Positions 1 through 64,000 of a DNA stretch of 64,000 bases are shown here, one piece after another; position 1 is the stretch's first letter; every line of letters begins with the position of its first letter. The DNA comes from Buxus sempervirens (taxonomy: Eukaryota; Streptophyta; Magnoliopsida; Buxales; Buxaceae): positions 11,992,061 to 12,056,060 of the forward strand of contig OX387188.1 of the NCBI GenBank assembly GCA_947561395.2, read 5' to 3'. The notes under the pieces are model-generated. The model searched no databases, was not told where the DNA came from, and saw only the letters and a list, made by a program, of their open reading frames with translations. The position numbers were made by a program, and so were the translations under genes.

Positions 1-1995
1 TCCACATGAAGATCCAAATGAATGTCAGATCCTCTTTTATGTCAATATCATTTCTGGAATATCAACAAAAATGGAAATCCAAAGCAAAAGTTGCACAAAA
101 CCAAGTTGAGTTAAATCCAGAAAATTCGGTGAAAAGTAATGCCATTTGTCTTGAAATCATTCAAAATCAATTTTAAATTAAATCAAACCAAATCCATTTG
201 AAAGATCATGGTAAATAAGAGACTCATACAAAATTTCAAGTAAATCCGGTTGAAATTCTAGGAGTTATGCTCCTTTAAAGTTGCTGCTGGGGAAAATCAA
301 AAGTGATAAGCATGCAAGTTTGGAAAATCACCTAGAAAACTCCACTCCATAAAAATCCACGAAATTTGGTGTGATTGAAGTCTGTATGGCCATATTTCGA
401 ACGAAACTAGCCTCATACAAAAATTCATTTGGATGTGCCTTGGGTGGTCTCCCGAACAGGCCCCCAAGATCACAGATTTACCCAGAAAAGTACTGATGAG
501 CAGTTCTGAGTAAATCTATTACCAATAATACAAATGGAGTCAAAAAATTATGAAACCAACTGGATTTGAAAATAAACTCATAAAGGAGTGCCCAGAAACA
601 AAAATCACGCGGATCGGATTTAAAATGAACACATGGCACTCCGTCGAAGTGAAAAGTTTCGTATTTAAACCTGAACTGTCCAATCAACTTCGACAGAGAG
701 GTGTCAAAAATCCGCTCGATAGAAATTAATGAAATTTGGTAGGCATAAACTAGACAGCCCCACATTTACCATGGTTCTGGAATCACTCCAAACTTCATCC
801 GGAAGATGAAGTTATGAGTGTTCGAAGTCGGGGTACAGTTGCTATCAAGTTAAGCCTTTTTTGAATAAAACCAACTCAAAACTATGATAAAGTGTGTGTG
901 ATTCGTGCAAGATGAATCCAAATCTTTTAAAAACCTTTTAAAAACATTCCAGAATTGATTGAGGCCATTTATTTCAGATTTATCACAATAAATGTAATAA
1001 ACCCAAAATATGAGCCTATCCCGCCAAAACGGGTGCAATGTATGTGTAAGTGAAAATCATTCAAGAACAATATAACAACATAGCATGCATTCTCATTCAT
1101 TTAAAATAGGGTTCTAAAAGCAACCTAGGGTTCCGTTCCATTATCGTTTCCCTTAGTTCTCTCTCCCCGTTAAACACAGTTCTTCAAGATAATCTTGGGG
1201 TACTTTGAATATGAAACGGGCTTCAAAGATTCAAAAAGCTTTATTCTAAATAGGTTCTAGTACTAGGGTCAATCCCCAGTCTCGTTTCTCCTAGATCCCG
1301 CCTTCACGTTTTACTGCTAGGGGGAGTCTTGAGATACTTTGAGCCGGGGAAGGATTTTCATACATACAAAAAGGCCTTATTCTACAAAAAGGTAGAAGAA
1401 GAGATCTAAATCTAGAAATGTAAAATAGAAAATAAAAGATAAGTTTGAGGCTTACCTGAGTTTTGGAAGCAATTCCGCAGCGGTTTCCCTCTTTACTCAG
1501 AGCTCTTCTTGACAGAGATTCTTGGCAAGAATTATTGGCAAGAGAGTTAATGGCCATTTGCTTAAGGAGGAGCCTCCTATTTATAGGCAAAGGTTAGGGT
1601 TAGGTTGGTGAGAATGGTAGACACAACATAATGTCTATAGCCCACCAACCTTAACCCTAAGGCTATTTTCGAGATTTCCCTCCATTTAATGAAGGACATG
1701 ATGGTAAAAGATGAAATCTCTCGGAAAACCCTAATTTTGAGCCAAACTTATGTATCCGGCATGTCAGGCTGGATACACGAGTGCCTTAATGTATCCGGCC
1801 TATGATGCCGGATACACTGAGGTCTGCTTGTATCCGGCCTGTTCCATTGGATACGAAGAAAAATACTTGTATCCGGCCTGAGTTGCCGGATACAAGGAAA
1901 AAACTCATTTTCTCAAATTCTGTGCTGGCCTTCAAGGAGATAATGATTTTTGATGATTATTGATCATTTTGACAGTGCAATTTGGGGTGTCTACA
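1..1995 (-). mobile_element. LTR-type retroelement fragment (left edge)
   Basis: Noncoding repeat that runs off the left edge. On the minus strand it would begin at 1995 with TGTAGACACCCC, a common plant Gypsy LTR start. A TATAAATA box lies about 410 bases in (near 1583), followed by a possible splice donor near 1455. No coding domain is seen inside the window. Four short hairpins with TATCCGG-type arms lie in the upstream part (1747-1895). It abuts CACTA sequence at 1996, so it may have inserted into that element, but the other border is outside the window. The LTR assignment is inference. Confidence 0.55.
1747..1895. repeat. Cluster of four TGTATCCGG hairpins
   Basis: Four successive short inverted repeats, each with arms like TGTATCCGGC and GCCGGATACA separated by about eight bases. 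Some arms carry one or two mismatches. They sit between the putative LTR start and its TATA box, that is, in the U3-like part. The same design recurs at 62650-62765 and 63684-63925. Confidence 0.75.
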
Positions 1996-3618
1996 GGCAG
2001 GAATTACCGCCACTAAAAACTATATTAAAAAAATAAAAAAAATTTGCTACCATCATTCGGCAGCAGAGATATTTAGAGAGAGAGAGGGAGAGAGAGAGAA
2101 AGAGCGAGAGAGAGAGAGAGAGAGATAGAGAGAGAAAGAGAAAGAGAGATAGAGATAGAGATAGAGAGAGAGAAAGAGAGATAGAGAGAGAAAGAGATAG
2201 AGAGAAAGAGATAGAGATAGAGAGAGAGAGAGAGAGAAAGAGATAGAGAGAGAAAGAGAAAGAGAGAGAGAGTGAGACCTTGGAGGCTATCCTCTTTAAG
2301 ACAAATAAAATATGAGGGAAGAAATCTGTAGAGAGAGAAAGACCAACATGTTAGTGAGAGTAAAGTTTCAAAAAAGAAAAGTAGATATAGATGATGGGGT
2401 AAAAAGAAATGCATACATTTAGTTAGATTGCAAGAAGAAAGACAAGAAGAAAGAGACAAGTTGAAAAAGAAGAGGTTCGCTTCGTATATGTAGAGGAGAC
2501 TTTTACCGGCGGTAGGTTACCGCCCCTAAAAGTTGAATAAAATTTGAAAATTGGCACTTTAATTTTTAGCGGCGGTAGTTTACCGCCCCTAAAAGTCAAG
2601 CTAAAATTCAACAAATTAGACACGCGGGAAAATTCCCGCTTTCACTTTTACCGGTGGCAAACTACCGCCCCTAAAATTCAAACCAAAATTCATTTCATTA
2701 GCGACTCAGGAAAATTCCCGCTTTTGCTTTTACCGGCGGTAGTTTACCGCCCCTAAAAGTCGAATAATATTTGAAAATCGCGCTTTTAATTTTAGCGGCA
2801 GTAGCTTACCGCCCCTAAAAGTCAACTTCTCTTTCATAAATTTTTTCCTTCTAGTAGTAGTTGGTTTTGTTTTTTAAAAAATGAAGAAGAGCTTTACCGG
2901 CGGTTAAACCGCCGGTAAAAATTTCACCCTTTTTTCCATAAACAAATTTTTTTAGGGCGGTAATGGGCTTACGGCCCCTAAAAGTCACTTTGATTTTTAT
3001 AAGAAATGGTCTTTTAGGGGCTGTAAAGATCTTATCGCCCCTAAAAGTCCCCTTTTAGGGGCGGTAATAAGCTTACCGCCCCTAAAAGTCATTTTCATTT
3101 TTTCAAGGAATGGTCTTTTAGGGGCCGTAAGGAGCTTACCGCCGTTAAAAGTTTCTTTCGTTTTTTAATAAATGGCTTTTAGGGGCTGTAAAGATCTTAC
3201 TGCCCCTGAAAGTCCCCTTTTAGGGGAGGTAAGAGGCTTATCGCCCCTAAAAGTCCTTTTCGTTTTTTAAGAAATGCGCTTTTAGGGTCGGTAATGAGCT
3301 TACCGCCACTAAAAGTATTATTACCGACGGCCTCTTACCACCGGAAACAAGTTTTTATTTGGCGGGAGCTTCCCGCCAACTTGTTACCGGCGATAGGCAT
3401 ATTACCGCTAGTAAAACTTAATATAGCAGCGGTAGGTACTACCGCTAAAGGCTATTTCGCGCTCAAAAAACTCGCGCCATATGTTTTTCGCACGGACAAA
3501 ATGATATATTAATTTTCAAGGGCGGAAAGTGTAATTACCGCCGGTAATAGTGCTTTTAGCGGTGGAATTTGCTTACTGCCGCTAAAAGCCTGTCGCTAAT
3601 TCCCCCGTTTTTGTAGTG
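1996..3618. mobile_element. CACTA (En/Spm) transposon, right part
   Basis: The right end reads, on the minus strand, CACTACAAAAACGGGGG, the typical CACTA terminus, followed outside by TTT as a possible 3-bp target duplication. From about 2500 to 3618 the sequence is packed with direct and inverted copies of TTTTAGGGGCGGTAA and variants, the subterminal repeats expected for this superfamily. No transposase coding sequence is visible. The left terminus is not in the window; the element is cut by the neighbouring LTR-type repeat at 1995/1996. Confidence 0.8.
2070..2275. repeat. (GA)n microsatellite
   Basis: About 200 bases of almost uninterrupted GA dinucleotides with occasional GATA and GAAA interruptions, lying inside the CACTA fragment. 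Long serine/leucine readings of the opposite strand are by-products of the repeat. Confidence 0.95.
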
Positions 3619-4651
3619 TTTTTTCCATCCTACACAATTACACTACAATTATAAAATAAAGTACATATAAATTGAAACTAATGATAGTAAATTCAGCAAT
3701 GGGCACAAAAGAATGAAAGGTGTAATTGGGAACAGCTTGAAAACATTAGTTTGTCACCATAATCATTGTTGTTGGCATCTCTTTGGTAGAGAAGTCTGGT
3801 TTTTTAATATTGATATCTCCTCACAACTATAAGAAAGAATTTTTTTTCGATCTTTACCTAATATTAGGTTTGGTTCTAATACTATTTCATGAAGTTTAAG
3901 CTAATATTAACGAATGGTTATTGACTCAATCATAATATATTTACATATGTATGGTTTGAAGTCTAATTAAAAACTTTTAAAGATTTATAAGAGATTGGAT
4001 TGGATATGGCAACTCACATTTGAATTTAATATAATTTATATTTGAAAGTTCTAATCCCTATTCAATCTATTAGACACAATTTGCAGTCACATTTTTAATT
4101 TCCCTGATTGAATACAGGTTGAATTTGAATCTAATGAAATCTGACCCATTGAAAGCCATAACATGTCATAAAGAGTGTTAATTACTACTCTTATTTTGAG
4201 ACGAAGAACATGAGCTAAGCAGAATATGTGCTTAGTGCTAAGATCTATGGAAATTGTTTCAAAAGGCTCATTGAGAGGGTACTTTTGAGTATTTTAGAAT
4301 CCTCAATGATAATTCTTGTTTGACTCATCTAATTATTGCTTTTCTAAACCATCCAAGAAAATTGGGGGAGATGGTGATGGTTGGACAGGATTTTCATCAC
4401 TGTTGTATATACAAAAAAGCTTACTAACTTGACATCATTAATTGTCTTGGCAAATGTAAAGGCTTCAATTTGAGGGATTTGTGAAGAGGGCTTTCTTAAA
4501 TTAAACCTTTTCATGAATAGCCTATCTATTTATGTGGCATCAATACTTTCATCACTTACCAAACTCATTTCTACTATGATTTACAGCATCCTTGTGAGAT
4601 TGACTAAAATCACAACTTACTTTGTGTTCCCCATTCTGAAGCTTTCGTGGG
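3619..4651. other. Intergenic, 3' flank of YSL
   Basis: AT-rich sequence between the CACTA terminus and the YSL stop codon. It should contain the YSL 3' untranslated region next to 4651. No other gene or repeat border was recognised. Confidence 0.6.
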
Positions 4652-7600
4652 TTAACCCCCCAAGTACTTATCCACTCTAGCATTTGTCCCTCTTGACAAA
4701 AACTTCATGCAAATGGGTGGCTTCACCCCAGCTAATGTCAATACTGAAGCAGGCAAAGTCCAGATCCCATCTCCACAAATAAGACCAGAAGCCACCGCAG
4801 GGCTGAACGCCTTCGCCTTCACCTTGTCCATCTTCTCCCAGACAAAGAGTATCAAGCTACCGAGGCACATATCGATCACAAAATAAGAACCGATATATAA
4901 TGGGATAGCCATTGCCATGGGTAGAGGTATAAACCTTGCCACCTTCTTTCCCAAAATATCTCTTACTGCATTAATGAAAATGGCAGCAGCAAAGAACACA
5001 TAACAGAATTTGAGGCAGTTCTTTGGAAGGGCTGAGAATCCATCAACTCCTAAGATGGCCATATTGCGAAAGACAATTGCATTAGGAGCTGGATACTCAG
5101 ACCCCACGACACCAAGGTCATCGAAGGCCTTGAAGAAAATCCAGAAGACACAAGGGGAGATCACACAACCCATTGCAGTTCCTATTACTTGACTCACAAA
5201 CATGGACCTTGGTGATGATAGCGTCAAATATCCTGTCTTGAAATCTTGCATGAGGTCAGAAGCTGTTGACACAATGTTCATCACGACACCACATGCCGCA
5301 AGCCCAGCCACAATGCCGCCATTAGAGGTTCCAGCCCATGCACCAATGGTAAAGATTGCGATCGTTCCGTAGGTTGATGGAATGGACCAGTCAGTGAGGC
5401 CACCACCATAGGCATTACAGAAGGCCAGGATTGGTGAAAAGATGTATAAGACAAGGATATAATACCATTTGAGGGGTTGGAAGATGTGAGGGAGAGTGGC
5501 ACAAGAGATTGTTGCAAGGACTGTGTAGCCTGAAACTGCAACCCATGTTGGGAGCTGGTCTTTGAGGAAGATTCTATTCCGGTTGCCATCACCGAATGTT
5601 AAAGCTGTTTGAGAACTGCGATTATCAGTGGGTAACCTAATGGTTGAATCCTTGTTGCGCTGCTGATATATCAAACCAGAGATGGTTGTGGTAAGGATCT
5701 TGAAGAAGTTATAAAGGCCATCACCTAGGATTATGGCAATAGCAATGAAGACCTGTTATAAAACATCACAAAACTCTTAGCATATGAAAGGAAAGTTGGC
5801 AATTTATCTATAGCTCACTCATCCATTAATTGAGGCTTTGTAATTGATTCACTTGAAGTTTAATCAAAAAATTTCAATTTGAAGGCTCCAGTGTTGAGAT
5901 ATTGTATTTCGGTTCTTTGATATACATAGTTATGCCTTCACCTATCAACTTAAGCTTTTAGGTGAAACCATTATTTAACATGGTATCAAAGTCGGAGGTC
6001 TAGTGTTTGAATCCGTGCCAAAAACAATTATATATAGACATATATAAAGAGTATTTTGTCTAGTAGAAGCACATACCTTGTAGCCTTGTAGGCCTTGGAG
6101 ACTTTTGGGACTAAGGTCAGCTGAATACCAGTCTCCTTTCTTGGTCTCTATGAGAGGCCACATCAGTCCCCAAGAGAGAATGGCTCCAAGAAGCAAAGAT
6201 ATGTTGATGATGTACGGACAGATCATCCCAACTCCAACATATGTAGCCGAGAAATCAAAGTAGAATCTGATTGTAGAACATCAAACAAACTAAGTCTTAA
6301 AACAATTAATGCTTTTTGTTGTTCAATTAAGAACTTCTACTTTTTTTTCTTTTGGTAAGAACTTCTACTTAATGGTGCAATCAAAGATTAAGTTTTCTAA
6401 TTAGCCCTTCAACACAGTTGAATGGGATCCTTCACTAAATCAGGTTAGGCCCACCCTGGGTCAATGTAACCTACTTACTGACCCAGATAACCTGGTGTGA
6501 CCCCGGTGTTTGATGGTTAAACCAGCCAGGCCATATGTTTCCATTTCAAATTAATGGTCCTTCAAGGTCCAACAAAGGTACACAAGTTGACATATGTCTA
6601 GAAATTTCATAAGGCAAGTGGAAAACTTAAGCCTCGTACGGAGAATTCATTCCCCATAAAGTAATGAGCTTGAATGATTTAAAGAGAAGAGGAGTTTGAA
6701 GTTTGTAACCAACTATTACTTTTTTAAGAGGTTATAAATATTAAAAGATTGCCATTATTATAACTTGAAAGAAATTTTCATAAATGACAGCTCTATCTTT
6801 ATTATATAAACGAATCTACTTTAAAGCAAGTTTCAAGTATATCTTTTACTGCAAAATGAGTTTTGAAAATCTAAGAATGGGTCCAGGAATGAGTTTACCA
6901 AAATGAATGCCAAACGAGACCTTATGGGAACATTTGGAAGTAAATCAAAAAAAGAAGGTAAAGAGCAAGAGGCAAGAGGATGTTGGATTTACGTGTTGTT
7001 ATAGGCTTTGAGACCAAATGTAGGGAAGTTCACAAATCCACATCCATCTGCTGCAGCGAAGAACCATTGAAAGAAAGCCCACAAAAAGCTGAAGGAGAAG
7101 AACTTTCCCAATGCTTTAACTTGTTTCCTAGTAGATTTTTAATAAGAAAAGAAGAAAAAAAGTTCATAAATAATGTTTATTTTAAAGTAAGAGAGATGAC
7201 AAAAGTTGGAAGACATTAAGAGCAATAAACAAGTTTAGGAGCCTTACTTTGCAACGTTAGCACCCCTTGGTGTATGGAAGCTGTTGATGAGATGTGCAGT
7301 TGCAGTTCCACTTGGGCAGGTCAGCTTATAGTCTATGATCATGATCTGAAATTAGTGAAATTAGAGGGCACATTGTAAACAAGGCATGGTAATAGACAGG
7401 TATAGTAGAGTTTATTTCAAGCCTGTACCCAGTCCAACTCACAATACATGCTAAAAAAACCAAGCCAAGTCAGGCCCTACTTCAACAAAATATGCTAAAA
7501 AGTGTTGATGCCATCAAGTTTTGAAACCCAGTCATTATCATCATCATCGTCATTACAAGCTAGTTCCTACCAAAGTGAGGTCGGTGACACAAGCATGTAA

Positions 7601-10600
7601 ACATGTTTTGGCAAAGATGCCTAAGTCCAATGATGATGGAGTGAGTTCATTAAATATGTGAAAATAGGGTTACAGAGTATAAACCCTTTCTTGGTCGCAA
7701 ACTGCAATCTCTCTAATATAACCACAGAATCCCTAATTCGAGTAAAATAACAATGGATACCTTATTTACAAAAACACCCAATCCGAAAACCTGTATTGTA
7801 TGAATTTAAGGTACATACGCAGCGAGGACAACCTTAACGGAGTACTACCCATGACATGCCAACACAATTACCCAAATCCATAAAGAGGACTATACTTTGG
7901 TCAGATTGATGCAAGGTTTACAATTTCCGAAATTTCGGTTTCCGGCCCCCGGCGATGCGTTTCGCCGGGGGAAATCGTTGGGTTTGTGCCCCCGGCGAAA
8001 TGCATCGAAATGCCGACCGTGCCGAGCGAAATTTCGCTCGGCGCGCGTCGGCATTTTTTTTTTGAAAACGAATCGCGCACGTGCGCGCGGAATTAAACGA
8101 GGCGCCGGTCGATTTGGGCGAAATTTCGCCCAAATCGACCTGCACATCAAGAAATAGGGGAGGACGAAGGGGGTATAACCGTATGCTTTGGGGGGGGGGG
8201 GGGTATTTTGGCTCGATTTTGGCGTGGATTTGATGAAATGCACACGTTGGGGTAAGATCGTTTTTTTCAAAATTTTTTGATGAAATGCTTGTGGAATGTG
8301 TTGAATTTATTATATGTTGAAGCCCGACACCCGATCTACAGATGGGTGTCGGCGTTTTATTTTTTGCACAAAAAAAATATTTTTTGCAATTATTTGTGTC
8401 GAAAATGCATATAATTTCTTTTTAATTCATTAAAATTAGATAAATATTGTTGTTGACTTTGATAATTATATATGTTAGATGGGGGCACCCGATCTACAAA
8501 TGGGTGCCCCCGGATTAATTTTTTAGAAAATTAATTTTTTTATTAATTTTTAAATCCGAAAATTAATTAATTATTAGTAAAATTAATAAAAAGATAAATA
8601 TTCAAATTCAATTCATAAAATTGATTTAGTTATTGTAGAATGATTTATGTTAAATAATTGGAGTTTATATAATTTTTTATGTATTTTTGATTTTTTTGGA
8701 ATTAATTAATCCGAAATTAATTAATTATTAGTAAAATTAATAAAAAAGATAAATACTCAAATTCAATTCATAAAATTGATTTAGTTATTGTAGAATGATT
8801 TATGTTAAATAATTGGAGTTTATATAATTTTTTATGTATTTTTGATTTTTTTGGAATTAATTAATCCGAAAATTAATTACTTATTAATTAGTTGGTAATG
8901 ACGTAATGTTAGTATTGTCTAATGTGGATTAATATTTATAATTTGTTATTGTGCTCTGTTATTGACTTATTGTGCGTTTGTGCAGGTGTTCAGATTCCAG
9001 TGTAGTACTTTTTGGTTAGTCTGTTAGAGACAGTCAGACGGATAGACAGTATGGCATCTGGCAGTGGTAGTGGAGAGGGCAGAGATGCTGGTAGGAGGCT
9101 GGATATTGGTTGGGCCCATTGCACGAGATTCGAGGGAGACAGAAATAAGACGGTCTGCAACTATTGCCACCAAGTCATAAAGGGTGGTGGAGTATCACGA
9201 TTGAAGCAGCATTTGGCACACGGCTACAATAACGTGGCCAACTGTCGTCAAGTCCCTCCAGAGGTTAAGAAGCTGATGCAACAACACTTGGCATCAGGGA
9301 GTGCAGCTAGGGAGGGGAAGAGGCATGCACGGGAGGAGGTTAGACGTAGATTGGCAGAGCCTATCGGACCCTCTGTGGCTCCTGATATTGATGACGACGA
9401 TGATATGGTGTACCCACCCGAGTATGTGACAGAGGGAGAGAGGGCAGCATTCAGAGCCTCAGTGCAAGCATCTTTGCAGTCTGAGTTTGAGAGAGCAGAG
9501 GCTGCGAGGCATGGATTTCACAGGGGTGGTACGTCTAGAGGAGATGCAGATGTTGATGCTCCTACTCCTAGTTCTAGACATGGGGCTGGGGCTGGACCTA
9601 GCATCAGGATGCCTGATTATCCTATGGAGCCGAGTATGTGGCGTTCATCTGGTGCCAAGCAGAAGAAATTGAAGGATGTGTGGAGCAAGGGCACTGTCAG
9701 GGAGAAAATGGGGAAGTTTATATCAAAATTTTTTATCTTCAATCACATTCCAGCGAATGCAGCAGCGAGCCCCCATTTCAAGAACATGGTCGATGTTATC
9801 CAGGAGTCGGGTCAGGGAGTCTTGCCTCCTACGCCACGGGAGATTATGGGTACGTACTTGGATCAGGAGGAGGCAGAGATGAGAGAGTTTATTACATCGT
9901 TACGACCCCACTGGGAGCAGTTTGGAGTTACGATCATGTGTGATGGATGGACAGGTCCTACTAAACTGTCCATCATCAATTTTATGGTGTATTGTAGAGG
10001 CAGGGCAGTGTTCGTGAGATCTATTGACGCATCACACAATATCAAGGATGCGCCCTATATTACCGGCTTATTAGAGAGCGTGATACAGGAGGTTGGCGTT
10101 GAGAACGTCGTTCAGATTGTGACAGACAGTGCCAGTGCGTTCATGAAAGCCGGTAAGACATTACAGCAGCGGTATAACCTGTATTGGGCGCCCTGTGCTG
10201 CACATGCCATTGACTTGATACTAGAGGAGATTGGCAAGAGAAGCCATGTGCTGACGACATTGAAGGATGCACGAGCACTCACCACATTTGTGTACAACCA
10301 TAATTTCGTACTAGCGAAGATGAGAGAGAAATGTGGTGGGGACTTAGTTCGGCCAGGGATTACCAGATTCGGTACAAACTATATTGCATTGGATAGTATT
10401 CTGAGCAACAGGCAGGGATTGAGAGCTCTATTTACCAGTGACGAATGGACGAGTTGTGCTCAGAGTCGCAAAGAGACCGGGAGGAGAGTAGAAGAGATTG
10501 TTTTGTCCAATACTTTTTGGGAGCATGTGCGAGAGTTGATTGCTGTACTGCACCCCATATATCATATACTGCGGCTGCTTGACACAGATTCCTATCCTAC

Positions 10601-13600
10601 CGTAGGTTCCATTTTTAAGTGTATGGCGGTGATGAAAGCTCAGATTAAGGCCGCAGCACCCAAATCACATCAGTGGATACTGAAGATTGTTAAAGACAGA
10701 TGGATGAAGTCGCTAGGTCATCCTTTGCATGCAGCAGGTATAATTACAATTTTATTTAAATCATTTTATGTTGAATCATGTTTATACTTATATTTTAATT
10801 ATTGTACTGATTTTTTTCTTGTAATCGTCAATGTAGCGTATTATTTGAATCCCAAATATCATTATAAGGATAATCTTGGCGCACAGCACGATCTCTGCGC
10901 TCGTGTCCACGAGGTTTTCATGAAGTTGGACCCCCATTCAGAATCAGTTGGAGATTTTGGAAACGAGGTAGGGGCCGTAGCATTTAACTTCACTTATGTT
11001 ATGGATATCACTTTTTCTTAATAGTTATATTAATTATTAAGTATTGACCATTTCAAATTATTCCAATACCAGATCATACAATTTAGAGATGCGATGGGCT
11101 CATTCGGGTTGACTACGGCGATTGCGTCAAGGGACAAGATGATGCCGTGTAAGTGACAAGGGATTATGAATATTAATATTTTAAATTTCTAATTTCTAAA
11201 TAATTTTTAATATTTTCTATTTGTAAATCCAGGTGAATGGTGGGCGATGTATGGCACAAGTGCCCCTACACTGAGGAATTTAGCATGTCGAATATTGGCT
11301 CAGACAGCATCCTCTTCTGCTTGTGAGTGAAATTGGAGTACGTTCGCACTCATACACACGAAGCAGAGGAACCGGCTAGCTTATCAGAGGTTAAAGAAGT
11401 TGGTCTTCTGCCATTATAACATGAGGCTGAGGACGAAACAGTTAGAGATAGAGCGCGGCACCGCCGCCGGGACTGTGAATGATCCTTTGGATGTGTTATT
11501 CAGTAATCAAGTTGATGACGAGGATCCATTTGCAGAGTGGGTTAGATGTGTTGAGATGGATCAGCCTGATCGTAGTCCTAGCCCAATCATATCCCAGGCT
11601 GCAGCAGACTTGGACATCGATGTAGACGCAGCTATGGAGGAGGAGAGGGGGGAGGTTCGCGGAGACTCATTGGATAACCTCATCAGAGTTGTTCCTTCCT
11701 CCGCTACTGCGACGACACCAGCCCCAATCCCAGCCCCAGTCCCAGCCCGTAGGCATGTTTCATTGTCAGAGGAGGAGGAAGAGGAGGGGGAGGAGACAGA
11801 TGAGGAGGAGACTGATGAGGACATTGAGGGGGAAACAGATGATGAGGATGAGTCCGGATCTTCAGATGATGATGATGATGGAGATGGTGGTGCTAGTCGT
11901 GGTTATGATGATTATGGTGGTTATGGTGGTTATGGTGGTGTTGGCACCAATGGCCCGGGGTTGAGCCCATTTACTGGAGAGGCGGCTTTCCATCATACCA
12001 CACAGGATACTGACCACGGAGATAGAGATCCTGATGAGAGTGGGGGATATTCCTTTCAGAGGAGGAAAGGCAAGGAGAGACAGCATACAGGGATGCACGA
12101 TGACTCGTCCTCCGTGGCACAGAGTTTCGGATCTTTAGATCTTGGAGGATCATCGAGTTCTTATGGAGAGCAGTATCCTCACTATCCACTACAGCTGACC
12201 CAGGGACACTATCCAGCCTATTATCCTCAGCAGCTTGGGCCAGCAGATTCATCAGATACTAGTAGTTATAGTACATCATACGGATATCCTGGAGCACACA
12301 TGCAGACATCTGATCCATTTGGGATCTTTCCAGTGAATCCATATCCGCCCGGATATTATCCTATGCCTGTTGTACCTATTGGTATTGGAGTTGCACCAGT
12401 AGCCCCTCCATACGCGCATCTCGGTTATCCTGCGCCGTCTCCTCCGTCGCCACCAGAGCAAGAGACGTGCTACTATTATGATGATTTCCCTCCAGTTGGT
12501 ATCATGGCTCATATGACACAGGAGGAGTATGAGCAACATGTCCGTGCATATAAGAGAGATTACAGATTTCGGATGGGATGGAAGCGCTACTGTCATTTTA
12601 TTGGCGAGAGATCAGGGTTTGAGCCACCACGTCATTCATTTCATGTCTGATTTGACGGTATGATTATATATTTTTTACTTTATATATTGTTGTTTTAGTT
12701 TAATTTAAAATTTGGATCCTCTTTGTTATTTTTTATTTAAAGTTTAAACATAGCAAACATAGGCATCACCCCGATAGGCCCGATCATTACATTTACTGAT
12801 TTACATGCCACATTGTGTTTTCATGGTAATTTAAGTGCAGTTTTGAAGTATATAACTTATGCTTGTTAAATTGTTGTAAAATTTTTGATTTTTTTGGGGA
12901 AAAAAGCAAACTTTTATGTTTCTGTTGAAATTTCGTCGGCACGCGCCGGCGTGCCGACGAAATTTCGACCGATTCGCCAGAAACCGAAGAAAATATCGTT
13001 TTCCGGCGAATCGGCGGCATTTCGTCGGCACGCCGACGAAATGCCGTTCTGTGACCTGGGCGGCACGCCCAGGTCAACCGAAATTCAAAACCTTGGATTG
13101 ATGAATCATCTTCCTTGTCTATCTTTCAATTTGACAATAACTAGCAACTCACCCGGCCCCTACCATTTTGCAATGCTACCAAACCTTCTAATAAGAAAAG
13201 CATTTTTTTAGCCATCTGGAAAGAATCCCATATTAATAGTTTGTACAAGTCATGTGTTCATGTAAAACTAGATAAGAGTTCTCAATTAGTACATACCTTC
13301 CGAAGGGGCACCACAACGAGGAGGCCAACAAAGCTAACAATGAATAGAAATCCAATCATCCATCCTAGTCTTGGATTTTTAATGTTCTGTGCATCGTTCG
13401 CTTCATTTGATTGTTTAGCAATAACTTCACTCATCCCTAGCAGGTGATGTCCGAAGCCTCCTGTTTAAACATGAAAAATACGGTTTAGACTCTTTTACAC
13501 CTAGAGGGGGGTGAATAGGTGTAAACAATTGCAGAATAAAAATTTTTATTAATTAAAGATAAGTCCTTAATTAATAGGCATACAAAAGCCTTAGAAAAAT

Positions 13601-16012
13601 TACAAAAATTACATTAGCCGATATCACACAAAATTGAAAATAAAGATAAATAGTAAATAAATCAACACAAGAAATTTTGGTGACGAAGGAAAAACTCTAA
13701 GAGAACTCTCAAAGAGAAAAACCCTTCGGGCTATCAGGAGCCACTTCAGAAAATTTCACTATAAGAAGATGACTTACAGACCGTAGTTTAGACGACCCAA
13801 CACAAACTCTGACTCAAATCTTCTAAAGCCTAACAATTAGTTTTTTAATTGTTCCCTCCCACAACTGCACATGCACTTTGCTAGTCACAATAACACAACA
13901 CCATTGCTACCACACTTTCCACTTCCACCATTGCTACCATTACCAACACCACCACCATCATCACCTTTACAACTAGAACTGCCATCACTATCAATACCAC
14001 TACTGCCACCTCTACCATCACCACCACCACCACTATTATCATTAATGCCTCAACTACAAAACAACAATAGTGAATAGCCTAACACTACTACCATCATAAA
14101 GTGTTTTTAAATCATGATGATTAGATTTATCAAACGCATGCTTTTATTGATTTACTCAATTTAAAATGTCTTTGGTTTTCAATCTGTTTTTTTTTTTTTT
14201 TCCCTTTTAATTCTAATGTTATCAACAGCCTCGAAATGTTACAAACAAAAAAAAATCCAAAAGAGGCCTATTATTTGAATAACTTGAGGAGAGGTACTTG
14301 CAACTTCATTATTCCCCAAGGTAGATTTCTATAATTTATCATCATCAAAAGACGTAAAACAAAATTTTCACCATAATTACATATTGGTTCCGTTTTAAAT
14401 AATTATAATATTTTTTATTCAGATAATTTAGAGGCGGTTTGGTACAACTTTTCAACTTTTCAAAGTATAATTTTTTAACTTTTGTACTTTGTTTCTATTT
14501 TGAAAAATTGAAAAGTAACTTTGAAAAATTATACCGAACAATCAAATACTAATATTTTGACTCAAATATCATAAATTAATATCTTAAAAATTTTATGCTT
14601 AAGCATTATTATCGGGTCTTAATCGAAGTACAAAATCAATGAAATTTGAGAATATCCTTATTTAATTGAGGAATAAAAATAATATAGAACAGCGCCCATA
14701 ATTGACCATGAAGGCCATCAACAATTAAAGCATTTTGGCCAACCTGCTCATGCCATTATCAACAATTGGCAGTCCGCTTGTTTTTGGGTTTCAAATGTTC
14801 ATCTCTGTGTATTAACAAACTTATTTGGGATGACTTTGTGGGTCGAATCCAACCTCGAATTGTACCTGATTAATTTATAATAGATTCATATATTCCCATC
14901 CAAAAAAAAAAAAAAAAACAATTGGGATGACTCATGCCAATGTCACAGAGAAGAGCCTCCACTCTAAAAGTAGTCAAGATTTCCGGCCAACTACCAAGAC
15001 CACTGGAAATCAATTCCGGTTTCAGTCATCAAAATCTCCATAATTGAAAATTTGAGATACTTTTTTAAAATATTTGACAAGCGTCATTTTACTGTTCAAG
15101 AAGGCTTTCTTCCAAAATTACCCTTAAAAGACTTCTTTAAATATAAATACGTGCAACAAACCATAATCTAAAAAGATTTATGCGGGCGTTTTTAAGAAAT
15201 TTTTCATCAACAGTTACTCAATTATTTTAAAAATATCACTAATTGTCAATTAAAAAGAATGGGGTGACTGAATCTAAATTAGTTTTAAAGAGTACCACTA
15301 ATAACCAATTTTCTATTTTGTTTCATCTTGACTTGACTATTTCCCTCCACTGAATATATAAAAACAAAAATGGCTTTTATTTCCAAATGTAGTTTTCAAT
15401 AAAAATTGCAGAGTGGAAAGATGGTAAAAAGATCATTTTAGTATTTTTTAAGTCATTAAACTACTTTAAACCAATGCCCTAAACTAATATGTATTTAATC
15501 TATTTGATCTACGATACTGAGTTGACTCGTTGTTTCAACTCAAAACGGGTTGACTCACTGAGTTCTTACTTAAAACCATGTTTTTATAAGCTACTGAACA
15601 TACCGCTAAAGGCGATGCCGGAGGAAGCAACAACGCAGGTTTGAATGACCGTGTTCTCCTGTCTGGTGAAGGGTTGCTTCAACATCCCTGACTTTTCCAA
15701 GAATTTCGTCCATGTCTTCAAAAGGAAGAACCCCAAGAGACCTGCCGACACGTTAAGTGTAGGGATGATCCCTGTGGTGAGATTCAGCTTCATGACAATG
15801 AAGCAGAAGAGGACCCCCAGAATAAAGCTCACAAAGAAGGCTCTGAAAGTTAACTGATCTTGCCATGGTGGGACCTCTTCGCTCTCCGACATCCGATCAA
15901 CTCTCAAAACGTCTTCTTCTTTTTCTTTCTCTTCATCTGCTTTTAGTTCCTTCTTGGTCTGACTGACGGCGACTTCGTCGCCGTTCTTGGTGCCGGACAG
16001 TCTGTTCTCCAT
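4652..16012 (-). CDS. Yellow-Stripe-Like (YSL) oligopeptide-family transporter
   Basis: Six exons on the minus strand: 15604-16012, 13297-13460, 7248-7345, 6993-7127, 6077-6266 and 4652-5752. All introns are GT-AG, the phases agree, and the total is 2097 bases (698 residues), the usual YSL length. The protein has an acidic/lysine-rich cytosolic N-terminus and then many hydrophobic segments of the OPT fold. Diagnostic strings are [16 protein letters not shown] in exon 3, [11 protein letters not shown] at the start of the last exon, and [11 protein letters not shown] near the C-terminus. YSL proteins move metal-nicotianamine chelates across membranes. This copy most resembles, from memory, the AtYSL5/7/8 clade, for which peptide (syringolin A) uptake is reported for YSL7 and YSL8, so the substrate is not certain. 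Intron 2 is about 5.95 kb, enlarged by a hAT transposon in the opposite orientation. No stop or frameshift was seen. The start is the first ATG of the exon 1 frame. Confidence 0.93.
8322..8512. repeat. Two hairpins with the same loop in the hAT leader
   Basis: Two short stem-loops, at 8322-8355 and 8479-8512, share the core CACCCGATCTACA(G/A)ATGGGTG. The arms differ in compensating fashion: one is GACACCC/GGGTGTC, the other GGGCACCC/GGGTGCCC. They lie upstream of the transposase reading frame. Confidence 0.7.
8556..8865. repeat. 155-bp tandem duplication
   Basis: Two nearly identical 155-bp copies (8556-8710 and 8711-8865) of AT-rich sequence, each starting at CCGAA. They lie between the left subterminal region and the transposase gene of the hAT element. 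Confidence 0.9.
9051..12650 (+). pseudogene. hAT transposase, spliced, one premature stop
   Basis: Four exons can be read: 9051-10737, 10837-10967, 11073-11148 and 11233-12650, all with GT-AG introns and matching phases, 1104 codons in total. The protein opens with a BED zinc finger (CNYC plus KQHLAH near residue 40-60). It continues with a DUF659/RNase H-like core ([27 protein letters not shown]) and the conserved [10 protein letters not shown] stretch, and then the hAT dimerisation region. At 11328-11330 a TGA replaces the expected arginine codon in the conserved CERNWSTF motif; a CGA-to-TGA change is typical of methylated CpG decay. The C-terminal third after the dimer region is unusual: a long Glu/Asp run, a Gly-Tyr run and a Tyr/Pro-rich part. 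Transposases of this family cut and paste DNA through 8-bp staggered sites. This copy is probably not able to make a full protein. The start is the first ATG of the frame, just before the BED finger. Confidence 0.9.
13490..13790. repeat. Dispersed-repeat fragment in YSL intron 1
   Basis: Contains the block CACCTAGAGGGGGGTGAATA followed by a conserved-looking AT-rich stretch and a segment around AAAACCCTTCGGGCTATCAGG. From memory this block is common in plant retrotransposon-derived repeats. No termini or coding domain could be identified, so the family is left open. Confidence 0.35.
13893..14060. repeat. Degenerate (ACC)n trinucleotide repeat
   Basis: A run of ACC/ATC/ACT triplets inside YSL intron 1. 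The proline/leucine-rich readings here are artefacts of the repeat. Confidence 0.85.
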
Positions 16013-16393
16013 GTGGAGCTTCTTACTGGGGTGGTTTTCTTGTGTGGGCGCACATTAGAAAGAATAGAAGAAATCAAGCTTTCAGTTTGATGTTCAAAGT
16101 GAGAACTCAGAGACCAAGGAGGAGAGAATTTATCCATTCTTCCCTCCATTGATTGACATCTTTGACGTCCAAATTTATTCAATAGTGAACAATTTAGTCT
16201 CATAAATCATTATTTTTTTTGGGAAGTGATATGGACGATGGAAGCTAGCTCACCTTGACAATGATGGTCTCTTCATCTGCTTATAGTTTATTCAACTGGC
16301 GGTTCAAACAAGCAAAACAGCACAATAATCTACATTTTTTCTTTTGTTTTGTTTTATCTGGTCTTGCCTGATTATTCACGCCAGATCGATTTA

Positions 16394-17454
16394 GGCTCCG
16401 TTTGTTTTGGTGTAAAACGTTTTTTTTTTTGAAAACATTTACATCGGAAAATATTTTCAGAAAAATCAACGTTTTTCAACTGTTTGGATGGACATTGGAA
16501 AATAGAGTTGAAAATGACAAATTTTCATTTTCTTGTGTTTGGAATAAATGGAAATAATAAAGAAAAACTTAACAAAAAATATATACATTTAAATAGGAGT
16601 GCAACTTTGTTCGGTTCAAACTGAACCCAAAAACTGACCCAAACCGACTTTGGTTCGGCGTGCATAGTTGTTCGGTTCAATTTCAGTCCAAAAATTCTAA
16701 ATTGAACCAAGTCGATTCGGTTTTGAGTTGGATGCTTGATTAAATAGAACCAAACCGAAACCGAACCGAATTCATATATTTGCCTAAACCGAACCGAACC
16801 AAATATATTATATATTATATATATAATACCTAATATATTATATATATAATACCTAATATTATGTATATAATAGAATATATGTTAAATTTGAAAGTTTACC
16901 TTTAAACTTTGAGGATATTACAAACAATACCCTTGTTTGAGCACAAGCATGTGTTGGTTTAACCTGAACCAAAACAAATAGAATTGATTTCATGGAATTC
17001 GATTCGGTTCAGTTTGGGTTTTGGTTTTCTTATTTTTTTCAATTTGGATTTCAATCCGGTTCCATTTGGGCACAAGCATGTGTTGGACTAACCTGAACCA
17101 AACCGAATAGAATTGATTTCATGGAATTCGGTTTGGTTCGGTTTTGGTTTTGGTTTTCTTCTTTATTTTCAATTCGGTTCAACTATAAATATTTTTGGTT
17201 TGGTATTGGGTTGGCCTCAACCCGAACTAAACCGAACTGACCTGAGTTGCACCCCTACATTTAAATGGTATGTCATTTTCCAGAAAATGACATACAGGAT
17301 TTTCAATGGTAAGTCATTTTTCAGAAAATAGCTATCTTTTAGGAAAATCATTTTACACTGTATTATATTTTACATGGAAACAAACACGTGGAAAACCCCA
17401 TTTTCCGCAGAAAACATTTTCTGTATTAGATTTTACATCAAAATAAACGGAACC
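16394..17454. mobile_element. PIF/Harbinger-like nonautonomous element
   Basis: Termini GGCTCCGTTTGTTTTGGTGT (left) and its near complement (right, ending AAATAAACGGAACC) are flanked on both sides by TTA (16391-16393 and 17455-17457), the target duplication typical of Tourist/PIF elements. A hAT-type MITE is an alternative. It lies just upstream of the YSL start codon, within about 0.4 kb, and has no coding sequence. A second element sits inside it. A related left end (AGGCTCTGTTTGTTTCG) occurs near 21582 without a matching right end. Confidence 0.75.
16595..17256. mobile_element. Nested GGGTGCAAC-type element
   Basis: A 662-bp insertion inside the PIF-like element, bordered by a perfect 10-bp duplication ACATTTAAAT (16585-16594 and 17257-17266). 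Termini are AGGAGTGCAAC and, inverted, AGGGGTGCAAC. The interior is dominated by GGTTCGGTT / AACCGAACC runs and a short TATA-rich patch. The 9-10 bp duplication fits the Mutator superfamily. A degenerate relative lies at 41287-41626. Confidence 0.75.
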
Positions 17455-17459
17455 TTAAT

Positions 17460-17584
17460 AACAAACCAAATCATTTAGGTGATTGGTGGTCCAATTAGTT
17501 TGATCATCTGGTCCATTAGAACCTGAATTGGGCCAGATGATCAAAGTGATTGAACCACCAATCACTTCAATGATTTGTTTTGTT
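17460..17584. repeat. Foldback element
   Basis: About 125 bases form one long imperfect hairpin. The left arm contains GTGATTGGTGG and GATCATCTGG-type blocks and the right arm carries their complements in reverse order, with a loop of about 15 bases. It starts immediately next to the PIF-like element's right target site. It could be a MITE; small-RNA precursor activity is possible but not shown. Confidence 0.7.
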
Positions 17585-17739
17585 GTTAAATCGATGGGGT
17601 TTGAATAATCAGGCAAGATAATTCCGGCAGAAAGACCCGCTGGCAAACGATACTTTGCGTGCAAAAACCTCGCGTCATAGGTTTTTTGCATGAAAAAAAA
17701 AATTTGTTAAGTTTTAGGAACGGTAAACACTTTTAACGC

Positions 17740-17742
17740 CAG

Positions 17743-17814
<72 letters not shown>

Positions 17815-17815
17815 G
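17740..17815. repeat. (TA)n followed by poly-T
   Basis: About 45 bases of TA dinucleotides run straight into about 28 T residues. The poly-T could be the reverse-strand tail of a retroposed copy, but no body was identified. Confidence 0.9.
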
Positions 17816-19310
17816 TGGTGGAAAATTCTTTCCACCTAAAAGGTTGCCCTCTATTCTTATTTTTCAGTGCCTCTAAGGATAAAACTTAGTGTATACAGTT
17901 CATCATCCCCATTATACAGTTCAGTCAAAATAAACTATGAAGCATGAAACAGCAAGCCAGGGCCCCTTATTCAGTCGGAGTCCAAGTGGCCAAGAAGAAA
18001 AAGCATGCTAACCGCTCAATTTGAACTGCCGAACCACTTAGACTATAAAAGCAGTAGCTGTAACCAACTGCAGGTCTTTTGGCCAATTTTCCATCCTCCT
18101 ACAACTAAAGATAGGGAAATCTACTTCCCATTCCTTCCAAACCCCTCAAAAATCAAGCAAAACCCATTTCAAAATGAAGAATCATCAAGCAAAAGGTCGA
18201 AAACAAGTGAAAAATACTCACTTGAAAGCATAAAAAAGACTTCAAGCTGCTGCAAGCCTCTTGTGGGAGCTCCAAACATCATCTTGCCCATCTTCCTTCA
18301 AGGTAAGTAGCTCAAGCCCTTTCTTTATTATTTAAAATTCCACTTTTTGACAATAAAGAGCATATGAGCATGCGTTCTTCCTTTCTCATGGCTTGTTTGC
18401 ATGTTCTTGAATGAATATCAATGCCTAGTGAGAGTATGAGAGAGTTACAAGTCATGCTTTCCTTTTCTTCTCCCAAATTCAAAAGAATAAGCCTAAAAAC
18501 ACCTTAAATTTGCCTTTATAGGACCTTTGCAAAGCTGCTACATGGCCGACCCAGGCTCGGCAAACCCTTCCCCACCCACAAAAGAGACCAGACCCGACCA
18601 CACAATGCTCAACTCGTAAGGACAACTTTGGGAGGCCAAAACAAAAATAGAACAAGGTCGCTCGACTAGGCGGCCAAAACAAAAATAGTCCCCACCTGAT
18701 CAACGACACTGCCCCCAATTCTGAAATCAACCCAAAAGCCATTTTAGTCAATCCATGGCCTTTTTCAAGGCCTGTACAGGCCGCGTTTTCTGCCCACAGT
18801 GCATGAACCAAGCAGAATTTTAGGAACCCTGCAGAAATCCAATTTTTGGAAAGGTAACCCTGCAGACTGGTCAGACAATGCGGCCAGGACAAAATACTCC
18901 CCAACCACTCAAGGAGAGCGGCCAGAACAGGGAACATAAAAAATAGAGCTCCGCTTGCTCGACCCGGCTCAAATCAGATAAATGCAAACTAAGACAAGTG
19001 TCGGGCTGAGCCGGCTCTCCAATAAGTAGACTTGGGCCAGACAAAGTACAAATTGGATCTAGGCCTTCCCATAAAGCCCACCTTTTCAGAGCCGCTATCG
19101 GACAATAAAACAAATGAACATTGCATCAATTGGGCCAAACCAGAAAGAGGCCAATATGAACCGAGGGTGTTTATGGATTCCTCCGAATCACAATTGAACC
19201 ATTTACCTAATTCTCTGTATAGACCATCCAAATCCAAACCCAAACCCAAAACCAAACCAAACTATGGGTGATTGTTCACACATTTGAATTATGTACCGTG
19301 GTGATTGCTA
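17816..19310. other. Intergenic, unassigned repeat-like DNA
   Basis: Contains a TATAAAAG box near 18041 and a GC-richer block (18500-19060) with GGCTCGG/GGCCAG motifs that looks like a retroelement long terminal repeat or noncoding internal region. No terminal repeats, target duplication or coding domain could be fixed. Open frames here lack similarity to anything recognised. Confidence 0.4.
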
Positions 19311-19319
19311 AAAAATCAT

Positions 19320-19747
19320 GGGAAAATTATGGGAAAGGCCTCCTTTTTGGGAGGTCTTTCCCAAAAGGCCTGTACATCAAAGTTATGATGCTGCAGGCCT
19401 CCTTTCCCTTTAAATTTATCAAAAGGGCCTCACATGCCCTTCATGATAGGACTTGTATCCTCCTATGAAAATGCTTGTATCCCTCTATGATTATACGTGT
19501 ATCCTCTTATAAAAATTCTTGTATCCCTATACTTGTTTGCCCCTATGAGTGTGATTGTATCCTACTATGAAAATAATTATATCCCCATATGACAGGACTT
19601 GTATCCTCCAATGAAAATGATTGCATCCCTCATATGAGGCCATTTTGATAAATTTAAGAGAAAAGAAGGCCTGCAGCATCATAACTTTGATGTACAGGCC
19701 TTTTAGGAAAGACCTCCCAAAAAGGAGGCCTTTCCTATAATTTTCCC
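19320..19747. mobile_element. MULE-type MITE with long inverted arms
   Basis: A 428-bp element flanked by a perfect 9-bp duplication AAAAATCAT (19311-19319 and 19748-19756). The arms are about 115 bp and begin GGGAAAATTAT(G/A)GG, followed by AAAGGCCTCC. The 200-bp centre holds five or six imperfect copies of a CTTGTATCCYCMTATGA-like unit. No coding sequence. Arm length and target size place it in the Mutator superfamily. Confidence 0.88.
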
Positions 19748-19756
19748 AAAAATCAT

Positions 19757-21232
19757 TGAAAAACAACAGAAAGCTAGACACCTCTCCATGGGCCCCACGC
19801 GTGCACGAAGAGCTCGTTTCTATTGGATTTTTAGCCCATCAAGTGCGAGACGCGTGTTACGTTCTCATGAAGTAACACTGGCGGCACAATGAACCCGTCA
19901 CAGAAGAAAGGAGCTCTTTTTTTCTTTTTTTATTTAATGATTTTCAATAAACTCTTAGTACACGATCGTAGTGTGAGGACGGTCATAAGTGTTGAGTTTG
20001 ATTAGGGTCATTTTAATGGAATAAAATCGTCTGCAGCATGAGGCTGCAGTGTTGCCGCCTCAGTCTCATTAGTGCTGTTTTTCAATGAAAAAATTCTTTT
20101 CATATTTTAAAATGTGAAAAAACATAAATCGTGAGATGCTGCATGTTCACTGAAACATTTTAATTAAATTGATCCTTACTATGGTCGTGAAATGCTACCA
20201 TGTGGAAAATCTCACGATCATTGTTTTTTTTTCATTTAGGCCCCATTTGACATATTTATAATAATGAAAAAATACTGTAGTGAAAAGTACATTAGGAGCC
20301 AATTCAATTAACATAGCAGGTTATGCCATCCCCCCTTATGAGGATGACCATAAGATTTCACAATATTGTTGGTGACGAGAGCCTTCGTCACCAATGAGAT
20401 GGTGCGAAGGAGACACAATACATTCGGCTTGATCAAGATCTGCATGCCAATACATAGAAGGTGTTACGTAAAAAAACAAATAAAAGTAGAAAAGAAAGTT
20501 CAATCAATGGCAACAGGTAAAGTCCTTTCATGCAGGTGGGCTGTCTTACCTTTTAGTCCATGAAAGCAGCGGAGCGTCCGAAGGCTGGTGTTTTACCTTT
20601 TGTAATTACTTAATGTAGGGCCTACTTGGTTTAAAAATCCTCCGTCGTGTATTTGTAATCTTCTCATGGACCATGCTCGGGGAAGCATTTTTGAGAGATA
20701 CTAATACAATTTGTATCTTCTTACCCAAAAAAGAAAAAGGGATGTGTCTTACCCAAAACATTTAGCAACTTCTACTAATTGACAGCTAAAAGTTTTGCCT
20801 AAGTTTTGTTGAATTTTTACTGATTAAAGCAATTTTACCTTGACATGAACAATTAATTTTATAGAGGTAACATAATCCAAAAATTAGTGAAATTTAAGAT
20901 ATTCTCTTAATAAATTATACCATTCTATAAATGAAACATCGCATTTCTCAACTAACATTTTCTGCCCTAGAGCCGCAAGTGAAATTTAAGATATTAACTT
21001 TTGTTAATATATTGACTTCTATATCCCAAAATTACTAATAATTAGCTACCTAGAAAATCATGTGGCAAAACTCATGTACACCAATGTGTAGTACTCACTG
21101 AAGGAGAAGTAGACGTTACAATTAACGAAATACCAAAGGAGGTCAACCTTTTTTTTGAAAAATGGGACAGTTATTTGTAATTTTCCTTCTCTGTAACTTT
21201 TTGAACAAAGCTTTGTCTGATATTATTTAGGA
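19757..21232. other. Intergenic, no feature recognised
   Basis: AT-rich sequence without a convincing gene. A segment near 20600-20730 ending in AATACAATTTGTATCTTC has the flavour of a LINE 3' end, but no reverse transcriptase or target duplication was found. Confidence 0.5.
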
Positions 21233-21487
21233 CATTACGTTGATAATTTGAATTCTTTCCTCATGAAAGCCATAGAGTGGGCCCTCCAATAATAAAAGTA
21301 CATATTTTAAGGACTTCGCCAATTTAATTGACTTTTTCTAAACTTTATTTTGGGAACGGCGTTACGTTGATAATTTGAATTCCTTCCTCAGGAAAGCCAT
21401 AGAGTGGGCCCTCCAATAATAAAAGTACATATTTTAAGGACTTCGCCAAATTAATTGACTTTCTCTAACCTTTTTTTTAGGAACGGT
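21233..21487. repeat. 127-bp tandem duplication
   Basis: Two copies with few differences of a segment starting ACGTTGATAATTTGAATTC and containing AAAGCCATAGAGTGGGCCC. The offset is 127 bases. No coding meaning is evident. Confidence 0.9.
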
Positions 21488-21857
21488 CATAGCCTAGGAT
21501 TGCTATGTGTTGATGGATGAAGAAAGGTGCTTAATGACTTGCCTTCAAACTTGTCACAACTTCGTAATCTGTACATCATTTAGGCTCTGTTTGTTTCGAC
21601 AAAAACTATTTTCGACTGGGAAATATTTTTCAGATAAAACTTTTTTAAGAAAAGATTTTCTTTCTTTCTACATTTTTAATCGTTTGGATGTAACACAAAA
21701 AAAATTTCTGAAATTTGGTTTTTTTTAACATACAAGGGCTCTCAATATGTTTTATAACCAAAATTGTAGCAATTACTGCAAAACAGACTGATGTATGACG
21801 ATGATCAGTATAGAAAAACATTATAGTACAAACCATGATCCTCCATCAACACTACCA
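21488..21857. other. Intergenic, MITE remnant
   Basis: Holds a left-end-like sequence AGGCTCTGTTTGTTTCG near 21582, similar to the terminus at 16394, but no matching right end. Otherwise nothing recognised before the big MULE. Confidence 0.45.
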
Positions 21858-21866
21858 AATCTAAAT

Positions 21867-22058
21867 GGCAAAATTGCTTTTTAGTGTTAGTTTATGAAAA
21901 TAATTATTTTTCAGTCACCCACTTTATCGAAATTGCTTTTTAGTGATACTTTTTGAAAACATTTGAAAACAAGTGGCGTTTTACTGTTCATGGACGGGAA
22001 TACCCCTTTAGACTTTCACTTACCCATTTTACCCTCATTTACGTTTACAGAAATGCTC
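21867..22058 (+). repeat. MULE left terminal inverted repeat
   Basis: Starts GGCAAAATTGC and includes TTTTACTGTTCATGGACGGG, shared with the right end. It is preceded directly by the 9-bp target duplication. Confidence 0.93.
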
Positions 22059-24529
22059 TTCTCTTAGACCCTGCGAAACTTCTTCTTCAAGCTTTGTGGA
22101 TTCGAGCGCCAAAACTGGACGACCAGAAGCATTGCAACTTTTGCCTTGAGAAAACCATCTTTTTCGTGTTCGACTTCTTGTTCATCGAGTTCACCAGCCA
22201 TCGTGTTCGTGTTCTTAAGGCATCGAGCGCTTGTTCGCCCTAGGTTTTTCAATCGAGCGAAAACCATCTTTTGCTTCATCTTCAGCCATCGTGCGCTCAA
22301 TCTCAACCATTTTTGTGTGCTCTTGGTCCTTCAAGAGGGTACGATGTGATCAAATTAATGGATTTTTTTTTTCTGTTCCTATGTTGATCAATTCATCTTC
22401 GGGTAGTTTAATTCGAAATTACGAAAGTGTGAGCTGAGGCGTCTCCAAATTTTCTCGGCCTTGTTCTTCTTCTACAGACTTTTTAGGGCTTCAAGTTCTC
22501 TGGAGAAAGAAAGAGCGGGACAGAGACCAGCACCCTTAAGAGCCTGGGCGTTCATTCCTTTCTCTGTGTAAGTATCAAAAGGGAACACTGAATTTTTCCT
22601 TGATGTTTTACTGGTTTTGGAGTTTTTCTGAGCACTAAAATCCATCTAGATGTGCTTTTCGTCGTTACTTTTTTTTTCTTCTGAATTGAAAGAATACATG
22701 GGAAAGGACGAACAAGAAAGAACAAATCAATAGAAAAAGGAAAAATGAAAACACAGGTTTTACTTCTGTCATTTACTGTGATTGTTATTTGCATTTGGAG
22801 AAATAAGAGTGTCTGTAAAATTCATCAATACATGTAATGCAATAGGCTCTCAACATGATTGGGAGTAAGAATAGGTGCTTGTAAAGTTTATCCATTCATA
22901 TAATTCAATAGAATTTCAAAATGACACTGAAACTTGAAACTAACTGAAAATTTTGAAATTCTACTGGAAATTGAAACGAATTGAAATTCTAATGTATTAG
23001 AGTGAAATGGCATATCAGAATTTTTTTTTCCTATTGATTTCTCTAGATTAGCTTGTAAATGGTGTATGCATCGATGTGGTTGTAATGCCTCAAGGATAAA
23101 AATTGAGAAAATGTTTTTAGGAGCTTAGGAGATACAATATTTTTTAGTATTTTAGAATGAAGCAAGAGTTCTTATGGTTTTTGTTCTGTAATGTAGAGAG
23201 TCCCCGAAGAGCCTTTGGAATTGACGGGGTATAATTATTCGTGAATCTTTGCCTAGAGTGGAGAGGTTGTCAATTGAGCGTGTGGAGATCCACTTATGTT
23301 GATATGGGTATTAATAATTTTATTAGTTATTTCAGGAAATAATTATAAGCAGGCCCCTCCTTAATAAATTAGATATCCCTTCAGGCTTCTATGATGTGGA
23401 ATGTGATTTCCCTGATTTTGGAAGGTTTATTCTGTGAAACAAACATTAAGAGTTATTCTCAATATGCCATGTCCCAGAAAGAAAATCAGCCTAGAGGAGT
23501 ATATTTTGTTGATCCGGAGACTGTTTTTCTCTTATGAGTAATGAAGTTATTCTGTTAAGGATAAGAACAGAGACAAAGCTTAGGTTGTCTAAGGAAGTGA
23601 CATGAAGAGCAAACCATTAAAAGTGAGCCAGCCCAAGGGAGAGACAAACAATTAAACAGAAAAAGAGAAAAATGAAAAGAAAAGAAAAGGGAAAAAAAAG
23701 ACTACTATAATTATCATGATGCATAATCTATCACACGTCACCATGTAGCATCGTATCGAGGTGAACCCCTATAAACATCTCAGTTCTTGTCACACCATCC
23801 TTGGCTAGCCTATTCGTTTTATCATTTGCTGATTTCATACATGATTGAAAGTTTAACTGAGCTTCCCAAGCTCGAGTAAGGCTCATTAAAGCTTAGGTTC
23901 AAGTCACAAGCCTAATTAATTATCTAGCTCAGGCTTAGCTCAAACAAGCTTAGCTTAATTCTGAGTTAAAATGGCACATTGACAGCTTGAAATCTAGCTA
24001 CAATCATCCCCCACCCATGAAAAAAAAAAATGAAAAGTAAAAATAAAAGTTAAGATTTGAGAAATAAAAATAAATAAAATAATTGATTAGTAAATAAAGA
24101 GATGTAAGATGGCTGATATCAGAGTCCTAATGGGCCAATGTAGGCTTTTTTTAAAATTTATTAAGAAAAGTTAATCTAGAATTATAGTTTCTCAATTACT
24201 ATTTGTCAATGGATACATGTTTAATTATTACTCTAATCTAATGCATTGTTATCACTTTCACATTATTTTTTATAGGGCCACAACACAGATATGTGGCATA
24301 ATGATCTCTCCCTTATGTATGACAATGATGATTGATGAGACTACTTACTTTAATATGCATAGTATTGTTTAAGATTAAGTGCTATTGAACATTGGTTCAA
24401 GCCTTTCATCCATGTTATATTTTATTTGTACATTATAAATTATATATAATTTGGTTTTTGGTATTTAAATAATATTTAACTTCCATGTATTATATGTTAC
24501 ATGGTGAACTACTATCAATATAAAAAAAA
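22059..24529. other. MULE interior, noncoding or unrecognised
   Basis: The first 300 bases resemble the inner side of the right end only in patches (TTCTTCAAGCTTTG, GAGCGCCAAAAC). The remainder is AT-rich without recognisable protein similarity. Open frames are short and look like chance. Confidence 0.5.
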
Positions 24530-24995
24530 TTAAAATTCAGGATTTGAGTTGTATAAATTTGACAAATCTAATGGACAGACAACAATATTCTCCAAGAGTC
24601 GATCTACATGTGCTAAGAAACAATCTTCACAAATTTGCCCAAGAGATGAATATATAAGTACTTGGTGAAGTATCATGCTTATGAGAGGGTGAGGGAGCCA
24701 CACCTCCAAGGGAAATATTATTATGTATTGCAATAGCATCCAATGATGGCATAGGTTCAGCTAATAGACCCAGGCGGTTTATTTTGGTAGAAAGACCTGG
24801 ACGTGCAACAATTAAGGAATTATACATTGAGGAGACCTTTTCCCACACCATACTCTCTAGAAGTCTTTCTTCTAAAGAATTTAGATGTCATCTCAACTCT
24901 CTTGGAAGTGATTCTTCATCATTTTACTCTTGTTATCTGGTCCGGGTGGTTCTATTTGTCCTATCAACCTACTATGGATTTCTTTCTCCCTCTCT

Positions 24996-25211
24996 TTATC
25001 TTTCCTTGAAGTAGAAACTTTTATTTAGATGTTTTTTCATCTGCCTTGTTTCTCTGGTGTCTCCTTGGGTAAACCGCCTTGCATTCTTATATCTTCCAGA
25101 TAAATGTTGCTTGAGTCCAGAAACCGTTCCACTGTTAATCATTTGGTTATAGAATTTACAAACTGATTTATTGTTACTATTCAAGTAAAGTACCCCACGG
25201 CTGCAACCCAT
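24996..25211 (-). pseudogene. Decayed BED zinc-finger remnant (hAT-type)
   Basis: The minus strand reads SVCKFYNQMINSGTVSGLKQHL and then YKNARRFTQ, the layout of a hAT-type BED finger. One zinc-binding cysteine of the first pair and the last cysteine are replaced (CKFY instead of CxxC, F for C), so metal binding is doubtful. Nothing of the transposase core follows. A further open stretch on the same strand (24530-24851) is not recognised. It lies directly downstream of the minus-oriented minisatellite array, which could once have been part of the same transcript. Confidence 0.6.
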
Positions 25212-25286
25212 ATCCTACCTGACACTTGTCATCTCATGTCAAAATACACCAATGTGAATCGAATATGGGAAATCAAGCATATAAAA

Positions 25287-25952
25287 ATATAACAAGTTTA
25301 CGGACTTGTAAAGCAACTTCATGGACTTGTAAATTCCATTTAGGGACTTGTAAACCACTTGTAAATTGCATTTAGGGACTTGTAAACCGAGCCTACGGAC
25401 TTGTAAATTGCATTTAGGGACCTGTAAACCACTTGTAAATTGCATTTAGGGACTTGTAAACTCTGTTAGTAGACTTGTAAACCCTGTTAGTAGACTTGTA
25501 AACCTCATTTACGGACTTGTAAACTAAGTTTATAAACTTGTAAACCGAGTCTACGGACTTGTAAATTCCATTTAAGGACTTGTAAACCACTTGTAAATTG
25601 CATTCAGGGACTTGTAAACCCTATTAGTAGACTTTTAAAACTCATTTACGGACTTGTAAACCGAGTCTATGGACTTGTAAATTGCATTTAGGGACTTGTA
25701 AACCGAGTTAACGGACTTGTAAATTCCATTTACGGACTTGTAAACCACTTGTACATTGCATTTAGGGACTTGTAAACCACTTGTAAATTGCATTTAGGGA
25801 CTTGTAAACCTTGTTAGTAGACTTGTAAACCTCATTTACGGACTTGTAAATTCTGTCTACACAGACTTTTAAATTCCATTTAGGGACTTGTAAACCACTT
25901 GTAAATTGCATTTAGGAACTTGTAAATCGAGGCTACGGACTTGTAAATAGTG
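25287..25952 (-). repeat. Minisatellite array, minus orientation
   Basis: About 30 units of 20-22 bases built on (A/G)TTTACAAGTCC(n) read on the minus strand, with a few unit types (CCTAAATG, CGTAGACTCG, TACTAACAGG endings). Part of it is open and translates as repeats of the type VYKSLNG. It is homologous to the plus-oriented array at 32072-33365. Confidence 0.93.
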
Positions 25953-26046
25953 TTGTATGTTCCTAATGCTATTATCTTTACAAATTGGATGTTGTATACT
26001 TTGAATAGGACCGTCTTTTTCCACACATGTTTGGTTATTTCTGTAG

Positions 26047-27147
26047 GTTGTCCACGCACTCAGGATAAGTCTTATAAAGAAACAACAATTGGCTAATGAG
26101 AAAGGTGTGACAAAGCACTATTTGGCAAGTTATTTTAGTGTAAGCATCCCAACTTTTTGTCTTCCGAATTGAATTTTCTATGGCTCCCATCTTACACCCC
26201 ACTTTTGTGCTTACATCAAAACTCTACGTGTGTAGCAAATGGTACTTGGAGCAGAATATTCATTGGAACATATGGAAAAATGTTTTTTTGATGATCGCCA
26301 GCTTGGCTTTCACATTGTTCAATGCGAATTGGTAAGGTCCTATGAAATTGCATTAGTTAGATATGTGGAGTCATGTTCAGCTGCACTTCTTTTTTATTTC
26401 TATAATTTATTGATATATATTGGAGTTCACAGATATTCATCCTGGTATGTCACGAGGAGCATTGGTTTTTGGTTATCGTCAATTTAAAAGCTTGTAGAAT
26501 TGAGCTCTTGGATTCCTTCCCGCCAAGACGACGTGATGCATATCATAAACTGGTTTCACAACTGGTTTGTTATTATTTCACCAAATATAAATTAATAGTA
26601 ATGGAGTTAACTAGTTTTTGTCTCAAATCTCATGATTCCATTTTCTTCTGTGTAGGCAGAAGCATTGGAAAAGGTCTATCGGACGCATAATGTTCAGGTC
26701 CCCATAACACAATGGGAAGTAGTCTCCGTTGATGTCCCGCATCAAACTAACGGGTATAGTTTTGAGTCAATCCTTGCATAATTAAAGGAATTGTTCACAG
26801 TCCTAATGAATCTTGTTCCTGAATTTAGGTTTGATTGTGGAATCTTCATGCTAAAGTTCATGGAGTTATGGGATGGCAACAAATTGACACACTATTTTTC
26901 CCAGGAAAGTGTTTTGGCTTTTATTGCTTTACGTACTTGATTCAATTCAATTCATTGACTATGTGGACTGATTAATGAATTGATCTAATTGTTTAGGCTG
27001 ATATAAAGTACTTCCGGCAGAAGTTGTTAGTGGACCTTGTCCTCCATAGTGCAAATCAAGTGCGGTATACAATCTGGATTCAATTTGATCTTAAGGAGTG
27101 GAAAAACAGGGATATAATTGGGATATATCACAAGTGTCTACGATATG
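26047..27147 (+). CDS. Ulp1/C48-type cysteine protease domain gene of the MULE
   Basis: Exons read at 26047-26139, 26236-26331, 26433-26564, 26656-26753, 26829-26904 and 26997-27147; frames and phases agree across them. The domain shows the C48 layout: EEHWFLVIVNL with the catalytic His, LLDSFP with the Asp about 17 residues on, and HQTNGFDCGIFMLKF with the oxyanion Gln and the catalytic Cys. Before it, an L-I-K-K-Q-Q-L helix matches the usual start of the family. Ulp1-like enzymes cleave SUMO or related isopeptide bonds; copies carried by plant MULEs are of unknown function. The N-terminal exons are not identified. The donor after 26904 reads CAG/GAAAGT rather than GTAAGT, so splicing there may be impaired. 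The protein may thus be partial, though all catalytic residues remain. Confidence 0.8.
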
Positions 27148-27277
27148 GTGAGTTTTTGAACCAATGCCATGCTTGTTTTGCTTTAGCATACTTGTCTCCA
27201 TGCAAAGACAAGAAAAGTGCCATCGATTTATGTCTTTATTCTGCAATTTCTGATTTTGTTTTATTTCTTGTTTCAAA

Positions 27278-27523
27278 ATGAAGACAAGGTATTGCTATGG
27301 CTTTGGAATGTTACCTCCAGGACTTATTACGTTCTATTGTTTCAAAATGATGCTAGGATATAATCCTAGCATCAACCGGGCAGATATTGAGCATGCGGCC
27401 GTTATGCACTACAATGGTAACATGGAACCATGGTTGGAGCTGGCAATTGGCAAGTGTAGATGATGCGGACAAAGTAAATCAAGCTCGATCACCCTCAGCT
27501 TCGTAACTGTAAGCTGGGTGAAT
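27278..27523 (+). pseudogene. Captured 3' fragment of a GAUT-type galacturonosyltransferase
   Basis: The plus strand reads MLPPGLITFY, then LGYNPSINRADIEHAAV and MHYNGNMEPWLELAIGKCR. A little further on is LDHPQLRNCKLGE followed by a stop. These are the C-terminal blocks of GT8-family galacturonosyltransferases, Golgi enzymes that build pectin. A segment between the first two blocks is missing and the last block is in another frame with an in-frame stop before it, so this is a nonfunctional remnant. The catalytic N-terminal part is absent. It lies directly after the Ulp1 exons inside the MULE, consistent with transduplication of a host gene end. Confidence 0.75.
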
Positions 27524-28494
27524 GAAAGGAGCAGCTGGAGATCCCTTGGGAATGTCTATATGGATGGAGTGCGGGTTTTGAGGCACGATAAATGGCATTA
27601 ATACGTTCTTGAGCTGGACATGTTTTCTGGCATATTCATTATTTTTCTTTTAGTTCATTTCTATTCGTTTGTCTCAAAGTCATCATATTCTTGTATCAAC
27701 TCTTCATTGACAGACTTGTAGGGGGTCGGCCATGTAAATTGTTGTTTATTTTTAATGTTGGGGAATTTAGTTTTCTTGTGTTCTGATGACCAAACCTTTA
27801 TTGAATGGATTAAAGTTTATTTAAAGTTCTTTTGTTTCATCAATTTTCTCTTCATGAATAAGATGAAAGCTTTTAATGACGAAAGTATCATCAATGTACG
27901 TCCCTAAAGGCAATTGCAACCCTTGAAACCAATGTCAACAGCCCCCAATCCAGATATAAATGGAAAATCGCCATTCCGCTCCATGTTAAATTCTTCCCAA
28001 ATGCATTCCACTACCCAACTATATCATCGTGATGGATATCCATAAACCTAGCTCTTCTTATCACTCCAAAGCTTGGTCAAATGGTCAGTTGGCCGATCAA
28101 ATTGGTCTCTAGAATGATACGGTCAAATGAAGAGACAATGATATAGCCTCTTGGGGACTTCTCCCCTGGTCATCCAATGGTTCCAACAGAGGGTGGATAC
28201 ATCCATGTCAGGTAAACTGCAGTGTCAACCCTCACTGTCTCCGGCTACAATAGAAGATAATCAATAGCTGTGATGGTGCTTCTGCTACTCCATCCCCACC
28301 AACTCTTTCTATCTCCTCATCACAATCTTTTTCTCTATGTTCATTCCTCATGATTTTTTTCAAAATGACAAATTTTCTCTCTTTTGAAAATGCCCGGCAC
28401 AGCAGGGGCACGATTAATCCATGCCGTGTCAGCCAGTCTCTAATGCTTTATAGAGCTTGACTACGCGCTTGAGTGAGCATCGTTGTCCACACAG
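27524..28494. other. MULE interior, unassigned
   Basis: No coding region recognised. The minus strand has a stretch with partial open frames near 27880-28260, but no family could be named. Confidence 0.45.
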
Positions 28495-29035
28495 AGCTTG
28501 AGCCCTGCAGCTAGCTCTGTTTAGCTTTGGTCTCGGGTTGTACAAAAAAACTCAGAGAGTGCATCGCTCGATAAAGCTTGATGGACCGCTCATGCATTCA
28601 AGTTGTTCTACATTGCTCGAGCCCTTCAGCTAGCTATGTCTAGCTCTGGTCTCGGGTTATGCAGAAAGATCAACAGCGACCAGAGCTAGATAAAGCTTAA
28701 TGGACCGCTCAAGCGATTGCCTGTGTTGTTCTCCATCGCTCGAGCCCTTCAGCTAGCTATGTCTAGCTCTGGTCTCGGGTTATGCAGAAAGATCAACAGC
28801 GACCAGAGCTAGATAAAGCTTAATGGACTGCTCAAGCGATTACCTGTGTTGTTCTCCATCGCTCGAGCCCTACAGCTAGCGATGTCTAGCTCTGGTCTCG
28901 GGTTATGCAGAATAATCAACAGTGACCAGAGCTAGATAAAGCTTAATGGACCGCTCAAGCAATTGCCTGTGTTATTCTCCATCGCTCGAGCCCTGCAGCT
29001 AGCGATGTCTAGCTCTGGTCTCGGGTTATGCAAAT
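28495..29035. repeat. 123-bp tandem repeat with internal hairpin
   Basis: About 4.4 copies: units begin near 28495 (divergent), 28615, 28738, 28861 and 28984 (partial). The later complete copies carry a perfect 13-bp inverted repeat TCTAGCTCTGGTC / GACCAGAGCTAGA around a loop of about 26 bases; one G-to-T change lies in the spacer of the third. Each unit starts with GCTCGAGCCCT. Confidence 0.93.
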
Positions 29036-29560
29036 TGATATTTTTTATATTGGGGAACCTTTTTAATGTAATATTACTCCCAAATATAAGAGAACATCAG
29101 TAAATTCACTTGTATTCATTCTTTGAAGGCTAGCATGTGTACATTTGGAAGAATTGATCCAATGTATGTAATTTATCTTCTTTCAAAGTCATCTTTTCTA
29201 GTTCTTGACATGTGAGCTGGAACCATGTTTTAGAAAATTTTGAAATCTGATAGTAGTTTATTTTCTCATATTAGCAGAAGGGCAAATCTGTTGATGAATT
29301 ACAACTAGGATTTACATGGTATTCTGAATAGTTCTTGGAAAAAAAAAGGCCCATATATGGAACCAACTCAAAATCTATTGAAAGCCTAATGGCACAAGAT
29401 TGTTCTGTAGTGTTAGTATGTTGCAACAAGGCTGCAAAAAACAGAATTACAGTGGTGAAGAAAAATTTTGGTGTTGAAAGATAATAAATGCTTGGTATAT
29501 TGACAACTTGATATGCTTTTTCCTCAATGCATCTTCATCTTGAGTCAGGACCTGAATTTA

Positions 29561-31410
29561 TTATATGACAGATCCATCTTTAATTGTTGAGTTCCTTAAT
29601 ATGACTGTGATGCCGGATCTGATATAGAATCCTTCTGAAGATCTGTCAGCCTCTTGTATCCCCTGCAGACATAACCAAGGAAATAAAATGAGGCAAAGGA
29701 CTTTTGAGTTGTGAAATCAAAACAGAAGAATGGCATTTGTCCACTTATGTGGCATATATGCTGATTTGCTGGACTGTACCATGAGTACAAACTGGTAAGT
29801 TGAGGCAACTTTATCATGGATTACCAAGCAGTGTGTCTTGTCTAATATACATTTGTAGTTTATTCCATCCTAGCAAGTAACCTCTCCATATTTTAATCAT
29901 CTGTTATAGAAAAGGTGCTGTAACTCAAATATCCACTTTGTTGGTCAAAATTGGAAAAAATAAAAAGAAAAAGGATAAGAGAATTTATTGTTGGCAACAA
30001 GAAACTTCTCGCGCCATTTTCCGAGGCTTCTTCTTTCATTTTCCAAGAATTTAATTAAATAAGCTGACATATGGTTATTGTAGTGCCACAACAAGCTTGA
30101 TACAGTTGATGTAATGTGAACAGTTTTTTTTCCCCTGGTTAATCGGATAAATTGTTGATTTTAGGCAAAGCCATTAGAATGAGGTAGAAGTAATTCCTGA
30201 GATATCAATTTTGATCTGTATTACTGGATTTTCCATTGAAATTTCAAAAAATGCTTAAGGAACTGTACCTCTGAATTAGAAATTATGACATTCTTTCCAA
30301 TTCTTGCATTCTTGTCAATGATGCAGTTCCTAAACAACAGAACAATAAGATTTTTGAGTAAGTAGACGATGTAGAGCTATATAATCTATAAAATAAATGC
30401 TTTAGGTTACTTGATTTCTGTATTTTCTCCTATGCCAATTGGAACCCTCCCTTCAGCCAATAGTGATGCTACTTCAACGTTGGTTTCATAGTAGTCAGCA
30501 CCAAGCATCACTGTATCCTGCATGTACAACATTCCATCCCATCAAAGGCAATTTTTTTTAGATTGACACATAGAAACATCTACGAGAAATACTAATTTAC
30601 TTAGTTGCTAATTTTCCCATAAACATTTTATAGGATAATCTGAACAAACTGTTCATGAAACCTAAAATGCTTATTAGGCCATGGTTTCTCCATCTATTTT
30701 TGTTAATCAATATAATCAATAGATTTGAAGGTCACAAGAGCTACAAAAGGATCTTATTAACAGAGAAAAAAAAACTCTTATGATCGGACAAGGTATTTAG
30801 TAGGTGCCCTTAAACAAAACTCAAAATAACATTTTAGTTTTGCAGCCGTTGGCCCCACAGGTATTCATGCCATCAACATGTTCTTTCGGGGTAAAATACC
30901 AAATATTTTGTCTGCATATAAAAATTCTTTTCTGAAAATCAGTCCTCTTTTGAGAAATATTTATACTTTGACATTTTGAGAACTTTGACAAACTAACCTG
31001 CAAGTGAACACCACTGTTTATTCGGGATCTGATGCCAACTATGCTGTGCTCTATCAAGCAATTGTACAAGAGAGTTCCATGTGATATTATAGAATCGACA
31101 ATCTATAAAAGGATAGGGAAATTATGAAATACAGCTTGACACAATAAAATGAGCAGCGATGAAAGTTGCAGAAGAGAAACATTGCTTACTCTGTACATAT
31201 TGTTGTTAGGTCATAGGATGAATCCCCTGTGGTAACAAATTCCTTAACACAAAAAAAAAAAAAAACATGTACAATACAGCTCTCTGTCTCAACTACGAGG
31301 ATGAGAAAAACTTGATCATATCCAAGATAAACAAACCTTGATATTGTCGATAGTTGATGGTGGCAGATTTCTTCTTGATGTATATATTGGCTTTGTAGTC
31401 ATTGGTTTCA
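29561..31410 (-). pseudogene. Captured C-terminal exons of ADP-glucose pyrophosphorylase large subunit
   Basis: Five exons on the minus strand: about 31337-31410, then 30998-31102, 30411-30517, 30269-30329 and 29561-29662, with proper GT-AG borders and phases. They read [96 protein letters not shown] and a natural-looking end in DGSVI plus TAA. This is the left-handed beta-helix domain of the plastid starch-synthesis enzyme, roughly the last 145 residues. The N-terminal nucleotidyltransferase half and the start are missing, so it cannot be a working enzyme. No stop or frameshift lies in the retained exons, and introns are kept, so the capture was from genomic DNA and is not very old. It sits inside the MULE, opposite to the Ulp1 gene. 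Confidence 0.88.
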
Positions 31411-31925
31411 GGGTGACATGGACTGACTACACTCTCCAGATGTGCCAGTTACCAAACAATGAAACCATGTAGAAATACAGGTCCAGTCTGAAATGAAAGA
31501 ATACAATTATATGCAGATTATGTCATATTAAGGTATTATGTAGTCTCGAGACATTAGTATCTCAAACCAACCTTGATTATATGTAGCTGTATCAACTTTC
31601 ATATTGTTTCATCTCAACAGTCCAAGTTAGGGGGATCTGTATTGGAAAATCAAAAGTACACATTCCATATTATCCATGAATCAAGTTTCATATATCAAAA
31701 TACAAATGTCTACGATATCAAAGTACCCATTAACCATCCATAAGGGTAATGCCACATGAGGATATGGAAAGATTTGACAGCCCATGGACTTGGCAAGCAG
31801 GTTTTTATCAATTCTGTTGGTTTCTTACGTGTCCACATGAGTGGTCTGGTTGCTACTAGCAGCCAATTGTTAGACTTATAGGATGATACAAAATTCATCC
31901 AGAGTCATATCGTCTTGCAAAGGAA

Positions 31926-32129
31926 ATGGCTAAGGTTGTCTATGAAGAAGAGGTCCAAGAAGATGCAAATGATGAGGATGTGCATGAGATGGCAATAGAG
32001 CATGTTAGGGAACAAACAAACCTATTAAAATCTCTTCTCATTGATGAATATGCTGAAAGCCACAAAGGGGATGAGGTTTACAAATCTACTAATAGGGTTT
32101 ACATGTCCCTAAATGCAATTTACAGATAG
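31926..32129 (+). CDS. Hypothetical acidic ORF leading into the heptad array
   Basis: An open frame with acidic and helical character (YEEEVQEDANDEDVHEM, then REQTNLLKSLLIDEY) that runs into the minisatellite as VYKSTNRVYMSLNAIY before closing. A codon string upstream (HPESYRLAKE) keeps the same frame. No family recognised. It may be the 5' part of a gene whose exon was invaded or expanded by the repeat. Confidence 0.35.
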   Translation: MAKVVYEEEVQEDANDEDVHEMAIEHVREQTNLLKSLLIDEYAESHKGDEVYKSTNRVYMSLNAIYR

Positions 32130-33365
32130 TTTACAAGTCCGTAGACTCAATTTACAAGTCCGTAAATGAGGTTTAAAAGTATACTAACAGGGTTTACAAG
32201 TGCTTAACGGTATTTACAAGTAGTTTATATATCCCTAAATGGAATTTACAAGTCCGTAGACTTGGTTTACAAGTCTGTAAACTTGGTTTACAAATCCCTA
32301 AATGCAATTTACAAGTCCTTAAATCGAATTTACAAGTCCGTAGACTCGGTTTATAAGTCCGTAAACTTGGTTTACAAGTCTACTAATAGGGTTTACAAGT
32401 CCCTAAATGCAATTTACAAGTGGCTTACAAGTCTCTAAATGCAATTTACAAGTCCGTAGACTCAGTTTACAAGTCCGTAAATGAGGTTTAAGAGTCTAAT
32501 AATAGGGTTTACAAGTGCCTAAACGGCATTTACAAGTGGTTTATATATCCCTAAATTACAAGTCCGTAAACTCGGTTTACAAGTCTGTAAACTTGGTTTA
32601 TAAGTCCCTAAATGCAATTTACAAGTGGTTTACAAGTCCCTAAATTAAATTTACAAGTCTGTAGACTCGGTTTACAAGTCTGTAAACTTGGTTTACAAGT
32701 CTACTAATAGGGTTTACAAGTCCCTAAATGCAATTTACAAGTGGTTTACAAGTCCCTAAATGCAATTTCCAAGTCCGTAGACTCAGTTTACAAATCCGTA
32801 AATGAGGTTTAAGAGTCTACTAACAAGGTTTACAAGTGCCTAAATGGCATTTACAAGTGGTTTATATATCCCTAAATGGAATTTACAAGTCCGTAGACTC
32901 GGTTTACAAGTCCGTAAACTTGGTTTACAAGTCCCTAAATGCAATTTACAAGTGGTTTACAAGTCCCTAAATCAAATTTACTAATCCATAGACTCGGTTT
33001 ACAAGTTCGTAGACTTAGTTTACAAGTCTACTAACAGGGTTTATAAGTCCCTAAACGGCAGTTACAAGTGGTTTACAAGTCTCTAAATGGAATTTACAAG
33101 TTCGTAGACTTGGTTTACAAGTCCATAAATGAGGGTTACAAATCTACCAATAGGGTTTACAAGTCCCTAAATGCCATTTACAAGTGGTTTACAAGTCCCT
33201 AAATGCAATTTACAAGTCCGTAGACTCGGTTTACAAGTCCATAAACTTAGTTTACAGGTCCCTAAATGCAATTTACAAATGGTTTACAAGTCCCTAAATG
33301 GAATTTACAAGTCCGTAGATAAGGTTTACAAGTCTACTAACAGGGTTTACAAGTCCCTAAATGGC
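32072..33365 (+). repeat. Minisatellite array, plus orientation, heptapeptide-coding
   Basis: About 60 units of 20-22 bases built on GTTTACAAGTCC plus a variable end. Recurrent variants end in CTAAATGCA, GTAGACTCG, GTAAACTTG or TACTAATAGG. When units are 21 bases long they read as VYKSLNG, IYKSVDK, VYKSTNR and similar. 22-base units shift the frame, so only segments are open. Same family as the inverted array at 25287-25952. Confidence 0.95.
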
Positions 33366-33692
33366 AATGATGATGATAATGATGATAACGACAATGGTAA
33401 TGACAGTGATACTTATATGGCTTCTGATGCCTCCTCCGGTCCAAGTCATCAAACACATCCAGGTGCAAATGGTGAGGAGGGTCACAGATTGGCTCATTTT
33501 AAGCATGATGCGGGTCAGAATGAACACCAGCTTACCCCATACCAAAAGAAAAGCAAGCAAGCAAAGAAGAATAGAGATGAAACAAGGATAAAAGCCAAGA
33601 AAGAAGAATTAAATTTTGTGGCAAATAGTGCTAAATCTGTTCAAAGTAGTGCTAAGGTAAGGAAAAATGACTGGATAAACAGACGAAAATAA
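33171..33692 (+). CDS. Hypothetical ORF: heptad repeats plus Asp/Asn-rich and Lys-rich tail
   Basis: The reading frame leaves the array with VYKSLNGIYKSVDK and VYKSTNRVYKSLNG, then has a low-complexity run of Asp and Asn, a Ser/His/Gly-rich linker and a basic tail rich in lysine (PYQKKSKQAKKNRDE). No known domain, signal peptide or membrane segment. The first part of the frame is just repeat DNA. A real gene, if any, would be the exon 33365-33692 with its upstream exon near 31926. It lies inside the MULE; function unknown. Confidence 0.35.
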   Translation: MPFTSGLQVPKCNLQVRRLGLQVHKLSLQVPKCNLQMVYKSLNGIYKSVDKVYKSTNRVYKSLNGNDDDNDDNDNGNDSDTYMASDASSGPSHQTHPGANGEEGHRLAHFKHDAGQNEHQLTPYQKKSKQAKKNRDETRIKAKKEELNFVANSAKSVQSSAKVRKNDWINRRK

Positions 33693-36660
33693 ATGTATTT
33701 TATGTTGTTCATGTTTATTTCTGAAATGGTTGCATCTGGTACATAATGTTATCAAATAATCAAAATAGACCATAATTGATGCCTATGTTGTATTTTTCCA
33801 GGCATACAGTCTGATGTTTGAAACTTTGAATCAAGAAATACAATGATCAGATAAGCTATGAATGCTTGAGCATATCTGTACATAGAGATTATGTGTTTTA
33901 TATGTATACTGACCAATATATATGCCTATACAGAGATCATGATATGCAAATAAAACAGAATGCATGGTGGTATCCTCCTCTAGCCTAGGTGCCATAGGCT
34001 TCTACTGATAGTTCAGACGGCATGAAGACAGGTTTTACACCCCCACTGGGGACTCAAAATTCAAGTACATATCAAGAGTACTTACCAAGTGTGTTAATAT
34101 TAGCAGCGTTAAGGGAGATATTAAAGATGTAGCTCAAACGCTTCTAGAGTAGCAGGGAAGCAATGATGAAATGAAACCAGCCACAGAGCATCCTACAAAA
34201 CAATACAGAGACCACACACGAAAGAAGGGGAAAAAAGGCAAAGGAAAGAAGTTCTTATTCATAAGATATCAGAAACTCATTATCATACATCATACAAACA
34301 TAAAGTATCTAGGTTCTAGTCCCAGCTTAATTCTTAAACATTTTGTACCACAAGCATGAGGTCATCGCAATTTACAAAATAAATAACTACAAGATATGAA
34401 AAACAAGTTTCCCAGACCATCACTTGATGAGATGTTAAATTCAGGTATGAGCACAATTACTTTGCAGCTAAAATGCCATGGGTTAAAATCTATTGCCATC
34501 CACCCCTCCAAGGGTCCTACTTCAGCGAACTGAGTTACAGTTCTTTTACACAAAAATTTAGCCACAATAATAAATGCAAACCGGAACAAAAGGTATCCAA
34601 AAATTATAATAGAATAAGACTGGATGGACCCAAGATTGCATGAGGCAGCATAGGATAAGAGAGGATGTTCCCAACTTAGGAGAGCCTGTACCCTAAACTT
34701 TCAGAAAAATTGTTTTGTGTGTTGGTGGTGAAAAGGTATAGTTTGTGTTTGGAAGCATAAATTCCATTACATCAATGACCAGTCTTCTCACGAAGTACAG
34801 AAAATGCACTACCAAATGGGAGGTCCAAGCAAAGAAGGAGAGTGTAACTCTATTTCTACAGGTATGACCCAACCATTCCTCCCTTTGTATTTGTCTCATT
34901 TTTTAAAATGTATGATAAGATAGCCAAGTAATCATTTCTTTCTGACTCTTAGCTCTTCCGTCAGTCCTTAGAAACTAGACTCCTTTGGGAACTTCAAATT
35001 TTGGTTCAAGTTCATGGCTATTAGATTTTAATTTTCATGTATATTTAGGTACTATTTCTAAAATGTTCTTTGTGTAACAAGTTTCAATTTAATAAGGATG
35101 ATTATGCATGATTTAGTTTCATTTTTTGGATATAAGCTTTCTCAAGAGTTCATTTCAATCACTATCTTTTGCAAGTATTTTTAGAATCTTAGAAAGAAAT
35201 CTGAGATGGTTTTGCCGTATGTTTAAACTTCAAAGAATCTATATGGTACCCTCGAAATTTGTTCTCAATTAGCTAGAGTTAGAAATTTGTTTTGGAACTT
35301 TTTTTCTATAGGCTCTCATATGAAGGTAGCAGATAGTAATTTTTCAGTATTTTAGGACTTTATTATGATTTAATATATATATATATATATGAAAGTGCAT
35401 AGCACTTCTACAATTTCTCGGGGAAAACTAATAACCAAAAGAAAAGGAATGCTTGAATGAAAATTTAATCAAATGAAAATACATTGAGATGAATACTTTG
35501 TTGTTCCCAAAAAATTTCTATATCTGATATAAGCTGATTGTAATAGCTTCCTGCTCTCATAACAGAACATCCTTATTTAACCATTGGTTAGACCACTTTT
35601 GATACATAATTTAAATCCTAGTTTAATATCAATTAAATTAATTATAAGTGGCCATCTATTCCTTGACCTAATGAACAGCAGTGATTGAAGATGGGTTGTG
35701 CCACAAAAGTTGTTTATAACCATGATCCAGATCATCTAATAAAACTAAACTAATAGATGCATCTAATCAGACTAATCTAATAGATGCTGAAGACTTTTCC
35801 GCCTCCATACTCTTAGTAGTTCTTTTTAGCTCTAGACCCATAATCAGACGTGCATAAACAGTGTGTGTCATCCTTTTGGCTAATTTATTTATTTTTTGGG
35901 GGGATGAGACCATGGAGTCCAGTATGGTGACAACGTGTGCAATGTGGGGCTCTTTAAGAATTGATATTAGGCTCAAATCTTTGAGGCAAGCAACAAAAGT
36001 TTGAAATTTTTATAATCACCATGAAACTTCAAAATAACAAGTTAAAAATTTCACCATGATTACTAACTTTCAAATATAGAATAAATGCATGATACTAAAA
36101 CAATAGAAATAAAAATTCATTTTTTTTCCCTTTTGATATTTCCTCAACAACCACTACGTGAATCAACAAAGCATATAGCCTTTGTGTTCTTAATCTAGAG
36201 AAAGGAAGCTTTAAACAAGAATTGAGGCTCAATAAAAAAATGAAATCCAAATGGACAGCCATAGCTAACACAACAACACAATAGAACCAAAATCTTGTAA
36301 ACTACAGCACTTTGAGGAATCTAATTTGGGGCATGTTGAAGTACCATACAATGCTGGTATAAGCTATCCAACATTCCAGTCCCAACATAACATTACTTGT
36401 TCAATGAAAAGTGATTTAAAACATCAATGTCAGTTATAGGTCCTTGCCTGCTTAGCAATATTGAATCACACGGTATGAAAGGATCCTGCTACATCGGTCC
36501 TCTCATAGGTGTGAGCTCCAAAATAATCTTGTTGAGCTTGAACCAGATTAGCTGGCAACCTATCCCTCCCGTAAGTGTCAAAATAAGCAAGACTTGCCGT
36601 TCTCAACAAAACCTTAACTAAAATAAGGAAGAAAGAAAGGCATTGACAAGTGGGAGTGTA
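33693..36660. other. MULE interior, unassigned
   Basis: AT-rich with short chance frames. A short TA run lies near 35370-35390. No domain or gene border was recognised in this 3-kb stretch. Confidence 0.5.
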
Positions 36661-36915
36661 CCAAGCTAAGAAACTAAAACGAACAAATGAATAGAAAGAT
36701 CAAATTAAAGATCAGCCATTCTCAACAAAACCCTAACTAACGAATAGAAATCTGCAAACGAACAAACAAATAAAAAGATCAAACGAACAAATAGAAAGAT
36801 CAAACGAATGAATAGAAATCTGCAAACAAACAAACGAATAGAAACATCAAACAAATGAACAAACGAATAGAAACAATTTGGAGGTACATCAGCCGTTCTC
36901 AACAAAACCCTAACT
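36661..36915. repeat. Degenerate short tandem repeats near MULE right end
   Basis: Repeated GAACAAACGAATAGAAA-like units, with copies of TTCTCAACAAAACCCTAACTA at about 36718 and 36895 and a related one near 36600. Probably subterminal repeat sequence of the MULE. Confidence 0.7.
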
Positions 36916-37252
36916 AAAGATCAAATTATTAACCAGAAATCTGCAAATAAAGCCCTAGAGAAACCCATAAAAAGTCCATTACATTGTATGCGATCAGAAT
37001 AGAAAGATCTTGTCGGAATCACATACCCGATGCACCTGAGGTGAAGTTCCCAAATGATGAGGACGACACAACCGGTTTTAGCGCTCGAGTGAATGCTCCC
37101 CAAAGCTTGAAGAGGATACGATCGGTTTTGATAGAGGTCACGATCGTTTTGGCGCTCAATCAAACTCCCCAAAGATTGAAGACAACATGATCGGTTTTGG
37201 CGATCGATTGAAATCTCCTTCAACTTGAAGACGACGATTGTTTGCAGGGTTC

Positions 37253-37447
37253 AAAGGGCAATTGTGTAAACGTGAATAAGGGCAAAATGGGTAAGTGAAA
37301 GTCTAAAAGGGTATTCCCGTCCATGAACAGTAAAACACCACTTGTTTCTAAATGTTTTGAAAAAGTATCACTGAAAAGCAATTTCGACAAAGTTGGTGAC
37401 TGAAAAGCAATTATTCTCATAAAGTAACACTAAAAAGCAATTTTGCC
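37253..37447 (-). repeat. MULE right terminal inverted repeat
   Basis: Reversed copy of the left end, about nine in ten bases identical, followed directly by the 9-bp duplication AATCTAAAT at 37448-37456. Confidence 0.93.
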
Positions 37448-37542
37448 AATCTAAATTAGGAAAACGGTGATCCCAAAATACATGTAACTCCCAAAATATG
37501 ATTTTTTTCACTGAGCCTAATTAAAGGTGCACCTCACACTAA

Positions 37543-37620
37543 AGCTGTGTTTGGGATTAGCTAAGTACTTAATCTCAACTTATGATTTATTTGACCATTT
37601 TTTATATCCCAAACGCAGCT
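37543..37620. mobile_element. 78-bp miniature MITE
   Basis: Termini AGCTGTGTTTGGGA and its near complement TCCCAAACGCAGCT are flanked by TAA on both sides (37540-37542 and 37621-37623). Probably a PIF/Harbinger-type internally deleted element. Confidence 0.65.
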
Positions 37621-37623
37621 TAA

Positions 37624-38826
37624 ATAGGAAAAAGCCTTTGGACGTTTCTTTCAAAAACTTCATTCCATGACAATTTCCATGCTTTGGCACAATAATTCTA
37701 TCCCAAAACTATCACTCCCTCCTTAAATCCACATAGCCGTTTCCTAAAGAGTGCAAAGTTAAATTTATGCAATTTTCACGCCCATGCCCTCCTTTCTTAA
37801 CAAGAATACACTCAAAGACTAACTCAAAAGGTGATATTCATGGTTGTCCTCATTACGATTCTTAAATCAACTTATCTCCTTTAATAGATATCAGCGGTGT
37901 GCATGTGCATTATTGCACATATGTAGATTAAAATTTTAAGACATGTAAGGGATAAAAATTATTAGAGGGTCTCTTTTGGAATGTGAAAAAGGAAAAAAAA
38001 AGGTAAAATTACGTAAGTATATAAGACAAAATGATATTAGAGGGTTATTTTAGGAAAAAATAATAAATTAGTTTGGCATGCTTCCCAAGGGACACCTTGC
38101 GTTATATATATCAGCAGGGGGTGCACGTGGAGAGAGGGAATGGGGAGAGGAGAAGTGGAGCAGCAGTTACAAACAAAATGGGTTTTGAAAAAAAATGATG
38201 AGTTTAGATGAATATAACCCTATATTATTGAAACCCCAAACCACACAAGGAATGATCATTTTGGAGAAGTGAATTGTTTTAGGCACGCTTCTCAAGGAAC
38301 CTTCTCGCGTTAAATAAAATATAGATATAATATAGATATGCTTTCTAAGTTGGAATCTTCCTTCCAAACTCTACAACTACATCCAAGTATAGAAGAATTT
38401 TTCTATTTTTCTCAATGTAATTAATAAATATATTCCTCATAGTTTGTGCACTAACATTTCCAATCAGAAGCAATCCAACAACTAATGTGAAGCTAGCCCT
38501 GTTTCCGTTAAACAGATCCATTGTGAATATGGGATTATTTTCTAAAAGTAAAAACAATTTTCCCTAAAAGACAAAAGAACACTAATTGCAATGTCCACAA
38601 AAAGGAAAGTACAAAAAATGATCACGCTATTAAAATCTTCAAAACCACGTGCTTTCATTTTGCATTTTTTTTTTCATCCAGTTCTCTCAGAGATATCCGA
38701 AAGAGCAAAAGGCCCTTCATCTTGATTATTGATTATTGGTAATGCTTCCATTTCATCAATCAAATCTACTACAAACATCACTGAGCGAACTCGCTACTCC
38801 AACTCGGACGAGTCAATCCCAAATCC
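37624..38826. other. Intergenic, 3' flank of the acyl-activating enzyme gene
   Basis: AT-rich. A GCATGCTTCCCAAGG-like block near 38077 has a diverged relative about 205 bases further on (near 38282). Nothing else recognised; the 3' untranslated region of the neighbouring gene should lie next to 38826. Confidence 0.5.
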
Positions 38827-40494
38827 TTACATCCGACTCACCCCAGACGAACCCAAAGCCCTAGCCATATCTCTGAGCACGAACTTCTGAACCTTCCCTG
38901 TTGAAGTCTTCGGAAGCTCTGCCATGAACACCACCGTCTTCGGCACCATGTAGTGCGGCATCTGAGCGCGGCAAAACTCGATTATCTCCTTCTCCGTTGT
39001 CTTCTTTGACTCGGTCTTCAAGCTCACGAACGCACACGGTGTCTCCCCCCAGAACTCGTCCGGTCGAGATACAACCGCCGCCTCGTTCACCTCCGGGTAC
39101 GTGTACAGCACCGATTCCACCTCGACACTGCTCAAATTCTCTCCACCGCTTATGATCACGTCCTTCGATCGGTCTTTGATCTCTAAATACCCATCTGGAT
39201 GCATCACTCCAACGTCTCCGGTGTAGAACCAGCCTTCATCGCTCATGCTCTTGGAGGTCGCGGCCTGATCTTTCAAGTACCCCAGCATGATACACCCACC
39301 TCGGAGAACAATCTCACCGAGTTCCAACCCGTCTCGCTTCACACTCGCTCCCGAATCGGGACTAATCACGTCCACCTCCGTCATCGCCAGAGTCCTCACC
39401 CCCTGTCTCGCCTTCAACCTTGCTCTCTCCGTTGCAGGTAACCGATTCCACTGTGACTTCCACGCGCAGGAAACCACGAGCCCCCCAGTCTCGGTCAACC
39501 CGTATCCGTGATTCACTATAAAACCCATAGACTCGGTCCGAGACAGGACCGCCGCCGGTGGTGGCGCTCCGGCCGTCAATATCTGAACTGGTTTCGTAAG
39601 CGGTTCGACGTCCGGTGCGTTGGATAGCATGTTGAGCACCACTGGTGCACCACACATGTGTGTGACGCCGTGTCTGCGAATCAAGCCATAGATCGTACCG
39701 GCGTCGAACTTCCGGAGGCAGATGTTGGTTCCTCCGACGGCGGCCATTCCCCACGGGAAGGACCAGCCGTTGGCGTGGAACATTGGCAGGGTCCATAAGT
39801 AGACTGGTTGTTTGGGCACGAACCAATCCATGAGAGAGTCTACAGTGACCAAGAATATACCCCGGTGACAGTGAACGACTCCCTTCGGCGCCGATGTCGT
39901 ACCGGAGGTGTAATTCAGGGCGATCGGATCACAGTCGCTGATCGGTCGGAGCCACTTGAACTCAGGATCACCGTTGCTCACCAGACCTTCGTATGTGTTA
40001 ACGAATTCAACAGCAGGTGATGAGTTTGATCTGGGTTCTGCTTCTTCTCCTTCCTCATCTGTGATGAGCACAAGACGAGGAATCTGGGTGTTTGGAGGGA
40101 ACAAGGAGATGGCTTCGGAGATGAGAGAGCGGGAGAGGTGATCGACGAAGACGAGCTTTGATTCGCTGTGGCGGAGGAGTATTGAGACGGTGCGGGCGTC
40201 GAGGCGGGTGTTGATGGTGTTCAGTACGGCGCCGCACATCGGAACGGCGAAGTGAAGCTCGTACATGGAGGGGATATTTGGGGCGATGACGGAGACGACG
40301 TGGCCTCGTTTGATGCCAAAAAGAGAGAGGGAAGAGGCGAGCTGGAGGCATCGACGGTGCGTCTGAGACCACGTATAGGTGCTGTTGTTGTAGATGACGG
40401 AGTTGTAGTCACCGTAAACAGTAGCTGCTCGTTCCAGGAACCCTAAAGGGGTAAGAGGTGAGGAATTTGCAGGTCTGGGCTTAAGCAGATCCAT
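38827..40494 (-). CDS. Acyl-activating enzyme (AMP-binding), peroxisomal type
   Basis: A single open exon of 555 residues starting at MDLLKPRPANSS, the usual start of this plant family; the frame is open upstream but has no in-frame ATG there. Core motifs of the adenylate-forming superfamily are all present: YTSGTTSAPKGVV (AMP-binding loop), GYGLTETGG, YTGDVG, DRSKDVIISGGEN and PKTSTGKVQK with the catalytic lysine. The enzyme should activate a carboxylic acid with ATP and join it to CoA. The substrate is uncertain; relatives include the Arabidopsis AAE and BZO1 (benzoate) groups. The C-terminus ends SRM, a plant-type PTS1 signal, so peroxisomal import is likely. A lysine-poor, proline-rich N-terminus shows no signal peptide. 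Intact, with no frameshift. Confidence 0.93.
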   Translation of the reverse strand: MDLLKPRPANSSPLTPLGFLERAATVYGDYNSVIYNNSTYTWSQTHRRCLQLASSLSLFGIKRGHVVSVIAPNIPSMYELHFAVPMCGAVLNTINTRLDARTVSILLRHSESKLVFVDHLSRSLISEAISLFPPNTQIPRLVLITDEEGEEAEPRSNSSPAVEFVNTYEGLVSNGDPEFKWLRPISDCDPIALNYTSGTTSAPKGVVHCHRGIFLVTVDSLMDWFVPKQPVYLWTLPMFHANGWSFPWGMAAVGGTNICLRKFDAGTIYGLIRRHGVTHMCGAPVVLNMLSNAPDVEPLTKPVQILTAGAPPPAAVLSRTESMGFIVNHGYGLTETGGLVVSCAWKSQWNRLPATERARLKARQGVRTLAMTEVDVISPDSGASVKRDGLELGEIVLRGGCIMLGYLKDQAATSKSMSDEGWFYTGDVGVMHPDGYLEIKDRSKDVIISGGENLSSVEVESVLYTYPEVNEAAVVSRPDEFWGETPCAFVSLKTESKKTTEKEIIEFCRAQMPHYMVPKTVVFMAELPKTSTGKVQKFVLRDMARALGSSGVSRM

Positions 40495-40540
40495 CTCTCT
40501 CTCTCTTGTTCTATCGACTAGATCGATTAGACCTCGGAGT

Positions 40541-40640
40541 TGGGTACACGTTTTATTAGAAATAGTACATCCACAGGGAAGCCTAACAAGATTAGTTGGG
40601 GACACGTTTTATTAGTAATAGTATATCTACAGGGAAGCGG
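40541..40640. promoter_or_regulatory. 56-bp duplicated block upstream of the acyl-activating enzyme gene
   Basis: Two copies of ACACGTTTTATTAG followed by AATAGTA(C/T)AT and ACAGGGAAG, spaced by 56 bases, just upstream of the start codon. The block carries ACACGT cores that resemble bZIP-type sites. It could be promoter or 5' untranslated leader; function is inference. Confidence 0.5.
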
Positions 40641-41277
40641 AGAAGTCTTCGTGGAAATTGACTTCGCTCTTTACGGCTGAGGTACTCTGCTGCCGTTTAT
40701 TTATTGTTCATCCATTATTTTTAGTTTTTATATATTTTTTTGGTCGGACCCGTATTGAATGGTCCTCGTTGAATGCCGTAAACAAAAATATAGATAGAGG
40801 CTGTACAGTCACATTCCGCTTATCTCGGGTTTTCAAATCACGTCACATCCAGTAGAACCTTTATCTACAATCTTATTTGTGGTTTTTCACATAATTTAAT
40901 ACACATGGCATGATCCCAATGCAGATTTCATATAAGGTTGTAGTTAAAGGTCCACAGGATCTCAATTGGTTTCAAAGTATATAAAAATCATGACTTGAAA
41001 TCGACTGCCACTTCCTCGTGCAACACATGGTGCTGCTTGAGTGAGATTTCGCCACATATAACATCTCACGGCTAAAATGCACCTGACTTACCATGATATA
41101 ACGTTTTATGTTTTTAATAAATTTTCCACATCTAGAAGAGTTTACTATAAAAGTGACAATTGACCTCTTTGATGGGATACGTAAGATATGTATGTGAATG
41201 GTTATCGAAAGGACTATGGTTTTAAATATTGTATGGTTGTTAAGAGCATTATCTTTGATCGCTCTCCAAGACATGAT
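40641..41277. other. Intergenic, no feature recognised
   Basis: Upstream flank of the acyl-activating enzyme gene; no further gene or repeat seen. Confidence 0.5.
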
Positions 41278-41286
41278 AGTTGTCAA

Positions 41287-41626
41287 CGGGGGTGCAACAC
41301 AGCAGCTTGATTCGGTTAAAAACGAGAATCTACTGACCCAACAAACTTTGGATCGGTTTGGGCTAGGTTTCAAAACTTATGGTTCAATTTTTGTTTTATA
41401 ATTTGTGAAACGAAGTTTAATTTGATTTGATTTCGGATTAATCTTTTTATTAAGCTCAATCAAATCGAAATGAACGAACCTGTATATGCATATGCTCGGT
41501 TCAGTTTTCTAGGTTGGATTGATCAGTTCTCAAGTAGGTTCAGTTCAGTTTTGGGTTAAAGTCATAAACTTTGATCTTAGCTTAGGTTGATTGCAACTGT
41601 GACCAAACCGAAATGAGTTGCACCGG
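41287..41626. mobile_element. GGGTGCAAC-type element, degenerate copy
   Basis: Termini CGGGGGTGCAAC and GTTGCACCGG are bordered by a 9-bp duplication with one mismatch (AGTTGTCAA / AATTGTCAA). The interior has GGTTCAGTT and AACCGAAA motifs, like the nested element at 16595-17256. Confidence 0.6.
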
Positions 41627-41639
41627 AATTGTCAAATAT

Positions 41640-42599
41640 TCTTTCTATGAAACTTCTTCAAGAACAAGAAAACAACTCAGAAAACCCTAAATATACCATA
41701 TCATGATCATGTCTCAATACTAATCATCAAGATCATTGAATCACACAAGAAAATCATGTGATTCTTCCAATTTTCAAGTGTTTGATACTTGCCTTGATAC
41801 GAGAATCCACATGCACAAGATTCTTCAAGCTTTCTTTCCTCTTTTCTTCATCTTTCTCACTCTTCCGAGCATGATCCTTCTTTTATCTCTCTACCTTCTT
41901 CTTTCTCCCAATCGTATGGTCATCAATAAAACCATGTCCTTCTCTTATGATGCCTTTTTATACTCCATACGTTTGAAGCTTCTTCCTAAACTAGGATTCT
42001 ATTTTAATTAGGATACTTTATATTATTTCTAAAACTATAAACCACTCCTATTTCTATTTTATTTTCTATTTCTATTTCTTTATTTCCTTTACTAAAAAGA
42101 AACTCTTAATTTTTATTAATTTTCGTATTTATTTAATCCTTATTTTAAAATATTACCTAAACACCCTATTATCTTATTTATTTACCAAATTAAGGGCCCT
42201 AATTAATTATATTTATACATAGGCCTTTTTTTCCTTTCATTAAACATTAAATATTGCTATCTAAATTCAAAACTAACCTTACTTAGTTTAAATTTAAATT
42301 TTCAGATTTATTAATTAGCTAAATAAATTTATTTATTAATTGATCTATTATAAAATTACTAAAATACCCTTTTCTCTACCTAAATTGGTTTTCTTCCAAA
42401 AGTGCCTACATTTATCCCTCTTTTAAATTATTATTTATTTCCATTTTCTAAATTATACTTTTCATTGGCATTTCTATCTTTATTTTATTTTTTATTGAAT
42501 TAATTTTTGCTAATCTTTAAATTTCTCATTTTCTTCCTAAATTTGTTTACATCTCTCTTTTCTTTACTTTATTTATTTTACTACATCATGGATTTTACA
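41640..42599. other. Intergenic AT-rich stretch
   Basis: Very AT-rich, with pyrimidine-rich patches near 41820-41910 and 42050-42120. No gene recognised; a short open frame with a hydrophobic stretch (41736-42011) has no recognisable family and is not called. Confidence 0.5.
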
Positions 42600-43110
42600 T
42601 ACTAGGTAAGTCCATATATAAGATTGCGTTCATTCATAAATTTAGAGATGTTTTGGCTACGTATCTCTTTATCGCATTACCGCATCTTTTTCATGATTAT
42701 AAAGAATTGCATTGAAATCACCTAGCACGAGCCAAGGTCTAATGCTTTGGTTCCTTATCAGCTTCAGCTCTTGCCATTGTTAGACTTGCACTTGTGTAGC
42801 ATAACTTGCAAGCAAAAATGCGATCTCATAGCTTTGACTATCTCCTTTTTGCAACATCATATCTATACCAAAAATTTTGTGAACCTATTCTCCTGATTAT
42901 CCTTTCCGACTTCTCTTTTGTCATGAGAGTTTCAGATTAATGAATCAGATTTGGCCTATGCATACATAACAAATTACGTAAGTGTAATTCTGTTGAGGGG
43001 CGGTCGATTCTCCGACAATTCCATGCTATAACTTTCATGGAGGATGGGTTGGCTGGCCAAGACCAATCAACTTTACATTTATCCTAGAACTACTAGAGAT
43101 GTGGGAGATC
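42600..43110 (-). pseudogene. LINE (L1-type) fragment, endonuclease N-terminus
   Basis: On the minus strand from 43038 the sequence reads MKVIAWNCR, the classic start of a plant L1 ORF2. About 300 bases on it reads IRPWLVLGDFNAIL, the LGDFN motif of the AP-type endonuclease. Between them the frame shifts more than once and has stops, and no reverse transcriptase follows. It is therefore an old, truncated copy. The retained 5' part is unusual because LINE copies are normally 5'-truncated; deletion or the later insertion history may explain it. Confidence 0.8.
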
Positions 43111-43205
43111 AATGCACTTCTTCTTTTTTCTGACAAAATTACATAATATGTTTACTTTTTGGAAAGTTTTACATGACAATAGTGCTTGTAAAATAGTTGT
43201 TGAAG

Positions 43206-44294
43206 TGTTTACACCCTATATAACCGACGAATAAGAAAAGGACACGTGGTGCCTAGGTGGCTTGGTTAGGCCACGGCCCGTAGACTTTGAAGGGTTGAGC
43301 CGGCCACGTCAGCACGCATACAGAAGAATGCGGTTCGAGCCACGCAAGCAAATAAGACAAAACCATAAATATCAGAAGATCGTGCCATCGGCCGTTCAAG
43401 AATAGAATTATTAGATCATGGCCGGGCGGTTATCACTTTGAAACAGAGAACTGACGATAAACAACCGCCATGAAGATCGTGCGAGAGTAGGAAGTTGAGC
43501 AACCGTCAAGGAGCGGCTATAAAAGGCCTCAATTCGAAGAGCTCGAGGACACAATCCACACAACCGCAACCGGTTATTATATTATTTTGATCATCCGTGA
43601 TCCTTTATCCCCTCTAACACAGACGGATAAACTAGGACTTCTCTCACTGCTTCCAGTCGCAGTGACATCTTCGACCCCTCTTTACTCCGATTAACACCAG
43701 AATCCTGCCACCGGAGAGTAAGTTGAGGCCGCCCCTGACTCGCAGTTCTGTCTTTACAGAATCCCGAGCAGCCGGTCCCGAGACTCGCTCTGTTCACGCC
43801 AGGTGACTTGTGTATTTTCGGGTAAGCAGCAATCCAAGGTGAACCCCCTGAATCGACTTTGCATGCAGCCGCCCCCTTCCTCCTGCGCTTATACCCGATT
43901 ACGGCTATAAGACCAGGACAGGCCGGTCCTGCGAGCCCTGTCGATCTTCTTTTGTACTTTTTGTTTCCATTTTGAGGATTATCTGTTGTCGCTTTCGGCT
44001 ATTCGGCCGATTTTATAATAAAGGGATTTGTGTGCCGTTAGTTGCTTTTGCTTTCAAACACTTACAAGAACCCGAAACGAAGACCGAACCCCTAGTCTTC
44101 ATACCATCGCCTGACCGACTTTATTACAGGTGACTTGCAGTACGACTGAACCGATACCGGTTCAGATTCGGAACAGGTGCCCGGGGTCAGGAATCGACTC
44201 GAAAATCATTGTATCAAACGATACTGGCACGCCCGCGTAGAGACACATCATCACCACAGACACGTGTCCACACCGGCCCATTTTTGGAGCAACA
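43206..44294 (+). repeat. 5' LTR of the Tat-lineage element
   Basis: 1089 bp, TG...CA ends. A promoter-like CTATAAAAGG lies near 43517 and AATAAAG near 44027. Confidence 0.95.
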
Positions 44295-44343
44295 TCCCTT
44301 TTTGGCACGCCCGGTGGGACCATTAGTCTTTGAAAGAGCACTA

Positions 44344-46473
44344 ATGGCGGCAAGAAGAAGTACTCGGCATGCTGAAAATGCAGCGCCAGAGGAACCTGCC
44401 GAATCTCAGGTAAATCCTCTTTATGCTTCAGAGGTCCCGGAAGAAGGACCTTCGAGTTCTCAGCCGGACCTTAATGAGCGACTTATTCAGGCCATACAAG
44501 GTCTCAGCCAACAAATGGCAGGCTTTGGCCAGGGTATCAACAAAATTTCTTCTGATAATGGTAGAATCCTAGCGGTTTTATAGGAAGGTTTCTCTACAAT
44601 GGCAAGACCGGTCGTGATGACCGAACGAGCCGAAACATCGGCTGCTGGGTCAAATGCTCACGAAAGGATAAATATCCCGGAGCAGCCACCGATCATGAAT
44701 CTAGGTGTAAACGGCCGACACGAACAGGCCAACACCGCCGCTTTAAGGGGAGAAATACCTCCTGGTGTCCCAGGTCATCCCAATGTGCCTCCGATCGAGG
44801 TGCGACCCATGGGACAAAGGGAAGCACAGGAGAACCATAGAGAAGATATCGGGGTAAGAAATATGGCCGTAAACCGTAATTACATTCAAAATGTAATTCA
44901 AGAAATGATCGGAGATCAATATCACCGACGAATGACTAGGCCAGTTTATAGGAAACCTTACCCAGGCTGGATTGACCAACAATTTGAATTCCCTAGGGGA
45001 TACAAAATTCCCGAATTCACTTTGTTTTCAGGAGAAGGTCAACAATCTACTATTGAACACATTGGCCGATTTACGGTTCAATGTGGAGAGGCGTCCGGTA
45101 ATGATTTCCTTAGACTTAGACTATTTGGAAACTCATTGACCGGGCAGGCCTTTACATGGTATATTACCTTACCGGCCAATTCAGTTACAAATTGGGGAAT
45201 GATGGAAGAGAAATTCCACTCCCAATTTTATCGTACGGAGCCTGAAGTAACCATGGTTGATCTTGCCCGGTTAAGACAACAACCGGGGGAATCGGCCGAT
45301 AAATATATTGCTCGCTTTAAATATATGAAAAACAAATGCCGGATTCTTTTACCAGAATCGGAATTTGCAAATTTGGCGTTAAATGGACTACACTTTGAAC
45401 TCCGAAAGAAATTCGAAGGTGAACAGTTCGAAGACTTATTTGAGTTGTCGGCCAGAGCCACCAAATACGAGTGGCTATTGCAGGAAGACAACGAAAAGAA
45501 AGTCTCATCTTACGGGTCTTATTACAAGGACCCGAACTTTGAATACGGAGTTGTAGAAGTCGTGGGAAAACAACCAATCACCTGCCCGATTCTTATCCGG
45601 AAAACCAAGGATACAGAGGCAACAAAGGAGACGAGTACTTTTAGCCGAAATTATTCCTTTGACATAAATAAGACGGCTGAAGTATTTGAATACCTCTTGA
45701 AACAGGGATTCTTCAGATTAACCAAAGACCATCCTTTTATCCCCGCCAATGTGGCGGCCAAGGGTAAAGCTTGTAAATGGCACGGGGTGAAAACTCATGA
45801 AACTAATGAATGTACTGTGCTTCGTCATGTGATACAGGAGAATATTGATAAAGGGCTCTTGAAGTTTGCAGAAACCGACAAAGAAAAGATGCAGGTTGAC
45901 ACACAACCATTCCCTAAAGAGGTGTCGGCAAATATGGTTACCATTGGGTTGCCAAAACGCACTCCAGCAGTTAAGATCGACCTGGATGGATCTTCCTCAG
46001 GGAAATGGGGGAAAACAGCACAACCAGTGCAGAACCAGGTGAATTTACGACCAAGGAACCATTGGAGGTATCCACCTACACAAGGACGGTCATGGCATCA
46101 AGAGAGGAAAGGTGAAATCTGGGGTGAATGGTGGCATAAGCCCAGACGCGAACCCAGAATGGAAGAAGACAAGAAACCAGAGCTCAATGAAAAAACAACA
46201 AAGAAATTGGTTTTGGTTCCTTCTGAATTATCTTCCAATCAAGCTGCAACCAAAAAACGACTGGAAACGGTTGCTAAATCCTCAGAGGAGTCTTCCGTCA
46301 ATAAAGATACATCATGCAAGATTCCGGAGAAAATAGAGATGTCACCAGGCCTCCTTTGCCAAGACTGCAAGCAAAAAGTGATAGCAGAATACCGGTATTC
46401 CCAATACAAAGGGAAATCAGTCAAGTATGAAGATGCACGCCACACTCAGGGGGCAAGAAACCCTTGTACTTAA
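44344..46473 (+). other. gag region of the Tat-lineage element
   Basis: Contains the plant retrotransposon gag domain (about 45000-45480) with FTLFSGEG, LFGNSLTGQAFTWY and ARLRQQPGESADKYIARF. A His/Cys-containing stretch follows near 45770-45830. Structural protein of the element's particle. Confidence 0.85.
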
Positions 46474-47329
46474 CGTCTGGTAGACAAGTAGGCTCGCCGA
46501 CAAGAACGGCAGACACCTACAGCTCCGCTAGGGATAGCGGCTACATGACTTACGAGCAATACAGGATGGTAAACGGGGTCAAACCCAGGATGGTAAAACC
46601 ACCTATTATCCAGGATGGTCACTGGAAAAGATTGACTCATCCTAAATTTCCTTTTCATGCGCAGGCAAGTATCGCAGAACTGACCAGAACGCAGAAGCGA
46701 CGCTGGCAGCGACAGCAAGCTAAGAGACGATACCAGGAACAGAGTACTGGATCATCCGAGCCATATTGGTCGTCTAGGTTTGTGGCCAAAAGACGCATTC
46801 CGAAGCCACAAAGGCTCATGAAGAGCCCGCCTGATTCACCAATCCCTCCAGAGACCACGCCCGAGCATGATTCCAATGCAGTGACCGAAAGGTTGGTTTC
46901 GGACGAAGAATTGACGGATAATTTCGCCGGAGGAGAGGGAGAACAATTGTTAGTTGAACAAATGTTAACAGAGTACAGTAGGATCTCAACTCCTTCTACG
47001 GTAGAAATAACAGAGGAATTGACGCTCGAAACTCCCAAAGACGAGATCAGTGAGTCGCTGAGTCAACCTCCATTGAGTGCGGATGCATCAATCGCCGAAA
47101 TCTGTTTCGGTCGGATGCCCCCGATACCACTTGACTGTCATATGGTCCTCACTTTACCTATGACTTTTGGGGCCAGCATGGAGTTACCACGTTTAGAGGA
47201 GATCCAGGAGGAGGAAGACCCAGTAGCTTTGTATGTGATTGATCCAGAACATCTCGAAGAAGAGAAAAAAGACAAGAAACCGGCCGATGGTGACAAAATC
47301 GGTCTGGTAGGAGAGGTATGTTTCGTTGA

Positions 47330-47690
47330 ACCATCCTTAACCATGACTCAGCATCTCAAACCTTTATTTATAAAGGCGCACATGAACGGGATCCCTATCA
47401 ATAGAATTCTAATTGATAATGGGGCAGCAATAAATTTCATCCCAATATCCACATTGAAGAAATTAGGTAAGTCTTATTCGGATTTAATTTCTTCCGAAAT
47501 CACCGTCACTAACTTTGCAGGAGGTATTACAGGAACTAGAGGAATCCTCCCAATCGAACTAACGGTTGGGACACGGCAGTCTCTTACAGCATTCTTCGTA
47601 ATTGAATCATCCGCCGGATACAACGCATTGTTGGGAAGAGATTGGATCCATTCAAACAAATGTGTACCATCTTCTTTGCACCAATCGTTG
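47330..47690 (+). other. Protease region of the Tat-lineage element
   Basis: Aspartic-protease-like segment with ILIDNGAAINFIP as active-site box and NALLGRDW near its end. Confidence 0.85.
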
Positions 47691-48354
47691 CTGTTTTGGA
47701 AGGATGGCAAGACCGAAGAAGTAAAAGCCGACCAGCGGCCATTTGCCGTGGATTCCAATGCCGCACATGCATCCCTTTATAACGAAGGGGTAAAACCAAT
47801 TTCATTTAGTGGATATGACAAGAATGGGCAGCCGATCACTTCAAGTTCGGCTATACTACAAATGGCGCAACTACAGATTACAGAAGTAGCCGCAGTCGCC
47901 GAACTCAAAGAACTACCAAATGATGGTTAAACCATCAGAAGTCGCAGAAGCCGTCGTAAGAAAGATGACGGCTTACATGCAGGAAGAAAAGATAGGGAAG
48001 TTGCAGCAGGAACAGGAATGGCTGGAAAACGGCGAGATAATGATAAACTCGGCCGAATTCATTAATGAACAAGAAGATGAAAGGGTACAAGACCGGAATG
48101 AGATTACTTTCGCCGACCTACAAGCAGCACCAGCCAAATTAGAAGACCTGAAGGTAGATACCCAAGATCCATTAGAAGAAATCAACCTGGGGACAGAGGC
48201 GGAACAGAAGCCTGTTTTCATAAGTAAGCTATTACCACCTTCGGTCAGACAAGAAATGAGACTATTGTTAACCGAATATTCGGACTGTTTCGCCTGGACT
48301 TACCAAGAGATGCCAGGATTGGACCGAAAAATGGTAGAACACAGGCTCCCTATC

Positions 48355-50100
48355 AAGCCAGAATTTAAACCATTCAGACAACCTTCAAGGAGGATGGGTG
48401 ACGACGTGGTATGTAAAGTAAAGGTTGAAATAGAACGGCTTTTATCAGCCGGGTTTATTAGGCCGATACGATATGCCGAGTGGCTTTCGAACGTTGTACC
48501 CGTAATTAAAAAGAATGGTCAAATTAGGGTATGTATTGATTTCCGCAATCTGAATTCTGCAACGCCCAAGGACGAATATCCAATGCCGATCGCAGACCTC
48601 TTAGTTGATAATGCATCACGGCATAAGTTTTTGTCATTTATGGACGGCCACTCCGGATATAATCAAATCTTCATTGCCGAGGAAGATGTAGCAAAAACGG
48701 CGTTTCGATGCCCTGGAGCATTAGGAACTTATTGTTGGGTGGTTATGCCGTTCGGATTAAAGAATGCTGGCGCAACCTATCAAAGGGCAATGAATCTTAT
48801 CTTCCATGACATGATCGGTCAAATACTTGAGGTATATATTGATGATGTTGTGATAAAGTCTCAAACCGAAATGGACCATTTGCAGCATTTAAAACAGGTT
48901 TTTGAACGACTTCGTAAGTACAGCTTGAAGATGAATCCATTAAAGTGTGCTTTTGGTGTATCGGCCGGAAATTTCCTAGGCTTTCTCGTACACCAGAGAG
49001 GAATTGAGGTCGATAAAAATAAAGCAAAGTCGGTCATAGAAGCCAAGCCACCAGCCAATAAGAAACAGCTACAAAGGTTGCTCGGCCAGGTGAATTTCTT
49101 GAGAAGATTCATTTCAAACCTGGCCGGGAAGATCAGGGTCCTATCCCCATTATTGAAAATCAAGAATACTGAAGAGTTTATCTGGAATGAAGACCATCAA
49201 GCCGCTTTTGAAGGCATCAAACAGTATTTGACAACCCCACCGGTTTTGGTGCCACCTTCAAAAGAACGGCCGCTAAAACTTTATATAGCGGCTTCGAGCG
49301 ATTCAGTTGGAGTCTTGTTGGCCCAAGAGAACGATCAAGGATATGAGCAGGCCATTTATTACCTCAGTAGATTCCTGACTCCAGTGGAGGAAAGGTACAC
49401 TAATCTAGAGAAGTTGTGTCTAACACTCTATTATGCAGCTACCAAATTACGACATTATCTCCTGTCGGCCAAAGAAATTTTCGTCATAGCAGCCACTGAC
49501 GTGGTCAAATACATGCTCACTCGGCCTACGGTGAGTGGTAGACTGGGAAAATGGACCCTGACTCTGATGGAATTCGACTTTAAATATGTACCGCAGAAAG
49601 CGGTAAAGGGACAAGCATTGGCCGATTTTTTGGCCGATCATCCATCTAGTGTGCAGGAAAAAGAATTGGATATCCCAGTATTTCATGCCAGTTTTTGTTA
49701 TGCCGAATTCCAACCATGGACACTGGAATTTGATGGCTCAAAAACAGAGTTTGCTTCTGGGATCGGAGTAGTAATAACTTCACCTACTGGTGACAAGCAC
49801 GAACATGCATTTCAGCTTGAAGAATTATCCACAAACAATCAGGCAGAGTTTGAAGCTACAATTATAGGTTTGGAAATTCTATGGGAAATGGGTGCTCGAG
49901 CAGTTAATATTGTTGGAGATTCCCAACTCGTCTTGAAGCAAATGGAGGGCATATATAACTGCAATAGCGAGTCATTAGTACTATTGCTACGAAGGGCGAG
50001 ATTCCTGGCCCAGCAGTTCAATAGAATTGAGTTCGAACATCGGCCAAGGAAGGAAAACTATCAAGCTAATGAACTGGCCCAGTTGGCATCTGGACTCAGG
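48355..50100 (+). other. Reverse transcriptase and dual RNase H regions
   Basis: Reverse transcriptase about 48355-49000 (CIDFRNLN, MPFGLKNAGATYQR, YIDDVV). The first RNase H is about 49260-49640 (IYYLSRFLTPVEERYTNLEK). The second, aRNH-type RNase H is about 49715-50100 (EFDGSKTEFASG, NNQAEFEA, GDSQLV). The order RT-RNH-aRNH marks the Tat lineage. Confidence 0.92.
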
Positions 50101-50369
50101 TTGCGCGATTCAGTTAGAACGGTGACCATCCAATCTCTCCCCAACTCCGAGAAAAGACCATTTCTGGTGGATTCACTAGCATGTTGTAACCAGACAATAA
50201 GACAGGATTGGAGAGGTGAGATCTGGGGATATCTTAAAGATCCTACTATAAAGACTAGCAGATCAACCAAAAGGAAAGCTGCCAACTATTTTATTCTGGG
50301 CGATGAGCTATATAAAAAGAGTATTGAAGACATCCCACTTAGATGTGTCAACCCAACAGAAGCCATGTT

Positions 50370-51490
50370 AATAATGGCCAAGGTACACGAAGGGATTTGT
50401 GGCGCACACCAAGCCGGAGTCAAGATGCGATGGTTATTGCGTCGGCATGGTTATTACTGGCCGTCAATCTTGAAAGATTGTCAGATGTTCGCCGCAGGAT
50501 GTCAGGAATGTCAGAAACATGGACCAGTTCAGAGGGTGCCGGCATTCGAATTGCAAACCATAGTCAAGCCATGGCCTTTCAGAGGGTGGGCAATGGATTT
50601 GATTGGAAAAGTGTATCCTCCTTCGACCGGTCTACACAACTTCATCATAGTAGCCACTGATTACTTCACCAAATGGGTGGAAGCCAAACCTTTGAAAAAA
50701 GTGGAGCAAACGGATGTGATTGAGTTTATCAGGGAACAGATAATTCATAGATACGGTATCCCCGAAACCATCACGACCGATTCAGGTACCGTTTTTGTAG
50801 GACAAGAAGTGACTGAGTTTGCCAAAACATATGGCATCAGAATGATTCAATCTACACCCTATTACGCACAGGCAAATGGACAAGCTGAAGCAACGAATAA
50901 GGTGTTGAAAAATATCCTAAGAAAGATGATTGAGGATAAGCCAAGAAGTTGGCATAAACTCTTATCTGAAGCATTGTGGGCGTATCGAATGTCTTACAAG
51001 ACGTCTATTGGAACTACCCCTTTTGCCTTAACCTTCAGTCATGAGGCAGTTATTCCGGCCGAAATCACGGTCAAATCGTTAAGGGTGGCTATTCAGAATA
51101 ATTTCACTCCCAAGGATTACACGGAAGCAATGTTAGTCGAATTAGAAGACTTGGGAGAGATGAGGAGGCTAGCCCTGGTGGCAGAGAGCCCTCAAGCAAA
51201 GGATTGCAAGATCCTATAATCGCCGAGTGAAACACAAATCATTCGCTCAAGGAGATTTAGTGTGGAAAACCCTGCTGCCAATAGGGAAAAAGGATTCTTT
51301 GTATGGAAAATGGTCCCCCACGTGGGAAGGACCATTACAAGTCAGCAAGGTATTGCCCGGGGGGGCATACCATATACAGTCTTTGGATGGCCAAGAAAAG
51401 AAGATTATCAACGGCCAGTTTTTGAAACGGTACTTTCCCACTCTATGGGAAAGCCGCGAAATCAATAACCAACCTGAGGAAAATCAGGAA
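50370..51490 (+). other. Integrase region of the Tat-lineage element
   Basis: His/Cys zinc-binding part near 50390-50520, then the catalytic core with ATDYFTKWVEA, TTDSGTVF and ANGQAEATNK. A C-terminal tail continues to about 51490 with GGAYHIQSLDGQ. Confidence 0.92.
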
Positions 51491-51499
51491 TAAAATAAA

Positions 51500-52321
51500 A
51501 TATCTACTATTCGGTACCTGCAACGCCAAATAAATGGTATTGTCAAATCGAGGAGCCGATATACAGTGCGGATTAGACTAAAATAGGAAATCTCTTCGAG
51601 ATCCGCTCAGACCCATTGATCTTCTTTCTAACGATCGGTCTATAAATACTAAGGCAATGCTCGCCATTCTTCCAAGAAAGGAAAGAAGAAAAGAGATGGC
51701 GAAAGATCAAGAGCCGACGACGGAGACGATCGAGGAAGAAGAAGTCAACAAAGCCGATGACTTCATGAGAATGGGCGGGATCGGAAAAGGCGACTCTACT
51801 CTCGCTGACCCCATCACGGCTGGTCTTCGACCACCGAGTTCTGGGTAGAGACGAGAGTTCTCTCCTCCGACCAGCATTTACGCCGGTCGGAATAGTCGCC
51901 ATCCCCCCCTCTTTCCTCTTGCCCCTTTGAAGGAATTGCCCCTCGCTAACACCGTCTATGGTTGGAGTGCGGAGCAATTTCAGGGGCATATCGGCCCCGG
52001 TTGTATTATCATACCCCGGCTGATACATCTGGCCTTGATTGTATGAAAGAGCCAGAAGAGCTCGGCTTTGGTTGTATGAAAGATCAATGTTGAAATAAAA
52101 ACATTCTTATTTTGTTTGTTTAGTTCTAATCTTTCTATAACGAGCAGTAGATATGAAATAAAACGAGTATGTTATGCATCCAAAAAGCATGCAAAAAACT
52201 ACCGTCTAATAAAAGCCGAGGAATCGGCTGAATAAAGTTTAAAATGCCAGCCATATGGCATTATCATAAAAAAGTGAATACCGAACAAACGGTATGATTG
52301 TTTAGAAAAGGTTTTATAACC
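51500..52321. other. Spacer between integrase and antisense modules
   Basis: Noncoding or short-frame sequence inside the retroelement. A small open stretch near 51657-51848 with many Glu/Lys residues is not recognised. Confidence 0.5.
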
Positions 52322-53527
52322 TTACCTTTCGAACCAAGTCTTAAATCGGGCATGATCATACTTCGCCCGCTCCAATAATAACTGCATCTCAGCTCGACGC
52401 ACCTCCACCTCCCTTTCATCCCTCATGTGTTCCTCCAAACGGTGCCGGCTCGATTCGATCAGCAGCATCTGAATCTGGATAGATTCTTTAAGATGATGTT
52501 CCTCAGATTGTAGCCGAGATAATTCGTCTGGAGCAGTATCTGATGGGTCACCAGCAATAGAGCCCTGGCCAAGAGAATTTTTATGAAGGGACCACCTCAA
52601 AGTTTCCAACTGGCGATTATGACCATATACAGCACGGATTTCTTGACGGAAATCGGAACATCTCACGTTAACAGAACGGAGAAATTCCATGGCTTCCCTT
52701 AGCTGCGGCACGGCACTGTAAAAACCAAGCATGGACATTAGCCGATCTCCGGTTGAACGATCCCCGCGAGAATTCATCACTACGGCTCTGCATATCAACA
52801 ATCGAACTTCTGACAATTCTTCGTCAGAAAGTTCTTCGGGCCGACGAAGAACAAAGGAGTGGAGTTCGTTCCAACTGTCAAAATCCGAAAGAAATGCCGG
52901 ACGAAGGTCATGAAACTCTGGGGATGAAAGACAACGGTCTACTTCCATGAAGCAAAACCTGACAAATCCGAAGCAAGTACTAGGGAGGGGTCTATAATTT
53001 TCTTCCTTGGCCACAGGAATTTTTGGCTCAGAAGGTAATTCACCGGAAGAAGAACCAGAGGAAGCAGCACCAGGCACAGTGGATGGACCAGCTTCATCAA
53101 CCACGGGACGAGGGAAGAAAGGAGCCGGCCTAGATGCACTAGGCAACGGATCGGTCGAAGGAGTGACAAATCGAGTTGAGGTTGGGGGACTAGCATAATG
53201 AAATGCACGAGGAGGAGTCGGCATGGGAGTTGATCTACCACTACTCCCAGAGTGAACTGGAGGCCCATGCTGAGGACGAAATAAATCGATGTCTTCTTCC
53301 TCGTCCGAAGAATCGTCAGCCAAGACAACACGTTCACCTGGATGCTGAACTCGGAGTCGCAAACTGGAGCGAGTAACGTAAGCACGACCATCCGATACCT
53401 CACCAATCTTCCGTTTTTTCAAAGGCGACTGTTTGGAAGAAGGGTTGCTCCGACTGGCAGAAACCTTGGAAGGTCGCCGCCAGTTAAAGGTGACCGACGT
53501 CTCGGCTTTCTTTTTCTTGCTCTTCAC
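52322..53527 (-). CDS. Antisense ORF: basic/coiled-coil partner of PMD module 1
   Basis: Antisense reading frame of about 400 residues without an ATG at its 5' end, so it is probably a downstream exon of the plant-mobile-domain frame that precedes it (minus strand), with splice-like signals in the short gap. The start is lysine-rich (KSKKKKAE, PLKKRKIGE: a possible nuclear localisation signal), the middle is Ser/Pro-rich and the end is Glu/Arg/Leu-rich (EEHLKESIQIQMLLIESSRH), likely coiled coil. No known enzyme motif. Part of the retroelement; function unknown. Confidence 0.7.
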   Translation of the reverse strand: MKSKKKKAETSVTFNWRRPSKVSASRSNPSSKQSPLKKRKIGEVSDGRAYVTRSSLRLRVQHPGERVVLADDSSDEEEDIDLFRPQHGPPVHSGSSGRSTPMPTPPRAFHYASPPTSTRFVTPSTDPLPSASRPAPFFPRPVVDEAGPSTVPGAASSGSSSGELPSEPKIPVAKEENYRPLPSTCFGFVRFCFMEVDRCLSSPEFHDLRPAFLSDFDSWNELHSFVLRRPEELSDEELSEVRLLICRAVVMNSRGDRSTGDRLMSMLGFYSAVPQLREAMEFLRSVNVRCSDFRQEIRAVYGHNRQLETLRWSLHKNSLGQGSIAGDPSDTAPDELSRLQSEEHHLKESIQIQMLLIESSRHRLEEHMRDEREVEVRRAEMQLLLERAKYDHARFKTWFER

Positions 53528-53543
53528 ATTGGAGGATCGAGGA

Positions 53544-55076
53544 TCATCTAATAAAGAAAAAGAAAGTCAGACGCGACCGAATAAAGAAGATCAGTTTATA
53601 AAAACATAAAAGAAAGTTACCTGGGTAACGGGCCTCATAATACCCACGGAGTTTGCCTATACTCGCTATATCGACCGCATTCGGTCGAAATAGCGCAGTA
53701 TACGACTCTGCATCAAGCCGGACAAAGTCAGAGTAAAGCTGAGACCACCATCGACGAAAGGAAGGTTCAACTGAGGATTCCCGGGGAAGAGGATAATTGC
53801 GGAAGCGAGCAGAAAGATCGCGGAACCGAGAAGTTGCTAATGACAGGTAACTAGGGCTCAAAACAGACCGAGAGCCACCATTGGTAGATGAAAACACCAC
53901 CAGAGGAATGCCTTGACCATAACCAAGTTGCCGACTGACGAAATGCGGCAGATATATTTCCACCCCTTCTCTTCTAGAAGTGGCAGGAGCATCTCGGTTA
54001 TGTAAGCCAAAAGGAAGCTCACGGGCAATAAGAAAACTGGCCGTAGCACGTCGGCGAGCCTCTGGAGAAGAATTGATGGCGGCATAAAGGGGAGACCCAT
54101 GAAATTGATCTAAAGAAAAGTGATGGAATAAAGGAGGATTATTTTCCTGTAGACCTACCAGGAAGAAATCAAGAACAGCCGTGAAAGACAATTGCATGGG
54201 TGTTGCGGTAAGCCAGCGACGGCCAGCATAATAGTAATTAGGAAAAGGGTTATCTACGGCTGTACAGAAAAAGCCGGGGAAGTATTCGTAAAACCAGAAT
54301 TGTAAAAACCAAAGAGGGCCACTGGCAACCCCTAATCGGCCGGAAGACAGACTGTGTAAACCACGGTAGACCTGGCTGAGAAAGAAAGGGGCTAGAGCCA
54401 AACGGCGACCCTGGGCAAGGGCTACCGCAATACCGGCAAACTCCTTTACCATCTGAGCAGATGGGCCACAGCAGAAAAAATGGCAAAGAAAAAACAGCAA
54501 AAAAGAACAATGCTCTTGAAGGGAAGGAGGATTATCGGTATTTGAAACTCGCTCAGCACGAACAAAGGTGCCAAAAGCAGAAGAAGCATGAGCGGTGTTA
54601 AAAACAGAAGATGAGAAAACGGACAGGGTAGAATCTATTTCTTCCCCAAGAACCGAAAGACCTGTGATGCAGCAAACATCCAACAGGGTTGGGGTCATAG
54701 GCCCATGGTAAAAGGAGAAGGTGTTGGAACCCCGACACCAGAAAAATGAGGCCACCCCAAGCAAAATAGGATTGAAGGGAATGTAGAAGGTGGAATAGAA
54801 GATCATCTCCGCCAAGCCTAGCCTAACCCAGGTCTCCATATAATAAGACCGTAAACGCTCAACCCATTTGTTCCACTCAGGGGAACACTTAGGCCAGGAG
54901 CGAGGAAGAGTGATCAGATTACCCCATCTCACAGGATCAGAAGCGCTGATCAAATGGTAGGAAGAGTGCAGGACCTTTGGAGCCTTTTCCGTCTCGTCAT
55001 CGGTGCATGGACCAAGAACAGGACCATCCTCACCATCAAGGAACAGATTCAAGTCGTTAGGGTTGTCGTCCGCCAT
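53544..55076 (-). CDS. Antisense ORF: plant mobile domain protein, module 1
   Basis: Starts MADDNPNDLNLF; the frame is open upstream, but this ATG opens the acidic leader typical here. It contains the plant mobile domain pattern: LPRSWPKCSPEWNKWVERL, the motif GPMTPTLLDVCCITGL, then LAPFFLSQVYRGLH and GPLWFLQFWFYEYFP. Plant mobile domain proteins (MAIN/MAIL family) act in the nucleus in silencing and genome stability, and relatives ride in Gypsy elements as antisense ORFs. It is read against the direction of the retroelement. The second module at 56866-58497 has the same domain with low overall identity, so the duplication is old or the two were acquired separately. Confidence 0.85.
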   Translation of the reverse strand: MADDNPNDLNLFLDGEDGPVLGPCTDDETEKAPKVLHSSYHLISASDPVRWGNLITLPRSWPKCSPEWNKWVERLRSYYMETWVRLGLAEMIFYSTFYIPFNPILLGVASFFWCRGSNTFSFYHGPMTPTLLDVCCITGLSVLGEEIDSTLSVFSSSVFNTAHASSAFGTFVRAERVSNTDNPPSLQEHCSFLLFFLCHFFCCGPSAQMVKEFAGIAVALAQGRRLALAPFFLSQVYRGLHSLSSGRLGVASGPLWFLQFWFYEYFPGFFCTAVDNPFPNYYYAGRRWLTATPMQLSFTAVLDFFLVGLQENNPPLFHHFSLDQFHGSPLYAAINSSPEARRRATASFLIARELPFGLHNRDAPATSRREGVEIYLPHFVSRQLGYGQGIPLVVFSSTNGGSRSVLSPSYLSLATSRFRDLSARFRNYPLPRESSVEPSFRRWWSQLYSDFVRLDAESYTALFRPNAVDIASIGKLRGYYEARYPGNFLLCFYKLIFFIRSRLTFFFFIR

Positions 55077-55416
55077 GATCGATACCAGGAACCAGAGAAG
55101 AAAAGCTCGAAGGAAGAAGAAGACGAAACGAAACAAGGAAACGTCTGCAGGAAGGAGAGCTCGTAATGATTCAAAATATCGAGAAGGGCGTTGATAAGAC
55201 TGCTGTCTTCCCGAAAAAGATGTTGATAGTACGATCGCCTTCCCGAAGAAATCGAAACGGCGGCTCGATATCTTCTCGAAAAAAGCGTTTTTAAGGGTAA
55301 AAATCATACGGATGAATCAAATTGAAAAGATGACTGTGTCGAAAAAGGAGCCGATTCTGACGGCTAGGACAGTTGGCAAAATGGATTCAAAAAAAGAGTT
55401 TAATTCATTAAATGCT

Positions 55417-56511
55417 TTACAAAGAAGTATTTAAAATGGCAGAATATATACGGTCAAAAGACTCTTGGGCAGACCGTCTTTCTTCAACCAAAGTGGACCG
55501 AAGCAGAGAGGAACCTCGAGCCAACTCTATCTCCGATTTCAGCTCATGGGAGATCTCGAGGCACTGACGGGTCTTCTCTTTCAGGATGTCATCAATAGCG
55601 TTATTCGTACGAAGAAGTTCCTCCCGTTGATTTACAAGATCAGACCTCCTAGACTGAAACTCAGCAATCTGACGGTCGACCGCCGAAATATCATCATCAA
55701 TGATGTTTATACGGTGGACCGTTTCAGTAAACTGATGATGACAAATCTCGCGCTCATTCCTCAACTGTTGCAAATGTTGATATCGGCCATTAACAGAATC
55801 GACCGTATTACTCATTTCATGTAATTTGGCCGAAAGATGGTCAAAGACAACTTTATAAGGGTAAAGGAGAGTAAGTTGAGAGAACACCGATTTGACATCA
55901 GGAGATACAGAAGAGAGATCCCGAAGCTGTGCAGCCAACGCCATCACACGGATAAGAGTCTCTTCGGAAATACCAATTATTCCTGGAGAAAGAAGGCGGG
56001 TAATCTCCGATCGGATACTCGTTGGAGATAAGGGCTCAGATGAACCGTCCGATGAGAGAGTAGAACAGACATCGTTCAATATAGTGTCCAATCGGCCATC
56101 ACCAGGGATTGATCCCGCAGCAAAAGAAGGAATAAGCGATGAACTGGAACTCCCCAAGTCGATAAGCTTTTGCTTCGACCGACCAACATCAACTTCCGCT
56201 GCTGTAACAGGAGAATCAGAAGGAATATCGGCCAAGGCAGAAGGGCCGGAAGGCCCAATAGAAATAGTAGGCGTTGTAATACCAACTACCGGTAAGGCAG
56301 CACCCTGCTCATATCCAGGAGGTAAGTCGGGAGACGGACTTCTTTCTGAAGAAACCTCTTGAATGGATAAATGCTCCTGACCTTCAGAAAGTGCTAAAGG
56401 GGCTGCTGCAACAACACTACCAGGAGTATCCAACGCTTCGGTAGAAACAGAGAAATTGGCCGAATCAAAAACAGACATGGGATCAACAACTAGATCCGAA
56501 GAAGATTCCAT
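55417..56511 (-). CDS. Antisense ORF: coiled-coil partner of PMD module 2
   Basis: About 364 residues, beginning MESSSDLVVDPMSVF. The Ser/Pro-rich first half is followed by a long helical part (about residues 220-350) rich in Glu, Arg, Gln and Leu (AVDRQIAEFQSRRSDLVNQ), probably coiled coil. It follows plant mobile domain module 2 on the same strand, with an intervening short acidic frame at 56588-56845. All three are likely exons of one antisense gene. No known enzyme motif. Confidence 0.7.
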   Translation of the reverse strand: MESSSDLVVDPMSVFDSANFSVSTEALDTPGSVVAAAPLALSEGQEHLSIQEVSSERSPSPDLPPGYEQGAALPVVGITTPTISIGPSGPSALADIPSDSPVTAAEVDVGRSKQKLIDLGSSSSSLIPSFAAGSIPGDGRLDTILNDVCSTLSSDGSSEPLSPTSIRSEITRLLSPGIIGISEETLIRVMALAAQLRDLSSVSPDVKSVFSQLTLLYPYKVVFDHLSAKLHEMSNTVDSVNGRYQHLQQLRNEREICHHQFTETVHRINIIDDDISAVDRQIAEFQSRRSDLVNQREELLRTNNAIDDILKEKTRQCLEISHELKSEIELARGSSLLRSTLVEERRSAQESFDRIYSAILNTSL

Positions 56512-56587
56512 GACATTGGAAGAAAAAGCAGTTGGACCCGAGGAACTCGAAGCCTAGAAGAGTGAGGTGTCAGAAAGAAAAATCAAA

Positions 56588-56845
56588 CTAAGAAGATGAG
56601 CAATAAAGATTCAGTACCTTCCGAGGACGCCGTCGTAGTGGGGCATCATCGGGATCCTCATCATCTTCATACGGGACAATCGAGAGAGGACATTCTGATG
56701 ACAACGCATCATCTTCGGCCAATTCCCCGGAAGGAGAAGCATGAGCCTCCAAGGTAAGAAACGGCGTTTCACCGGGCGGCCGTATACCTGAACTAATATC
56801 TTCTTGGACAGGTTCAGGCAAAAGTGCAAGTGGACTAGCCTCCAA
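56588..56845 (-). CDS. Antisense short acidic ORF of PMD module 2
   Basis: About 85 residues, acidic and proline-rich (SIVPYEDDEDPDDAPLRRR), without clear domains. It lies between the plant mobile domain frame and the coiled-coil frame and has splice-like signals on both sides, so it is most likely a middle exon. Confidence 0.5.
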   Translation of the reverse strand: MEASPLALLPEPVQEDISSGIRPPGETPFLTLEAHASPSGELAEDDALSSECPLSIVPYEDDEDPDDAPLRRRPRKVLNLYCSSS

Positions 56846-56865
56846 AGCTAGAGGCGGAACTTTAC

Positions 56866-58497
56866 CTAATGACAGAAAAATTGAGTGAACATCAAGCGGA
56901 TCAGAAGCAAGAAAGATAAGAATATACCTTCTTGGATAGGTGAAGCCGGAGGCTCAAACAGACCCATCCTTTCCAGATAATAATCGGCCGAATAACGGCA
57001 GATATTGTTCCACAACGATTTCCACCAAACACGGAAATCACAGCGACAGTCGTAACGACGAGGAAGAAAGGGAAGTCGAAATTCAACGGCAGCAGCCTTA
57101 TAAGCATCTTCCATGTCGGCAGCTTCGGCTACAGTGACAGACGGCCGATCAACAGGTTTGGCATTAACTGTGAACAAACCATCTACTTCAAATAAGGGAA
57201 TCCTCTGTTCGCATTGAAATTGCCGGCCGACACAATTGGGCAAGTATACTTCATACCCCGGTTTCTTGTTAATTGACTTCACAGCATAATTTAAATTTCG
57301 AGCCTTCAAAAAACTGGCCCAGATAAGATGCTGCTCGTCAGTTATGTCATCCACCATTGAAAGGAAACCGGGAGAATTTGAGGAGACTTCAAAAGGAGGA
57401 GTAGGAAAATAATGAAGATTGAAAAAGAAACGGAAACATTCGGAAAAAGATAGAACAGCTGGTGTGGCAGCCAAACAGGCGTGGCCACCAAAATCAGAAG
57501 GCATGTTAGGAGTGATCGGTACTTGAGCATAAAACTGGGATGGAAAATAGTGATAAGCCCAAAATTGGAGGAACCACAATGGCCCCCCAGGATTCTGAAG
57601 GGAGCCATGAACAAACTCTTGAAGTGAACGGTATAAAACCGACAAAAAGTAAGGAGCAAGGGCAACTTCATACTCACCCAGAATTAACTTGACCAATGAG
57701 TAATACTCTTTGGTAACTGCTTGAGCTTTGGAACAGAATACAAAGTTGCAGAAAAAATAAAGGAGAAAGTAGAAATGTTCCACCTCATCGGCATAAGCTG
57801 GAGGCCTGAATTTGGCACAGTCCTTGATGTAGGACCGATAAGATGAATGAATTGAAGTCGGTGGAGATTCGCTCTCTGACGGTGGAGGTTCATGCTCGGA
57901 CAGCACAATACCTTTTGGCCGAGAAGATCGTGCCTTCTTGAAAGCCCTGTTATTCTTCGTTGAGGGTTGCTTTCTTTTCTTTTCTACTTCTTTCCCTTTG
58001 TCACCCACTTCCATCGGAGGTAAATGCTGGTAATCCTTAAGGTCCGCCATACCGACCCGGATCTCATGACCAGTCGCGAAGAAACCAGTAATAAAGCAGA
58101 CATCCATGACAGTAGGAGTCATCATTCCGCAGGGGAAATTGAAGGTGTTGGTATGAGTATTCCAGAATGAACTCATGGCGCAGAGAAGATCGCGATTGCA
58201 GGGAATAGAGTGACACGAAAAGATAATCATGTCATAAATACCTGTCTTACGCCAAACAACGGCAAAACGATCCTTCATGCGGTCAACCCAAGCTTTCCAT
58301 TCAGGGTAAGCAGTCGGCCAATTTCGAAAGCGAAGAGGTAGATGGAGATTCTCTTCGTCAGTAAAGAGTAAAGGGCCCCTCACTTTATCAGTCGGGGCCT
58401 CCAAAGGAGCATTACTGGCACAAATGAAGGGGCCTACAGATATCGAGTTGCCGAAAACTTCGACTGTAGAAGGATAGTGTATGAGAGTGCCCGCCAT
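56866..58497 (-). CDS. Antisense ORF: plant mobile domain protein, module 2
   Basis: Starts MAGTLIHYPSTVEV. It carries the plant mobile domain: RFRNWPTAYPEWKAWVDRM, GMMTPTVMDVCFITGF, LAPYFLSVLYRSLQEF and GPLWFLQFWAYHYFP, the same landmarks as module 1. A lysine-rich insert (KKRKQPSTKNNRAFKKARSS) looks like a nuclear localisation signal. A splice donor-like GTATATT lies near 56923, shortly before the frame closes. A TATAAAG sequence on the minus strand at 58566-58572, about 70 bases upstream of the ATG, could be an antisense promoter. It lies between the coiled-coil frames and the 3' LTR. Confidence 0.85.
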   Translation of the reverse strand: MAGTLIHYPSTVEVFGNSISVGPFICASNAPLEAPTDKVRGPLLFTDEENLHLPLRFRNWPTAYPEWKAWVDRMKDRFAVVWRKTGIYDMIIFSCHSIPCNRDLLCAMSSFWNTHTNTFNFPCGMMTPTVMDVCFITGFFATGHEIRVGMADLKDYQHLPPMEVGDKGKEVEKKRKQPSTKNNRAFKKARSSRPKGIVLSEHEPPPSESESPPTSIHSSYRSYIKDCAKFRPPAYADEVEHFYFLLYFFCNFVFCSKAQAVTKEYYSLVKLILGEYEVALAPYFLSVLYRSLQEFVHGSLQNPGGPLWFLQFWAYHYFPSQFYAQVPITPNMPSDFGGHACLAATPAVLSFSECFRFFFNLHYFPTPPFEVSSNSPGFLSMVDDITDEQHLIWASFLKARNLNYAVKSINKKPGYEVYLPNCVGRQFQCEQRIPLFEVDGLFTVNAKPVDRPSVTVAEAADMEDAYKAAAVEFRLPFLPRRYDCRCDFRVWWKSLWNNICRYSADYYLERMGLFEPPASPIQEGIFLSFLLLIRLMFTQFFCH

Positions 58498-58565
58498 TGA
58501 AGACAAAGAGGAAGAAAAAACAAACAGCCAAAAAGAAAGAGTAAAGTAAAATCTCGGCTGTGGTA

Positions 58566-58572
58566 CTTTATA
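58566..58572 (-). promoter_or_regulatory. TATA box candidate for antisense module 2
   Basis: TATAAAG read on the minus strand, about 70 bases upstream of the plant mobile domain ATG and inside the retroelement just before its 3' LTR. Spacing suits a plant core promoter with a short leader. Inference only. Confidence 0.45.
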
Positions 58573-58721
58573 GAAGGCGAAATCCGAAAGGTTTCATCAT
58601 TACGATCGTAGGGAAACGGCGCGATCTTTTCACATCAAACGACGGACAAATTTTGAAAAACCCGAAAATACTTACTCATCACACCGGCCGATGACGGCGT
58701 CACAAGTAAGTAGGGGGGAAA

Positions 58722-59810
58722 TGTTTACACCCTATATAACCGACGAATAAGAAAAGGACACGTGGTGCCTAGGTGGCTTGGTTAGGCCACGGCCCGTAGA
58801 CTTTGAAGGGTTGAGCCGGCCACGTCAGCACGCATACAGAAGAATGCGGTTCGAGCCACGCAAGCAAATAAGACAAAACCATAAATATCAGAAGATCGTG
58901 CCATCGGCCGTTCAAGAATAGAATTATTAGATCATGGCCGGGCGGTTATCACTTTGAAACAGAGAACTGACGATAAACAACCGCCATGAAGATCGTGCGA
59001 GAGTAGGAAGTTGAGCAACCGTCAAGGAGCGGCTATAAAAGGCCTCAATTCGAAGAGCTCGAGGACACAATCCACACAACCGCAACCGGTTATTATATTA
59101 TTTTGATCATCCGTGATCCTTTATCCCCTCTAACACAGACGGATAAACTAGGACTTCTCTCACTGCTTCCAGTCGCAGTGACATCTTCGACCCCTCTTTA
59201 CTCCGATTAACACCAGAATCCTGCCACCGGAGAGTAAGTTGAGGCCGCCCCTGACTCGCAGTTCTGTCTTTACAGAATCCCGAGCAGCCGGTCCCGAGAC
59301 TCGCTCTGTTCACGCCAGGTGACTTGTGTATTTTCGGGTAAGCAGCAATCCAAGGTGAACCCCCTGAATCGACTTTGCATGCAGCCGCCCCCTTCCTCCT
59401 GCGCTTATACCCGATTACGGCTATAAGACCAGGACAGGCCGGTCCTGCGAGCCCTGTCGATCTTCTTTTGTACTTTTTGTTTCCATTTTGAGGATTATCT
59501 GTTGTCGCTTTCGGCTATTCGGCCGATTTTATAATAAAGGGATTTGTGTGCCGTTAGTTGCTTTTGCTTTCAAACACTTACAAGAACCCGGAACGAAGAC
59601 CGAACCCCTAGTCTTCATACCATCGCCTGACCGACTTTATTACAGGTGACTTGCAGTACGACTGAACCGATCCCGGTTCAGATTCGGAACAGGTGCCCGG
59701 GGTCAGGAATCGACTCGAAAATCATTGTATCAAACGATACTGGCACGCCCGTGTAGAGACACATCATCACCACAGACACGTGTCCACACCGGCCCATTTT
59801 TGGAGCAACA
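58722..59810 (+). repeat. 3' LTR of the Tat-lineage element
   Basis: 1089 bp, about three differences from the 5' LTR, directly preceded by a purine tract and followed by the 5-bp duplication TGAAG. Confidence 0.95.
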
Positions 59811-59815
59811 TGAAG

Positions 59816-60669
59816 AAATTAGGCTTCTTAAAAGGTTTTACATTTAAGTGGTAGTTTGTTCCAGCATTTAAGTGGACAGTTCTACCCTTTACATACCCAT
59901 TTTTTTAACGTCCCTAGATTTTTATGACAAAAATTCCATTACTCTCTTTATTCCTTAGTCGTTCGGTCGTTCCGTCACTTTGCCCAAATCGATAAAACAG
60001 AAAATCCATCCATAATTGAAAAAACTTTCTCACTTTTAGGGCCGATGAAGAAGAAGTAGGGGACCCTGACCTAACTGTTGATCTAAAACTGGAATGGGGG
60101 GATGGGGGGATAGAACTGACCCCCCCTTGCTACGACCTAGTTCTCCTGTCCGTTGATGATTTGCTCCCCGATCACGAGTAACCCTATCATCCCTAACTTT
60201 TTCACGTAAACTTGTTCTAAATTGACTCGTGCCTTTGACAAGGCCCGTTCCTTCATTCTCTCACTTTGCCTTAATCGACGGAACCATCCTTCCATTGCTT
60301 GTTTGGTTGTTGCACCCCCTGGATAATTGAAAAAGAGTGAACAACGATTATCAAGCGAGTGTAGGCACGAGATTGTCTCTCCGAAGCCAAGTATAGACAC
60401 GAAAAGTGAAGAACGATCGAAAACTTTTTTAGGTAAGCTTGTCATCCTTCCATTGTCGATATTCAATGGTTTAATGCTATTCTTCTTATTTGATTAATCA
60501 TTGGCAATCCTGGGTATTTTTTGAGATTTTGCTCCATGAGCTTTATAAGTGTGGCTTGGGAATAATACGATAAGAAAAGGTTGCTAGAATTCCACTGTTC
60601 TAGAATTTTGTAATACCAAATTCCGACATAAAGGTTGCTAGAATTTTCCTAAACAAAGAATCCCAAAGA
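59816..60669. other. Intergenic right flank of the retroelement
   Basis: Continuation of the sequence interrupted by the retroelement at 43205. The minus strand has a 109-codon open stretch near 60137-60466 that lacks an upstream ATG and any recognisable domain; not called as a gene. Confidence 0.45.
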
Positions 60670-60673
60670 TACT

Positions 60674-61623
60674 AAGGGGGCGTTTGGTGGGCATTATAGA
60701 ATCTGGATTCTATAATCCAAAAAGGTGTGTTTGGTTGGGATTTTAAGGCCGGATTCTACTATCCGATTGTATAATCAAACCCATAATCAGAATCTACTCT
60801 TTTGGTGATTTTAGGGATTATGGACATTGGTGCTTATATTTCCAAAACTTGTGATTCTAGAGATTATGTATAACATATTATATAAAATATATTATAATAA
60901 ATAATAACATTATAAGTATTATAATATAATATATTCTGTTATATGATATATAATTGATAATACAATATTAAATTATATTGCATGTAATATAAATATTATT
61001 AATATAAATATCTTTATTACAATAATATTTTACATTATTATATTATATATAATAAATTATAAATTTAAATATAATGTATATTATAAATAATTATTATTAT
61101 TATAATAATTAAAAATTATAATATAACTTATATTACATTATAAATTTTATTATATTATTATTATAAAAGTATTATAATATTATATTATTATAATAAACAT
61201 ATTATTATACCATAAAATATAATAATATTATACTATAATAAATTTATTATAATATTATGTTTATAATATCATAATAAATTTAATATATTTTAATAAATTT
61301 AATATTATAATATATATATTATATTTAATATAATAATATTCTATAAATAATAATATAACTTATATTAGAATTTATGTTATAATAAAATTAATTATATTAT
61401 AGTATTATTATAATAATATTATATAATAATCTGAAACATATTAATATATTATATATTTTAAACAAATTAATATATTAATATTAATAATATTATATTGTTA
61501 CAATAAACATATTATAATAATATTATATACATATATATTTAATATATTAATATCTTATATTTAATATAATAATATTCAAATTTAATATTATATTAATATT
61601 AACATAATAATATATATTAATAT
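60674..61623. repeat. MITE-like start and ~770-bp AT-only tract
   Basis: Begins GGGGGCGTTTGGTGGG, a typical MITE left end, with inverted pieces ATAGAATCTGGATTCTATA. From about 60850 to 61623 the sequence is almost pure A and T (TAATAATATTATA-like). No matching right end is visible before the LTR-type repeat at 61624. Confidence 0.75.
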
Positions 61624-62649
61624 TGTGCGCGCGTGGGAAACGCGGCACGGGGTAATTTCGGAGTCGCCACCGCCTGATGGGGTGCAGGCGGACACCTGGG
61701 TGCCTAATCTTGTCTATTTAGGGCTTTTGGTCTGCGGCTTGAGATTCTGAGGTTGGTTCTCGGTTGTGGTCTGGGGAAGTCCGTAGACACCCCAGTCCAC
61801 CCCGTCGGATGACGGGTCCCGTGGGTTCCCTGGTTTGAGTCAGCTCTCTTGCTTGGTTTTCACCCGATTCCTAATCCAGCAAGTATTTAAGTTAGGTCTA
61901 GGCGGGGCCACCTGAGTGGTGTGGGTCCCTTTAGTTGATTTTATATTTGCTTAACTTAAATTGTCCGAGTCTGATTGGGTGGGCCCCGTTGGAAGCCCCA
62001 TGGTGTCCTTGGCGGGCTTGGGTAAGCCCATGTGCCCATGTGGGCCTCTGTCTAAGCCTAGGAGGCCCTGTGGGCTTTGGTTAAGTGTGTTGGTTTTATT
62101 TAGTTTGTTCAAGTTGGATACTTAAGTGATTTTCCATGCAAGAAGCGGGCCGGCATTGATTTGCGGGCCCCTGGGTGGGCCACACAATGGCAGCCAAGTG
62201 ATTCATTGAGCTTTATCTTGATTAAGTTCCAAAAGTGGGCCAGGCCTTGGGCTTGGGGCCCTTTACCTGGGCTTGAAAGCCCAAGACTTCCTGAATTAGG
62301 GTCCTGAGACCCTAAGTTGGTTAGGGTTCATGGGCTTAGTGGGCCCGACAGGCCCGGCCCGTGGTCTCAGCCAAACCATGCCTAAGTCTAAATCAACATG
62401 CTTCAGAATTGGGCTTGGGTGGGCCTCCAATGGTGTGGCCCATTCAAGTGGATTGATTTTATCTTCAATTAACAAAAGGAGTTTGTCGGATTTGGTGGGC
62501 TCCGTTGGAAGGCCCACCGGAAATCAATTTGGACCGGGTCGGTCCATGGCCCATCTTGGGTTTCCGGGTCTACTGGCTTGCCCGGAGTTGATCAAACAAA
62601 CCAAAAATCACACAAGATCATCAAAAATGGCAAAAAATGAATTCTGGCC

Positions 62650-62765
62650 GTGTAGCCGGCCTGAGATACCGGTTACACACAGGTCTCTGTGTATCCGGTA
62701 TCTATTACCGGCTACACAGAGGCTTCTGTTGATCCGGCCTGAGTTACCGGATCAACACACAGAAG
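62650..62765. repeat. Three (G)TATCCGG-type hairpins
   Basis: Three consecutive inverted repeats with arms like TGTAGCCGG, GTGTATCCGGTA and TTGATCCGG and their complements, each with a loop of about eight to ten bases. Confidence 0.75.
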
Positions 62766-63683
62766 CCTTTTTTTGGGATTTTGGCACTGGGGTTGGATTT
62801 TTAAGCCTCTTGGGATGCTCCAGAGGTCGTGTGGGCTCCCGGGTGAGCCCACAGTGGATCAGGTGAGGGCCCCTTGGCTCTTCTTTGGGGTTTTTCAAGG
62901 CCAAACAACACAATGGGGATCGAAGGGATCACCCCCTCCTTTTATCCGCCTAAGCTAGGGGCCGACCAGGGGCTTGGGTATCCCTGATTTGGTTTCCCTT
63001 GCTCCAAGACAAACTAGCATGCTTGCACGAAAACAAATAAGAATAAAGAAAAGCAAGCTAAGAGTGCAACCATACCAGCCTAAGATTATGACATGCATGC
63101 TTTAAGTCCTAATGGCTAACAAACTTGGTGCATGCATATGGTATCCACTAGACATACATTCCATGCAATTAATTGTGTCAAGCTCATTTCCAAAATCTAA
63201 CGAGATAATATTTAAAGAAAGGAAAGGGAGGGGGGCTTATATGAGGGATACATTAGCGGGACGATCAGAAATCGAGGAACATGCTCCCCCATGCAAGCAA
63301 AATGACCAAGAAAAGCTATGGAAAACATGCTTAGACAGAAAATATCACATTATGCTCAAAAGATGCTCATTTTAATATATGTTGAATAAATCATGTCAAG
63401 GAACAATACCTTGGGGTCTCGTGACCTTCGAGTGGTGTGTAGGCTCCTCTTGGCAGCAAGAGCACGGGCTGGAGCTCCTCCTTTCAATAACCAAGTGAAG
63501 AAGAAGGAGATGGAGAAGGGTGAGAGGTCCTGGAAGTAAGGCTTGGAGGGTTTGGGGAGCCAAAGGAGGCCAAAAGGAAGGGACTTCGGAGCTGGAACAG
63601 TGGGGAGAAGGAGTGGGAAACAAGCAAAAATGGAGCCAACCCCGAAAATGAGCTGTTGTTTGCTATTTATAAGCAAACTTAAT

Positions 63684-63925
63684 GTATCCGGACTTCAAGT
63701 CCGGATACACTAAGGCTCCTTTGTATCCGGACTTGAAGTCCGGATACACTAAGGCTCCTTTGTATCCAGTCTTCAAGTCCGGATACAAACACAATCATTT
63801 GAAAATTAAATGCCGCTGCGAGCTTGTCGGTCAAGTGGCGTGAATCCTGCAGAAATATCTTCATATATCCGGTCTTCATGTTCGGCTATGAAGGAGAGGC
63901 TGTGTATCCGGTATACATGACCGGA
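63684..63925. repeat. Five TGTATCCGG-type hairpins
   Basis: Consecutive inverted repeats of the form TGTATCCGGACTT..AAGTCCGGATACA, the first two perfect or nearly so, the last three diverged. They lie upstream of the minus-strand TATA box, as in the left-edge fragment. Confidence 0.8.
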
Positions 63926-64000
63926 TACAAATCGAAAAATTACGGATTTGCCCCTCGACTTGACCGATTCGACCGATTTGACCGATTTGACACTTTTGGA

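Follow-up and report, generated by a model that had tools for sequence, protein, structure and literature searches.

The 64,000-nt stretch of Buxus sempervirens DNA analysed here (the window) contains a 15.6-kb Mutator-like element with exact borders on both sides (21867-37447). It is very probably a non-autonomous, multi-capture Pack-MULE belonging to a family with terminal inverted repeats (TIRs) that encodes its MuDR-type transposase elsewhere. By sequence comparison, we show the mobile unit, its copies, the donors of its cargo, and its transposase-bearing relatives. The features are collected in Table 1.

Table 1. Features of the element and its whole-body copies (window positions, unless a locus name is given).
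Feature	Position	Strand	Details
Target site duplication, left copy	21858-21866		9 bp, AATCTAAAT
Left TIR	21867-22060	+	tip GGCAAAATTGCTTTTTAGTG
Block shared with C6:51293428-51294992	22330-23849		90%
Block matching C1 (42.3 Mb) and C15 (9.65 Mb) in pieces	23848-24478		85-95%, origin ambiguous
Retinoblastoma-related (RBR, RB_A domain) fragment	24477-24919	-	donor C10:45380122-45380560, 93%
Stretch common to other elements of the MULE clan	24916-25290		adjoins array 1
Motif array 1	25304-25947	+	30 exact ACTTGTAAA
C48 (Ulp1-type) protease gene, C-terminal part	26236-27065	+	exon model 26236-26331, 26433-26564, 26656-26753, 26829-26904, 26997-27065
GAUT (glycosyltransferase family 8) 3' fragment	27079-27829	+	broken frame; 79% to C9:45054590-45055415
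123-bp tandem array	28496-29032		4.4 copies
AGPase large-subunit gene end	29029-31575	-	donor C15:34878642-34882600, 92-98%, four internal gaps
AGPase exons (five)	31334-31396, 31001-31102, 30410-30526, 30269-30331, 29564-29665	-	
155-bp repeat	31589-31743		several further places carry it
SPT6 fragment (HHH region)	31766-32076	+	donor C1:47484258-47484569, 94%; HHH_9 E 0.056 only
Motif array 2	32130-33354	-	inverted to array 1; 45 exact TTTACAAGT (= ACTTGTAAA)
6PGDH block	33361-36599	-	from C6:43663182-43666436, 92%
Subterminal region	36623-37253		common to other family members
Right TIR	37254-37447	-	91% to left TIR
Target site duplication, right copy	37448-37456		9 bp, AATCTAAAT
Whole-body copy	C15:7018026-7033432		perfect 9-bp target duplication
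Whole-body copy	C15:31384120-31402902		perfect 9-bp target duplication
Whole-body copy C21a	C21:5771130-5783016		internal loss; 9-bp duplication with one mismatch

The inverted ends (21866-22060 and 37254-37448, 195 nt) are 91% complementary and carry the tip GGCAAAATTGC, and the same nine bases flank the element on either side without a mismatch (AATCTAAAT / AATCTAAAT). These results bear out the sequence-only reading, which had described inverted ends of about 195 bp and a perfect 9-bp duplication. The long TIRs and the target site duplication of about 9 bp that characterise a MULE are thus present in the window element itself, and the mudrA-type transposase of the family is absent from the window element and occurs in relatives that share its TIR. 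The 20-base tip has 105 matches in the genome at no more than one mismatch. Within the window element the two ends are 9% apart, a divergence that is unusable for dating because left ends agree at 98% from copy to copy.

A genome search for copies with the same ends, proposed in the earlier reading, recovered the composite body at three further loci, each with its own 9-bp duplication. Outside the arrays, divergence from the window copy is 0.60% in C21a, 0.62% in C15a, and 1.19% in C15b; C15b has 2.8 kb extra at the left edge of the RBR fragment, further RBR included. The three further insertions with their own duplications indicate that both ends belong to one mobile unit, and the same cargo stands at no fewer than four sites, as in a Pack-MULE that moved after capture. 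The 9-bp duplication is perfect in 12 of the 16 elements examined at both ends; among the other four, C21a has one mismatch, the duplication of C4c is displaced by one base, and none is seen in C22b and L056.

The cargo comprises pieces of no fewer than five unrelated host genes (GAUT, AGPase, RBR, SPT6, and 6PGDH) plus a further block of 1.5 kb, so that the two captured host gene ends reported earlier were an undercount: the RBR, SPT6, and 6PGDH pieces and the 1.5-kb block had been missed. The two ends that were reported hold up. The GAUT 3' fragment on the plus strand was identified by eye and by its 79% DNA identity to the C9 locus, which carries Glyco_transf_8 (3.7e-52). Pfam scans give no match to the GAUT stretch in the window itself, where the frame is broken, and the homologous stretch of the relative C4c scores 7e-14. 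The five AGPase exons on the minus strand lie in a single frame and match residues 334-477 of 477 of an AGPase large subunit in PDB. The 6PGDH block consists of the last ~43 codons of 6-phosphogluconate dehydrogenase and about 3.1 kb behind them (Pfam match 36472-36603). Aligning the captured segments with their parent genes, as had been suggested, gives donor loci that are 90-98% identical apart from GAUT; host gene fragments with a separate donor in the same genome, the mark of a Pack-MULE, therefore lie between the TIRs. Divergence between element and donor is 2-10% in the eight matched pieces besides GAUT and exceeds 6% in six of them, gaps included, compared with 0.60-1.19% between the window copy and the whole-body copies. 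The presumed donor of 22330-23849 is the C6 block, the direction of transfer being assumed; no Pfam domain was found at C6:51293428-51294992. The captured pieces include donor introns and intergenic DNA, which indicates that capture was from DNA. Microhomology at the joins was considered and dropped; BLAST overlaps are 1-6 bp, but the bases exactly shared at the four AGPase gaps number about 1, 1, 4, and 2.

The captures are layered as judged from their distribution among relatives. AGPase DNA is present in the window, C15a, C15b, C3a, C21b, C19a, and C12a and absent from C21a, while among the elements compared the 6PGDH block occurs only in the window, C15a, C15b, and C21a.

No mudrA transposase was found in the window element by six-frame Pfam scans, and the family's own transposase used as a query against the window gave nothing convincing (best E 0.075 over 14 aa), in agreement with the earlier reading. 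DBD_Tnp_Mut, MULE, and SWIM domains are found by Pfam in the relatives C19a and C4c, and these full MULE domains rule out a family without a transposase. The same three domains lie in an uninterrupted 635-aa frame in C22c, which has a perfect target site duplication, and further transposases, 75-77% identical, have open frames of 613-647 aa. Local tblastn of seven MULE transposases of the same genome against 13 elements gave a best E of only 0.056, because these queries are too distant; the Pfam scan of C19a and C4c was placed where several weak tblastn matches converged. Comparison by eye of 150 of the 1051 PF10551 candidates with 100 TIR places, among the matches listed, showed no overlap. 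The 123-bp tandem array of the window lies directly behind the transposase frame in C19a and is also present in C22c and C4c.

The window element carries a Peptidase_C48 domain at about 26433-26621 on the plus strand (Pfam E 4.7e-5). The residues His, Asp, Gln, and Cys, which we take to be the C48 active site, are all readable, so that on this assignment a C48 domain with catalytic residues, as in KIU-type genes, is present. The C48-type protease gene of the earlier reading stands as to its domain and fails as to its completeness: it is a C-terminal C48 remnant by sequence comparison, since the N-terminal exon of the C4c relative is missing. A relative of 33 kb has a longer version of the gene. 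In the window element no fusion of C48 to a VANC-type N-terminal part was found, and a PMD/DUF1985-like N-terminal part ahead of C48 is seen only in C4c, by tblastn and not by Pfam. No canonical donor that holds the frame into the last C48 exon was found in the window. An in-frame ORF (26997-27278) that could be read as a C48-GAUT fusion gene was dropped, because C15b carries one additional base at that point and other copies differ.

The large tandem arrays noted previously are present and are more structured than had been stated. The two inverted arrays of the window element hold 75 copies of the nine-letter ACTTGTAAA, and the steps in array 1 are 21 bp (21 times), 11 bp (four times), 32 bp (twice), 42 bp, and 44 bp. 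The motif has no copy in the remaining 48.4 kb of the window or in 14 other loci totalling 41.9 kb; a short motif in non-coding tandem repeats that is family-specific in the loci read recalls VANDAL/VANC. Genome-wide there are 2156 phased pairs, and the reversed pattern gives none. Ten of 12 full-size elements hold between 16 and 75 copies. Both small elements that were read have arrays as well, and arrays account for 54% of one 2-kb element and 66% of another. The spacing follows the helical repeat, with 631 of 664 steps no more than 1 bp off n x 10.5. Among the first 100 of the 2156 places, nine motif clusters were seen, four of them near a family match among the matches listed. A fifth of these nine clusters has a TIR-like end on reading. 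We suggest that the arrays may be putative cis-acting docking sites for a VANC-type anti-silencing protein of the family or for its transposase.

Could the two inverted ends be separate MITEs that flank a pseudogene patch by chance? TIR-like ends are common, as the matches to the tip show, and the clan includes small elements (L057), but three other loci repeat the same 12-19-kb body, each with these ends and a 9-bp duplication of its own. These three whole copies (two perfect duplications, one mismatch in C21a) refute the two-MITE reading, which retains a negligible probability, and the earlier claim of a single unit survives the test set for it. It is improbable that the element keeps the C48 part as a functional gene for its own benefit, even with the readable residues of the putative active site, an open frame in the window, C21a, C15a, C15b, and C12b, and a dN/dS of 0.22-0.31 over a 134-codon core when the window is compared with four diverged copies. 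Against it, the N-terminal exon is missing, the last exon is not joinable in frame by any canonical donor seen, and three of the four diverged copies are frameshifted; moreover, dN/dS ranges from 0.26 to 0.90 among diverged copies and is 0.75 for the window against C15b (four changes), and the divergence of noncoding sequence, at 6-17%, exceeds dN (4-9%) by little.

The function of the arrays admits three readings, none of them likely. Anti-silencing is the tentative one: a clan of TIR-MULEs distinct from the VANDAL group would have its own sequence-specific anti-silencing, in which a PMD/DUF1985-like-C48 protein recognises phased ACTTGTAAA arrays. It is similarly doubtful that this would extend to the arrays of full-size, gene-carrying, and 2-kb elements alike, with the protein supplied by large relatives. 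The VANC link comes from tblastn with a gene on C1 as the query, and this gene matches DUF1985 (9.6e-5) and PMD (1.2e-5) under the curated cut-offs. Pfam gives no DUF1985 in the window, nor directly in C4c, and no DUF287 in the window, C4c, or the C1 gene; a genome search for DUF1985 gives three sub-threshold matches, and ACTTGTAAA is absent within 4.2 kb of the C1 gene locus. The arrays could instead bind the family's own transposase, which has a limited but real chance of being correct. Subterminal repeats in CACTA and Ac/Ds elements are transposase binding sites, the family does encode a transposase, and L057, which is small and has TIRs, a perfect target site duplication, and 54% array, fits cis-sites for mobility. 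The arrays of the window element, however, lie 3.4 and 4.1 kb in from the ends, and C4a, with only three motifs, has a perfect target site duplication and 96.7% identity to the window (left 2.6 kb), indicating that the arrays are not strictly required for a jump. A comparable, still minor probability goes to neutral tandem repeats whose 9-mer conservation reflects recent unit duplication. Regular spacing and some motif conservation are expected in that case, because tandem duplication alone creates both; units of 21, 32, and 116 bp are visibly duplicated in the arrays, and the commonest spacer words used as controls are fairly conserved too. In one of the 36 comparisons made with the window arrays, moreover, the spacer is kept as well as the motif (0.906 vs 0.904). 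Yet column identity is 94.1% in the motif, 86.1% in these control words, and 72.7% in the rest (304 ordered array pairs, not independent), and the motif exceeds the control words in 281 of the 304 pairs. The presence of arrays in most full-size elements and both small ones also speaks against neutrality.

For the element as a whole, the multi-capture Pack-MULE reading implies the following history. The ancestors would have carried a transposase, a PMD/DUF1985-like-C48 gene, and tandem ACTTGTAAA arrays, and would have repeatedly captured host DNA (RBR, GAUT, AGPase, SPT6, 6PGDH, and others), probably copying it as DNA through gap repair or template switching. The window lineage would then have lost the transposase and the N-terminal C48 half and spread as a single unit to four or more sites, mobilised in trans, presumably with transposase from relatives.

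Pack-MULE capture, Ulp1-bearing MULEs, and VANC-type target repeats are each known already; the present family brings such ingredients together within a single genome. With donors, whole copies, and both part-built and transposase-bearing relatives available, one can read directly in what order capture, erosion, and spread took place. If the arrays do serve as anti-silencing docking sites, anti-silencing would reach past the Arabidopsis VANDALs to TIR-MULEs and gene-carrying passengers, and protection from silencing would account for the continued movement of gene-laden elements of 15-19 kb.

The C48 domain inside a MULE is shared with the Ulp1/KIU-carrying MULEs (Arabidopsis KAONASHI, melon, rice, and grapevine), whose longer gene with an N-terminal PMD/DUF1985-like part resembles that of one relative of the window element. 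KI-MULEs are non-TIR in the available text of the sources (PMC2528002, PMC13317346), whereas the window element has 195-bp TIRs and a truncated C48 joined to a GAUT fragment. VANDALs are likewise described as non-TIR MULEs in the available text of PMC13317346, and the corresponding text of PMC5735166 gives the targets of Arabidopsis VANC as motifs of 8-9 bp within tandemly repeated non-coding DNA (YAGTATTAY; AGTTGTCC/AGTTGTAC). As far as these texts go, both systems have a motif of 8-9 bp that is densely repeated in tandem in non-coding DNA and specific to one TE family; the consensus differs (ACTTGTAAA here, YAGTATTAY and AGTTGTCC/AC there), and the window element has 195-bp TIRs. The closest likeness in overall build is to the Pack-MULEs of rice, maize, Arabidopsis, and Lotus, which share MULE ends, a 9-bp target site duplication, donor introns, the lack of a transposase inside the element, and a chimeric cargo copied as a unit. 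We found no statistics on Pack-MULE size or donor number in the literature by which to rank the window element. It differs from them in holding at least five named donor genes in 15.6 kb, and its family differs in a cargo history that can be traced through partly overlapping relatives.

The window maps to C10:11992061-12056060 of the 676.5-Mb host genome, and its Mutator-like element (MULE; 21867-37447, the window element) has inverted ends of 195 nt (91%) and a perfect 9-bp target duplication, AATCTAAAT, both of which had been described in the sequence-only reading and were found again. A genome search with the 20-base tip, allowing at most one mismatch, returned 105 places, compared to 0 for the reversed control, and 40 of 538 candidates were scored when the left end was used as a query against the whole genome. 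Eleven other paired insertions, named by chromosome, were taken in full; the 9-bp duplication is perfect in nine of the 11 and carries a single mismatch in C21a, and none was found at the borders of C22b. In C4c, the duplication is displaced by one base. Overall, 12 of 16 elements, including the window element, have perfect duplications.

The body of the window element recurs in the same order in C15a (15.4 kb), C15b (18.8 kb), and C21a (11.9 kb). Outside the arrays, the differences from the window copy are 0.62% (81/13021), 1.19% (155/13020), and 0.60% (60/10016), respectively. C15b carries extra DNA at window 24476-24478 (2.8 kb) and 31395 (315 bp), and C21a lacks window 28664-32407, a gap in which the AGPase and SPT6 pieces fall. 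Because the same body is present in the same order with few differences, the two inverted ends are parts of a single mobile unit, as the sequence-only reading had held.

Pieces and arrays of the window element, in window coordinates (ACTTGTAAA, 9-mer motif)
Feature	Position	Strand	Source or content
Block without known domain, presumed captured	22330-23849		common to a second C6 place, 90%
RBR piece	24477-24919		donor on C10, 93%
Motif array 1	25304-25947	+	30 copies of ACTTGTAAA
GAUT piece	27079-27829		C9 relative, 79%
AGPase piece	29029-31575		one C15 locus, 92-98%, four internal gaps
SPT6 piece	31766-32076		donor on C1, 94%
Motif array 2	32130-33354	-	45 copies of ACTTGTAAA
3.25-kb block	33361-36599		donor on C6, 92%

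Six-frame Pfam scans of the window detected C48, RB_A, the 6PGD C-terminus, and the AGPase beta-helix, and HHH_9 reached only E 0.056. The cargo sources were traced by genome DNA searches and then by comparison with fetched donor loci, whose gene identities are based on Pfam matches: RB_A (2.4e-65) for RBR, 6PGD (5.5e-127) for 6PGDH, HHH_7 (1.2e-19) for SPT6, GLGC beta-helix (2.9e-19) for AGPase, and Glyco_transf_8 (3.7e-52) for the C9 GAUT relative. The five AGPase exons share one frame and correspond to residues 334-477 of a 477-residue large subunit. The 3.25-kb block carries the 3' coding end of 6-phosphogluconate dehydrogenase (~43 codons) together with the sequence that follows it. GAUT and AGPase had thus been named correctly, but that inventory was too small, as RBR, SPT6, and 6PGDH are also present. 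The low identity (79%) of the GAUT piece to its C9 relative indicates either an older capture or that the nearest donor was not found. A 173-aa open frame (33171-33689) spans the junction of array 2 and the C6-derived block.

AGPase pieces are also found in C15a, C15b, C3a, C21b, C19a, and C12a, and RBR pieces in all three whole copies as well as C11a, C19a, C21b, C3a, C4a, and C22c; outside the window copy, C15a, C15b, and C21a, no 6PGDH block was found. This uneven spread shows that host pieces were captured in layers, the 6PGDH block at a late stage, and that losses inside the element came afterwards. The host DNA may have been taken up by gap repair or template switching; the joins hold too few shared bases to demonstrate either.

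A splice model joining four exons gives a 134-codon C48 core with readable His, Asp, Gln, and Cys, which we take to be the active-site residues; no canonical donor was found that would join a fifth exon in frame. Compared with four diverged copies, the window core has a dN/dS of 0.22-0.31; pairs among those copies give 0.26-0.90, and the window against C15b gives 0.75, on four changes only. Three of the four diverged copies have frameshifts, and the noncoding divergence (0.06-0.17) is only moderately higher than the C48 dN (0.04-0.09). A C1 gene (C1:23454800-23459000) contains a C48 domain and weak PMD (1.2e-5) and DUF1985 (9.6e-5) matches, both under cut-off, with no ACTTGTAAA within 4.2 kb. 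It matches the window element over the C48 exon only, and it matches C4c across its own N-terminal exon in two pieces (E 3e-31), in a stretch of C4c where Pfam found nothing. This comparison shows that the C48 part of the window element is a C-terminal remnant of a longer gene, so that the C48 domain of the protease gene reported earlier stands but the whole gene does not. The last C48 exon also reads open into GAUT coding DNA (26997-27278), a frame that C15b lacks.

No transposase was found in the window element by the six-frame Pfam scans or by a search with the family's own transposase, and the reported absence of mudrA therefore holds. C19a has MuDR DNA-binding, MULE, and SWIM domains in an interrupted frame, with PB1 slightly under its cut-off, and C4c (33.3 kb) has an interrupted MULE transposase along with C48 and GAUT. 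Querying the genome with a 405-aa stretch of the C19a protein (103 of 860 candidates scored) revealed at least six other copies of at least 90% identity over at least 344 aa, all located no more than 20 kb from a TIR-family match of the left-end or tip search; copies of 75-77% identity with open frames exist too. One of the six is the family member C22c (C22:28742023-28758963; 16.9 kb, perfect 9-bp duplication), whose 635-aa MULE transposase frame is uninterrupted, with PB1 in a separate ORF. The natural reading is that transposase is presumably supplied to the window element in trans. C22c also holds 62+4 motif copies, GAUT and RBR pieces (RB_B E 2.5e-4, under cut-off), and one ORF with a Transposase_32 domain.

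Of all its parts, the motif arrays most merit further study. Arrays 1 and 2 are mutually inverted, and ACTTGTAAA has 0 copies in the remaining 48.4 kb of the window and in 41.9 kb from 14 other loci. Eight of 12 elements carry 57-75 copies, and C19a, C4b, C4a, and C22b carry 22, 16, 3, and 0, respectively. In 19 arrays, 631 of 664 copy-to-copy steps deviate by no more than 1 bp from a multiple of 10.5 (the steps are non-independent owing to tandem duplication). Between arrays of different elements at most 88% alike (304 ordered, non-independent pairs), column identity is 94.1% for the motif, 86.1% for the commonest spacer words, and 72.7% for the rest, and the motif is better than control words in 281 pairs. 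Genome-wide, 2156 pairs of ACTTGTAAA spaced by 21 bp were found vs 0 of the reversed pattern; 100 listed places contain nine clusters, all on C1, four of them near a known family match. Two of the clusters were examined in sequence. One, a 2.2-kb element (C1:19467305-19469553; 54% motif array), has TIRs, the tip GGCTAAATTGC, a variant present at 13 of 100 listed TIR-tip places, and a perfect 9-bp duplication. The other, a 2.1-kb foldback (C1:1445734-1447817; 66% motif arrays), has inverted halves 98% identical and one TIR-like end, with no target duplication found at its borders; C1:33737996-33739731 holds a comparable pair of arrays. C4a moved carrying just three motifs, which shows that the arrays are not indispensable for movement. 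They may serve in anti-silencing or in transposase binding, and we rank neither putative role above the other.

Elsewhere in the window, short tandem arrays of a 39-bp unit lie near both ends (1750-1840, 62656-62750, and 63683-63787); they are partly palindromic by eye and possibly subterminal repeats of another element. A 155-bp tandem duplication (97% matches) occupies 8553-8886.

VANDALs are described as non-TIR MULEs in passages of PMC13317346, which also place an Ulp1 domain (KIU) in some genes for VANC, the Arabidopsis VANDAL anti-silencing protein. Unlike VANDALs, the window family has TIRs, and its DUF1985 scores are below the cut-off; VANDAL/VANC membership is therefore not claimed. 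According to PMC2528002, whether a MULE contains ULP does not depend on whether it has TIRs, and ULP probably entered MULEs on several occasions. Excerpts of PMC10398659 describe the VANC targets as rapidly diverging tandem repeats, and in our own comparison, ACTTGTAAA matches their outline, A-[G/C]-T-N-N-T-A.
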